A stretch of 42,812 nucleotides of DNA from Candidatus Woesearchaeota archaeon (GTDB lineage Archaea; Nanobdellota; Nanobdellia; Woesearchaeales; UBA10216), in the NCBI GenBank assembly GCA_018303115.1, contig JAGVYT010000013.1:1-42812 (forward strand), read 5' to 3'. The position numbers and the translations under genes were made by a program. Below the pieces are notes generated by a model that made no database searches, had not been told where the DNA came from, and was given only the letters and a program-made list of their open reading frames with translations. Below, in pieces: positions 1-42,812 of this stretch (the first letter of the stretch is position 1; each line of letters opens with the position of its first letter).

Positions 1-53
1 ACTTAGTGTCTAGTTAAAACGTGATAGCACAGCCTCATTACATTAACCAAATA

Positions 54-63
54 CTTTATATAG
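54..63 (+). promoter_or_regulatory. TATA box of the first gene
   Basis: CTTTATATAG is centred about 26 bases before the ATG at 85, the spacing expected for an archaeal TATA box driving a leaderless transcript. No Shine-Dalgarno sequence is seen before that ATG. Confidence 0.55.
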
Positions 64-84
64 AGTAATTAGTTACTTTTTTAA

Positions 85-429
85 ATGACTAAAGACGAAA
101 ATCCATATGAAAATCCATATAAGGCAGTGGGATATTCTTTTAATGAAATTCAGGGTGGTAAGCGAGGACCGCTAATTATGGAGTTGGTACATTTTGCAAA
201 TGACGGGTTACTATTTAGAAGGGATGGAAACGGTCCGCTATACCCTGTAGGGTTACCTGATGTTGGTTGTGAAATGATGAGAGCAGAAGAGATGTTACAA
301 AATCCTTTGATTATGGGAACTAAAATAGAAGCTGGTTATAGTGCTGAAACCGGTAGAATGGCATGGGAAATGCGTTTTGCTGCTGAACGTCGAAGTGAAA
401 GCATAGATAAATTAGCAGGAATGCAGTAA
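85..429 (+). CDS. Hypothetical protein, 114 aa
   Basis: I do not recognise this protein. It has no obvious signal peptide, membrane segment or cysteine motif. The N-terminus carries the duplicated motif NPYENPYK, encoded by a short direct repeat (AATCCATAT twice). The middle is mixed hydrophobic and charged, and the C-terminus is basic and helical. The start is supported by a TATA box about 26 bases upstream, so the gene is probably leaderless. It is followed by about 200 noncoding bases holding three hairpins, so it is likely a single-gene unit. Confidence 0.6.
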   Translation: MTKDENPYENPYKAVGYSFNEIQGGKRGPLIMELVHFANDGLLFRRDGNGPLYPVGLPDVGCEMMRAEEMLQNPLIMGTKIEAGYSAETGRMAWEMRFAAERRSESIDKLAGMQ

Positions 430-496
430 TTCTGAATAATTAACGTTTTCTTTGAAAAATTTTCGATAATTACCACTGGACAACGAGAAGCAAGTC

Positions 497-574
497 TCAG
501 AAGCAAAGCTTCTGATGATGCTCAGAAATAGCGATTTCTGACACTTCTGAGCCCAGTGTCCCATTGGACACTGG
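497..574. repeat. Cluster of three short perfect hairpins (TCAGAA type)
   Basis: Three back-to-back palindromes: 497-515 (TCAGAAGC, loop AAA, GCTTCTGA), 522-541 (TCAGAAAT, loop AGCG, ATTTCTGA) and 553-574 (CCAGTGTCC, loop CATT, GGACACTGG). The first two share TCAGAA/TTCTGA ends and differ inside in a pair-preserving way. An outer CTCAGAAG/CTTCTGAG pair could close the first two. A similar pair lies at 26071-26120. They sit between the first gene and the Cas4-like gene. Their role (terminator, mobile palindrome or RNA structure) is unknown. Confidence 0.7.
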
Positions 575-589
575 ACATGTGCGGGCAAC

Positions 590-600
590 TTATTTAAATA
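590..600 (+). promoter_or_regulatory. TATA box of the Cas4-like gene
   Basis: TTATTTAAATA lies about 36 bases before the ATG at 631, giving a predicted leader of roughly 10 bases. It lies just after the hairpin cluster. Confidence 0.45.
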
Positions 601-630
601 GGGACGCCAATTGCTGCTACTGCGCAAAAA

Positions 631-1479
631 ATGGAAAATAATGGCAAACTAATCAGCGTCACAGATTTGTCTTCTTACAGCTTTTGCAGGCGAGGCCTTT
701 ATTTAAGGCTGGTTTTGGGCTTGAAAGAGCCTGTCAAGCCTGTAATGGTGCTTGGGGGGATAAGGCACCGGGTATATGACGAGGCTAACAAAAAGGAGGA
801 GTTTCTTGTAAGTCAGATTGGCAGCGATGTGAAACGTGAGGAAGTCCTGCAGATGTTCGCAAATGCCTATAATGCAGTCCTGAATAAAAGCGTCTACAGC
901 TATTCTCCGCAGATTGAAGCGCTGAAAATGGATAAGAATGAGGTGGCAGAGCAATTAAAGCAGATTGTCTTAGTGCAGTCCCGGTCAAGGGCAGACGAGG
1001 TATTAAGCTTTTCCTCAAAAACAGGGCTGTTTGGAAAGGAGTTGTGGAGCAAGCTTACTCCAAAGGTGATAACAGAGCTTGGTGTTCGCTCTCAAAAACT
1101 GCGCCTTAAGGGGGTTGTTGACAGGGTTGAAGTTTATGGCGACGAGTATGTTCCTGTTGAGATAAAGACCGGCCGCGCTCCTCATGAAGGCGTTTGGCCT
1201 GACCACAGGATGCAGCTTGCCGCTTATATGCTGCTTCTGAATGACAGTCTTAATGTCAATATCAAAGAGGGGGTAGTAAAGTATGTCGCTGCAAATCAAA
1301 CCAGGCAAGTGGTTATGAATCCGTTCATGGAGTATGAGGTAACGTCAGCGGTTGATAATGTTTTCAGCTTAATGGAACAGAGGCAGGTTCCGGGTTTCTG
1401 CGGCAAAGGCTACTGCAGCATTTGCGCCCTTGGCGAGGATTATGGGAAGCGCCTGATAAAGCTGCCTGCCCGCTCATAG
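631..1479 (+). CDS. Cas4-like PD-(D/E)XK nuclease with Fe-S cluster cysteines
   Basis: This resembles the Cas4/RecB-type nuclease family, whose members resect DNA ends with exonuclease activity and carry a 4Fe-4S cluster. A cysteine near residue 19 (SFCRRGLYL) and three near the C-terminus (FCGKGYCSIC) match the Cas4 cluster ligands. The catalytic core is visible as GVVDRVEV and then VPVEIKTG around residues 165-185, followed by a QLAAYMLLL helix (the Q-x-x-x-Y motif). Length, 282 aa, is slightly above a typical Cas4. No other cas gene or CRISPR array lies in the window, so it is a stand-alone member, perhaps in repair or replication rather than spacer acquisition (inference). Confidence 0.8.
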   Translation: MENNGKLISVTDLSSYSFCRRGLYLRLVLGLKEPVKPVMVLGGIRHRVYDEANKKEEFLVSQIGSDVKREEVLQMFANAYNAVLNKSVYSYSPQIEALKMDKNEVAEQLKQIVLVQSRSRADEVLSFSSKTGLFGKELWSKLTPKVITELGVRSQKLRLKGVVDRVEVYGDEYVPVEIKTGRAPHEGVWPDHRMQLAAYMLLLNDSLNVNIKEGVVKYVAANQTRQVVMNPFMEYEVTSAVDNVFSLMEQRQVPGFCGKGYCSICALGEDYGKRLIKLPARS

Positions 1480-1516
1480 GGTAATGTCAACTTACGCGCG
1501 TTTCGTTTTCTTTTCA

Positions 1517-1563
1517 CTTCATTTCTCTACTCCTTGCAAAGTCAGGGAGGAGAAGAAATGAAG
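1517..1563. repeat. Long hairpin, TTGCA-loop type, copy 1
   Basis: An imperfect stem of about 18 bp runs from CTTCATTTCTCTACTCC to GGAGGAGAAGAAATGAAG, with a loop around TTGCAAAGTCA. A related hairpin with a perfect 18-bp stem lies at 24930-24977, and both are followed by GCGGC. It sits between the Cas4-like gene and mscS and could act as a terminator or RNA processing signal, but the recurrence suggests a dispersed repeat. Confidence 0.65.
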
Positions 1564-1604
1564 CGGCATGCCACTGAACTTGAGATTATCCGCTCATAGA
1601 AGGG

Positions 1605-1615
1605 TTTAAATATAA
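1605..1615 (+). promoter_or_regulatory. TATA box of the MscS-type gene
   Basis: TTTAAATATAA is centred 25 bases before the ATG at 1635, consistent with a leaderless start. Confidence 0.6.
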
Positions 1616-1634
1616 TCAAAAAATTCTTTCTGGA

Positions 1635-2699
1635 ATGGCGTATGACATTGGTTATCTTTTAAATTACCAAATCTGGGGCAATTCCGGGAAGGACTACCTT
1701 ACTGCGTTACTGATGGTGCTTGTGGGGGTGGCTGTTCTAAAGCTTTTCAAGAACATCGTCCTGTTAAGGCTTAAGAAAGTAGCCGCAAGGACAAAGACGG
1801 AATTTGACGACCTCCTTGTCAAGATACTCCGTGACATACAATGGCCTCTGTATTTCCTCATTTCTGTCTACATTGCCCTGCAGACGCTTGCACTGCCTGC
1901 TTTGGTAGTCAAGCTGTTCAATTACGCATTGATTGTAGGGGTTGCTTATTACATCGTCAGAGCAATTCAGGACTTTATAGACTTTGGAGCTGGCAGGATA
2001 GTCCACCGTCGTGAAAAGGCTGAAAAAACTCAGGAAGCGGCCCTGATCAAAACGCTTAGCCGCATAGCAAAAGGTATCTTGTGGGCTGTTGCTGTGCTTA
2101 TGGTTCTGTCAAACTTTGGCTATAATGTCTCCACGCTTGTGGCTGGTTTTGGAATCGGGGGAATAGCGGTTGCGTTTGCGCTGCAGAACATCCTGGGAGA
2201 CGTATTCAGCTCTGTTTCCATATACCTTGACAAGCCTTTTGAGATAGGCGACTTCATTATAATTGGCGACCAGATGGGGGTGGTAAAGAAAATCGGGATA
2301 AAATCCACGAGGATAGAGGCGTTGCAGGGAGAGGAAATTGTTGTCTCTAACCGAGAGCTTACCAGCACAAGGATTCAGAACTTCAAGAAAATGGAGAAGA
2401 GACGGGTTGTTTTTAAGTTTGGTGTTGTTTATGGAACTACTGTTTCAAAGCTTAAGAAGGCGAAGGAAATAGTGGCTGAGATTGTAAAGAAAGCCAAGCT
2501 TGCCGACCTTGACCGGGTTCATTTCAAGGAGTTCGGCGATTTCAGCCTTAACTTTGAGGTTGTTTATTACCTGAATTCCAGCGACTATAATGACTACATG
2601 AATACTCAGGAGGAAATCAATTTTGGGATAAAAGATGGTTTTGAGAAGGAGAAGATAGAGTTTGCCTATCCGACGCAGACCATTTTTGTGAACAGATGA
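1635..2699 (+). CDS. MscS-family small-conductance mechanosensitive channel
   Basis: MscS channels open under membrane tension and release solutes during hypo-osmotic shock. The N-terminal 165 residues hold several membrane segments, with the pore helix motif GIGGIAVAFALQNILGDVFS near residues 175-195. It is followed by the beta domain signature PFEIGDFI and the GVVKKIGIKSTRI segment. A soluble alpha/beta C-terminal domain runs to residue 354. The pore helix is glycine/alanine rich as expected, and length is normal for the compact class. The downstream transporter gene starts four bases after the stop, so the two are probably cotranscribed membrane-homeostasis genes. Confidence 0.93.
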   Translation: MAYDIGYLLNYQIWGNSGKDYLTALLMVLVGVAVLKLFKNIVLLRLKKVAARTKTEFDDLLVKILRDIQWPLYFLISVYIALQTLALPALVVKLFNYALIVGVAYYIVRAIQDFIDFGAGRIVHRREKAEKTQEAALIKTLSRIAKGILWAVAVLMVLSNFGYNVSTLVAGFGIGGIAVAFALQNILGDVFSSVSIYLDKPFEIGDFIIIGDQMGVVKKIGIKSTRIEALQGEEIVVSNRELTSTRIQNFKKMEKRRVVFKFGVVYGTTVSKLKKAKEIVAEIVKKAKLADLDRVHFKEFGDFSLNFEVVYYLNSSDYNDYMNTQEEINFGIKDGFEKEKIEFAYPTQTIFVNR

Positions 2700-2703
2700 A
2701 AGC

Positions 2704-3276
2704 ATGATGATAGCTGACTTCTTGGTGCCGTTCGTAACCATTGCAGTTGCAGAGCTTGGCGACAAGACGCAAATTGCAATGATGGCGTTTGCTGCAAGGC
2801 ACAGGCACACTCTGCAGATATTTCTCGGTGCAATGGCTGCTTCTTTGATTGTTGACGGCTCTGCGGTGCTGCTTGGAGCTTACGTTTTTGTTTATCTTCC
2901 TAAAGTTCTGCTGTCTGCAGTGGCTGGCAGCATTTTCATTCTCTTCGGGATTTACACGCTCTTAAAAAGGGAGAAAGAGAAAGGCGGCGGGGCAGCTACA
3001 AAAAAATCCGTGCTTGCCATGGCTTTCCTGCTGTTTTTCACAAGCGAATTCGGGGATAAGTCTCAACTTGCAGCCCTTCTTTTCGGAACCCAGTATAACA
3101 TGCTCCTTACGCTGCTTGGCACTCTTGGCGGTATAGCGGCTGTTCTGGTTGCTATGCTCCTTGCTGGCAAATACATTAGAGAGCACTTCAGGGAGAAGCG
3201 TGTGCGGCTCTTTTCTTCATTGCTGTTCTTGGCCGTAGGCGCATGGCTGCTCATTGGCGCTGCTGTCAAAGGATAA
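2704..3276 (+). CDS. GDT1/TMEM165 (UPF0016) family cation transporter
   Basis: The protein has the two inverted half-repeats of the UPF0016 family, each with an E-x-G-D-(K/R)-(T/S) motif: ELGDKTQIA near residue 16 and EFGDKSQLA near residue 118. In this family these acidic motifs form the ion path for Mn2+ or Ca2+, with H+ antiport in characterised members. About six hydrophobic helices fit 190 aa, with a basic loop (KREKEKGGG) between the halves. It follows the MscS gene by four bases. The ion carried cannot be read from sequence, but manganese efflux is the usual role in prokaryotes. Confidence 0.88.
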   Translation: MMIADFLVPFVTIAVAELGDKTQIAMMAFAARHRHTLQIFLGAMAASLIVDGSAVLLGAYVFVYLPKVLLSAVAGSIFILFGIYTLLKREKEKGGGAATKKSVLAMAFLLFFTSEFGDKSQLAALLFGTQYNMLLTLLGTLGGIAAVLVAMLLAGKYIREHFREKRVRLFSSLLFLAVGAWLLIGAAVKG

Positions 3277-3277
3277 A

Positions 3278-3287
3278 CTTATTAAAC
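3278..3287 (+). promoter_or_regulatory. TATA box of the zwf-gnd-pgl operon
   Basis: CTTATTAAAC lies about 27 bases before the ATG at 3310. This spacing favours 3310 as both transcription and translation start over the TTG at 3289. Confidence 0.55.
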
Positions 3288-3309
3288 TTTGTTTTCTGTA
3301 AAGGGCTGC

Positions 3310-4788
3310 ATGGAAATTAACAGGGTAAAGGAATCAGGAATCTTCGTCATTTTCGGGGTTACAGGAGACTTGGCAAAGCGCAAGTTAATACCTGCGCTAT
3401 ACAGGCTCAAGTCCAAAAGGTTGCTGCCTGAAAATTATTTTGTAGTAGGTGTTGGGCGGCGCGTTCTTACGGAAAGCGGTTTTGACAGGATGCTTGAGGA
3501 ATCAAGGAATAGCTTTATAGGACGTGTTAACAGAAGGGCTTGGTCTGAATTCAAAAAGCAAGTCAGCTATTACTCTATTAATTTTAAAAGTGTTAAGTCT
3601 TTCAGGAAACTGGCAAACTACATGGAAAGAACCGGCAGGGAAAGCAAATGCGGCGGCAACAGGGTTTTCTATCTGGCTATGCCCCCCGACGTGTTTGGAC
3701 CGGTAGCCAGGAATATGAAAAAAGCAGGATTGCTGAAAGGAAAGGGCTGGAAAAGGGTTGTGTTCGAGAAGCCTTTCGGGTTTGACCTGGAATCTGCCAG
3801 AGGGGTTAACAGGCAGGTGTCGTCTGTTTTTAGTGAGAGGCAGGTTTACCGCATAGACCATTATCTCGCCAAGGAGTTTGTGCAGAACATACTTTTTTTC
3901 AGGTTCGCAAACCCGATGTTTGAGCAGATATGGAATAATAATTTCATTGACAACGTGCAGATAACCATAGCAGAGCAGGATGGAATTGGCTCGAGGGGCA
4001 GGTATTACGAGAAAGCAGGCGCTGTTCGCGACATGGTTCAGAACCATGCCTTGCAGATACTGTCTTTTGTAGCAATGGAAGCCCCGAAGTCTGCAAAGTC
4101 TGCCGATACCTGTCCTGAAAAGGTGAGGGTTTTGAAGTCAATAAGGAAAGTTCTCCCAAGCGAGGTTGTTACAGGCCAGTATGGAAGCGGTAAAGTTAAT
4201 GGGAAGAACGTTGTTGCCTATAGAAAAGAGTCTGGCGTTGCCCCAGGCTCACTGACAGAGACATACGCTGCTATCAGGTTTTATGTTGACAATCCTCGGT
4301 GGGAGGGAGTTCCCTTTTATGTAAGGACGGGAAAGAGGCTTGCTAAGAGCTATGCTGAAGTCAACATTATGATAAAGGATGTTGTTTGCACTGTGTTCTG
4401 TGATGAAAGAATGGAGCACCCGAACATAATCACTGTGAGAATCCAGCCTGACGAGGGAATCTCCATTAAGTTTAATGTCAAATCCCACGAATCTGTATAC
4501 CCAATTAATCCTGTTATCATGGATTTCAGGCATAAGGCGGTTTTTGGGATGAACGCTCCTGAAGCTTATGAGACGCTTATCGCAGGGGTGATGCAGGGCG
4601 ATAAAGCGTTGTTTACAGACTGGGAGGAAACTGAGCAGAGCTGGAAGGTTATTGAGCCTGTGCTCAAGTCAATGGATAAAATGAGGAAGAAATTCCCAAA
4701 TTACAGGGCAGGCAGTTTTGGCCCGGAAGAGGCTGATAAATTGCTTGAGGGTAAAAAATGGGTGATGCCGCAGGGGGTGGGCGAATGA
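3310..4788 (+). CDS. zwf: Glucose-6-phosphate 1-dehydrogenase
   Basis: Catalyses NAD(P)+-dependent oxidation of glucose 6-phosphate to 6-phosphogluconolactone, the first step of the oxidative pentose-phosphate pathway. The N-terminal Rossmann motif is [15 protein letters not shown], and the active-site signature RIDHYLAKE lies near residue 181. The substrate-binding region FYVRTGKRL and the length of about 492 aa match the bacterial Zwf family. Start chosen at the ATG at 3310 because of the TATA spacing; an in-frame TTG at 3289 would add seven residues. The stop overlaps the next start (ATGA). Bacterial-type Zwf is rare in archaea, and the haloarchaeal enzyme belongs to a different family, so lateral origin is likely (inference). 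Confidence 0.95.
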
Positions 4789-5678
4789 AACTTGGCTTTA
4801 TCGGATTGGGCAGGATGGGGCATAATGTCGTTCTAAACCTGCTGTCAAAAAAACACGAAGTAGTTGCGTATAATCGTTCTGCTGACAAGGTTAGGAAGAT
4901 AGTGAAAAAGGGTGCGATAGGCGCATACTCGGCTGGAGAGCTTGCACGGAAACTGGCAAGGCCAAGGACGATTATAATCATGATTTCTGCGGGAAAGCCT
5001 GTTGACGCTGTTATTAGGCAGTTGCTGCCTCTGCTTTCAAAAGGTGATACGTTAGTTGAGGCAGGCAACTCTTGGTTTGAGGACTCAATCAGGCGCTATA
5101 AACTGTGCAAGGGAAAAGGCGTTAATTTCCTTGACATGGGAACTTCCGGAGGCTTGAAAGGCGCAAGATACGGCGCTTCATTAATGATAGGGGGGGACAA
5201 GCAGGCATTCAAGCGCCTTGAAAAGCTTTTCACTGACATGGCAGCAAGGGACGGCTATGCTTACGTGGGCGCTTCAGGAGCAGGGCATTTTGTGAAGATG
5301 GTTCACAACGGCATAGAGTATGCCCTTGAGGAAGCGTATGGAGAAGGGTTTGAAGTGCTGAAAAAATGCCCTTACAAGCTTGATCTCGCGAAAGTTGCGA
5401 GAGTCTGGAGCAGCGGCTCTATAATAAGGTCTTTCCTCAGCGAGCTTGCAGAGCAGGCATTCAGAAAGGACCCTGAACTAAGAAAGTTTAAGGGAGCGAT
5501 AGGCGGTGGCGAGACGGGAGCCTGGGCGTTAAAGGTTGCAAAAAAGGAAATGGTTGAGATGGAAACCCTTGCCCACGCACTAAGGGTAAGAAAGCAGTCG
5601 CTGAAAAAACAAACATTTGCCACAAAGCTTGTGTCTGCCTTAAGGGCTGAATTCGGCGGCCATAAGGAAGCCAAATAA
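4785..5678 (+). CDS. gnd: 6-phosphogluconate dehydrogenase, decarboxylating, short (GntZ/YqeC-like) type
   Basis: Oxidatively decarboxylates 6-phosphogluconate to ribulose 5-phosphate, completing the oxidative branch. The N-terminal dinucleotide site is [12 protein letters not shown]. Family motifs include [36 protein letters not shown] (quoted here as family hallmark DMGTSGG), and [20 protein letters not shown], which carries the catalytic Lys and substrate-binding HNGIEY. At 297 aa it belongs to the short class, many members of which use NAD+. The start at 4785 overlaps the zwf stop as ATGA, with a GGGGGTG ribosome site upstream; an earlier GTG-type extension at 4758 is unlikely. The downstream pgl start shares a base with its stop (TAATG). 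Confidence 0.94.
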
Positions 5679-6364
5679 TGACGGTAACTACCATTTTTAA
5701 GAAAAGCAATGATGAATTAAGTAAAGCTGCCGTTAATATTTTAGTGGAAGTTGTTAACAAATTACTGCAGCAGCAGAAACAAGTTGTATTGGCTATTCCC
5801 GGAGGAAGAAGTGTTGCGGCCATCTGGAAATTGCTTGCTTCCGACCACAGAATACCTTGGAGAAAAATTCAGGTTTTAATGGCTGATGAGAGGGTTGTTC
5901 CGATAACAAGTGGGCAAAGCAATTACCGCTTAGCTTATGATACTTTTCTGAAGAAATTAATTGAAGCAGGAGAGCTGCCTGAGGAAAACCTGCATCCGTT
6001 TATTGCTGATAAAGGCAGCAGCAACTACAATAAAGAATTAAAAAAATACGGAGGAAAGCCGGACATGATAATCCTTAGCATCGGCGAGGACGGGCACGTA
6101 GGCGCGCTATATCCCAACCATCATTCTGTAAAAGACAGTTCAGAAGGTTACATAGCAGTGGACGACTCCCCCAAGCCGCCTCTGGAACGCATCACAATGT
6201 CAAGGAAAACAATGCTGAAGGCGAAAACTGCACTGCTGCTCTTCATTGGAGAGGCGAAAAGGGAAGCTTACGAGAAATTCAAGGCAGGTGACGATATTAT
6301 CGAATGCCCTGCAAGGCTTGCAAAGCAGATTAAGGACTCTTATGTGCTGACAGACCTTAAATGA
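5678..6364 (+). CDS. pgl: 6-phosphogluconolactonase (Pgl/DevB family)
   Basis: Hydrolyses 6-phosphogluconolactone to 6-phosphogluconate, the middle step between the zwf and gnd products. The NagB-like fold is shown by LAIPGGRSVAAIWKLL near residue 40, MADERVVP near 70 and ILSIGEDGHVGALYP near 130, which contains the conserved Asp/His of the lactonase family. Length, 228 aa, is typical. The start codon overlaps the gnd stop (TAATG), so the three genes are translationally coupled. The gene order zwf-gnd-pgl places all three oxidative pentose-phosphate enzymes in one operon. Confidence 0.92.
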   Translation: MTVTTIFKKSNDELSKAAVNILVEVVNKLLQQQKQVVLAIPGGRSVAAIWKLLASDHRIPWRKIQVLMADERVVPITSGQSNYRLAYDTFLKKLIEAGELPEENLHPFIADKGSSNYNKELKKYGGKPDMIILSIGEDGHVGALYPNHHSVKDSSEGYIAVDDSPKPPLERITMSRKTMLKAKTALLLFIGEAKREAYEKFKAGDDIIECPARLAKQIKDSYVLTDLK

Positions 6365-6393
6365 AGAGCTGCTGCAGGGAAAGTCTGTCATTA

Positions 6394-6513
6394 GGCATTG
6401 TTGAAAGTCTTGCCCGCTCTCTTATTCGCCCTTTCCTTTTTTCCTTCTCCCCTTAACTTGTTAGAGGGGGGAAGGAAAATTGGAGGAAGAAGCGACAGCA
6501 GCAAAACAGGCAA
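6394..6513 (+). repeat. 120-base hairpin element, copy 1
   Basis: This copy is exactly as long as 24791-24910. Both begin with the same 21 bases (GGCATTGTTGAAAGTC...), both end in CAAAACAGGCAA, and in both the central hairpin starts at offset 45. Here the hairpin is 6439-6479, TTTTCCTTCTCCCCT against AGGGGGGAAGGAAAA. The inner stem and loop (CTCCCCTTAAC) are conserved between copies. The outer stem differs in both arms together, so pairing is kept. The next ORF's first possible start codon (TTG 6480) lies inside the element. Confidence 0.75.
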
Positions 6514-7064
6514 ATAACGACTTTTTCAACAGAGCCCGGTCATTAAAAAAATACTTAAACTCTGATAAACTCCCGGCAGGAATGACTGGCATAGCCCAAA
6601 TAATCAGTGAACTTGACAGCTTGCCATTAAAATCAGCCGATGAAAGACATGAGGAATACATGCTTACAGGAGATCTCACAAAGCTAAACAATCATAGACT
6701 GACAGCCACCCCAAAAAGGATTATTGAATCTTCTGGAAGTCTCTCTGGTGAGCAATTCTCGGCTTTTTTGCAGCACGCTATTTCGATGTTTCCAAATCCG
6801 CAATTACCGAGTGGAATAACCGGATACGCATTCGATACTTTCTATGGCCGGAGTGTTTTATGCACAGTTGCCGTAGAGGCCTTTTTAAGCCGGGATAACC
6901 GCTCAGAAGCTGACAGGCTGACTCTAAGAAACGCATTGGCCCAGGTTAAGGGATATGAGATGGAAATACTTGTATTCGATAAGTTTGATGAATCCGGGGT
7001 AGCTGATGCAGAAATAACCATTGACAAGTTACTTATGCGTTTGTCAGAATTGCCTGTCCCTTAA
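6480..7064 (+). CDS. Hypothetical protein, up to 194 aa
   Basis: I do not recognise this protein. It looks soluble and helical, with no signal peptide, no cysteine cluster and only two cysteine or histidine-poor regions. The start is uncertain. The longest reading begins with TTG at 6480, inside the 120-base repeat element, so the first eleven residues would be supplied by that element. The next in-frame ATG, at about residue 35 (MTGIAQIISELD), gives about 160 aa. No clear TATA box or ribosome site was found for either start. Insertion of the element in or near the 5' end may have altered the original gene start. Confidence 0.5.
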   Translation: MEEEATAAKQANNDFFNRARSLKKYLNSDKLPAGMTGIAQIISELDSLPLKSADERHEEYMLTGDLTKLNNHRLTATPKRIIESSGSLSGEQFSAFLQHAISMFPNPQLPSGITGYAFDTFYGRSVLCTVAVEAFLSRDNRSEADRLTLRNALAQVKGYEMEILVFDKFDESGVADAEITIDKLLMRLSELPVP

Positions 7065-7094
7065 CCTTGATTCCGTTCTAGTATAACTGCGCAT

Positions 7095-7150
7095 TTATTG
7101 TCTGTTTTCCAAAGAATGCCTCGTTATCTCAAGGCTGCAGCTGCCATACT
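7095..7150 (-). pseudogene. 3' remnant of a CopA-linked small Zn-ribbon gene
   Basis: Read on the minus strand this stretch encodes KYGSCSLEITRHSLENRQ and a stop. That closely matches the C-terminus (KHSSCSLEITKHALENKGSI) of the intact 47-residue protein at 7822-7965. The upstream part, with its two CxxC-type cysteine pairs, is missing and replaced by the 3' end of the winged-helix gene at 7150. I read it as a decayed second copy, suggesting that a duplicated metal-gene block once extended here. Confidence 0.6.
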
Positions 7151-7512
7151 TAAGACGTTACAATAATTCTCTTTTTTCGCAGCTCCTTATCAGCAACATT
7201 CAGGGAAAACTGTTTTAAAAAATCCTCAATTAGGGAAACATCCGGGTTTTTCCTATCCAGCCTGTATAAAACCGCCTTTCCTATTTTTCTCGACACTTTT
7301 ATAATTCCAAAATTCAACATCTGCTTAACATACTTGTAAACGGTTAACTTGCTCATTCCCAACTCTTTAACCAGTTCTTCCCTCGTAAAATCAAAATATG
7401 AATTTTCTAAAAATACGTTCAGGAGCCTTAGCTTTGGGGAGTCGCCAAACAGCTGTAATAATACAGAGCCTTCTTCAGGATATGCCATTTTTACCACATG
7501 CCTTAGCGACAT
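7150..7512 (-). CDS. Winged-helix transcriptional regulator, about 120 aa
   Basis: A DNA-binding helix-turn-helix region spans roughly residues 35-85 of the longest reading. It contains FTREELVKELGMSKLTVYKYVKQM (two helices, turn at LGMS) and the wing FGIIKVSRKIGKAVLYRL, an ArsR/MarR-like pattern common in archaea. No metal-binding cysteines are seen. The start at 7512 is preferred because a TATA-like stretch lies about 26 bases upstream; the longest reading begins at 7536. It is divergent from the gene at 7550, and the shared promoter holds a 9-bp inverted repeat, so autoregulation is likely (inference). The last codons abut the remnant of a small Zn-ribbon gene. Confidence 0.75.
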   Translation of the reverse strand: MSLRHVVKMAYPEEGSVLLQLFGDSPKLRLLNVFLENSYFDFTREELVKELGMSKLTVYKYVKQMLNFGIIKVSRKIGKAVLYRLDRKNPDVSLIEDFLKQFSLNVADKELRKKRIIVTS

Positions 7513-7520
7513 AGCAAAGT

Positions 7521-7546
7521 TTAAATACTTTACCATATAAAGTATT
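7521..7546. promoter_or_regulatory. Divergent promoter with 9-bp inverted repeat
   Basis: AATACTTTA (7524-7532) and TAAAGTATT (7538-7546) form a perfect inverted repeat around CCATA. TTTAAATAC is about 26 bases before the plus start at 7550. The minus-strand TTTATATGG is about 26 bases before the minus start at 7512. Operator and both TATA boxes therefore overlap, as expected for repression by the adjacent winged-helix protein. Confidence 0.6.
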
Positions 7547-7549
7547 GTT

Positions 7550-7807
7550 ATGATACTTTCTGATTCAGAAATAAAAAAGGCTATTTTGGAATTTTTGGTA
7601 AAGAAAGCAAGGTGGGGCTCTAATTACTTTCCGTTGCAGACATTGACAAGCTGGTTTGGCAGGAAGTTGGAAAGCAACGGGAAAAGGTCGAAAAAAGCTG
7701 TTAAAGAACTTTTGAAAGAAGAACTGCTGCTCATTCACAAAAGGGGAGAAACTATTTCCTTAAACCCACACAAAAAAGAGGGGGTAATAGGGTTAATTGG
7801 AAAGTGA
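7550..7807 (+). CDS. Small winged-helix-like protein, 85 aa
   Basis: The protein is basic, with a helical N-terminus (SDSEIKKAILEFLVKKARWG), a second helical pair rich in lysine (SKKAVKELLKEELLLIHKRG) and a short beta wing (GETISLNP). This layout fits a single winged-helix domain, perhaps nucleic-acid binding, though no family is recognised with confidence. It shares a divergent promoter with the regulator at 7150-7512 and is probably leaderless. Function is unknown. Confidence 0.65.
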   Translation: MILSDSEIKKAILEFLVKKARWGSNYFPLQTLTSWFGRKLESNGKRSKKAVKELLKEELLLIHKRGETISLNPHKKEGVIGLIGK

Positions 7808-7821
7808 ACTAAGCTTTGAAC

Positions 7822-7965
7822 TTAAATGCTTCCTTTGTTTTCCAGCGCATGCTTAGTTATCTCCAAACTACAGCTGCTGTGCTTCCTGCAGAAGTCTTCG
7901 CATTCCTTCGCCCATTTTTCCTCCGTGTAGTGGAAGTTGCACACTGAGCATTGGTAGGTTTTCAT
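7822..7965 (-). CDS. Small Cys-rich Zn-ribbon-like protein, 47 aa
   Basis: Begins MKTYQCSVCNFHYTEEKWAK and continues with three more cysteines and LEITKHALENK. The CSVC pair, the later C-x3-C (ECEDFC) and a Cys-His-rich segment fit a rubredoxin- or zinc-ribbon-like metal site. I recall similar short proteins beside heavy-metal P-type ATPases in other prokaryotes, but cannot check this here. The ATG is one base after the copA stop, so it is the last gene of the copper operon. A decayed partial copy lies at 7095-7150. A metal-carrier or chaperone role is inference. Confidence 0.75.
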   Translation of the reverse strand: MKTYQCSVCNFHYTEEKWAKECEDFCRKHSSCSLEITKHALENKGSI

Positions 7966-7966
7966 T

Positions 7967-10645
7967 TTATAGCTCATTTAATTCCGCCCTGTCCTTCTTT
8001 TTCTTTTTCCATTTGAAGCCTTTTACAGCCCCTAACAGGGAAACATGTGGTGAAGTTTTGCTCGCCTTGAACCTTTTCATCAGCAGCGAGTTTGTAAGCA
8101 CGCTCACAGAGCTGAAAGCCATTGCTATCCCCGCTATTATCGGGTTAAGGAGAAAGCCGGTGAATGGGAACAGTATGCCTGCTGCTATGGGAATCCCGGC
8201 AGAATTGTAGAAGAAAGCCCAGAAGAGGTTTTGCTTTACCTTCCTTAAGGTGTAGCGGCTTAGCTCTATTGCGGTTATGACGTCCCGCAGGTCATTCTTT
8301 ACCAAAACAATATCGCCAGTTTCTATCGCAACGTCAGTTCCTGAGCCGATGGCTATTCCGATGTCTGCCTGCGCAAGGGCAGGGGCATCGTTTATTCCGT
8401 CTCCGACCATTGCCACTTTCAGCCCTTTCTGCTGCAGCTTCTTTATCTCATTTTCCTTCTCCTCTGGAAGCACTTCTGCAAGCGCCTCGTCTATTCCGAG
8501 CTGCTTTGCAATGGCAGCTGCTGTTTTCCTGTTATCGCCTGTCATCATCATTACCTTTTTTCCCATTCTGTGCAGCTGCTCAACAGCTTCTTTGGAATAG
8601 TCGCTAACAGTGTCGGCTACAGCTATGATTCCGGAAGTCTTTTTCCCGGCTGCAACCAGCATTACGGTTTTTCCTTCGCTTTCAAGCTTTTGCAGAGAGC
8701 CCTCAACGTTCTTGGTTTCCACTCCGAACTGCTCCATAAGCTTCCTGTTCCCCACAAGCACCTTTTTACCATTTATGACTGCGCTAACGCCTTTTCCTGT
8801 AATGGAGTTAAAATTTGTAATGCGGGGCAGCTTTAGCTTTTCCTTTTCAGCCGCCTTTACAATAGCGGCGCTTAATGGGTGCTCTGACTTTTTCTCGACA
8901 GCCGCTGCCAGCTTTAGTATTTCATTCCTGCTGCCATTGAATGCTGCCACGTCAGTGACTTCGGGCATTCCCCTTGTAAGTGTCCCTGTCTTGTCGAATA
9001 CTACCGCATCTACTTTTCCTGTTTTTTGCAGCGCCTCTGCGGTCTTGAAAAGTATCCCGTTTTGCGCTCCAAGCCCTGAACCAACCATTATCGCGGTTGG
9101 GGTTGCCAGACCGAGGGCGCATGGACAGGCAATGATTAAAACTGCAATGAATATTGTTAAGGCAAAGACAAATCCGAATCCCATGAAGTACCACACTAAG
9201 AAAGAAACTATTGCGATGACAACCACTGCCGGAACAAAGTAGGAAGAGATTGCATCTGCAAGTTTCTGGATAGGGGCTTTGCTTCCCTGCGCCTCCTCAA
9301 CGAGTTTTATTATCTGGGCAAGAACAGTGTCTTTCCCTACTTTCGTTGCCTTGAACATGAAGCTTCCTGTCTTGTTTATTGTAGCGCCGATTACAGCGCT
9401 GCCTTTTGCTTTCTCTACAGGGATGCTCTCCCCGGTAACCATTGACTCGTCAACAGATGAGTGGCCTTCCGTTACAGTGCCGTCAACAGGTATTTTCTGG
9501 CCAGGCTTGGCTATGACAATGTCTCCAACAATGACTTCGTCAATACCCACTTCAACCTCCTTTCCTTTCCTTAAAACAACTGCCTTTTTTGCCTGCAATC
9601 CGAGAAGCTTCTTTATCGCTTCTGAAGTTCTGCCTTTTGCTATGGCTTCTAAATATCTGCCGAGCAGGATGAACGCTATGAGAAGTCCTGCAATTTCGTA
9701 ATAGAGGTTGCTGTGGCCGTAGCCTGTGCTGCCGCTCCACATAATGATTGAGAGAACGAGGCTGTAAAGGTATGCTGCTCCTGTTCCAACTGCTATGAGC
9801 GTGTCCATGTTTGCAGTTCTGGTGCGGATAACTGAGGAAATTCCTTTGGTGAAGAATTCGTAACCTGCAAGCATTATCGGGGTTGTGAGGAGGAACTGGA
9901 TTAAGGCGATGTTTTCCTCAACAAATACGGGTATTGGCATGCCGAATACTGAACCCATGGCAAAGTAGAGCAGCGGCAGGCCGAAAACTATTGCCGCAGT
10001 CAAACGGAGGCGGAGCGAGCGCAGCTCTTTTTCCCGTGCTTTTTTTTCAACATCAGCGTCCTCGGAATATTCCTCCGGCTCATAACCGGCATTCCTTATT
10101 GCTTGCATTATTTTTTCAATTGTTGTCTGTTTCGGGTCATAAATTACAATGGCTCTTTCGATGGCAAAGCTTGCCTCAACGTTCAGAACTCCAGCTTGCT
10201 TTTTCAGGCTTGACTCAATGATTCCTGCGCAGTGCTGCGAATTCATCCCCCTTACTTTGAGGGTTATTTCAGAACCTTTCCCGCTGCTCTTGATTATGTC
10301 ATAGCCTGCTTTCTTAACAGCCGCCTCAATTGCCTGCTCGCCGGTTTTTGCAGCATCGTATTCAACGGATGCCTTTTCAGAAGCGTAGTTGACATTGGCA
10401 TTCACTACTCCGGGAACTTTTTTCAGTTCCTTCTCTATTCTTACGGCGCATGAAGCGCAGTGCATCCCTTCTATGGGCAGTATTTTTTTGGTCGCGGTTT
10501 TAGTTTCCTTACCGAGAAATTTATCGTGGCAGCTTTTGCTGCAGAAATAATGCTTCTTTCCATTCTTTACAGCAGAAAACTTGGCTGTCTTATCATCAAC
10601 CTCCATTCCGCAGCTCGGGTCTTTTGATTTCATTTTCACTTTCAT
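7967..10645 (-). CDS. copA: Copper-exporting P1B-type ATPase with YHS/TRASH and two HMA domains
   Basis: Cu+-exporting ATPase of the cytoplasmic membrane. Domains in order: a YHS/TRASH-like segment (residues 8-45, DPSCGMEV and [11 protein letters not shown]), one HMA domain with GMHCASC near residue 60, a second HMA whose motif has decayed to GMNSQHC, then eight membrane segments. The intramembrane CPC motif (CPCALG, about residue 507), the FFYN and MAFSS motifs of the last helices, the phosphorylation site DKTGTLT (about 550), SEHPLS and [10 protein letters not shown] are all present, giving the P1B-1 (Cu+) pattern. At 892 aa it is long because of the extra N-terminal domain. The gene follows the Cys-rich protein gene directly (stop TAA, then ATG) with a GGAG site. 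Confidence 0.96.
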
Positions 10646-11533
10646 TTATACTCCGCAACTTCCCCCTCCCTCGGCTTTTGGCAGCAGTCCCTGCTGCCGT
10701 AAAGGCTCGTAAACATTAGCGCTCCAGCCGGAAGAGCTGGAGTATTTGCCGCCCATTATTTCTTCAGCATTGCTGAAATAATCCTTGCCGTTCAGGTTGT
10801 ATAAAGTTGCAGTTAACAGATACTGCTGCGGGAACCAGAGTGTGTTCGCCTGCAGTGCCAGGGTATAGAGTTCTTCCTCACTCATTCCCTGAGATGCTCC
10901 AAGCTCAAGAAGGGCAAGCATCGCTGCCCCGTGATTGCAGTCAGGGAAAGCGCTTGGGTTATTGCAGCACGGCCTGTAGCTGTTTTTTGATACTTTTTCC
11001 ACAAGTGATTGCTGCTGCGGGGTAAGCTTTATCAGCTCAAGCTTATTAAAGTAAGTCATTGCATCCTTCTTGCCAAGCGTCCAGCCGCCTGTTGCTGCAA
11101 GGTTTGCAACGCCCTGGTATTGTGCAGTCTCGTCAAGTATGGGGTTCTTGTTTGCAATGCCCAGCGGCCAAAGGATATTAAGGAGGAAATTTGCGTTTGC
11201 AGGGGTTAAAATAAGCTGCTCGCTGCTATGTTCTGTCAGCAGCTTGAGCTGCTCCACTGTAAGGCCGCCCCTTGCCCCGTAAAGCTGCCTGAATTTCTCA
11301 AAGTCTATTGCGCCGCTTTCAACGAGCTTCGGAATCACGTTTCCAAGCGCTATTTCAGTCTCAAAACCGTCCTCAGGGAAGATTCTGGATTTCAGTCCTG
11401 CAACGTCATCTGAAGCCTGCGCTTCCGAAGGGCTTTTTTCAAGATTTAAAAGAAAAGCTGCGGCAATAATAAAAAAAAGCGCTGCCGCATAATAGGGGCT
11501 TTTTTTAATTAGTGCAAAGGTAGAACGTTTCAT
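10646..11533 (-). CDS. Membrane-anchored Cys-rich protein (PCC...C-x-H type), 295 aa
   Basis: Has a single N-terminal hydrophobic anchor (residues 13-31) and a large helical extracytoplasmic domain. The key motif is RPCCNNPSAFPDCNHGAAML, with C189, C190, C199 and H201. The stretch LTPQQQ...K-S-x3-PCC aligns with LTIEQQ...K-S-x4-PCC in the protein at 19687-20286, so the two are homologous. The C-terminus ends in GGGSCGV, another possible thiol ligand. It resembles PCYCGC-motif proteins in cysteine layout only. As the gene immediately upstream of copA in the same operon, it may bind copper or act in thiol redox outside the membrane (inference). A TATA-like TTAAAAAG lies about 26 bases before the start. 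Confidence 0.8.
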   Translation of the reverse strand: MKRSTFALIKKSPYYAAALFFIIAAAFLLNLEKSPSEAQASDDVAGLKSRIFPEDGFETEIALGNVIPKLVESGAIDFEKFRQLYGARGGLTVEQLKLLTEHSSEQLILTPANANFLLNILWPLGIANKNPILDETAQYQGVANLAATGGWTLGKKDAMTYFNKLELIKLTPQQQSLVEKVSKNSYRPCCNNPSAFPDCNHGAAMLALLELGASQGMSEEELYTLALQANTLWFPQQYLLTATLYNLNGKDYFSNAEEIMGGKYSSSSGWSANVYEPLRQQGLLPKAEGGGSCGV

Positions 11534-11619
11534 TATTCAAGGCTCAATGCAGCTTCTTTTTAAGTTTTTTTATATGCTGCCAACTCCAAGGCTTGTCAGC
11601 AGCCCGAGCAGAATTTTGC

Positions 11620-11655
11620 CTACTTTCCTCCGTCATCTCCGCAGCATCCCATCAT
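11620..11655 (-). other. Possible mini-ORF, intact 11 aa or frameshifted 28 aa
   Basis: Minus-strand ATG at 11655 reads MMGCCGDDGGK and stops. If one A were added in the AAA run near 11623, the frame would continue as VGKILLGLLTSLGVGSI before a stop near 11572, a credible hydrophobic helix after a Cys-Cys head. It lies between the DUF302 gene and the Cys-rich protein gene, inside the copper operon. It may be a tiny metal-binding membrane peptide, broken or misread in an A run, or chance. Confidence 0.3.
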
Positions 11656-11672
11656 TCTCACCCCCGCATACT

Positions 11673-12062
11673 TTATAGGGAATTGTCAATGATTTCCTTA
11701 ACATCTTTCTCAGCTTCAAATGATTCTTCTTTGCCGACTTCCGGAAAGAATTGCGACATAATAGCAGGTTTCATCCCTGCAATCTTTACTTTCCCTTTCT
11801 CCTCAATGACATTTATTTTGCATGGCATGCACAGGGATGTTAACCTGTTCTTGTTCAGGAAATGGTTTGCATGCCTGCCCGAACAAATTTCTATTATCTT
11901 CAACGGCTTTTGTTCAAATCCTTTTGCAGCCAGCCTTTCCTTAACGTCATAAATCTGGAATATAGACCAGCCTTTTTGTTCAGCTGCTTTCAAAACAGAC
12001 ACGACTGCGTTATCAAAACTTTTATCAGTTTCAACAATGTATGCAAAATCTTCTACTTTCAT
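11673..12062 (-). CDS. DUF302 family protein, 129 aa
   Basis: The sequence has the DUF302 fold pattern: an N-terminal strand-helix (FAYIVETDKSFDNAVVSVLKAAEQKGW), then LKIIEICSGRHANHFLN, the SLCMPCKINVIEEKGKVKI strand pair and a C-terminal helix. The CMPC pair and the nearby Cys of EICSG are candidate metal ligands; the family is small, soluble and often found beside metal or sulfur-redox genes, with no settled function. Its start lies four bases after the stop of the Met-rich protein gene at 12067, so it is in the copper operon. It lacks a signal peptide and is probably cytoplasmic. Confidence 0.85.
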   Translation of the reverse strand: MKVEDFAYIVETDKSFDNAVVSVLKAAEQKGWSIFQIYDVKERLAAKGFEQKPLKIIEICSGRHANHFLNKNRLTSLCMPCKINVIEEKGKVKIAGMKPAIMSQFFPEVGKEESFEAEKDVKEIIDNSL

Positions 12063-12066
12063 GTTT

Positions 12067-12600
12067 TTACCTTTTCTTTTTAGACAAGCCCCTCCACATT
12101 TTTATTGCCCATAGGTAAACCAGTATTATCAACCCAACCAGCAGCATTACATAAAGGACATTTACAAAATTCCCGTATCCGTAACCGTATCCCCAGCTTC
12201 CCATCACGCCCTGCATCATGTTATTCATCCCCCCACTGCCTTTTATTGAGGAAGCGCCCATCATTCCGCCATTCCTTCCCATCATCATGTTCATCATTCC
12301 AGAGGACATTGCTGTTCTATCGCCGCAATAAAATGACTGTGCCATTCTCATGTGCATAAGCCTTAAAGTCTCAGAGCCTTCCCCCCCCATTAGCTCATCC
12401 ATTGCCTCATGCTCCTCTCCGGGGTGCATCTGCTCCATGTAATACTCGCCGATAAGTTCGAGCTGCTGCTCTGTAAGCTCGCTGCAGGGGGCCTTGCCTG
12501 CTATGATTTCCTCCGCTTTTTCAAAATCCCCATCAGAATGGGCTATTGCGGCAGCCGCCATCAGCAACAGCGCCAGTGCAACAGCCAATATTTTCATCAT
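12067..12600 (-). CDS. Met-rich exported membrane protein, 177 aa
   Basis: An N-terminal signal peptide (MMKILAVALALLLMAAAAIAHS) is followed by a domain with two cysteines (APCSEL, FYCGDR). A strongly Met-rich segment (MSSGMMNMMMGRNGGMMG, later MNNMMQGVMG) comes next, then a C-terminal membrane helix (NVLYVMLLVGLIILVYLW) and a basic tail. Clustered methionines outside the membrane are typical Cu(I)/Ag(I) ligands in copper resistance proteins. It is the first gene of the minus-strand copper operon, divergent from the PadR-TRASH regulator. No named family is assigned. A periplasm-side copper capture role is inference. Confidence 0.8.
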   Translation of the reverse strand: MMKILAVALALLLMAAAAIAHSDGDFEKAEEIIAGKAPCSELTEQQLELIGEYYMEQMHPGEEHEAMDELMGGEGSETLRLMHMRMAQSFYCGDRTAMSSGMMNMMMGRNGGMMGASSIKGSGGMNNMMQGVMGSWGYGYGYGNFVNVLYVMLLVGLIILVYLWAIKMWRGLSKKKR

Positions 12601-12660
12601 GTTTCCTCATTACGTATCCGTTTATGATATATCGTATTATGCAAAACTATTTAAATGTTT
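12601..12660. promoter_or_regulatory. Divergent promoter of the two copper blocks
   Basis: The minus-strand TATA-like GATATATCATAAAC (12620-12633) is about 27 bases before 12600. The plus-strand ACTATTTAAATG (12646-12657) is about 26 bases before 12678. The GATATATC palindrome and the flanking CGTAT/ATACG-like pieces are candidate operator sites for the PadR-type regulator. Confidence 0.55.
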
Positions 12661-12677
12661 CTGTATTTCCAGCCGTC

Positions 12678-13094
12678 ATGGAGGAAATAAAGGTCACTAA
12701 TCTTGTAAAGTTTTATACGCTGCTTCTTCTGAAAAGAAGGCCCATGCACGGCTACGAGCTGATTAAGGAGCTTGAAAGATGCATGACAAAAAACATAAGC
12801 GCCAGCCACGTCTACCCTTTCCTCAAGACGCTGCAAAAAAACATGCTGATAGCCCTTAAGGAATCGGGCAAGAGGAAAAAAAAGCAGTATAAACTGACTA
12901 AAGAAGGTGAAAAGCTTGCGCATAAGCTAATTAATAGGTTTACAGAGATGGTGGAGATAAGCATAAACCCAAGGATAAGGGCATGCGCTCACTGCGGCTG
13001 CAAGATAGCTTCAGGAGGCCATAGGGAAAGAATTAAAAACGTGCTGCTTACCTTCTGTTGCAGCAGGTGTGCAGCTTCGTATAGGAAAAAATGA
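12678..13094 (+). CDS. PadR-type regulator with C-terminal TRASH-like metal site, 138 aa
   Basis: Residues 8-95 form a PadR winged helix: LLLLKRRPMHGYELIKELE, then SASHVYPFLKTLQKNMLI and the wing KRKKKQYKLTKEGEKL. After this DNA-binding part comes CAHCGCKIASGG and, about 25 residues later, FCCSRCAASYRKK, a TRASH/YHS-like cysteine arrangement that binds metal in archaeal copper regulators. The fusion suggests a copper-sensing repressor or activator. The ATG at 12678 has a TATA box 26 bases upstream; the longer frame from 12546 has no support. It is divergent from the copA block and its stop overlaps the next gene as ATGA. Confidence 0.85.
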   Translation: MEEIKVTNLVKFYTLLLLKRRPMHGYELIKELERCMTKNISASHVYPFLKTLQKNMLIALKESGKRKKKQYKLTKEGEKLAHKLINRFTEMVEISINPRIRACAHCGCKIASGGHRERIKNVLLTFCCSRCAASYRKK

Positions 13095-13576
13095 AAAAGC
13101 AACAGCAGATAGGATACGGGCTAATAGGGCTTTCAATAGTGCTGCTTGTTGTTTTATCATTTGTAAAGGCAGATGTCGACAGACAGGGCGCTTTCCTGTG
13201 CGAAGCGGCAAGGGACAACCCGTCAGTTGACATGGGAGAATGCCCTGCGCACAAGAGCAGCACGTCCTGGTTTATAGTGGCTGCTTTCGGATTAGCTTTT
13301 CTTGTATTGGGTGCAGGCATCTACACGCTTTTTACTTCAAAAGAAATTGAAGCTAAAAAGGAATTTAAGGAAATAGATGAGTCAAAGCTCGGCGAGGAGG
13401 AAAAGAGGGTTTACGGGCTGCTTAAAAGCGGTAATGGCGCGAGCTACCAGACAGACCTTATAAAAGAGACCGGCTACAGCAAGGTCAAAATAACGCGAGT
13501 CCTTGACAAGATGGAGTCCAAGGATATTGTTGAGAGGAAAAGACGGGGCATGACAAACATAATAGTTCTTAAGTGA
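13091..13576 (+). CDS. Membrane-anchored winged-helix regulator with Cys/His loop, 161 aa
   Basis: Two membrane helices (about residues 8-26 and 59-80) enclose a short outer loop with C37, C51 and H54 (LCEAARDN...GECPAHKSS). A cytoplasmic winged-helix domain fills residues 100-161 (EEKRVYGLLKSGNGASYQTD, then KVKITRVLDKMESKDIVERK). The architecture fits a one-component membrane sensor reading metal or thiol state outside and regulating DNA inside. A paralog of the same layout, without loop cysteines, is at 17758-18255. The start overlaps the PadR stop (ATGA). A perfect GTGAAAC/GTTTCAC palindrome begins one base before its stop codon. Confidence 0.78.
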   Translation: MKKQQQIGYGLIGLSIVLLVVLSFVKADVDRQGAFLCEAARDNPSVDMGECPAHKSSTSWFIVAAFGLAFLVLGAGIYTLFTSKEIEAKKEFKEIDESKLGEEEKRVYGLLKSGNGASYQTDLIKETGYSKVKITRVLDKMESKDIVERKRRGMTNIIVLK

Positions 13577-13588
13577 AACTAGTTTCAC
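13573..13588. promoter_or_regulatory. 16-bp perfect palindrome, candidate operator
   Basis: GTGAAACTAGTTTCAC is a perfect palindrome. It lies at the end of the membrane-anchored regulator gene, upstream of the Cys-rich protein gene at 13652 and its TATA-like ACTTAATAAAG (13593-13603). Its half-site GTTTCA/TGAAAC recurs in the inverted repeat at 18267-18307 beside the paralogous regulator. Confidence 0.6.
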
Positions 13589-13651
13589 CGTTACTTAATA
13601 AAGGGGTTTCAGGTTTTCTACCAGTAATTAAGCGTTTTGGAGGTAATAATT

Positions 13652-14281
13652 ATGAAAATTGAAAGACTAAGCATGTTGCTGCTGGTTGCGGCTTTGGCGG
13701 TTGTTTTGTTCAATTCCTTCCAGATAAGCCAGATGAAAGGAAGCAGCAGCATAACTGGTGCTGCGGTAATAAAAGTGAGTGAACAGGACGTTATACCGAA
13801 AGGGGTTCCAAAAATATACGGGAGCGAGCTGGGCGTAAGTTTTGATGACATTAGTTCTTTGAACCAGCAGCTTGCTGATGCCACTATAAACAAGCTTGGC
13901 GCCCTTGACCGCTCTATAGAGCTTCGGGGCGGGCAACTGCAGCGCTACATAGCAATTGCCTCAAAGATATCGTGCGAATACTGCTGTGGCGCCGCATCTA
14001 TAATATTCAGCAACGGGCAGGCAGCCTGCGGCTGCGCTCACAGCTATGCAATGAGGGGGGTTGCCAAATACCTTATTGAAAACCATGGTGATGAATACAG
14101 CGATGATGAAGTGCTTGAGGAGCTTGGGAAGTGGAAAACCCTGTTCTTTCCCTCCCAGTTGAGCCAGAAGGCAGAGGTGCTTTCCGAGAACGGGATTGAG
14201 CTGAATTACATCAATCTTGCCTCAAACAAATACCGCGGCATAGAACAGGGTGCAGGCGGCGGAATGGTTGGAGGTTGCTAA
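13652..14281 (+). CDS. Membrane-anchored Cys-rich protein (C-x2-CC...CGC-x-H), 209 aa
   Basis: After one N-terminal hydrophobic helix (MLLLVAALAVVLFN) the protein is extracytoplasmic. The core motif has C108, C111, C112, C126, C128 and H130 (SCEYCCG, then AACGCAHSYAMRGVAKYL). It resembles PCYCGC-motif proteins and parallels GPCCCKCW...GLAKYL in the protein at 19687-20286. The C-terminus ends in GGMVGGC, and the next gene product also ends in GMVGGC. The ATG at 13652 is preferred over a TTG at 13637 because GGAGGT lies at a good distance. It lies in the plus-strand copper block. Metal binding through the cysteines is inference. Confidence 0.8.
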   Translation: MKIERLSMLLLVAALAVVLFNSFQISQMKGSSSITGAAVIKVSEQDVIPKGVPKIYGSELGVSFDDISSLNQQLADATINKLGALDRSIELRGGQLQRYIAIASKISCEYCCGAASIIFSNGQAACGCAHSYAMRGVAKYLIENHGDEYSDDEVLEELGKWKTLFFPSQLSQKAEVLSENGIELNYINLASNKYRGIEQGAGGGMVGGC

Positions 14282-14282
14282 A

Positions 14283-14558
14283 ATGGAGAAAGAATCAGGG
14301 ATAAAAATAAGCGGGAAGGGGCTGGCCAGCTACGCGATGCTGATAGTTGCGGTGTTGCTGCTTGTTGTTTCTGTTGTGCAGGCATACCAGATTGCAAGTA
14401 TCGGGAAAGCTGAAAACACTGACGCGAGCAGTGTGCTTGATACTGCTGGCTGGACAGAAGATGAGAAAATGAATTACGAAATGCACGGGATAATACCGGC
14501 GCGTGTTAAGAGCAGCTCGTCCAGCGCATCATCAGCAGGTATGGTCGGAGGCTGCTGA
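14283..14558 (+). CDS. Small membrane-anchored protein with C-terminal GMVGGC tail, 91 aa
   Basis: A single hydrophobic helix (YAMLIVAVLLLVVSVVQAY, about residues 17-35) is followed by about 55 hydrophilic residues, a serine-rich linker and the ending AGMVGGC. The same ending closes the preceding gene product, so the tail is a shared feature. The only cysteine is the last residue. It starts one base after the upstream stop and overlaps nothing downstream but a TGATG junction. No family is recognised. A scaffold or metal handover partner of the neighbouring Cys-rich protein is possible (inference). Confidence 0.7.
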   Translation: MEKESGIKISGKGLASYAMLIVAVLLLVVSVVQAYQIASIGKAENTDASSVLDTAGWTEDEKMNYEMHGIIPARVKSSSSSASSAGMVGGC

Positions 14559-14559
14559 T

Positions 14560-15036
14560 GTGAGGCTTTTACTTTTTTTGCTGATAACAACAATTGTAGC
14601 AGTGGCTGGCTGCGCTTCTAAAACAGCGACTGATGGGGGAGAGTTCGGAGAGATTGAATTCAAAAGCGCAGAAAACAAGGCCACAATCTTCAAATCTGCA
14701 AGTTGCGGCTGCTGCACAAATTATGTTGCTGGGCTTGAAAGAAAGGGCTTTGAAGTTGAGACAAGGAACATGAATGATTTGTCATCAATCAAGGCCAGGT
14801 ATGATATTCCCAGAACTATGGAAAGCTGCCACACAACAGTTGTAGGCGATTATTTCATAGAGGGGCATGTCCCTTTTGAGGCTGTCAGCAAGCTTCTTCA
14901 GGAAATGCCTGCTGTTGACGGAATAGCGCTGCCTGGCATGCCGGAAGGCTCTCCGGGAATGGTTGGCAAAAAGAGGGGTGCGTTTATAGTTTATTCGTTG
15001 TCAAACGGCAAGCATTCTGAGTTCATAAGAATTTAA
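14560..15036 (+). CDS. DUF411 lipoprotein, putative copper-binding
   Basis: Begins with GTG at 14560, two bases after the upstream stop, with GGAGG eight bases before. The signal peptide ends in the lipobox VAVAGC, so it should be lipid-anchored outside the membrane. The DUF411 core follows: FKSASCGCCTNYVAGLERKG, then ESCHTTVVGDYFIEGHVP. The CGCC pair and the ESCHT cysteine/histidine are conserved in the family, whose members are thioredoxin-like and often lie in copper and other metal resistance operons. Length fits (158 aa). A longer frame from 14503 is unlikely because it would bypass the signal peptide. Confidence 0.85.
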   Translation: MRLLLFLLITTIVAVAGCASKTATDGGEFGEIEFKSAENKATIFKSASCGCCTNYVAGLERKGFEVETRNMNDLSSIKARYDIPRTMESCHTTVVGDYFIEGHVPFEAVSKLLQEMPAVDGIALPGMPEGSPGMVGKKRGAFIVYSLSNGKHSEFIRI

Positions 15037-15045
15037 GCGGGTCGA

Positions 15046-15582
15046 ATGAAAAAAACTGCTGTTATAATCGGGATTGTTTTAAGCTTGTTAACATCAATAG
15101 AAGGGGCTGTGGCTCATTGCCCTTTATGCACTGCCGGCATAGGCGCTGCAGCAGTTTCAGCAAGGTATTTCGGGCTTGATGCAAGCATCATAGGGGTGTT
15201 TGTCGGCGCTTTTGGGGTTTCGACAGGGCTTTGGATTGGAAGAAAAATAAAAAAGAAGTATATACGGTTTCAGCTGCCGCTCATAGTGTTGTCGTCTTTC
15301 GCATTAACGGTTCTGCCTTTGATGGGCCTGATAGACGAGCAGCTGGCCTTGCGCATGCTATGGGTTGGTTCGCCAGACACAGTTCTTAACAGGGTTTACT
15401 TTATTGACAAGATGTTGTTCGGCAGTGTTCTGGGGGCTGTAGTGTCGCTGGCTGCATTTTGGCTTCATCTTTATATTAAAAAAGCAAAAGGCAGGGTGGT
15501 TGTTCCTTTTCAGGGGGTTATCTTTACTCTTCTTTTGTTAGTTTTAACAGGAGCGGCTTTATTCTTTGCTGTAGGTGATTGA
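15046..15582 (+). CDS. Multi-spanning membrane protein with HCPLC motif, 178 aa
   Basis: An N-terminal signal-like helix is followed immediately by AHCPLCTAGIGAAA, a possible metal or thiol-redox site on the outer face. About four further hydrophobic helices follow, with a basic loop (GRKIKKKYIRF) and another (YIKKAKGRV). I do not assign a named family. The position between the DUF411 lipoprotein and other small membrane proteins, and the His-Cys-x2-Cys motif, suggest involvement in metal or disulfide handling. Its stop lies one base before the next ATG. Confidence 0.7.
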   Translation: MKKTAVIIGIVLSLLTSIEGAVAHCPLCTAGIGAAAVSARYFGLDASIIGVFVGAFGVSTGLWIGRKIKKKYIRFQLPLIVLSSFALTVLPLMGLIDEQLALRMLWVGSPDTVLNRVYFIDKMLFGSVLGAVVSLAAFWLHLYIKKAKGRVVVPFQGVIFTLLLLVLTGAALFFAVGD

Positions 15583-15583
15583 G

Positions 15584-16084
15584 ATGGAAAAAGACGTTGA
15601 AAAATGGCTGAAAAAGGTTGAGGAAGTGAAGAAAGGGAATGTTGATTTGTCAAGGGATGAGGACTTGAGCCTGGCTCTGATGAATCTGATAAGCCTGGAA
15701 GAGCACTTTTATTTTACAGCGATGAAAACGGATAACTCAAAATATCTGGAAATGCTTGATTCTGTGAGAGCCCTAAGAAAAAAATTGTTGAGAAAAATTG
15801 TTACCAACCCAAAGGGTGAGGAGTGGTGCATAAGCAAACATTTGCTGGCTGCAAGCATGCGATTAATGGAGGTTGGCACAAAGGAGCTTGCCAAAAAGAA
15901 TGAAAATGAAGCTAACGTCTTTTTTAAGGCAGCTTTTGACCTGCACTCGCTGTTTTTCGCAATCAACACCAACCTTGTTGAAGCAAGAAAATTGGAGATT
16001 GAAACGGATAAATCTTCTGAAAATAATTTGATGAGCAGCTTTTCACGAATAATGAAAAAGATAATAGACTGCTGCAAGGAGTGA
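15584..16084 (+). CDS. Helical cytoplasmic protein with WCISKHLLAASMRL motif, 166 aa
   Basis: All-helical, soluble, no signal. The conserved-looking core is EEWCISKHLLAASMRLMEVGTKELAKK, followed by a second helical repeat (FFKAAFDLHSLFFAINTNLVEARKL) resembling TPR-like or four-helix packing. C-terminal residues DCCKE add two cysteines. I recall similar proteins from other uncultured prokaryotes but know no function. The ATG at 15584, with GGTGA upstream, is chosen over the GTG at 15575 that overlaps the upstream stop. It lies within the plus-strand copper block. Confidence 0.7.
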   Translation: MEKDVEKWLKKVEEVKKGNVDLSRDEDLSLALMNLISLEEHFYFTAMKTDNSKYLEMLDSVRALRKKLLRKIVTNPKGEEWCISKHLLAASMRLMEVGTKELAKKNENEANVFFKAAFDLHSLFFAINTNLVEARKLEIETDKSSENNLMSSFSRIMKKIIDCCKE

Positions 16085-16093
16085 GGTTGATTT

Positions 16094-16663
16094 ATGGAGA
16101 ATAGAAAAAAGGGGGCTGTTGTTAAAGCCGTATTTATTGGTTTACTGGCAGGCATTGCGTTGCTTTCTGTTTATTTCGTAGTAGTTTCACTGGCAAACTC
16201 TGTTGAGCATGCTGTTCAGGAGTTTTTCCGCATATGGCAGTGGATAACCGCCCTGGTGGCTGGTTTTGGAATCCAGGTGGGGCTTTACGCTTATATCCGG
16301 GAAGCTATTAAAATCAGGAAGCTTGCTGGCGCAACGACTTCTATCACCGCTGCTGGAGGCGTATCAACCAGTTCGATGCTTGCCTGCTGCGCACACCACT
16401 TAACAGACGTGCTTCCGATAATTGGAATTTCTGCAGCCAGCATATTCCTGAATAAATACCAGGAATCTTTCTTGTTAACAGGTGTTCTGTCAAATTTAGC
16501 GGGCATTCTCATAATGCTTAGAATAATGCAGACAAACCGCCTCTACAATGAGCAGAAAGGGGCTTTAAGGGCAATATTCAAAGTTAATCTTAGGAAGGTT
16601 TTGTATTTTGCCATACCTGCAAGCTTAATACTGATAGCGATAAGTTTTATCAAGACTCTTTAA
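16094..16663 (+). CDS. Membrane protein with MLACCAHH motif, 189 aa
   Basis: About five hydrophobic helices. The central segment SSMLACCAHHLTDVLPIIG holds adjacent cysteines and histidines, within or next to a membrane helix. Such a Cys-Cys-x-His-His cluster is a plausible soft-metal site, reminiscent in concept of the cysteine pairs of MerT-type transporters, but no homology is claimed. The gene follows the soluble helical protein by nine bases and precedes a lipoprotein by ten, so it belongs to the same operon. Confidence 0.7.
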   Translation: MENRKKGAVVKAVFIGLLAGIALLSVYFVVVSLANSVEHAVQEFFRIWQWITALVAGFGIQVGLYAYIREAIKIRKLAGATTSITAAGGVSTSSMLACCAHHLTDVLPIIGISAASIFLNKYQESFLLTGVLSNLAGILIMLRIMQTNRLYNEQKGALRAIFKVNLRKVLYFAIPASLILIAISFIKTL

Positions 16664-16673
16664 GGAAGCAAAA

Positions 16674-17096
16674 ATGAACGCAAAAATGTTGGTGTTATCA
16701 TTTATTGTTGTTATCGCTATTAGCGGCTGCAGCTCAATTCGGACAACTTCAGGCCAAAACGTGCAGATAAGCTCGTCAGAGTCTGCTATGGCATTTGAGG
16801 AAAAAACAAGCGAAGGCGAAGTAACGGTAAGTTTAATTCCTAAACATTATCAGGGAGTTCTTAAAGTGGATTACATCATAAACACCCATACCGCTGATTT
16901 GAGCAGAATAAACCTGCAGGAGCAGGTTTCTCTGAATACAAACGGCAAAAATATAAAACCCGTAAATTCGCCGTTGCTGAGCGGCCACCACGATTCTGGA
17001 ACGCTTGAATTTAATGTTGAAAAAATCAGCCTGCCTTTTGAAATAATTATGAAAAACATTCCTGATGTTAAGCTTAGGAAGATTATATGGGAATAA
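16674..17096 (+). CDS. Small lipoprotein, 140 aa
   Basis: The signal peptide ends in the lipobox AISGC, giving a lipid-anchored outer protein. The mature part is beta-rich (VTVSLIPKHYQGVLKVDYII, LEFNVEKISLPFEIIM) with a His-His pair (LSGHHDSG) and ends in IIWE. No cysteine remains after the lipid-modified one. It may be an immunoglobulin-like or cupredoxin-like sandwich, but I cannot assign a family. It ends the tightly spaced run begun at 12678. Confidence 0.65.
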   Translation: MNAKMLVLSFIVVIAISGCSSIRTTSGQNVQISSSESAMAFEEKTSEGEVTVSLIPKHYQGVLKVDYIINTHTADLSRINLQEQVSLNTNGKNIKPVNSPLLSGHHDSGTLEFNVEKISLPFEIIMKNIPDVKLRKIIWE

Positions 17097-17151
17097 TCAG
17101 TAATTAAAACATAAATTATTTAACAGGTAACTTTTGCCATAACAGGCATTA

Positions 17152-17757
17152 ATGGTTGCTTGCAAGGATTGCGGAAAGGAATTTGGGCAGCGCGAAAGCA
17201 TGGAGCAGCACTATGCTGCCAAGCATGATAAAGCCCCGTCTAACATTCCGCATTCTGCTCATAAAAAATCAAATAAAAAGCTTAGCTTCGCAGCAGTTGC
17301 CGTTGCAGCTGTTTTAATTATTGGCTATTTTGTATTTTTCAGTGACGGTGGTAGTGAGGCAAAGCCGTTAATTACAGGAAATTCAGACTACGAAATAAAC
17401 CTGGATGAAGTTCCGAAAAGGCCGATTCACTGGCACCCCAAGCTTACGATAATAATTAATGGGGAGCAGCGGCAGATACCAAGAAATCTCGGTGTTGGCA
17501 GTGTGGAGTATCCAGTGCATACGCATGAAGACGTTCCAATACTTCACTACGAAAGCAACAGGCCGACACCTGAAACAATGGTTTTAGGGTATTTTTTCCA
17601 TACAGTGTGGAGAAAGACGTTTGACAACAATTGCATCTTTGAATACTGCAACGGCCAGGATGGCAACCTTACAATGAGCGTGAATGGCGAGCCGAATCTT
17701 CAGTTTGACAAGTACATACCAAAGGATGGGGACGACATAGTAATCAGGTTTGAATAG
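17152..17757 (+). CDS. C2H2 zinc finger + membrane helix + His-rich outer domain, 201 aa
   Basis: Residues 2-27 are a C2H2 zinc finger (ACKDCGKEFGQRESMEQHYAAKHD, ligands C4, C7, H20, H25 approximately). A membrane helix follows (LSFAAVAVAAVLIIGYFVFF). The outer domain of about 130 residues contains HWHPKLTIIINGE and VEYPVHTHEDVPILHYES, then CIFEYCNG and a closing beta strand. The paired H-x-H motifs suggest a metal site. The combination of a cytoplasmic nucleic-acid-type finger and an extracytoplasmic His-rich domain is unusual. It has its own TATA-like ATTATTTAAC at about 17113-17122 and is convergent with the next gene. Confidence 0.78.
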   Translation: MVACKDCGKEFGQRESMEQHYAAKHDKAPSNIPHSAHKKSNKKLSFAAVAVAAVLIIGYFVFFSDGGSEAKPLITGNSDYEINLDEVPKRPIHWHPKLTIIINGEQRQIPRNLGVGSVEYPVHTHEDVPILHYESNRPTPETMVLGYFFHTVWRKTFDNNCIFEYCNGQDGNLTMSVNGEPNLQFDKYIPKDGDDIVIRFE

Positions 17758-18255
17758 TCAGGGCTTTTCCAGAAGGGTGTCCATAATGTTTTCTTTCAGC
17801 ATTACCCTGCGTATCTTCCCATGAGGAATAATTTCCACAAGATTCTTATTGCGCATGTTTCGCAGCAGCCTGAATGCCTTCACTCTGTTCATTCCTGGCA
17901 ATCGTGATATTTCTGCCTGCGTGATTAAGCCTTTTTTCTGCATGAGAAACTGGATTATGCCCTTTTCAGCAGGGCTCAGGAACAGGAACACAGTCTCAAG
18001 TATGCTTTTTGAGGTTTTTTTCTTTTTCATTATTTCATGGTAGGAGAGGCTTGACCACAGGAAGCCGTAAAGAACGGATATGAGTATGAGCGCAATAAGT
18101 ATTACCATGTGATACTGTATTGCAAAGTTTACTATCAGGTTTGGGTTTGATATGTTCTTGTTGGCATCTACAGTTGCCGCAACCCAGAACACTGAAAGCA
18201 GCAGTACCGAGAGAATAACAAATCCAGTCTTTGTGTAAAAGCGTATATTTCGCAT
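17758..18255 (-). CDS. Membrane-anchored winged-helix regulator, 165 aa
   Basis: Two membrane helices (about residues 9-28 and 46-67) precede a basic linker (KKKKTSKS) and a C-terminal winged helix (SPAEKGIIQFLMQKKGLITQ, AEISRLPGMNRVKAFRLLRN, wing EIIPHGKIRRVML). It has the same architecture as 13091-13576 but no cysteines in the outer loop. Its promoter contains an 11-bp inverted repeat with the same GTTTCA/TGAAAC half-sites found at 13573. It is divergent from the DsbA-like gene, so it probably controls itself and that operon (inference). Confidence 0.78.
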   Translation of the reverse strand: MRNIRFYTKTGFVILSVLLLSVFWVAATVDANKNISNPNLIVNFAIQYHMVILIALILISVLYGFLWSSLSYHEIMKKKKTSKSILETVFLFLSPAEKGIIQFLMQKKGLITQAEISRLPGMNRVKAFRLLRNMRNKNLVEIIPHGKIRRVMLKENIMDTLLEKP

Positions 18256-18266
18256 TTTTGAAATAA

Positions 18267-18307
18267 TGTTTCAGTAGTATTTAAATATTGTTTCATCTAC
18301 TGAAACA
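18267..18307. promoter_or_regulatory. Inverted-repeat operator around a TATA box
   Basis: TGTTTCAGTAG (18267-18277) and CTACTGAAACA (18297-18307) are a perfect 11-bp inverted repeat. Between them lie TATTTAAATA, about 26 bases before the minus start at 18255, and a third GTTTCA. Binding here would block or shape transcription of the membrane-anchored regulator. The plus-strand TATA for the DsbA gene (around 18331) lies about 25 bases outside. Confidence 0.7.
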
Positions 18308-18381
18308 ATCAGGTTTAAAGGAAAACTTTTTAAAACACAGGAGAACAGCGTGAAGGATTCGGAAAACGGAGGAGATGTTGA

Positions 18382-19137
18382 ATGGCTGAACATGAAAAGC
18401 ACCAGCATGAAAAGCGGGTAGATGATGAAGAAAGCTTTAAGATAAAGAAGGTTACGTTATGGCAGGCAATCTCAGGTGTTCTGGGGGTTCTGCTCATTAT
18501 TTCCATATATACAGGGGGTTTTTGGTTTGGCAGCGAAGGCAGCGCAGCCAATGCCCCGCCTGCCGCAGCTGCGCCTAGCGCTCCTAGCGGCGAGCAGGCA
18601 GCCCCTGCAGGGGCAGAGGTTGAGGTTGGCGATGCGCCTACAATGGGCAGGGAGGATGCCCCGGTTACGTTGATTGAGTTTTCAGACTTCCAGTGCCCGT
18701 TCTGCGGCAGGCATTTTTCGCAGACACATCCGCAGATAAAACAGTATTACATTGACACCGGAAAGGTAAGGTTTGTCTACAAGCACTTCCCGCTTGATAG
18801 CATCCACCCGCAGGCTACGCCTGCTGCGCTTGCTTCAGAGTGCGCAAAGGAGCAGGGCAAGTTCTGGGAATACCACGACATTATTTTCCAGAACCAGCAA
18901 TCGCTTGGGGATGCCAGCTATAAGCAGTGGGCTGCCCAGCTTAGCCTTGACACCGCACAGTTTAACGACTGCTATGACAGCCAAAAATACCTTTCAGATG
19001 TGAGAAGCGACTTGCAGGAAGGCTCAGCCGCCGGTGTTAGAGGAACGCCTGGCTTTTTCCTTAATGGCCAGCCAATAAGCGGGGCGCAGCCCTTCAGCGT
19101 TTTCCAGCAGGCCATTGAAGCTGAGCTTTCAGGCTGA
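18382..19137 (+). CDS. DsbA-like membrane-anchored thiol oxidoreductase
   Basis: A His-rich cytoplasmic N-terminus (MAEHEKHQHEKR) is followed by one membrane helix (residues 31-50), an Ala/Pro linker and a DsbA/thioredoxin domain. The active site is FQCPFCGRHF, and the cis-proline loop is VRGTPGFFLNG. HFPLDSIHPQA and the helical insert match the DsbA-like DSBA/Thioredoxin_4 family. It likely forms or isomerises disulfides in outer proteins such as the Cys-rich neighbours. GGAGG about seven bases before the ATG supports the start. It begins a plus-strand operon that runs to the DoxX gene. Confidence 0.93.
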   Translation: MAEHEKHQHEKRVDDEESFKIKKVTLWQAISGVLGVLLIISIYTGGFWFGSEGSAANAPPAAAAPSAPSGEQAAPAGAEVEVGDAPTMGREDAPVTLIEFSDFQCPFCGRHFSQTHPQIKQYYIDTGKVRFVYKHFPLDSIHPQATPAALASECAKEQGKFWEYHDIIFQNQQSLGDASYKQWAAQLSLDTAQFNDCYDSQKYLSDVRSDLQEGSAAGVRGTPGFFLNGQPISGAQPFSVFQQAIEAELSG

Positions 19138-19160
19138 ATTTAGGTATACGGAGGGATGGA

Positions 19161-19682
19161 ATGCTGGGCAAAGAGGATTTCAGGCTGCGTTGGAATTTTG
19201 TTAAAGGCGTGTTTGCAGGCAGGGGCTATGCGCTGCTTTTCGTTGTTTTGCTTGCGTCATATCTCGGATTTAACTTCTGGATTAACAGATTTTACGAGAC
19301 ACTGCCCACACTTCTCAGCTTAAGGCTTTCTGTGATTGCTCCTTACGCGGCAGGCACAGTCCTAATTAGCCTTCTTGTTGCGCTTAACATTACTGTAATA
19401 ATTTACAAGCTGAGGCAGGTCATGGTGTTTGGGAAAGAGGTTGGCGTTACCGCTGTTGGCATGTTTGGAGGGACGCTTGGAGGAGCCTGCCCCGGATGCT
19501 TTGTAGGGGTTTTTCCTGCAGTGGCAGGGCTGTTTGGAGTTACAGCAACCCTCAGTTCGCTGCCATTCCTTGGCTTTGAGATTCTGATTCCAACTCTGCT
19601 GGTAGCTCTGGTTGCGCTTTACCTTGTTGCAAAGCCCCTGACGTGCGCTCCGGATAACGCTTCAAAGAAGAAAAACAACTGA
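19161..19682 (+). CDS. Membrane protein with GACPGC motif, 173 aa
   Basis: Four to five hydrophobic helices. The segment MFGGTLGGACPGCFVGVFPA places a Cys-Pro-Gly-Cys pair in or at the edge of a membrane helix, a thioredoxin-like spacing that suggests electron transfer to the adjacent DsbA-like protein, or metal passage. A further cysteine lies near the C-terminus (LTCAPD). No family is assigned. It follows dsbA by 23 bases with GGAGG upstream of the ATG. Confidence 0.72.
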   Translation: MLGKEDFRLRWNFVKGVFAGRGYALLFVVLLASYLGFNFWINRFYETLPTLLSLRLSVIAPYAAGTVLISLLVALNITVIIYKLRQVMVFGKEVGVTAVGMFGGTLGGACPGCFVGVFPAVAGLFGVTATLSSLPFLGFEILIPTLLVALVALYLVAKPLTCAPDNASKKKNN

Positions 19683-19686
19683 TTCC

Positions 19687-20286
19687 ATGGAGTCCATCGA
19701 AATTAGGAAATCACACTTTTACGTCCTTGTTTCAGTGGTCGCTGTAGTTTCATTGGCTGCGCTTTTCTTTTTCAGTGGCAGTAATTCGCAAGAGCTGGGA
19801 GCTATAAGTTCCGGAATAACTCTTGATGAAAGGTTTGAAGTTCTCAGCAATTCAAGGACAAGCTTGTGCGCTGGCCCGGAGTTCATAAATGGTAAACAGG
19901 ATGATGAGAGCTTGCAGGGCGCTTGCTGCTCTGCCATGGACTTCCACCGCTATTCCGAGCAGGTTGAGGGGCTTAAGAAGTATGCGTCTTTTGATGCAAT
20001 ACCGCCTGACCCTTACGATATTCCTGTGCCTCTTGCAAATAGGTTGCTTGACTACCAGAAAACGATTTCGCTGACTATTGAGCAGCAGGAAATATATGAC
20101 GGAGCTGTTAAGCTCTCGCATGAAGGCGGCCCCTGCTGCTGCAAGTGCTGGAGATGGTATGCGTTTGAGGGGCTTGCCAAATACCTCATTACCGAGCACG
20201 GCTTTAACGCCTGGCAGATTGCTGAGGTGTGGGATTTGGAAGATGGCTGTGGGGGGGAGGCTCATGCTGGGGAAGCGCACGCATAG
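19687..20286 (+). CDS. Membrane-anchored Cys-rich protein (PCCCKC type), 199 aa
   Basis: One N-terminal hydrophobic helix (residues 11-31), then an outer domain with C61, C80, C81 and the cluster C150, C151, C152, C154 (GGPCCCKCWRWYAFEGLAKYL). It is homologous to 10646-11533 (shared LTxxQQ...PCC) and shares the GLAKYL segment with 13652-14281. The C-terminus (DGCGGEAHAGEAHA) is Cys/His rich and passes through a run of seven G; a one-base error there would move the end into another frame. In the DsbA operon, it is a likely client or a copper-binding partner (inference). Confidence 0.78.
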   Translation: MESIEIRKSHFYVLVSVVAVVSLAALFFFSGSNSQELGAISSGITLDERFEVLSNSRTSLCAGPEFINGKQDDESLQGACCSAMDFHRYSEQVEGLKKYASFDAIPPDPYDIPVPLANRLLDYQKTISLTIEQQEIYDGAVKLSHEGGPCCCKCWRWYAFEGLAKYLITEHGFNAWQIAEVWDLEDGCGGEAHAGEAHA

Positions 20287-20368
20287 GGCTGACGGCATTG
20301 GGATACTGGAAGTCCGTGATGGCAAGATTGCCAAAATTCCGAAAGAATTAAATAAGATTGGCTTGTGA
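20264..20368 (+). CDS. Possible 34-aa ORF or out-of-frame tail
   Basis: MLGKRTHRADGIGILEVRDG and onward to NKIGL reads like plausible protein, with a GGGGGGGAGG tract just upstream. It overlaps the end of the Cys-rich gene in another frame. It could be a small gene, or the true C-terminus of that gene if the G run is miscounted. Evidence is weak. Confidence 0.25.
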   Translation: MLGKRTHRADGIGILEVRDGKIAKIPKELNKIGL

Positions 20369-20391
20369 TGTTTCAGGAAGGTGGTGCTAAA

Positions 20392-20914
20392 ATGAAAAGT
20401 TACCTGTATATTTTAGGATTGCTTGCGGTTCGCTGGTTGCACTTATGCGGCCCAAGAAACCGGTAAATCTGCTGAAGCGGTAAATGAAATTGTGACTGAA
20501 GATTCTACTACTGATGTTTCTGAAGCTCCTAAGGATAATGATGTCGGAGCTGCTGAAGGAACTACGGAAACTGAAACAGACGCCACAGCAACAGACGTTA
20601 ATCCGGAAACCGTGCAGGGGGTTGTTGGCGCTCAGCCAGAAGTGAAGGAATTTACAATGACAGCGAAGCGATGGGAGTTTGAACCGGAAGTGATAAGGGT
20701 TAACGAGGGCGACACTGTCAGGTTATTCATAAAAAGCATTGACGTTGCTCACGGCTTTGCAGTCCCTGATTTTGGTGTTAACGAGCGCCTTAACCCGGGA
20801 CAAACTGTTAAAGTAGAATTTGTTGCAGACAAAACGGGAATATTCACTTTCTTTTGCTCTGTGCAGTGCGGCTCAGGGCACAGCAGCATGAATGGGCAGC
20901 TGATAGTGGAATGA
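20392..20914 (+). CDS. CuA-type cupredoxin lipoprotein, apparent frameshift in signal peptide
   Basis: The C-terminal domain is a cytochrome-oxidase-subunit-II-like cupredoxin: AHGFAVPDFGVNERL supplies the first His, and CSVQCGSGHSSM gives the full C-x3-C-x3-H-x2-M CuA motif. An acidic Thr/Asp/Glu linker precedes it. From the ATG at 20392 (good ribosome site AGGTGGTG) the frame reads MKSYLYILGLLAV and then leaves the cupredoxin frame. Removing one base (the C at 20431) gives MKSYLYILGLLAVAGCTYAA, a clean lipoprotein signal with lipobox. The uninterrupted frame starts with TTG at 20423 and would lack a signal. No oxidase catalytic subunit is near, so a copper shuttle or electron carrier is likely. 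Confidence 0.8.
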
Positions 20915-21363
20915 TGAAAGCAGTTGACAGCTGCAAAAGTTACGCTCCGGCGCTTGTAAGAATAGCAGTCAGCCTTGTTTTCCTCTGGTTTGGGGTAAGC
21001 CAGCTTGTTAACCCTGAATCTTTTCTTGGCTATATCCCTGGCTGGTTATACCCGCACCCCTCGGAAATGCAGCACGCCCATCCACTGCAGTTTCTCCACA
21101 ACATTTCAGGGCTGGCTCACTGGGTGATAATGGGCAATGGCTTCTTTGAGACTTTTTTCGGAGCCTTTTTACTTCTCGGCTTTTTTACAAGAATCGCCGC
21201 TTTTTTGCTGTCGTTCCATCTGGTTGCAATAGCCCTCGTCCTTGGCTACAATGACATAGCTGTGAGGGATTTGGGGTTGTCTGCCGTGACATTTTCGGTT
21301 TTTCTAAACGGCCCTGACAGGCTTTGCACTGGTAAAAGGTTAAGGAAGTTAAACGTTTTTTAA
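20911..21363 (+). CDS. DoxX-family membrane protein
   Basis: Four membrane helices and family features: ALVRIAVSLVFLWFGVSQLV, WVIMGNGFFETFFGAFLLLG and FFTRIAAFLL. DoxX proteins are small quinone-linked or thiol-redox membrane proteins; some act with thiosulfate or disulfide oxidation. The ATG overlaps the cupredoxin stop (ATGA), so they are coupled. It closes the DsbA-cupredoxin operon, where it may supply or accept electrons (inference). At 150 aa its length is normal. A longer frame from 20854 would lie inside the cupredoxin gene. Confidence 0.85.
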   Translation: MMKAVDSCKSYAPALVRIAVSLVFLWFGVSQLVNPESFLGYIPGWLYPHPSEMQHAHPLQFLHNISGLAHWVIMGNGFFETFFGAFLLLGFFTRIAAFLLSFHLVAIALVLGYNDIAVRDLGLSAVTFSVFLNGPDRLCTGKRLRKLNVF

Positions 21364-21385
21364 GGAATGCGGCGTGTGCCTTTTA

Positions 21386-21649
21386 CTAAACAATATCCTC
21401 TTCAGACACCACTAGGAAATCTCCTATTGCAAGCACTGAGCTGAATGGTATCAGGATGGAGCCTTCCTCATCCTTTTCCAGCTCCAGCTTCTGGATGTAG
21501 GGAGTGGGGTTTGAAAGCACGAGGTGTATGAGCTCGCCTGAGCGCGTTTCAAACACTATATCGCCAACTTCTCCAAAGCGCCTGCCGCTCTTGCTCACGA
21601 CAGTTTTTCCTATAAGCTTTCTAGAATAATTCTTTTCTTCTTCAGCCAT
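21386..21649 (-). CDS. PRC-barrel domain protein, 87 aa
   Basis: A single PRC-barrel: KLIGKTVVSKSGRRFGEVGD, then a conserved beta segment (LIHLVLSNPTP) and SILIPFSSVLAIGDFLVV. Archaeal PRC-barrel proteins of this size are widespread and some are linked to RNA metabolism or cell division, but the exact role is not known. It is convergent with the DoxX gene and divergent from rfcS. It separates the copper island from the replication gene. Confidence 0.88.
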   Translation of the reverse strand: MAEEEKNYSRKLIGKTVVSKSGRRFGEVGDIVFETRSGELIHLVLSNPTPYIQKLELEKDEEGSILIPFSSVLAIGDFLVVSEEDIV

Positions 21650-21716
21650 AAACCCACCCAGTTACCATTTGAAAATGCTAATTTTTCCCCTTTTCAAGAC
21701 GCTTTTAATTGGTAGC

Positions 21717-21838
21717 TAATATATAAATTTTGTGGAAAACCGCTTTAGCGGCGGTTGATGCAACTGCTGCAGCTAAAAATTGTCGTTGCAACCCCCTCGC
21801 GAAACTTACTTCAGATTCCTGTAGAAACCTTTATATTA
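21717..21838 (+). promoter_or_regulatory. Two TATA boxes upstream of rfcS
   Basis: TAATATATAAAT lies at 21717-21728 and CTTTATATTA at 21829-21838. The second is 26 bases before the ATG at 21860 and fixes that start. The first would start a transcript near 21750 that holds small hairpins (AACCGC...GCGGTT, GTTG...CAAC) and an in-frame extension of rfcS. It may be an alternative promoter or serve a small RNA. Confidence 0.5.
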
Positions 21839-21859
21839 GCTCTGGCTATCCCGCAATTC

Positions 21860-22819
21860 ATGGAAAGCATGATATGGACTGAGAAATACCGTCCGAATGA
21901 TTTTTCTGAGATAATGGGGCAGGATGAGATAGTGGCAAGGGCGAAGGCATTTGTGAAAAAGGGTAACATGCCTCACCTGCTTCTGGCAGGCCCTCCCGGA
22001 GTTGGCAAGACAACGCTTTCCCTTGTTATTGCGAAGCAGCTTTACAGGGATGAATGGCGCCGGAACATTCTGGAACTGAACGCTTCTTCCGAAAGGGGCA
22101 TAGACGTCATAAGGAACACTGTTAAGGACTTTGCCAGGACAAAGTCCATCGGGGATGTTCCTTTTAAGATTTGCCTCTTGGATGAGGCAGACTCCCTTAC
22201 AAAAGAGGCGCAGCAGGCCCTTCGCAGGACGATGGAGAATTACACTGCAACCTGCAGGTTTATACTTCTTGCGAACTATTCCTCTAAGATTATTGAGCCT
22301 ATTCAAAGCAGGTGCGCGGTTTTCAGGTTCAAGCCGCTTGGCAAAGCTCAGTTACTCAGGATAATTGATAAGATAGCAGTTAATGAAAAAATAAAGGTGG
22401 ATGAAAAGGGAAAGAATGCCATAATGGAAGTTAGCGAGGGAGACTGCCGCAGACTGGAAAACGTAATGCAGAGCTGCGCTGCCGTAAGCGATTCAATAAC
22501 AGAGGAAACTGTTTATTCCGTAGCCAGCGCTGCAAAACCAAAAGAAATAAAAGAGGTAATTGCCTTAGCACTAGGCAACCGGTTCACAGAAGCCAGAAAC
22601 AAGCTTCTGGAAACCATGCTAAACCATGGTTTGGCAGGACTCGATATAATAAAGCACATACAAAATGAGGTGCTAAGCCTGGATATTGAAAGCAGGAAAA
22701 AGATGCGCCTTATTGAAAGCTGCGGTGAAATCGAGTTCAGGATGTCGGAAGGCGCTGACGAGTTCGTGCAGCTTGAGGCGCTGCTGAGCCGTTTTGCCAT
22801 AGTTGGTGAAAAATCTTGA
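21860..22819 (+). CDS. rfcS: Replication factor C small subunit
   Basis: Clamp-loader ATPase that loads PCNA on primed DNA. The N-terminus WTEKYRPNDFSEIMGQ is the RFC box; Walker A is AGPPGVGKTTLS, Walker B is LLDEADSLT, and the sensor/arginine-finger region is IQSRCAVFRF. The C-terminal collar domain follows, for 319 aa, normal for archaeal RfcS. The start at 21860 is set by the TATA box at 21829-21838; an in-frame extension to 21758 adds about 35 residues unlike any RFC. No rfcL is in the window. The stop overlaps the start of the coiled-coil gene (TTGA). Confidence 0.96.
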   Translation: MESMIWTEKYRPNDFSEIMGQDEIVARAKAFVKKGNMPHLLLAGPPGVGKTTLSLVIAKQLYRDEWRRNILELNASSERGIDVIRNTVKDFARTKSIGDVPFKICLLDEADSLTKEAQQALRRTMENYTATCRFILLANYSSKIIEPIQSRCAVFRFKPLGKAQLLRIIDKIAVNEKIKVDEKGKNAIMEVSEGDCRRLENVMQSCAAVSDSITEETVYSVASAAKPKEIKEVIALALGNRFTEARNKLLETMLNHGLAGLDIIKHIQNEVLSLDIESRKKMRLIESCGEIEFRMSEGADEFVQLEALLSRFAIVGEKS

Positions 22820-24759
22820 CGCTACAAGAAATATCAGAGTTCTACAGCAGGCGGGTGCATTCCAAAGAGCAGGAAATAGAAAAATTAAGGCGCCACATAT
22901 CGCAGCTTGAAAGTTCTGAAAGCAGGCTTAGCGGAGAGTTTGAAAGGCAGCTTAGGGAAAAGGACGGGCAGGTTAAAAAGCTTTTACGCATGCTAAAGCC
23001 AGGCGATGGCAAAGGCGACCATGACGAGATTGCAGAAGCCTACAAAATTCAGCTGTTTTCCAGTAAAAAGGAGGTAGAAAGGCTGAGAAGGTGTATTTCA
23101 GAAATAAAGGCATCTGAAAAAAACCTGATTCACTCGGAAGAGCTTGCTGGCAGGGAAGTGAAGATAAAAAAGCTCTTAAGCCTGCTAAAGTCACGGGAAG
23201 AGGAAAACCGGAAGCTGTCAGAACAGCTTGATGACAGGATAATAACAGAAAGGGACTACGCCGGAAAAATAAAAGATGCGCTGGAAAAGAAGGAAAGGTC
23301 TGACAGGAACCTGTTTGAAAGCTTAAAAGAGGACCTTGACAGGAAGAATGAAGAGGCAGAAAGGCTTAGGGCTCTTGCATTTTCCCAGGAAAGGGTGGTG
23401 AAACAGCTTAACAACCAGGTTATTGAATATAAAAAGCGCATAAGCCGCTTCGAAACGTTTCTTGAGGAAAAAGAGCTCATGATGGACAAGCTTGAGAGGA
23501 ACTTCTCCCAGCAGTTGAAAAACAAGGATTATGAAATAGGGAAGCTTAGCGGGGAAACAAGCAAGCAGGTTGGCAGAAAGGACTTAAGATTGCAGGAAGA
23601 GATTGTAAAGCTGAAAACAAAACTGGAAGCGAAGGAAGAAGGGCTCAGTGAGCTTGCTGAAAGCTTTGCAAACCTGAAAGAGAAGAACAGGATTCTTGGA
23701 AGAAGGCTTGAAGAGAGGCAAAAGCTGTTTGTGGAAAGCGAAAACACCTACAACAGGCTTGTGCATTCCCTGAGGGAGCAGCATGAACGCAGAATAAAAG
23801 AGATTATTCACAGGAGCACTCACCAGGAAATAATATTGAGAACAGAGCTGGACAAACTAAAAGCAGAGCAAAATGGAAAAGAGGCCGAAGTTGCTGAAAA
23901 GCAGAAGGAGATAGACGATACGTTGCTGCAGTTTGCTGAAACGTCAAAGAAGCTCCTTGCAATAAAAGGGCTGGAGGGCTTTTCGGATTTAGACATCAGC
24001 GCTGCCCAATTAAAGGAAAAGGAAGATTATCTGAAGAAGAAGGGGGCAGAGCTTGCCTCGCTTCTGGAAGAAGCGGCTGAAAAGGTAAGCGAGGCTAACA
24101 GGAAGGAGGCTGAAATCGCGAAGCGCGAGGAAATGCTTCTGAAAGAGCAGGAAGCTGTTAATAACGAGCTTGCCATACTAAAGAGCGCAGGAATATCCAT
24201 AGGAATGGACAGGAGATACTTAAAGGAAAAGATAGAAGAGTATGCTGCTCCGAGGGCTGTTGAGCAGCCGCGGGCTTTCAGGGAAGAGTCTCTTCCTGAA
24301 ATGCCTGAGATTGTTGAAGAAAAACCTGCTGATGAGCTAGAAGCGGTAGAAGCTCCTGCACTAACCGCTGTGTCAGAAAAGGAGGAAAAGGCTGATGTTC
24401 TTGGAATCCTCAGAAAACAGCCTTCTGGAATTGCCAAGGCTGAAAAGCCTTTGCCAAAGAAAAATGGCATGGTGTTCAGGCAGGCTGAAACAAAGGCAAG
24501 GCTTCTGCCAAAGCCGCCTTCCCGCATAATGAAGGCAAGGATTGAGCGCCCGAAGCTTAAGGAGGCTTTGATAAAGCAGGCTGAAAGGCAGGACGCTTTC
24601 CCTGAAGAAAGCGGCTACGGCGAAGTTGAGGAGATAAAGTCAATAATAGGCATCGGACTCCAGCACGGCGATTCCCTGGAAAGAATAGAGGAATCGCTGA
24701 TATCTTCAGGATACTCAAAGAAGAACATAGAAAAGGCGGTTCAGGAAGCTAAGGGGTAA
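22816..24759 (+). CDS. Long coiled-coil protein, 647 aa
   Basis: Nearly all of residues 1-460 is heptad-rich Glu/Lys/Arg/Leu coiled coil (for example YSRRVHSKEQEIEKLRRHIS). An acidic Pro/Glu/Ala linker spans about 480-560. The C-terminal 45 residues (EEIKSIIGIGLQHGDSLERI ... GYSKKNIEKAVQEA) form a small helical domain resembling a UBA-like or swapped helix-hairpin. The start is TTG, overlapping the rfcS stop as TTGA, so translation is coupled to the clamp loader. No Walker motif or hinge of an SMC protein is seen. Function unknown; a structural or chromosome-associated role is only suggested by the rfcS link. Confidence 0.8.
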   Translation: MTLQEISEFYSRRVHSKEQEIEKLRRHISQLESSESRLSGEFERQLREKDGQVKKLLRMLKPGDGKGDHDEIAEAYKIQLFSSKKEVERLRRCISEIKASEKNLIHSEELAGREVKIKKLLSLLKSREEENRKLSEQLDDRIITERDYAGKIKDALEKKERSDRNLFESLKEDLDRKNEEAERLRALAFSQERVVKQLNNQVIEYKKRISRFETFLEEKELMMDKLERNFSQQLKNKDYEIGKLSGETSKQVGRKDLRLQEEIVKLKTKLEAKEEGLSELAESFANLKEKNRILGRRLEERQKLFVESENTYNRLVHSLREQHERRIKEIIHRSTHQEIILRTELDKLKAEQNGKEAEVAEKQKEIDDTLLQFAETSKKLLAIKGLEGFSDLDISAAQLKEKEDYLKKKGAELASLLEEAAEKVSEANRKEAEIAKREEMLLKEQEAVNNELAILKSAGISIGMDRRYLKEKIEEYAAPRAVEQPRAFREESLPEMPEIVEEKPADELEAVEAPALTAVSEKEEKADVLGILRKQPSGIAKAEKPLPKKNGMVFRQAETKARLLPKPPSRIMKARIERPKLKEALIKQAERQDAFPEESGYGEVEEIKSIIGIGLQHGDSLERIEESLISSGYSKKNIEKAVQEAKG

Positions 24760-24790
24760 AACTGATTCTTTAATAGGCTAAAGTTTAGAT

Positions 24791-24910
24791 GGCATTGTTG
24801 AAAGTCTTGCCTGTTTGCTTCTTTGGCTTGCCCTGTTTTATCTCTCCCCTTAACATTTTAGAGGGGGGAGATAAAATTAAAGGCGGCAGGAACAGAATCA
24901 AAACAGGCAA
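24791..24910 (+). repeat. 120-base hairpin element, copy 2
   Basis: Same length and layout as 6394-6513. It starts with the same 21 bases, and its hairpin at 24836-24876 (TTTTATCTCTCCCCT against AGGGGGGAGATAAAA) begins at the same offset of 45. It ends in CAAAACAGGCAA. Here TTGCCTGTTT (24808-24817) and AAACAGGCAA (24901-24910) form a 10-bp terminal inverted repeat. The outer stem differs from copy 1 on both arms, preserving pairing. Confidence 0.75.
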
Positions 24911-24929
24911 AAAAGTTTAGCGACACTGA

Positions 24930-24977
24930 GCTTATTTTCTCTCCTCCTTGCATAGTTATGGAGGAGAGAAAATAAGC
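24930..24977. repeat. Long hairpin, TTGCA-loop type, copy 2
   Basis: A perfect 18-bp stem, GCTTATTTTCTCTCCTCC against its complement, closes a 12-base loop TTGCATAGTTAT. It is related to 1517-1563 by loop and inner stem and by the following GCGGC. It lies directly after copy 2 of the 120-base element and is followed by another ACAGGCAAAAC, like the end of that element, before the 3' end of the minus-strand lipoprotein gene. Confidence 0.75.
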
Positions 24978-25016
24978 GGCTGACAGGCAAAACACGCGAT
25001 AGTTTACTTTGCCAGT

Positions 25017-26027
25017 TTAGATTAAGTGCTTTACAAGAACATTTGTAGTAACCGAATCCCGCGCATAATAAGCAAGTGTCACATCAAAGGTCTTAATGCT
25101 GTCCCTATCAATATTTGACAATGTCTGAATGCATGTGAATGAGCCGCTGCCTCCTGAGAGCAGAAGCTCTCCAGTGAAACCCTTAGCCGTGGTAGAATCT
25201 TCTGTCTCATAATCAAGTGCCTCCCCACCGACCAAACCAACGCAATTCAGGCCCGGAATGCCTGTGTTAACCTCTACTTCTATCCTGTTTTTATTCTTGA
25301 AGTCATCATTGCAGGTTTCAGTTGGTTCGTTTTTGAAAATGTCGCTGGAGCCAACCTTTTGGACGTCAAAATTGAGCAAAAGCTTGTTTCTGCCGCCAAC
25401 ACTCTGGGTAATAGAAGTCACTTGCACCGGAGCGCCTGAGTTGCTTACAGTCCTTGAGCCTGTAGGGTTGCAGACAGGTCGCTCTTTCTTTGTAAGGTCT
25501 TCCATCAGGCAAACTTGCGAAAGGACTTTGGTATTGTAAGGGTAGCACGCCTCTGCCCTGAAAGGGAACGCCTGACTGCCTGTCAATTCTTTTTGGTATG
25601 CAAATTTTTCAATAACAGATTTTGGAAAAGTGAACTGGTCTACGGCTCCCTGAATTCTGTTTCCGTCAGGGTCTTTGCTCACACCATTGACTGTGCCGGC
25701 ATTCGCAGCCTTTAGTTCTTGAGTGTCAGTTATGCCAAAGTCTCCGGGGAAAAACCCGGACATAGTAACAACCAAAGCTTCTTGAGGAATGTCGTGTTCA
25801 CCGACGTTTTCTATGGTCACAGTAGCATCAAATTCAAAAGCTTCATTAGCTTCTGTTTTGTCAGTGACTTCTGAAGGGGGGGAGTTCTCAACAAAAGACA
25901 TTTTAATTGCAGATGTGCCGCCGACAAAAGCGTCGCCCGGCGAAACACCAGCTCCCTTGTCAGCCTGGCATCCGGCAGCGATTAAAAGAATCCCCAGAAA
26001 AGATAACAATATAGTTATGTTTCTCAT
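25017..26027 (-). CDS. Lipoprotein, 336 aa, paralog of 29133-30191
   Basis: The signal peptide ends in the lipobox LIAAGC. The mature part starts with a Gly/Asp-rich stretch, then a beta-sandwich-like domain (FEFDATVTIENVGEHDIPQE) of the CARDB/immunoglobulin kind. A Cys-containing core follows (EACYPYNTKVLSQVCLMED, RPVCNPTG, SGAPVQVTSITQS). These core motifs match ACYPYKTKLSTPVCVD and SQGAPVAIRKIVQS in 29133-30191, so the two are paralogs. It probably sits on the outer face of the membrane in a surface complex with the neighbouring proteins. TATA TTTATATAAAG lies about 26 bases upstream of the start. Confidence 0.82.
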   Translation of the reverse strand: MRNITILLSFLGILLIAAGCQADKGAGVSPGDAFVGGTSAIKMSFVENSPPSEVTDKTEANEAFEFDATVTIENVGEHDIPQEALVVTMSGFFPGDFGITDTQELKAANAGTVNGVSKDPDGNRIQGAVDQFTFPKSVIEKFAYQKELTGSQAFPFRAEACYPYNTKVLSQVCLMEDLTKKERPVCNPTGSRTVSNSGAPVQVTSITQSVGGRNKLLLNFDVQKVGSSDIFKNEPTETCNDDFKNKNRIEVEVNTGIPGLNCVGLVGGEALDYETEDSTTAKGFTGELLLSGGSGSFTCIQTLSNIDRDSIKTFDVTLAYYARDSVTTNVLVKHLI

Positions 26028-26070
26028 ACCGCTGCTTTTTGTAAAATCTTTATATAAATCTTTCTATTTG

Positions 26071-26136
26071 TCAGAAATCCTGGAGATTTCTGAGCATGCT
26101 CAGAACGCTTTGCGTTCTGACATTTCATATATGAAA
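26071..26136. repeat. Paired TCAGAA hairpins and a 14-bp palindrome
   Basis: TCAGAAATC, loop CTGGA, GATTTCTGA (26071-26093) and TCAGAACGC, loop TTT, GCGTTCTGA (26100-26120) are separated by the six-base palindrome GCATGC. TTTCATATATGAAA (26123-26136) is a further perfect palindrome. The block lies between divergent surface-protein genes, between their TATA boxes. It is related to the cluster at 497-541. Confidence 0.7.
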
Positions 26137-26147
26137 CTTTAGGCAAA

Positions 26148-26158
26148 GTATTAAATAT
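26148..26158 (+). promoter_or_regulatory. TATA box of the first CARDB surface gene
   Basis: GTATTAAATAT is about 30 bases before the ATG at 26184. The flanking GCAAAGT...AGAATAGC-like sequence is repeated before the second surface gene at 28127, so the promoter was duplicated with the gene. Confidence 0.55.
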
Positions 26159-26183
26159 GGAAAGGACAGGAATAGCGTAGTAA

Positions 26184-28070
26184 ATGAAAGAGTATGCTGC
26201 TTTGATAGTGTTGGTTCTTGTGATGCTTGGAGGCATTTACAGCCTTGACCATGCTTACAGTTACAGCGAGGATGCTGTTTTTGGAAAGCAAATAACAGGA
26301 GCGATAACTGCAACAACAGAACAATGCGCAATAGAAGGGGGAAAGGCAATCTGCATAGAAGACGGCCGGAGAACAGAATACAGCAGCAGGATAACATGCA
26401 GAGAAAAATGCGGAAAACAAATAGGAGCCAGGGAAGGGGCAGGGCAGACAGGCACTGCAGTCACCACGTGCACAGATAATGATGGCGATGGTTTTGGGGA
26501 AGGCTGCGAGCAAGGTCCGGATTGCAATGATGCAAAGGAAGAATTGACAAATAACTGCAATGTTTGCGGGAATGCGGTTGTGGAAAAATCCAGTAAGGAA
26601 GAGTGTGATATGGGAGAGGAAAACAATTTGTGGAGGAGCGATGTTTCCAAAATTTGCAGTAGTGGAACTGTGGTGCATGGGCAGTCCCGTTGCACAACCG
26701 AATGCAAGCTCGAGCGCAAATTCCCTGACTGCCCTGAAGGGGAAGGGGGCATGATTGAAGAAGTGGAAGTCGTAGAAGTAAAAGAAGAGTTATGCAGGCT
26801 GGACAGAAGCAGGGGTAAAGTTGTCTGCACGTTAGACGAAAAAGAATTTAGCAGTAGGATAAGGTGTAAAGAAAAATGCGTCCCGGAACTAATAGAAGTA
26901 ATAGAGGTAGGTGAAGGGGTTGATGTGGGTAAAGAAGCTCAGGAAAAGGCTGACTTGATTGTCAGGATAACTGAAGCGCCTGATGAAATGATTAGGGGAA
27001 ATTTCTACAGGGTGAAAGTGCGGGTGACAAACAGGGGTGGTGCTAGCACACTGGCAAGCAGGTTTGACAAAACTGAGACGCCAGCGTTTTCAACAGGTCT
27101 TCAACTGGTAAATGAAGGAAGGAACTTCCGGATAATGTTGGGAGGAAAACGCGAGATTACAAACCTTAATCATGGCGAGAGTAAGACCAGAACCTTTGGC
27201 TTCAGAGTGCCTGAAACAGTGAGTTTAAGAGATTACAAGTTTGAGGTGTTTACGGATTCAGAGGGGGGTAAGCCAGGCGAAATACAGGAGTCGGATGAGG
27301 ACAACAACGCCGATTCCAAGGATGTAAGGGTGAGGGTAAGAAGGGCTGCTGAGCCTGTTATTGAGCCTGAAATGTGCATTGAGGAAGAAATTGGGAAAGT
27401 AGTATGCCTTTCAGCGACTCCCCAGGAAAATTACGGGACAGACTTTGACCTTTGCGAGCGGGAATGCAGTGAAGAGGTAGGGGCAGAAGGGCCTGACTTG
27501 GAAGTGGAGATAGTTGACCCGCCGGGAGAGGTTGTCACAGGCCAGTTTCACGACGTAACAGTAAAGGTAACTAACGTAGGAAGGGAAAGAGTTACGACAA
27601 GCTTTTCAACAGCGCTTGACTTTGTTAATGCGGAAGACTCAAGCCAGCGCAGCAGGGTAGGCGATTTTGGTGTTAGCCTGTTAAGCCCTGGCAGGTCTAT
27701 TGAGCATACGTTTGAAAGGTGGGGCGTACCGGCAACAGCCAGTGAACAATACAAGTTTGAGGCAAGGGCAGACACAGAAAACAGGGTTAGCGGTGATGTG
27801 AACAGGGAGAACAACCATGACGAAAATTCTGTTACGGTTAGGGAAGGCATTGGACAGCCACAAAGTTGTTTTGGTGAGGGCAGAGAGGTTCATCAGATTG
27901 GAACAAGGACAGACAACAGGTATTGCGGTTCAGACGGAAATTTTAAGGTTCAAAAGGCCAGTAAAATAGCTTGCCAGAATTCTTTTGAATGCCGCACTAA
28001 CATATGCGCGGCAGGCGTGTGCATTGACAGCACAACGCTGAATAATGCGCTTGCTAGAATTCAACAATAA
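26184..28070 (+). CDS. Secreted/anchored surface protein with CARDB domains and Cys modules, 628 aa
   Basis: An N-terminal hydrophobic segment (AALIVLVLVMLGGIYSL) exports or anchors the protein. A Cys module, C-x6-8-KAxC...SSRITCREKC, follows at about residue 48. A putative calcium-binding stretch DNDGDGFGEGC...GPDCNDA comes next. The Cys module then recurs as LCRLDRSRGKVVCTLDEKEF and, more distantly, MCIEEEIGKVVC. Two CARDB-like domains (ADLIVRITEAPDEMIRGNFY at about 255, PDLEVEIVDPPGEVVTGQFH at about 435) are adhesion-type modules. The C-terminal 65 residues are a Cys-rich domain also found in the next gene. Likely a cell-surface adhesin or scaffold. Confidence 0.85.
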   Translation: MKEYAALIVLVLVMLGGIYSLDHAYSYSEDAVFGKQITGAITATTEQCAIEGGKAICIEDGRRTEYSSRITCREKCGKQIGAREGAGQTGTAVTTCTDNDGDGFGEGCEQGPDCNDAKEELTNNCNVCGNAVVEKSSKEECDMGEENNLWRSDVSKICSSGTVVHGQSRCTTECKLERKFPDCPEGEGGMIEEVEVVEVKEELCRLDRSRGKVVCTLDEKEFSSRIRCKEKCVPELIEVIEVGEGVDVGKEAQEKADLIVRITEAPDEMIRGNFYRVKVRVTNRGGASTLASRFDKTETPAFSTGLQLVNEGRNFRIMLGGKREITNLNHGESKTRTFGFRVPETVSLRDYKFEVFTDSEGGKPGEIQESDEDNNADSKDVRVRVRRAAEPVIEPEMCIEEEIGKVVCLSATPQENYGTDFDLCERECSEEVGAEGPDLEVEIVDPPGEVVTGQFHDVTVKVTNVGRERVTTSFSTALDFVNAEDSSQRSRVGDFGVSLLSPGRSIEHTFERWGVPATASEQYKFEARADTENRVSGDVNRENNHDENSVTVREGIGQPQSCFGEGREVHQIGTRTDNRYCGSDGNFKVQKASKIACQNSFECRTNICAAGVCIDSTTLNNALARIQQ

Positions 28071-28092
28071 GGCGTTTTGGATTATACGCAAA

Positions 28093-28103
28093 GTTTTAAA
28101 TAG
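28093..28103 (+). promoter_or_regulatory. TATA box of the second CARDB surface gene
   Basis: GTTTTAAATAG is centred about 29 bases before the ATG at 28127, in the same context as the box at 26148. Confidence 0.55.
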
Positions 28104-28126
28104 AAAAAGCGAGAATAGCAAGAGAG

Positions 28127-29038
28127 ATGAGAACGGATTTCCAGACAGTGGTATTGGTTCTTGTAATGCTGGGGGGCATTTACAGCCTTGACTATGCTTA
28201 CAGTTACAGCGAGGATGCTGTTTTTGGAAAGCACATTACAGGAGCGCAGATAGCAACAATAGAGCAGTGCAGGATAGAAGGGGGAAAGGCAATCTGCATA
28301 GAAGACGGCCGGAGAACAGAATACAGCAGCAGGATAACATGCAGAGAAAAATGCGGAAAAGAAGTTGGAAAGGGGATTATAATTGAAGAGTCTGCTGAGC
28401 TGCCAGCTGAACAGCCTGGAGAGGCTGCGGGGCGTGCTGATTTGGTGGCTATGGTGGATGTTGAAAGCCCGTTGGCAGTTAATGAGACGTATGTGGTGAA
28501 CGTGTTTGTAAAAAACATCGGGAAAGCAAACACAAAAGACAGCGCGGTTGAAGGCAACGCTTACGGCGATTTTACTGCAAAGCTGGACATATTCAAAAAG
28601 GAAGGGGAGGAGCTGGATAGTGTTATAGACACCATGCTTTTCTCCTGGGAAAACGTCAATGACAGGGCAATGGGCATTGCTGCAAATACTGAAAGAACAC
28701 GCCCAATCATAATACAAAGCTGGAAGCCAGAGGAAACTGGAGTATATTTAATAAAAGTTGAGCTTGATGTTTACGGGCAGATTATTGAAGGGGATGAGGG
28801 CAACGTTTTTGGAGAGGAACGGAGTGTATTGCAGAAGCCTGTGCCCTGCAGCCCGGTTGGATTCCGCAACAGCGGCTTTTACTGTAATGGGAAGCGAAGA
28901 AGCGTCAGGCAAAAAGAAGTTGGAAGCTGTAGGAATGGTTACGAGTGCCTGAGCAATGTCTGCAGCTCTGGGAAGTGCGTGAGCGAGCCTGCGTTTAGAA
29001 GCGCGCTTTGCGATTTGGGAGCCATTACGAATTGTTAG
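28127..29038 (+). CDS. Secreted/anchored CARDB surface protein, 303 aa
   Basis: The first 75 residues nearly duplicate those of 26184-28070; 87 bases (28274-28360 versus 26331-26417) are identical. After the shared anchor and Cys module, the protein diverges into one CARDB-like domain (ADLVAMVDVESPLAVNETYV...VFVKNIGKANT). It closes with a Cys-rich C-terminal domain (GFYCNGK...SCRNGYECLSNVCSSGKCV), matching the layout of the first protein's end. It lacks the calcium-type stretch and the second CARDB domain. It looks like a shorter sister with a recombined or recently duplicated 5' cassette. Confidence 0.82.
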   Translation: MRTDFQTVVLVLVMLGGIYSLDYAYSYSEDAVFGKHITGAQIATIEQCRIEGGKAICIEDGRRTEYSSRITCREKCGKEVGKGIIIEESAELPAEQPGEAAGRADLVAMVDVESPLAVNETYVVNVFVKNIGKANTKDSAVEGNAYGDFTAKLDIFKKEGEELDSVIDTMLFSWENVNDRAMGIAANTERTRPIIIQSWKPEETGVYLIKVELDVYGQIIEGDEGNVFGEERSVLQKPVPCSPVGFRNSGFYCNGKRRSVRQKEVGSCRNGYECLSNVCSSGKCVSEPAFRSALCDLGAITNC

Positions 29039-29090
29039 TTAGTTTTACCTGTTCTCAACCTTAGCCCAGCCTAGTCCCTTTAAAGTTTCA

Positions 29091-29107
29091 GCAAGGTTTT
29101 TCCTTGC
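29091..29107. terminator. Hairpin between convergent genes
   Basis: GCAAGG, loop TTTTT, CCTTGC lies in the 94-base gap between the plus gene ending at 29038 and the minus gene ending at 29133. It may help end transcription from both sides; archaeal terminators usually depend on T runs, which are also present here. Confidence 0.35.
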
Positions 29108-29132
29108 CTTGCATGTTTCCACAAATATTCTT

Positions 29133-30191
29133 TTATGTGGCTTCGTCTTCCCTTTCTATGACTGCCACCTCAACCTCTTTTGAGGCAGCTGACTGGTAGC
29201 CGTATGAAAGGACTATGTTAAAAGTGGAAATAAAGTTGTTTTCATAGTCTTTGCGCGCAAAGCCCTGCCCTTCCCTGACTATGCATTCGATAAAGTCCTT
29301 TTTTGAATCTCCTGATAGTGTAAAAAAAGGCCTTCCGTCATTGCACTTCATTTCTTTGCCGGAAACGTCTGCGCTTTCCACGCTGATTTTTCCGATTATC
29401 AGCTTGTCAATGCCTTGTGTTAATGATTCGCTTGTGCACGCCTTATTAAAAGACTCCGGGGAGCGCTCAAGCACTATTCCTTTCCCGGCGTTTTCCACGA
29501 ATATTCTTAAGTGAGGCCTGACAACTTCAACATCCCTGCCGTCAGGGCCTTTTTCAACCGTGATAAAGTTGCTCTGGACGATTTTCCTTATTGCCACTGG
29601 AGCCCCCTGGCTTGTGAGCCTTAAGTCGTCAAGGTTGCATACGCGCTGTTCTTTTGGGAGGATGAACGGTGCGGTGTCAACGCATACAGGAGTGGAGAGT
29701 TTTGTCTTGTAAGGGTAGCATGCTGCTGCGAATATGAGCGAGCTTGTGCTCTTTGAAGGCGTTTCAACGAGTACGTTGCTGATGGAATGCGCTGCCATTC
29801 CTCCTGAAACGTAGGATTCCTTGCCGCTCAACCGCTTATCTAGCTCTTGGACTGCTGTGTCTTGGACTGCTGTGAACAGGCTGTCCTGCTCTGATATTAC
29901 AATGGGTGATTTTGAGAACACAAGGAACTCCCCGCATTCTTCCCTGGTGTTGCATGGTATGGCAACCGCTCCCCTGTTCTCCAGCAGCAGGGCAACCTGG
30001 ATTCGCGAGCCTGGAAAGACCCTGTCAGGCGGGGCTCCGTCAAAAAAGCTGATGACCAGCCCTTCGGTTCCCTTAAAAACGTATGATGTGTCGGGGATGC
30101 CGTCTTCTTTCGCACCGGAAAATGCCTGGCATCCGGATGTAAATACGGCCAGCAGAAGCAACAAAATGAAAATGTTTGTTTTTTTTGGCAT
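29133..30191 (-). CDS. Lipoprotein, 352 aa, paralog of 25017-26027
   Basis: The signal peptide ends in the lipobox FTSGC. The mature protein has an N-terminal beta domain (GLVISFFDGAPPDRVFPGSR, VALLLENRGAVAIPC) and the shared core ACYPYKTKLSTPVCVD, RVCNLDDLRLTSQGAPV. The end is beta-rich (NNFISTFNIVLSYGY). The core aligns with 25017-26027. Its start lies five bases before the stop-side boundary of the membrane protein gene at 30197, so both are in one operon. A surface or envelope complex role is inferred from co-location. Confidence 0.82.
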   Translation of the reverse strand: MPKKTNIFILLLLLAVFTSGCQAFSGAKEDGIPDTSYVFKGTEGLVISFFDGAPPDRVFPGSRIQVALLLENRGAVAIPCNTREECGEFLVFSKSPIVISEQDSLFTAVQDTAVQELDKRLSGKESYVSGGMAAHSISNVLVETPSKSTSSLIFAAACYPYKTKLSTPVCVDTAPFILPKEQRVCNLDDLRLTSQGAPVAIRKIVQSNFITVEKGPDGRDVEVVRPHLRIFVENAGKGIVLERSPESFNKACTSESLTQGIDKLIIGKISVESADVSGKEMKCNDGRPFFTLSGDSKKDFIECIVREGQGFARKDYENNFISTFNIVLSYGYQSAASKEVEVAVIEREDEAT

Positions 30192-30196
30192 TCGAA

Positions 30197-31882
30197 TCAG
30201 CTTGATTTTAACCTTACTGTTTTTGTTGTTTCATAAGTGAAAGCCACGGCAACATCAAATTCAACCTCGGCAAAGGATGCGTCTCCCAAGGCGTTGTCAT
30301 TTATTTTCATGTCGCAATTGAAATACCTGCTGCTTTTTATGTTTTCAAACTGGAGTTTGTTTTCTTCCTGCACATCCTCTTTTAAGGAATACGGGTTATT
30401 TCCGGCAAATGCGCACTTAGGGCCTTCCAAAGCAAAACCTTCTGGAAGCGTGATGTCAATTGAGCTGATGCTGTTTATTGCCCCGTTAAAATCAGGTTTG
30501 TTTCCTATGACAAGCTCGAAATCAGGATAAGTCAGACCTGGTCCTATGCCAAAAGGAGGGGTTGTAAGGTCTACCGGGCCTATCCCAATCCTTGCGGGAC
30601 CGTTGTCATAAACAGTGGTCGGGTTTCTTTTGCTTCGGGGCACGGCCATGAAGTCAAGGGGCTCTTCTCCCCTTGATTTGAGTTCTTCGCGAAGGTCTTC
30701 ACGCATTAAATACGTGATTAGCTTTGCATTTTCCTCAAAGTCGTATTTTACAGATAATTCAACGCTAGAAATTGCTTCAAAATCATCCGTGTTTTCTTCT
30801 GTGAAAGTGCATGTTACTGTCATGGGGCTGTTGTAAAATATCCTGATTTTTTCCCCACCGTCAAGCCTTTCTTTCAGTTCATCAGCCCTTACGGGCTTTG
30901 CACCCTTGCCGGCTAAGCACGTAACATCGCTTATTTCAAGAAAGTTCTCGTCAGGAAGGTTTGGCACGAAAAGGACTGCCTTTGCAATCTTTTCGTCTCC
31001 AAGTTTCCTGAGCCCGTAGGGGTGGTCCTGGATGACAATCCCCAGCTTTGGCCGCTCTTTCGGCTCGCCGTAAAGCTCTTCGCCCCCAGCCTCTGCTATT
31101 TGGGCGCTTAAAACCGTGCCAACTGCGTCAGGGATTGAAGTGACTGTTTTTACAGCCCCTTTCCCGACATTTATCACCCCTCCCGCAAGGTTCGCAAAGA
31201 AATCCTCCACAGCCTTGATTTGTTCAGGGCTGGCCTGCTGAACTGCCTCATAGCTGCCAGCGACAATTCCTGTTTGGATGCCCCATCCAAGGAATCCTAA
31301 AAGGAAAAACCAAAACACTATTTTTTGAATCAGGGATTTCTGGGGGTTTCTTAAAAACCCTATGTATATAGTCCAGACTGGAAATATCCCGTTGCCAATA
31401 GTCAGAAGCAGGGGCTTGTATTGCAGCCAGTCAAAATGCGCGTTTACAACGCTTGGAATCATTACAAGAGGGAACAGGTTAAGGACAAACGCCAGGTTTA
31501 GGAGAGTGTCTGAGCCTTTACTGCGCAAATACCAGAAGAAAATTACATGCGCTATCAGAGGCGCCATTGGATTGCCGCCTCTTGAAAAGGCAACGGCACC
31601 TATTATGTCAACTGCAATTGCAAGGAAAATGGTGCTTGAAACCAGTTCCTGTGCAACCTGTCCTGGCTTGTTTCTTCCGAGAATAAATCCCAACCCAGCC
31701 CCCCCTATAGCTCCTGCTGCCATTGCACTTTGGGAGAAACCGGCAGATGCAAGAGGCTTAATTTTGCTTGCTGCTATTTTTGCGCCCCTGCCTGTTTTGA
31801 GAAGCCCGCCAAGAATTTTTGAGCCTCTGCTGGCAGCACCGGCTGCTGCGCCCTGAGCCTTCTTTCCTTTGAAAAACATCAT
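30197..31882 (-). CDS. Multi-spanning membrane protein with outer beta domains, 561 aa
   Basis: A basic Gly/Ala-rich cytoplasmic start (residues 1-45) is followed by about six membrane helices up to residue 215, including SAMAAGAIGGAGLGFILG and IVFWFFLLGFLGWGIQTG. An amphipathic helix and an outer region of about 300 residues come next. The outer part has two Cys-bearing beta domains (VTCLAGKGAKPVR, VTCTF; KCAFAGN, FNCDM) and ends in DVAVAFTYETTKTVRLKSS, which resembles the ends of the two lipoproteins. It is likely the membrane platform for the lipoproteins and surface proteins nearby. No named family; secretion or pilus-type roles are only possible. Confidence 0.75.
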   Translation of the reverse strand: MMFFKGKKAQGAAAGAASRGSKILGGLLKTGRGAKIAASKIKPLASAGFSQSAMAAGAIGGAGLGFILGRNKPGQVAQELVSSTIFLAIAVDIIGAVAFSRGGNPMAPLIAHVIFFWYLRSKGSDTLLNLAFVLNLFPLVMIPSVVNAHFDWLQYKPLLLTIGNGIFPVWTIYIGFLRNPQKSLIQKIVFWFFLLGFLGWGIQTGIVAGSYEAVQQASPEQIKAVEDFFANLAGGVINVGKGAVKTVTSIPDAVGTVLSAQIAEAGGEELYGEPKERPKLGIVIQDHPYGLRKLGDEKIAKAVLFVPNLPDENFLEISDVTCLAGKGAKPVRADELKERLDGGEKIRIFYNSPMTVTCTFTEENTDDFEAISSVELSVKYDFEENAKLITYLMREDLREELKSRGEEPLDFMAVPRSKRNPTTVYDNGPARIGIGPVDLTTPPFGIGPGLTYPDFELVIGNKPDFNGAINSISSIDITLPEGFALEGPKCAFAGNNPYSLKEDVQEENKLQFENIKSSRYFNCDMKINDNALGDASFAEVEFDVAVAFTYETTKTVRLKSS

Positions 31883-32027
31883 AAGCCTCTTTTAGCTGGT
31901 TGAGTTTATTTTTCCGTTTATTGATACTTAAATGTTTCTAATTGTAACGTTTTCAGGTTAAGTAGCGAAATGGACGTAGCAGCGGCTACTACTGCTACTG
32001 ATTAGCAACCTAAACCCGATATTTTAA

Positions 32028-32660
32028 CTATCCAAGCAATTCAGAAACAGCCTCAACAGATGCCTTGGCATTTGCAGTGTACATTCCAAGCGACAAAAAA
32101 AAGGCTTTCAGGTCGTGAGGCGAGCGCATCCCGTAAGGCTCTGAAGCGAATGATGCTATTGCTGTCTTCACCCTGTATTTTTTGCACAGCATTATGTTCT
32201 GCTTTATCCTTCCCAAAAGCTGCAGCAGATTTTTAGAATTTATTATGCTGGAAAATGAAAATGCAACTATAACATTGTTCTTATTGGCAAACTGGCACGT
32301 CGCCTTGTCCAGGCCGGAGTTTCGAGTTTTGGCAAAGTCTTTCCTTTTGGACAATTCGAGGCTGTAAACTATGTCCGGCTTGTATTTTGCTATTACATCC
32401 CGGCTGCTTTCAGGGGCTTCTGAAATCGCAATTTCCTTCAGGTCGTGTATTTTATAGATTTTGTTTCCGGCAGCTTGAAATACCGCTTTTAATTTTATTT
32501 TAGTAGTCTGCTGCAGTTTATCTATAGCTTCTTTAATGTCAGTAACAGTTTTTTTATCGACAAACCGGTAAGCGAAGCACATGCCTTCTATAGAAAGCTT
32601 TTCAGCTATTGCGATGAAATTGCCCTCATTATTTTCAGGGAATACTATGTCGTAAAACAT
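32028..32660 (-). CDS. rnp3: RNase P protein component 3 (Rpp30)
   Basis: Subunit of archaeal RNase P, which matures tRNA 5' ends. The TIM-barrel-like p30 pattern is present: MFYDIVFPENN, the strand-helix GMCFAYRFVDKKT, DIVYSLEL, NNVIVAFSFSSIINSK and the C-terminal FASEPYGMRSPHDLKAFFLSLGM. Length, 210 aa, is typical. TATA ATTTAAATAAG lies about 26 bases before the start, and a 36-base element related to one before herA lies just upstream of that. The gene is followed by about 145 noncoding bases with a small GTAGCAG/CTGCTAC hairpin. Confidence 0.88.
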   Translation of the reverse strand: MFYDIVFPENNEGNFIAIAEKLSIEGMCFAYRFVDKKTVTDIKEAIDKLQQTTKIKLKAVFQAAGNKIYKIHDLKEIAISEAPESSRDVIAKYKPDIVYSLELSKRKDFAKTRNSGLDKATCQFANKNNVIVAFSFSSIINSKNLLQLLGRIKQNIMLCKKYRVKTAIASFASEPYGMRSPHDLKAFFLSLGMYTANAKASVEAVSELLG

Positions 32661-32690
32661 GGTTTTAGAAGTCGTAAGTGCTTATTTAAA

Positions 32691-32726
32691 TGTTTGTCAC
32701 AGCTGCGCTCTGTCCCGAATCCTGTT
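32691..32726 (-). promoter_or_regulatory. Shared upstream element of rnp3
   Basis: On the minus strand this begins AACAGGATTCGGG and runs to the TATA box. It aligns without gaps to 42539-42574 upstream of herA, with 28 of 36 bases the same, at almost the same distance from the start codon (about 31-66 bases). It may be a regulatory site or the end of a dispersed repeat. Confidence 0.5.
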
Positions 32727-32794
32727 TCTTGCCTTTGTTACAGGTCAAGCCACGACTCTTAGGACAGATTCTCGCAGTTGCTGCTGCAGGTAAG

Positions 32795-33700
32795 CTAGCG
32801 GGCAGCAGGTTTAGCGGTTATCGAATCGACTATGGTGCAGGCTTTGCAAACATCTTTGCTGCACGGCTCTCCGCAGCTGCTGCAGTGGTTTAATTTTAGG
32901 TTTAGCTGCTTGCTTTTCAGTCGCGGAAGAAGCTTAAGAAAATTGTTTATTAAATTCAGCTTGGACCCCTTGTGCTTGGCTTCGTAGTCGTTAAGCGCGT
33001 CTCTTATGCAAGCCCTGAAAGAGCTGTGGGAATAGGGGCATTGCATGAATCGTATCCCAAAGTTTTTGATTACGGCATAGGTTGCCACTTCTTTCTCGCT
33101 GCAGGAGTAAAGCGGCTTAATCCTTGGAATAAAACCGGTATCAGTGACGTTGCCTGTTACCGGTCCTAGGCGCGATAAAAGCGGCAGTTGCGCTTTCGAG
33201 AGGTTCATCATTATTGACTGCGCCTCGTCATCCATGTTGTGTCCTGTTGCTATCCTTGTGAAGCCCTTGGCCTTAGTGTTAAGAAGGTAGCGCCTTAGAA
33301 TGCCGCATATGTGGCAGGGCGACAGGTCTTTTCTCACCTTAAGGACTTCGCTCAGGGAGAATCCGAATTCGTTTTTGTATGAGTAAATGCGCAGAGGTAT
33401 GCTGTTGTTGCTGCAAAACCTTTCCAAGTCTTCTAAAGTAATTGGCCTGTAGCCAGGAATTCCTTCATCAATGGCCAACGCTTCTACATTTTTGTAGTAT
33501 TTGCTGAGGATGTAAAGCAAAGCTGTGGAGTCTTTCCCGCCGCTGCTGCCGACTATTATTTTATCGCTGCTTCCAATTAGGCTAAATTTCTTAATGGTTG
33601 CCAGCACCTTATTTTCAAAATACGCTGTAAAGTGGTTTTTGCAGTAAGCCTTTTCTGCCACTATTGCTGCTTTGCTGCTGCAGTTGCTGCAAGGCATCAT
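32795..33700 (-). CDS. tRNA 2-thiolation protein, TtuA/Ncs6 (TIGR00269-like) family
   Basis: Thiolates uridine in tRNA using ATP and a sulfur carrier. An N-terminal zinc finger (MPCSNCSSKA...YCKNH) is followed by the PP-loop SSGGKDSTALL near residue 53. The cluster and catalytic cysteines are CHICG near 129 and QCPY near 220, and a C-terminal zinc finger CSSCGEPC...CKAC closes the protein. This order is that of the TtuA class that carries a 4Fe-4S cluster. Length 301 aa is normal. Two adjacent ATGs (33700 and 33697) are possible starts. It is divergent from the small gene at 33775. Confidence 0.92.
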   Translation of the reverse strand: MMPCSNCSSKAAIVAEKAYCKNHFTAYFENKVLATIKKFSLIGSSDKIIVGSSGGKDSTALLYILSKYYKNVEALAIDEGIPGYRPITLEDLERFCSNNSIPLRIYSYKNEFGFSLSEVLKVRKDLSPCHICGILRRYLLNTKAKGFTRIATGHNMDDEAQSIMMNLSKAQLPLLSRLGPVTGNVTDTGFIPRIKPLYSCSEKEVATYAVIKNFGIRFMQCPYSHSSFRACIRDALNDYEAKHKGSKLNLINNFLKLLPRLKSKQLNLKLNHCSSCGEPCSKDVCKACTIVDSITAKPAAR

Positions 33701-33742
33701 ATTTAACAGGGGAAGTGGTTGTTTTATAATGGTTTTTGAAAA

Positions 33743-33754
33743 GTTTAAATATAA
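33743..33754 (+). promoter_or_regulatory. TATA box of the small gene and gatB
   Basis: GTTTAAATATAA is about 26 bases before the ATG at 33775. A minus-strand TATA (33724-33733) for the tRNA thiolase lies nearby. Confidence 0.55.
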
Positions 33755-33774
33755 CTGTTAACTTATGTTGGCAG

Positions 33775-33861
33775 ATGGCAAGGAAAAAACAAGAAAAACC
33801 TTTATTCGGAAAATCCAAAAGGTTAGGCAAATTTAAAAGGGAAGAAATTGACAGACTTTAA
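33775..33861 (+). CDS. Small basic protein, 28 aa
   Basis: MARKKQEKPLFGKSKRLGKF followed by KREEIDRL. It is very basic, has no hydrophobic helix, and its ATG sits about 26 bases after a good TATA box, so it is the first frame in the gatB transcript. An alternative overlapping frame from the ATG at 33765 (MLADGKEKT) is less well placed. It may be a real small ribosome- or RNA-associated protein, or a leader. No family is recognised. Confidence 0.5.
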   Translation: MARKKQEKPLFGKSKRLGKFKREEIDRL

Positions 33862-33872
33862 GGGAGGATGAT

Positions 33873-35249
33873 ATGGCATCCATAAAGGTAGGGCTGGAAA
33901 TACACGGGTATTTGCATATGGACAGCAAGGCAAAGCTGTTCTGCGACTGCAAAACTGGAGATGCCCCTCCGAACAGCAGCATCTGCCCCATATGCACCGG
34001 AATGCCTGGGAGCAAGCCGATGGCTCCCAACAGGGAAGCTGTTGACAAGATTATCTCCATAGCAGGAATGCTTGACTGCAAGATAAACAAGCGCCTGTTA
34101 TTTCAGAGAAAGCACTACTCATGGCCTGACATGCCAACTGGCTACCAGCGCACGATGTCAGGAAGCTATTCTGTTCCTGTAGGAGAAAACGGGAGTTTCC
34201 TGAATATCAGGATAGCTGATGTTCACCTTGAGGAGGACCCGGCAAGGTGGCAGCCGGAGACAGGCTATGTGGATTATAACAGGAGCGGTTTTCCATTGGT
34301 TGAGATAGTCACAGAGCCGGACTTCACTTCGGCAGTTGATGTTAGGGAATGGCTTAAGAAGCTTGTGACAATGCTTTCCTACATAAAGGCCATTGACCCT
34401 GATGCCGGCATTAAATCAGACGTAAATGTGTCAATAGGCCCGGATTTTAACAGGGTTGAGATAAAGAACGTTAACTCCTTCAAGAGCATAATACAGGCTA
34501 TCGAGTATGAAGTGAGAAGGCAACAGGGCGAAATCAGGGAAGGTAAAAAGATAGGCATGCAGACCAGAGCCTGGAGCGATAATGCCCGCGTAACAGTTTT
34601 TATGAGGAAAAAGGAGCAGGCTATGGACTACATGTTCATACCCGAGCCCGACCTGCCTGTTGTAGGATTAACTGATGCCTGGATTAAGGGGATTGTTTCA
34701 AGGCTTCCTGAAAAGCCTGCGCAGAAAGTTGAGCGCTATGTCAAGAAGTTAAAGATAAACAAGGCAGATGCCGAGGTTTTGAGTTCTGAAATACTTCTGG
34801 CAGAGCTTTTTGAAAAGGTTGCTCGCGAAATAAGTCCGATAGTGGCTGCGCGGTGGCTGAGAAGGGAGCTGCTGCGTGTTTTGAACTACAACAAAAAGGG
34901 GCTGCACGAACTGGAGGCGGACGAGAGGCATATAATACAGTTGCTGAAGCTTGTTGAAGGCAGAAAGATTACTGATGAGACTGCCAAGAAGATGCTTGAA
35001 AAGCTTGTTGAGAAGCCTTTTGATGTTGACAAATACGTGAAAAAGGAGAAATTAGCTGCTGTATCCGACACAGCTACTCTGGAAAAATACTGCATGCAAG
35101 CAATTTCGGAGAACCGGCAGGCAGTGGCTGATTATAAAGCCGGCAATGAAAAGGCGCTTAACTTCATCGTGGGCAATGTAATGCGCAAGTCAAAAGGCAA
35201 GGCAACTCCGCAGCAGGTTAACTATATTCTGAAGAAGCTGATAGGATAA
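33873..35249 (+). CDS. gatB: Aspartyl/glutamyl-tRNA amidotransferase subunit B
   Basis: GatB binds mischarged Glu-tRNA(Gln) or Asp-tRNA(Asn) and phosphorylates it for amidation with GatA/GatC. The family N-terminus KVGLEIHGYLHMDSKAKLFC is present, with the zinc ligands CDC and CPIC, then YFLPDMPTGYQ-like YSWPDMPTGYQRTMSGSYSV, GFPLVEIVTEPDF and SDVNVSIGPDFNRVEIKN. The C-terminal YqeY-like tail (LNFIVGNVMRKSKGKATPQQ) is intact. At 458 aa it lacks the AspRS-like insert of GatE. GGGAGGATG lies before the ATG. gatA and gatC are not in the window. Confidence 0.95.
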   Translation: MASIKVGLEIHGYLHMDSKAKLFCDCKTGDAPPNSSICPICTGMPGSKPMAPNREAVDKIISIAGMLDCKINKRLLFQRKHYSWPDMPTGYQRTMSGSYSVPVGENGSFLNIRIADVHLEEDPARWQPETGYVDYNRSGFPLVEIVTEPDFTSAVDVREWLKKLVTMLSYIKAIDPDAGIKSDVNVSIGPDFNRVEIKNVNSFKSIIQAIEYEVRRQQGEIREGKKIGMQTRAWSDNARVTVFMRKKEQAMDYMFIPEPDLPVVGLTDAWIKGIVSRLPEKPAQKVERYVKKLKINKADAEVLSSEILLAELFEKVAREISPIVAARWLRRELLRVLNYNKKGLHELEADERHIIQLLKLVEGRKITDETAKKMLEKLVEKPFDVDKYVKKEKLAAVSDTATLEKYCMQAISENRQAVADYKAGNEKALNFIVGNVMRKSKGKATPQQVNYILKKLIG

Positions 35250-35366
35250 TTTCCGGTGTTTCTGAAAAATTTTTAATGCCTTTATAAGCGCTGCTCTTAT
35301 TTTTTCAGCCGTGTTGTTGTTATTTTCGGTTTTCCCGGAATATTTACGGTTTTTTCCTGCCAAAAC

Positions 35367-35375
35367 GTATTAATT
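35367..35375 (+). promoter_or_regulatory. TATA box of the subtilase gene
   Basis: GTATTAATT is centred about 25 bases before the ATG at 35396, consistent with a leaderless transcript. Confidence 0.5.
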
Positions 35376-35395
35376 CAGTGGGAACTTAAGTTTGC

Positions 35396-36691
35396 ATGAA
35401 GCGTAACAACAGGCTCGAGTTTCTGAGAAAAAGGGTTTTGAATAAGGAAATAGGCAGCAGAAAAAAGCATAGCAAACCAATAGAGCTCATAGTAAAAACA
35501 GAATTCAAAAAGCGTGACTGGCTTGCAAAAGAGCTTGGCAGGGTTGGAAAAGTAACCCGTGTTTTTAGCGCCATACCTTATCTCAGCTTTTTGTGCGACG
35601 CTGCAGACGCTTATGACCTGAATCAGGTGTTTCGAAGATTGGCTGACGACAGGGCTTACAAGTCTATTGCAGCCGCTATTTCGGTAATTGATGTTTCTAA
35701 CACGTTTAGCATCCCAAGCATCACTAAGAATGCTAACAGAGGTAAAAGCAGTGAATTGTGGAATCTTGGTGATATTGGCGCTTATGAGGCGCAGAGGATT
35801 GCTCTGGGAGAAGGGGTAAAAGTAGCAATAATAGACACTGGCGTTGATTATAACCATCCTGAAGTCAGCGGCAGCTTTGGAAGCGTCAGGGGCTATGATT
35901 TTGTCCGCAATGTTTCCGACCCTATGGATTTTAACGGGCACGGAACCCATGTTGCTGGAATAGCCCTTGGAAGGAATTACGGTATAGCCCGGGCTTCAGT
36001 AGTTTACGCTGTGAGGGTTCTTGATGAGGCTGGCATGGGAAGCGAGGCGGACACCATTGCCGGAATGGACTGGGCAGATAAACAAGATGCAGACGTGGTT
36101 AACCTAAGCTTGGGAAGCCCTTATGCCTCGGCAGCCCTGGAGGACATGTGCTATTACCTTGCAAACAAAGGCACTCTGATAGTCGCAGCTGCCGGCAATT
36201 CTGGTTTTGGGCCAAACTATCCTGCTGCTTTTGGGGAGCCGGTGATAGCGGTAGCGGCCGTGGATGAGCAAAACAGGCATGCTGGCTTCAGCAACGTTTA
36301 CGAGACAAATGACATTTCAGCCCCGGGGGTTGATATAGTATCCTCCTACAACGGGGGGTATGCCAGTCTGTCAGGCACTTCCATGGCAGCACCGCATGTT
36401 ACCGGAAGCCTTGCCCTGGTTCTTTCTGCGCTTAAAAGCAACCGTGACTTAGGGGCTCTCATGGAGGATACAGCGCAAAATCTGGAAGAGGGGAGCTTTC
36501 CTGAGAGGGATGTTTATGGTGCGGGACTGTTAAGGGTTGACTTGATGGCAAAAGCGGTTGTTGAAAACCGGATGAAAAGCCCGTTTCATAGCTATGGAAG
36601 GAAAGTGGTGAACGTCTTGAAAGGGGAAGTGGTGAACGTCTTGAAAGGGGAAGTGGTGAACGTCTTGAAAGAGGTGCTTTGGGGTGAATGA
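35396..36691 (+). CDS. Subtilisin-like serine protease without signal peptide
   Basis: The catalytic triad is Asp in AIIDTGVDYNHPE (about residue 147), His in NGHGTHVAGIALG and Ser in GTSMAAPHVTGSLAL; the oxyanion Asn is in AAAGNSG. Residues 1-135 look like a basic N-terminal region plus an I9-type propeptide (PIELIVKTEFKKRDW...RVFSAIPYLSFLCDAADAYDL). No signal peptide is seen, which suggests an intracellular enzyme or one exported by another route. The C-terminus has a tandem repeat of KVVNVLKGE-type octapeptides. The stop overlaps the next gene by eight bases. Confidence 0.93.
   Translation: MKRNNRLEFLRKRVLNKEIGSRKKHSKPIELIVKTEFKKRDWLAKELGRVGKVTRVFSAIPYLSFLCDAADAYDLNQVFRRLADDRAYKSIAAAISVIDVSNTFSIPSITKNANRGKSSELWNLGDIGAYEAQRIALGEGVKVAIIDTGVDYNHPEVSGSFGSVRGYDFVRNVSDPMDFNGHGTHVAGIALGRNYGIARASVVYAVRVLDEAGMGSEADTIAGMDWADKQDADVVNLSLGSPYASAALEDMCYYLANKGTLIVAAAGNSGFGPNYPAAFGEPVIAVAAVDEQNRHAGFSNVYETNDISAPGVDIVSSYNGGYASLSGTSMAAPHVTGSLALVLSALKSNRDLGALMEDTAQNLEEGSFPERDVYGAGLLRVDLMAKAVVENRMKSPFHSYGRKVVNVLKGEVVNVLKGEVVNVLKEVLWGE
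36605..36676 (+). repeat. 24-bp tandem repeat, three units, at the subtilase 3' end
   Basis: Two identical 24-base units (36605-36628, 36629-36652) and a third, changed near its end, encode VVNVLKGE, VVNVLKGE and VVNVLKEV. The unit is a multiple of three, so copy number changes would keep the frame. Confidence 0.9.
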
Positions 36692-36953
36692 CTACGAAAT
36701 AGGGAACCTCTACATCATAAGGGTTATGGAAGATGACGTGTTGCTCAGGGCAGATAAGTTAGTAGAGCTTGAAGAGACGTTAAATAAGGATGCAAGGGCA
36801 AGGCTTGAGCACATAATAGGGCCTATATCCGCAGCTATAGCTTTTTTGTACGACCAGCAGCTGGTGAATGAGCTGGAAAAGAGGGGCTATGAGCTGATAC
36901 CCCAGCAAAGGACGAAGATGATTGAATGGGAAAGGGACAAAAAAGCGGGGTGA
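36684..36953 (+). CDS. Hypothetical protein, 89 aa
   Basis: Starts with GTG overlapping the end of the subtilase gene, with AGAGGTG about eight bases before. The protein is helical and charged (DDVLLRADKLVELEETLNKD, QLVNELEKRGYELIPQQRTK), soluble, with no cysteine. The overlap suggests translational coupling and a functional link to the protease, perhaps as partner or inhibitor (inference). No family is recognised. Confidence 0.65.
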   Translation: MNDYEIGNLYIIRVMEDDVLLRADKLVELEETLNKDARARLEHIIGPISAAIAFLYDQQLVNELEKRGYELIPQQRTKMIEWERDKKAG

Positions 36954-36967
36954 ACTTTTGATTTATA

Positions 36968-38197
36968 CTATAGCTTAACATTCAGTATCTTTTCAACATC
37001 ATCTTTCAGTCTTTTTTCAAAGGTTGCTGTTGTTTCCCCCTCGCCTTTCTCATTGTTTAAAGCAGCCATGAGCTTTTTTGTGAGTTCAAATTCCGATTCA
37101 GGGCTTAAGTTGTCAACTTTTATTTTTGAAAGGTGCTCCCTTATTATGGCGTCCTCAGTGTCTTCAACAGATTCTGTGCTGATTTTAACTTCCTCAAACT
37201 CGGAGCTTGTTAGTGCAGAGGTATTTTTCATGACAAAATGGGCGCTTTTGTCGTATATTGCGTCAAAAATAGGCTTAAAGCCGATTTCAGAAGGCTTGCC
37301 GATTCTTAACTTTCCGGAAAGGCGTATGGTAACAATTGTGTTGTTGAACTCCTTGTTGGCTATTTGCTCTTTTATTGCTGATTCAACTTCTGCTACGGAT
37401 TTGCGGTTGCAGTCTGCAGAAATGCTGAAAACATTATGAATCATAACCCTCTCAAACAAAACTTCTAAATCAGCAGCTTTTTTTTCAACAATGTAAAAAC
37501 CGCCGCAGCCTAGCTTTTCAATCTCACGGAAGTTGTTGGGAAACAAAGGGCCTGTATTGGCTATGGTTCCGTAACCAGGTTGCTGCTTGACATAAGGCTC
37601 ATGGACATGCCCGCCTGCATAATAGCTGAAATTTTTCGGGAAAGCTGACAGGGGGGTTGAATCCATTTTTTCCAAACCTTGTGGTTTGAACTCTGAAACA
37701 GCTGTATGGAACATGAAAATCTTGAAGCCTTCCTCTGCTTCCAGGTTTTCCTTAATCAGGCTGTCAAAATATTTTCTCTCAAGCATTCCTTTCCTTCCTA
37801 TAATGCCTGTAATTTTTGCCCCTGTTTTTTCATCGGCAGTGAAGCGCAATTGAAGTTTGTTGTCAACAACGCTCCCTTTCATCACGTTGGTCAGAAGCCC
37901 TGCATTTTCAAGGACGTCCAGAATTGTCTTTCCTGTGGGGGAAAAGTCATGGCTTCCGGCAATCGCGTAAACAGGGATTCCCCTGTCATTTGTTTCCTTG
38001 AGCTTCTTGACAACGTCCTTCAGGTTGTCTATGGAAGGGAGTGATGTGTTAAAGAAATCGCCGCTTATAAGGATGAAATCCGCATTTTTTTCAAAGCACA
38101 TATCAGCCGATTTCAGGAAGGCTTCAGTGCTTGCATTAGCCAGCCTCGGGTCTCTCCAAGAGCCTATGTGCACATCAGCAAAATGGGCGAACTTCAT
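36968..38197 (-). CDS. mre11: DNA double-strand break repair nuclease Mre11
   Basis: Mn2+-dependent nuclease that starts end resection with Rad50. The five phosphoesterase motifs are visible: FAHFADVHIG, ILISGDFF, YAIAGSHD, FMFHTAVS and GGHVHEP. Motif III reads GSHD where many homologs have GNHD. The C-terminal part (about residues 290-409) is the cap and Rad50-binding helices. At 409 aa it is normal for archaea. rad50 and nurA are absent from the window. It lies downstream of the 866-aa repeat protein and herA, in the same direction. Confidence 0.92.
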   Translation of the reverse strand: MKFAHFADVHIGSWRDPRLANASTEAFLKSADMCFEKNADFILISGDFFNTSLPSIDNLKDVVKKLKETNDRGIPVYAIAGSHDFSPTGKTILDVLENAGLLTNVMKGSVVDNKLQLRFTADEKTGAKITGIIGRKGMLERKYFDSLIKENLEAEEGFKIFMFHTAVSEFKPQGLEKMDSTPLSAFPKNFSYYAGGHVHEPYVKQQPGYGTIANTGPLFPNNFREIEKLGCGGFYIVEKKAADLEVLFERVMIHNVFSISADCNRKSVAEVESAIKEQIANKEFNNTIVTIRLSGKLRIGKPSEIGFKPIFDAIYDKSAHFVMKNTSALTSSEFEEVKISTESVEDTEDAIIREHLSKIKVDNLSPESEFELTKKLMAALNNEKGEGETTATFEKRLKDDVEKILNVKL

Positions 38198-38250
38198 GCT
38201 GGAAAGGGGATTCCGGGCAGTATAAAATTGTTTTCAAGGCAATGCCATAA

Positions 38251-40833
38251 TCAGGCCAAGGTAGCTTTAGAATGTATCCCCCAAATGGTTGGATCATAAG
38301 ATGCAGAATCCAACGCATAAACAACATTAGCCGGGTCCTGAAAGGCTGCTTTAAACTTGTCCGGCATACCAGAGAAATCAAGTGTAATTTGAGCGCCTTC
38401 AATTCCTCTAAACTTGCCTGTAGCCCTTAAATAAGGATGATATACGCCTGTAACACCGCCTTCCTCAAGCTGCCTGATAAAATCGGGATTTGAAAGGTGA
38501 TAAATAATAACACTGCCTTTATCAAAGGGCGGCATCCCCAGATTCTTTCTTCTGACAGCTCTTTCATATACTGATGATGCAAGATATTCGTCTATTATAA
38601 GTCTCCAGTCGGAATCCCTTTGTTGGCTTGGCTGCAGTAATTCTGCCATAAGTTCGCTGTCAATAATCTTCCAAGCATACAATCGCCCTAATTCAGTCGC
38701 TTTCGACCTTTGCAAAAGGCCTTTTTCTTCCAAATATTCAACAATGGGCTCCAGTTCTGAAGAAACACAGCCTATTGAAAATTGTTTTCCTCTCACACCT
38801 TTAGCGAAGTCCATAAGTGAATTTGCAACTATTCTGTGGTCTGCCCCGGCAAGGATTGCCAGACTAAGCAAATGTTTAACAACGTCTTCAGAAACGCCAA
38901 GTTCTCTTGCTGCGCTACCATAGGAAACTGTTTCAATATAACTCTCTTCAGCAACTGCTGGCGTTTCACCAACTAAATCAGAAATTTCTTCACCACCCAA
39001 ATCAACATCAGGAGGGAATTCCTCATCCGCTATAGAAGCAGAAAAATCGTCCGGGTATATTTTACCATCCGGCTCTACCGGAGCAGCATCATCCTCACGA
39101 AGAACATCTTCCACTGTAGGCAGTGTTTTATGTTTGGCGCCTGCAGGTCTGCTACTTGGTTTAGAAGCCTTTGGTAATTTTCTCTTACCTTGCAGCATAA
39201 TTTCTAAAATGTCTTCTAAATGCTCAACAGAGTAAACAAAAAAGTTAGAGCCGGGAATCTTCTGAACATAACCCGAGCCAATAAGCTCTGGCAGCCGCCT
39301 AGAGAATCTCGCTTTATATCGTAGTATGGAGTTAAAAGCGGGATTACGCTCCGCAAGAGCCTCCTGAAACTCAGATGAAACTATAACTTTTCTGCCGTTC
39401 ATCAAATCCTCAAAACCGGATGTAGTCTTAATAGCGCCATCGTTGACTATAATCAAACTAGACTTGACCAAAGAGGAATATGCACTAGGAGGCAAACCAT
39501 ACTCAGCCATAAAAGAGGCCTTAACAGCGCCTGCTCGGAGTCTTGGAGGTGCTGGCTTGATAGCTGATTTAATAGTTGCAGGAGAAGAGTGCTGTCCTCT
39601 TGAAAGAATCCTTAAAATATCTTCCAAGTGATTGGGAGAATACAGAAAATGAGATGTGTTTCCAATTCTCATGATATGACCTGAAGCTTCAAGAGCATGG
39701 CGTCTATTTGTAAATCTAGTTCTATATGCAGAACTATTTGGGTTTAAACTTGGTTCAATTCTATGAAGAAGTTCACGAAGCTCAGCATGATTCAAAAATC
39801 TCCTCCCTTCCATTAAGCTATCAAAAGCAGGCGTTGTTCTTATTCCGGCAGATGTAACTGCTATCAACTTCGTACAAAGGAAATGTTTATAGGCTCCGGA
39901 AGGCATTCCGTATTTCTTAGTAAATTCAGCTTTAAGCTCAGTAAAGGTAAAGGCATGGCCTCTACGAAGTTGCGGAAATGTTATAGTGTCTGCAGTTATA
40001 ATATCTGCAATACTTTGAAATTTTAAAGGGTTGGAAAAATAAACATTCTGATTGCTTCCTGGAAACCCAAACTCATAAATCAGCCCTTTAGATGTCAGAA
40101 TTGTCAGTCTTTTTCTCCAATGCTGATGAAAATTTACAGATGTAAGCTTTTTACCTTTCCCATTTAGAAATGTTCTTATAGCCAAGGGATGGAGAACCTC
40201 TTTATCCCTGATTCTATTCCAAAAATCTTGGGGTAACAGCAATTCACCGTCATCCCTTGTTCGAATTACTCCCAAATTTACCAGCGTTTCTAAGGCAGCA
40301 CTACTGATTTTTTTCTCTTCTGCAAACTGCTCTCTCGGCAAAACTACCGGCTCTGCCCAGTCGAAAAGATATGCTGATAAAGTTGGAAGAGGCTGCTTCG
40401 TGGAAGGCTCTAATTTCATGATTTCCAAAAAACGGCTCCAGCTCGCATTATCAGTTCTATACAAAGAAAACCAATTTTTTGAATTTTTGCTGCCTATATG
40501 CATAAACAGTCCAGCTTCCTCAAGCAAACCTGTTTTTATGCTAAAGAAGGCATCAAAGGTGAGTCGGCCAGATTCATAACAAACTGCTGCAAATTCTGTT
40601 GGATGAAAAACAGCCCTGCCTTCAATTAACTTATCAAAAGCAGAAGAATCTGTAACTTTGCCATCTTCCCCTCTAACCAATTGATTTTCAAGAAGAATCC
40701 TATATTGACGGGTATTCAAATTGTGTTTAATAAGAAACTCCAATACAGAAAGGGGAGAGGTTCCAGCAGGAGCAGCAGCTTCTTGCAGACCGACAGGTTC
40801 CCCAACGAGAGAATCTATATTGTCAGCCGACAT
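38251..40833 (-). CDS. Unrecognised repeat protein between herA and mre11, about 860 aa
   Basis: No family is recognised. It is built from related modules. The clearest are residues 310-415 (FTKKYGMPSGAYKHFLCTKLI ... LMEGRRFLNHAELRELLHRI ... FLYSPNHLEDILRILSRG) and 440-555 (FMAEYGLPPSAYSSLVKSSL ... LMNGRKVIVSSEFQEALAER ... FVYSVEHLEDILEIMLQG). A degenerate version lies near residue 40 (YRILLENQLV ... LIEGRAVFHPTEFAAV). Each looks like a pair of winged-helix-type units. An acidic linker spans 565-640; the C-terminal 200 residues form a different mixed domain. Start set at 40833 by a TATA box; a TTG at 40851 is possible. The gene looks more A+T rich than its neighbours. Confidence 0.8.
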   Translation of the reverse strand: MSADNIDSLVGEPVGLQEAAAPAGTSPLSVLEFLIKHNLNTRQYRILLENQLVRGEDGKVTDSSAFDKLIEGRAVFHPTEFAAVCYESGRLTFDAFFSIKTGLLEEAGLFMHIGSKNSKNWFSLYRTDNASWSRFLEIMKLEPSTKQPLPTLSAYLFDWAEPVVLPREQFAEEKKISSAALETLVNLGVIRTRDDGELLLPQDFWNRIRDKEVLHPLAIRTFLNGKGKKLTSVNFHQHWRKRLTILTSKGLIYEFGFPGSNQNVYFSNPLKFQSIADIITADTITFPQLRRGHAFTFTELKAEFTKKYGMPSGAYKHFLCTKLIAVTSAGIRTTPAFDSLMEGRRFLNHAELRELLHRIEPSLNPNSSAYRTRFTNRRHALEASGHIMRIGNTSHFLYSPNHLEDILRILSRGQHSSPATIKSAIKPAPPRLRAGAVKASFMAEYGLPPSAYSSLVKSSLIIVNDGAIKTTSGFEDLMNGRKVIVSSEFQEALAERNPAFNSILRYKARFSRRLPELIGSGYVQKIPGSNFFVYSVEHLEDILEIMLQGKRKLPKASKPSSRPAGAKHKTLPTVEDVLREDDAAPVEPDGKIYPDDFSASIADEEFPPDVDLGGEEISDLVGETPAVAEESYIETVSYGSAARELGVSEDVVKHLLSLAILAGADHRIVANSLMDFAKGVRGKQFSIGCVSSELEPIVEYLEEKGLLQRSKATELGRLYAWKIIDSELMAELLQPSQQRDSDWRLIIDEYLASSVYERAVRRKNLGMPPFDKGSVIIYHLSNPDFIRQLEEGGVTGVYHPYLRATGKFRGIEGAQITLDFSGMPDKFKAAFQDPANVVYALDSASYDPTIWGIHSKATLA

Positions 40834-40855
40834 TATTAGCACGCTAATCAAGCCC

Positions 40856-40866
40856 AGTATAAAACT
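40856..40866 (-). promoter_or_regulatory. TATA box of the repeat-protein gene
   Basis: On the minus strand AGTTTTATACT lies about 28 bases before the ATG at 40833. So the gene has its own promoter rather than depending on herA readthrough. Confidence 0.5.
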
Positions 40867-40983
40867 TTTATCTATATGTGGTCAACTTCCCAATAATCAA
40901 GTTGAGTTCAGCATCAACAACAGATGTAATCCCGAAAAGTTCCGCTATTTACCCAACTTGATATAACAACTTGGCTTTACACA

Positions 40984-42513
40984 CTAATGCAGCCCTGCAA
41001 ATTCTGTCTTGTATTCAGTCTTTGGCTGTTTCTCAAGCAAATCCTCATACAATGGAACTTTAACAGGAACAGCAAACTTAGAGAATGTGCTTGTTACTAT
41101 TGCCTCGCCTATGTCCAGGGAGGCTATTGCGCGGTCGTCCTGACTTAAGTCCTGTGAAGCTGATTCTATGACTGCTTTTCTCTCAGGGGCCGTTTCAAGT
41201 CCTAAAATTATTTTTGTGCTGATGTTTGCAAGTACCTGCCTTGGCATTAGAGAGGGAAGCTGGGTTATCGCAGTTAAACCAAGCCTGAATTTGCGGCCTT
41301 CTCTTGCGATTCTGGAAAAAATGTTCGGGCCCTGCTCAAGCGCATCCTTCCCAAGAACGCTGGGCGCTTCCTCCAGAACAACAGAGAGAACAGGCTTGTC
41401 TTTGAGCTCGCCTGTCGTTTTGTAGTTCTGGTATCTGTTAAAAAGTTCGGAAGCGACTATGCTTCCCACCAGTATTTCAACCTGGCTGCTTAAGCTGGAA
41501 GTGTCTATTATGACTGCCTTTGATTTTTCCATGTCATCTGCAATGTCGGAAACAGTTGAAATCCCTGATTGGATGTCAAAAATGCCTTTTGAGTAAATCT
41601 CACTGCCAGATATTTCCAGATTAAGAAGCTGCAGCAGCCTTCTTTTGACGACAAGTATGGTTGCCTCATGGAAAAACCCTTCCAGAATTTCATCTTCTTC
41701 AAGAAGAATTGCCGTTATCCATTTAGAGCCGTATTTGCGGTAGTAGGCGTACAGCGCTTCCTTCTGCGGCTCAGACCAGAATACAACACCGTTGAAGTGG
41801 GCAGGTTGTATCTTGCTTATGTTGATTGCGAGGGTTCTTGCTCCGGTAGGGGGAGTGTTTGGGGTGTAGTAAACAACCTTGTCTGAGCAGTCTTTTAGCC
41901 CTGCCTTGTTTCTTCCATAGTATTCATCATGCGGGTCAAGAATAAGAAAACCTGCATATTCCCCTTGTAAAGCGCTGTGGATAATGCATGACATTAAATT
42001 GGATTTCCCTCTCCCTGTTTGCGCAGCTATAAGAACGTGGTGCGAGAACATATCCTCGCCGTTAAGATAGACTTCTGCATCAGCCGCCTTGCTTCCTGTG
42101 CGGAGGTTTCCGATAAACAGGGGGTTTTCAGGCTTTTCAAGAAAGTCATTGCAGGAAGCGTCTAGTTCTTCAACGCTTGAAAAGAAATCCGGCAGGGTTT
42201 TGCACACCCTTAAAGTGCCGTGTTTTAGCAGAAGCAATGGCTTCAGAAACGCCAGAGTGTAGTTGCGAAGTTCTGCGTCCATCAGTTCCAGGTCGTTATC
42301 GCTTTCAAGCTTCATTCCGGAAATCATCTCAAGGTTTTGCTGCGAGAGCTGGGAGCCGTAAACAAGGTCAAACACCTGAAGCAGAACCTTGCCCTGGCTG
42401 GTCTGGGCAGTCAGCAGCTGGCCTATTTCGAGTTTGGCATCGGATTTCTGCCTTACAACAATGCTGTCGAAAGATCCGGAAATGACCTGCCCTGTTGTCT
42501 TCGCCACATACAA
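40984..42513 (-). CDS. herA: HerA-type bipolar DNA helicase/translocase
   Basis: Hexameric ATPase that works with NurA, and usually Mre11-Rad50, to resect DNA ends. An N-terminal HAS-barrel ([20 protein letters not shown]) precedes the FtsK/HerA-like core: Walker A is [11 protein letters not shown], followed by [10 protein letters not shown], Walker B region [11 protein letters not shown] and the arginine-finger region [20 protein letters not shown]. Length, 509 aa, is standard. TATA near 42530-42540 (minus) supports the start at 42513. Only mre11 of its usual partners is nearby. Confidence 0.93.
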
Positions 42514-42538
42514 ATGGTTTTCCGGTTGGTATTTATTG

Positions 42539-42574
42539 TTTTTGCAACTGCTGGGCGTTGCCCCGAATCCTGTT
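42539..42574 (-). promoter_or_regulatory. Shared upstream element of herA
   Basis: The minus strand begins AACAGGATTCGGG and ends at the TATA region, as does the element at 32691-32726 before rnp3. 28 of 36 positions match without gaps. Confidence 0.5.
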
Positions 42575-42748
42575 CGTGTAGCTATTGCATGCCCTCAAAC
42601 CTGTTCTCCAAAACTTCTATGACCACTCTATGGCTCACATACGGCAGAGCAGGAGGGAGGAAGTAAAGAGGAAGCGATAAACATTCGAGAAAGCTCTTTT
42701 AGGACAACGCCGAACTGCTGCTAAAATTTATAAACTCGCCGTAACAGC

Positions 42749-42812
42749 ATGGCGAAGCGTGGTGGACATAGAGGCGATAGCCGACCAGGAAAGGACAAGC
42801 ATAAGCTATGCT
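42749..42812 (+). CDS. Partial gene running off the window end
   Basis: Only 21 codons are visible: MAKRGGHRGDSRPGKDKHKL and one more. The start is basic and glycine rich, suggesting an RNA- or DNA-binding protein, but nothing can be assigned. A TATA-like AATTTATAA lies about 20 bases upstream, a little closer than elsewhere in the window. Confidence 0.4.
   Translation, partial: MAKRGGHRGDSRPGKDKHKLC

Follow-up and report, generated by a model that had tools for sequence, protein, structure and literature searches.

The stretch of DNA analysed here (the window, 42,812 nucleotides) is contig C25 of a Woesearchaeota genome, a draft metagenome assembly that is broken at the repeats described below. 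It carries two copies of a short dispersed sequence, 18 kb apart, which the earlier note described as exactly 120 bases long and read as either a miniature mobile element or a structured RNA; the first copy, in that reading, may also supply a start codon to the gene following it. The questions addressed were what this sequence is, how far it extends, and how its place in the genome is chosen.

Boundaries, copies and related insertion sequence

The first 21 bases are identical at 6394 and 24791, as had been noticed, and no other match to them was found in the window at up to 3 mismatches (none being expected by chance). A search of the organism's own 0.99-Mb, 45-contig genome yielded about 17 copies, several at contig ends, which excludes that the repeat is limited to these two. 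When the flanks of the copies were compared, complete copies measured 142-143 bp, not 120, and had terminal inverted repeats of 16-18 bp, GGCATTGTTGAAAGTC at the left and GGCTCTGTTGAAAAAGTC, in reverse complement, at the right. The second terminal repeat of copy 1 had been missed (Table 1), and the pair TTGCCTGTTT/AAACAGGCAA taken for terminal repeats is actually an internal inverted repeat, whose 5' arm is altered to TTGCCCGCTC in copy 1 and several others.

Perfect or near-perfect duplications of 9-11 bp were found at L003, L010, L011, L014, L012, C23/C38 and L008. The direct repeats flanking the copies read ccacacaatta, ccgggtcttca, tatacggcgac, ccgctttcg and catgtaagt, and that of copy 1 reads c[tg]gtcatta with one mismatch between the two sides. 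Since direct repeats at many copies represent target duplications, the element is a MITE (hereafter MITE1). Two main subfamilies were distinguished, A (including copy 2) and B (including copy 1), and both orientations relative to genes were found.

Table 1. Coordinates of features in the window
Feature	Position	Strand	Details
MITE1 copy 1	6394..6536	+	143 bp, complete with both terminal repeats
Left terminal inverted repeat, copy 1	6394..6409	+	GGCATTGTTGAAAGTC
Right terminal inverted repeat, copy 1	6519..6536	-	GGCTCTGTTGAAAAAGTC on minus strand
Left target-site duplication, copy 1	6385..6393		ctgtcatta, one mismatch to the right one
Right target-site duplication, copy 1	6537..6545		cggtcatta
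Central hairpin, copy 1	6439..6479	+	arms 6439-6452 and 6466-6479
BRE-like spacer and TATA-like box, copy 1	6546..6559	+	6-bp spacer AAAAAA 6546-6551; box TACTTAAA 6552-6559
Gene downstream of copy 1	6582..7064	+	probable ATG 6582, 30 nt past the TATA-like box
MITE1 copy 2	24791..24912	+	right terminal repeat lost; AAAGTTTAG direct repeats 24780-24788 and 24912-24920
Central hairpin, copy 2	24836..24876	+	arms 24836-24849 and 24863-24876
E2 copy	42557..42711	+	central hairpin missing
E2 landing site	42712..42734	+	duplication 42712-42720; 6 bp 42721-42726; TATA box TTTATAAA 42727-42734

Part of the element only is retained at L008, L009 and L017. The half-elements L008 (C15) and L009 (C4) start from the same internal first base, adjoining the hairpin; L008 has a perfect 9-bp duplication despite being half an element, as if a cryptic end had been used, and L009 adjoins BRE-like bases without a duplication. 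At L005/L006 (start of C38, end of C23), two left ends lie inverted with a common 11-bp duplication (tatacggcgac) across the contig break, which suggests a palindromic or composite element. A third dispersed family, with long pyrimidine/purine hairpins, was observed immediately after copy 2 at 24930-24977 (loci L095-L102); it has weak relatives on C3, C4, C15, C24 and C27.

The exact 21-base start was absent from the contigs of other species' genomes that were searched, and one decayed relic was found in the sister genome G017, the nearest relative; as far as searched, the MITE1 sequence is confined to this species apart from that relic. In the same sister genome, the ortholog of the gene beside copy 2 has no MITE after it, but the downstream synteny differs, so that the site is not a clean empty one.

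A search with the end sequences led to an intact element, roughly 893 bp long and divided between contigs C2 and C1 (G000:C1:1-893), with ends GGCATAGTTGAAAATC / GGCTCTGTTGAAAATC, a 9-bp duplication (ccccctttc) and one open frame for a 270-aa transposase. The transposase belongs to the IS5 family (NCBIfam NF033579, 150.4 bits; cut-off 140), matches DDE_Tnp_1 (Pfam PF01609), carries the conserved motifs DGT, DK..DAE and VES, and has its closest relatives in Candidatus Woesearchaeota genomes. No solved relative was found in the PDB by sequence, and an AlphaFold model built from four sequences (mean pLDDT 49) was set aside. A 94% identical element with the duplication gttttgggc is present in G012. 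MITE1 and the C1 insertion sequence resemble each other in their ends alone, which have the same left/right asymmetry (one GGCAT, the other GGCTC); the interiors differ. Judged from these sequences, a transposase of the C1:1-893 type would move MITE1 in trans.

A second MITE family, E2, comprises about 25 copies (loci L078-L092 and L147-L168) with 9-bp duplications and ends resembling GGCGTTGTCC.. / ..GGACAACGCC; one copy lies in the window, and an ATG follows shortly downstream of its TATA box. E2 copies in tandem with MITE1 or an IS5 element were observed on C22 (L003), C24 (L011) and C27/C37 (L124, L085), the members being separated by the same 9-bp target duplication, of which three copies stand in a row on C24. 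Repeated use of one site would be explicable by promoter-anchored targeting. Two oppositely oriented E2 copies at C22:5041-5195 and C22:~10480-10637 have the duplication acacaatta in common across their flanks, which suggests a 5-kb inversion by recombination between them.

Position of insertions relative to BRE and TATA box

The usual order at the insertion sites was element, target duplication, 6 bp of BRE-like sequence, TATA box and gene. The sites examined were those of MITE1, E2 and 37 IS5-type elements of the same archaeal order, the last gathered across the order by a transposase profile search. Each insertion site was counted as an independent event (copies of one MITE share descent); the TATA score was hand-set after the general archaeal consensus, and the intergenic null was taken from this single window. 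On this basis 38 of 61 sites had a TATA-like box at a distance of 14-19 bp from the element, as against 6.4% of intergenic window positions (p ~4e-30). When TATA-like 8-mers were scored freely along the element ends, 57 hits were obtained, of which 23 fell at offset 15 and 39 within offsets 14-19 (p 4e-23 relative to a uniform distribution). For the IS5-type elements, whose ends were defined without reference to TATA, the site was present at 19/19 where ends came mostly from duplication plus terminal repeat and at 13/18 where they came from the terminal repeat alone (null, 8.5%). For MITE1 by itself the signal was found at 7 of 16 sites with the strict cut-off and at 8 of 16 with a looser one, because several copies are truncated or rearranged. 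In E2 the end next to the TATA box is the right one in 13 cases and the left one in 4, a roughly threefold difference.

The distance that stays constant is the one between duplication and box, at 6: with a duplication of 11 bp the box is at 17, and with one of 8 bp it is at 14. In the six-base spacer the sequence is RAAA[CA]N, which is BRE-like. A start codon with an open frame followed the box in 40 of 47 cases, at a median distance of 31 nt and a mode of 30 nt; a spacing of about 30 nt from box to start is that of leaderless archaeal transcripts. Judged by sequence, these boxes resemble genuine promoters.

Copy 1 fits this pattern, its box TACTTAAA being weak by score and assigned from position. 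Homology of the downstream gene to a paralogue on C5 begins around ATG 6582, and hence the element does not furnish the start codon, contrary to what had been supposed; the TTG at 6480 is an accidental extension of the frame into the element. Copy 2 is a poorer case that fits only weakly, with a weak TATA-like site on its left that points into the final part of the upstream gene and has no obvious gene ahead of it.

Among rve-type insertion sequences, taken as a control, no peak was found (a weak control, boundaries being reliable for few of them), and a second control, PF00872 (IS256), gave no match among the 353 genomes of the order searched. A further comparison set consisted of 12 IS5 relatives from plasmids (ten haloarchaeal, one methanogen, one planctomycete); the landing signal was absent in the ten haloarchaeal ones, of which about five have clear ends. 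The methanogen case, L248 on a plasmid of Methanomethylovorans hollandica, is flanked on each side by TATA-like boxes 12-14 bp away and is possibly a lead to the same behaviour outside DPANN, and a lead only. In other Woesearchaeales, three IS5 elements (L174, L176, L193) lack duplications and have a TATA box 15 bp from either end, an arrangement that recombination between two promoter-anchored copies would be expected to leave.

The dispersed copies, terminal repeats, target duplications and matching intact insertion sequence in the genome, which bear out the miniature mobile element among the earlier proposals, and the fixed TATA spacing seen in several families and many genomes, make it highly probable that MITE1 is a non-autonomous IS5-family MITE similar to the IS903 type, moved by an IS5-type transposase and landing at a fixed place beside BRE and TATA box. 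An IS5-type transposase acting in trans, for example that of G000:C1:1-893, would cut at the 16-18-bp terminal repeats, and insertion would proceed by a staggered cut of 9 bp (8-11) at a preferred fixed place, such that only the six BRE-like bases separate the duplication from the TATA box and the core promoter remains intact. No sign of a recent excision or transposition event was seen.

We infer that the target is chosen via the promoter, the transposase either reading the BRE/TATA DNA or docking on TFB-TBP. Either end of the MITE can face the promoter, and the signal is confined to one side of the cut. This combination makes docking on a bound promoter complex attractive, since a symmetric transposase dimer reading DNA would be expected to give a two-sided signal; the duplication also abuts exactly where TFB would sit on the BRE. 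Judged from the sequences, it is close to an even matter, and thus tentative, that a clade of Woesearchaeota IS5-type transposases docks on the pre-initiation complex (TFB on BRE, TBP on TATA). A real possibility, though less favoured, is a variant of the recognition step only, in which the transposase itself reads a BRE/TATA-like motif 6 bp outside the cut and no host factor takes part. The strength and one-sidedness of the motif agree with such reading, as do copy 2, L002 and L004, where a TATA-like box occurs without an obvious gene start; for a symmetric dimer, however, a one-sided motif with either end facing it would be unusual, and start codons lie about 30 nt away as in true promoters, which selection could also produce.

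That the same MITE inserts at random and only harmless intergenic insertions survive would suit a small, gene-dense genome in which core promoters are left intact. Survival of this kind would, however, spread the distances, where a sharp peak at duplication plus 6 bp was observed over an intergenic null of 6-8%, and the signal is missing in the haloarchaeal IS5 relatives; we regard it as very unlikely.

The central hairpin

The centre of MITE1 is a long pyrimidine/purine hairpin, at the same offset in both copies as previously described, and both copies fold better than shuffled sequences (z -2.7 and -5.9). Over 15 copies, 97% of the cells in the stem were paired. Three neighbouring stem pairs are changed on both arms (A-U/U-A/C-G versus C-G/C-G/U-A), so that the outer-stem differences reported for the two copies are indeed present on both arms together. 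All of these double changes follow one and the same split of the sequences, 8 versus 7, corresponding to two subfamilies; with a single split for all three adjacent pairs they count as one event at most, and a block change in a DNA palindrome could equally well explain them. The three-pair covariation was therefore rejected as proof of selection on RNA. Pairing holds in nearly all hairpin-bearing copies, and L016 lacks the hairpin altogether.

In E2 the hairpin is present in few copies and missing from most, apparently lost through deletions between short repeats of CAC. Copies without a hairpin being the more common, the hairpin is not needed for spreading and looks dispensable. In the mechanism proposed above it would represent an ancestral palindromic core, lost repeatedly and probably unneeded for movement.

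The reading as a structured regulatory RNA or riboswitch-like leader, in which selection on RNA keeps the hairpin, draws on the paired stem, on the three pairs changed on both sides and on one-sided stem changes that mostly retain G-U pairs on the plus strand. Against it, no Rfam covariance model matched in the window at the gathering score, copies occur in both orientations relative to genes, one copy and most of E2 have no hairpin, several copies are halves, and the double changes amount to one block of adjacent pairs on a single split. We accordingly give the structured-RNA proposal of the earlier note little credence. An unrelated palindromic repeat class (REP/ERIC/Correia-like, IS200/IS605-derived or an integron attC) would share the short size, central hairpin and intergenic position, but can practically be dismissed, since terminal repeats with 9-11-bp duplications are of the DDE transposon type and an IS5-family element with matching ends is present in the genome.

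Relation to known systems and significance

The IS903-like type of the IS5 family (NF033579, transpos_IS5_2) resembles the elements described here in its DDE transposase (here above the curated cut-off), its size of about 0.9 kb, its GGC-type terminal repeats and the 9-bp duplications; the likeness to IS903 in particular is one of terminal repeat and duplication. IS903 itself has ends of the GGCTTTGTTGAA type, duplicates 9 bp on insertion and prefers a symmetric palindromic target, whereas the present elements use a fixed one-sided position next to BRE and TATA box. With bacterial and archaeal MITEs in general, MITE1 shares its short, non-coding nature, terminal repeats, target duplications and inferred mobilisation in trans; it differs in its species-restricted sequence, long pyrimidine/purine central hairpin and promoter-anchored landing site.

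The yeast retrotransposon Ty3 is integrated under the direction of TFIIIB at a fixed place relative to a promoter complex containing TBP. It differs in its retroviral-type integrase and in its targets, RNA polymerase III genes, and contact with a factor is only proposed for the present elements. The nearest analogue is TnGBS (p-MULT 3, and likewise the ISKra4-group p-MULT 4) of bacteria, DDE transposons whose insertion sites lie about 16 bp ahead of the -35 box in sigma-A promoters, the promoter itself remaining intact (Guerillot et al. 2014, PMC3942029). The insertion at a fixed distance upstream of an intact promoter is common to both systems; those elements employ Mutator/IS256-superfamily transposases and sigma-A promoters, and those described here an IS5-type transposase and the archaeal BRE/TATA. 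On archaea the same authors only speculate, from the AT-rich duplication of ISH6 (PMC3942029). In a literature search that covered mainly open-access papers, no report of archaeal insertion sequences targeting TATA boxes was found.

Transposons that read promoters are known for bacterial sigma-A promoters and for yeast, and the present case is an archaeal one with eukaryote-like promoter factors, in which landing beside promoters is seen in many genomes with near base-pair precision. If docking on the pre-initiation complex is true, the insertion sequence or MITE would be placed one duplication upstream of the BRE with the gene unharmed, an archaeal counterpart of Ty3/TFIIIB targeting. Landing of this kind offers an explanation for how gene-packed DPANN genomes tolerate many mobile elements and a simple system in which tethered transposition may be studied, and the element ends could serve as a practical tool for marking functional promoters in uncultured archaea.
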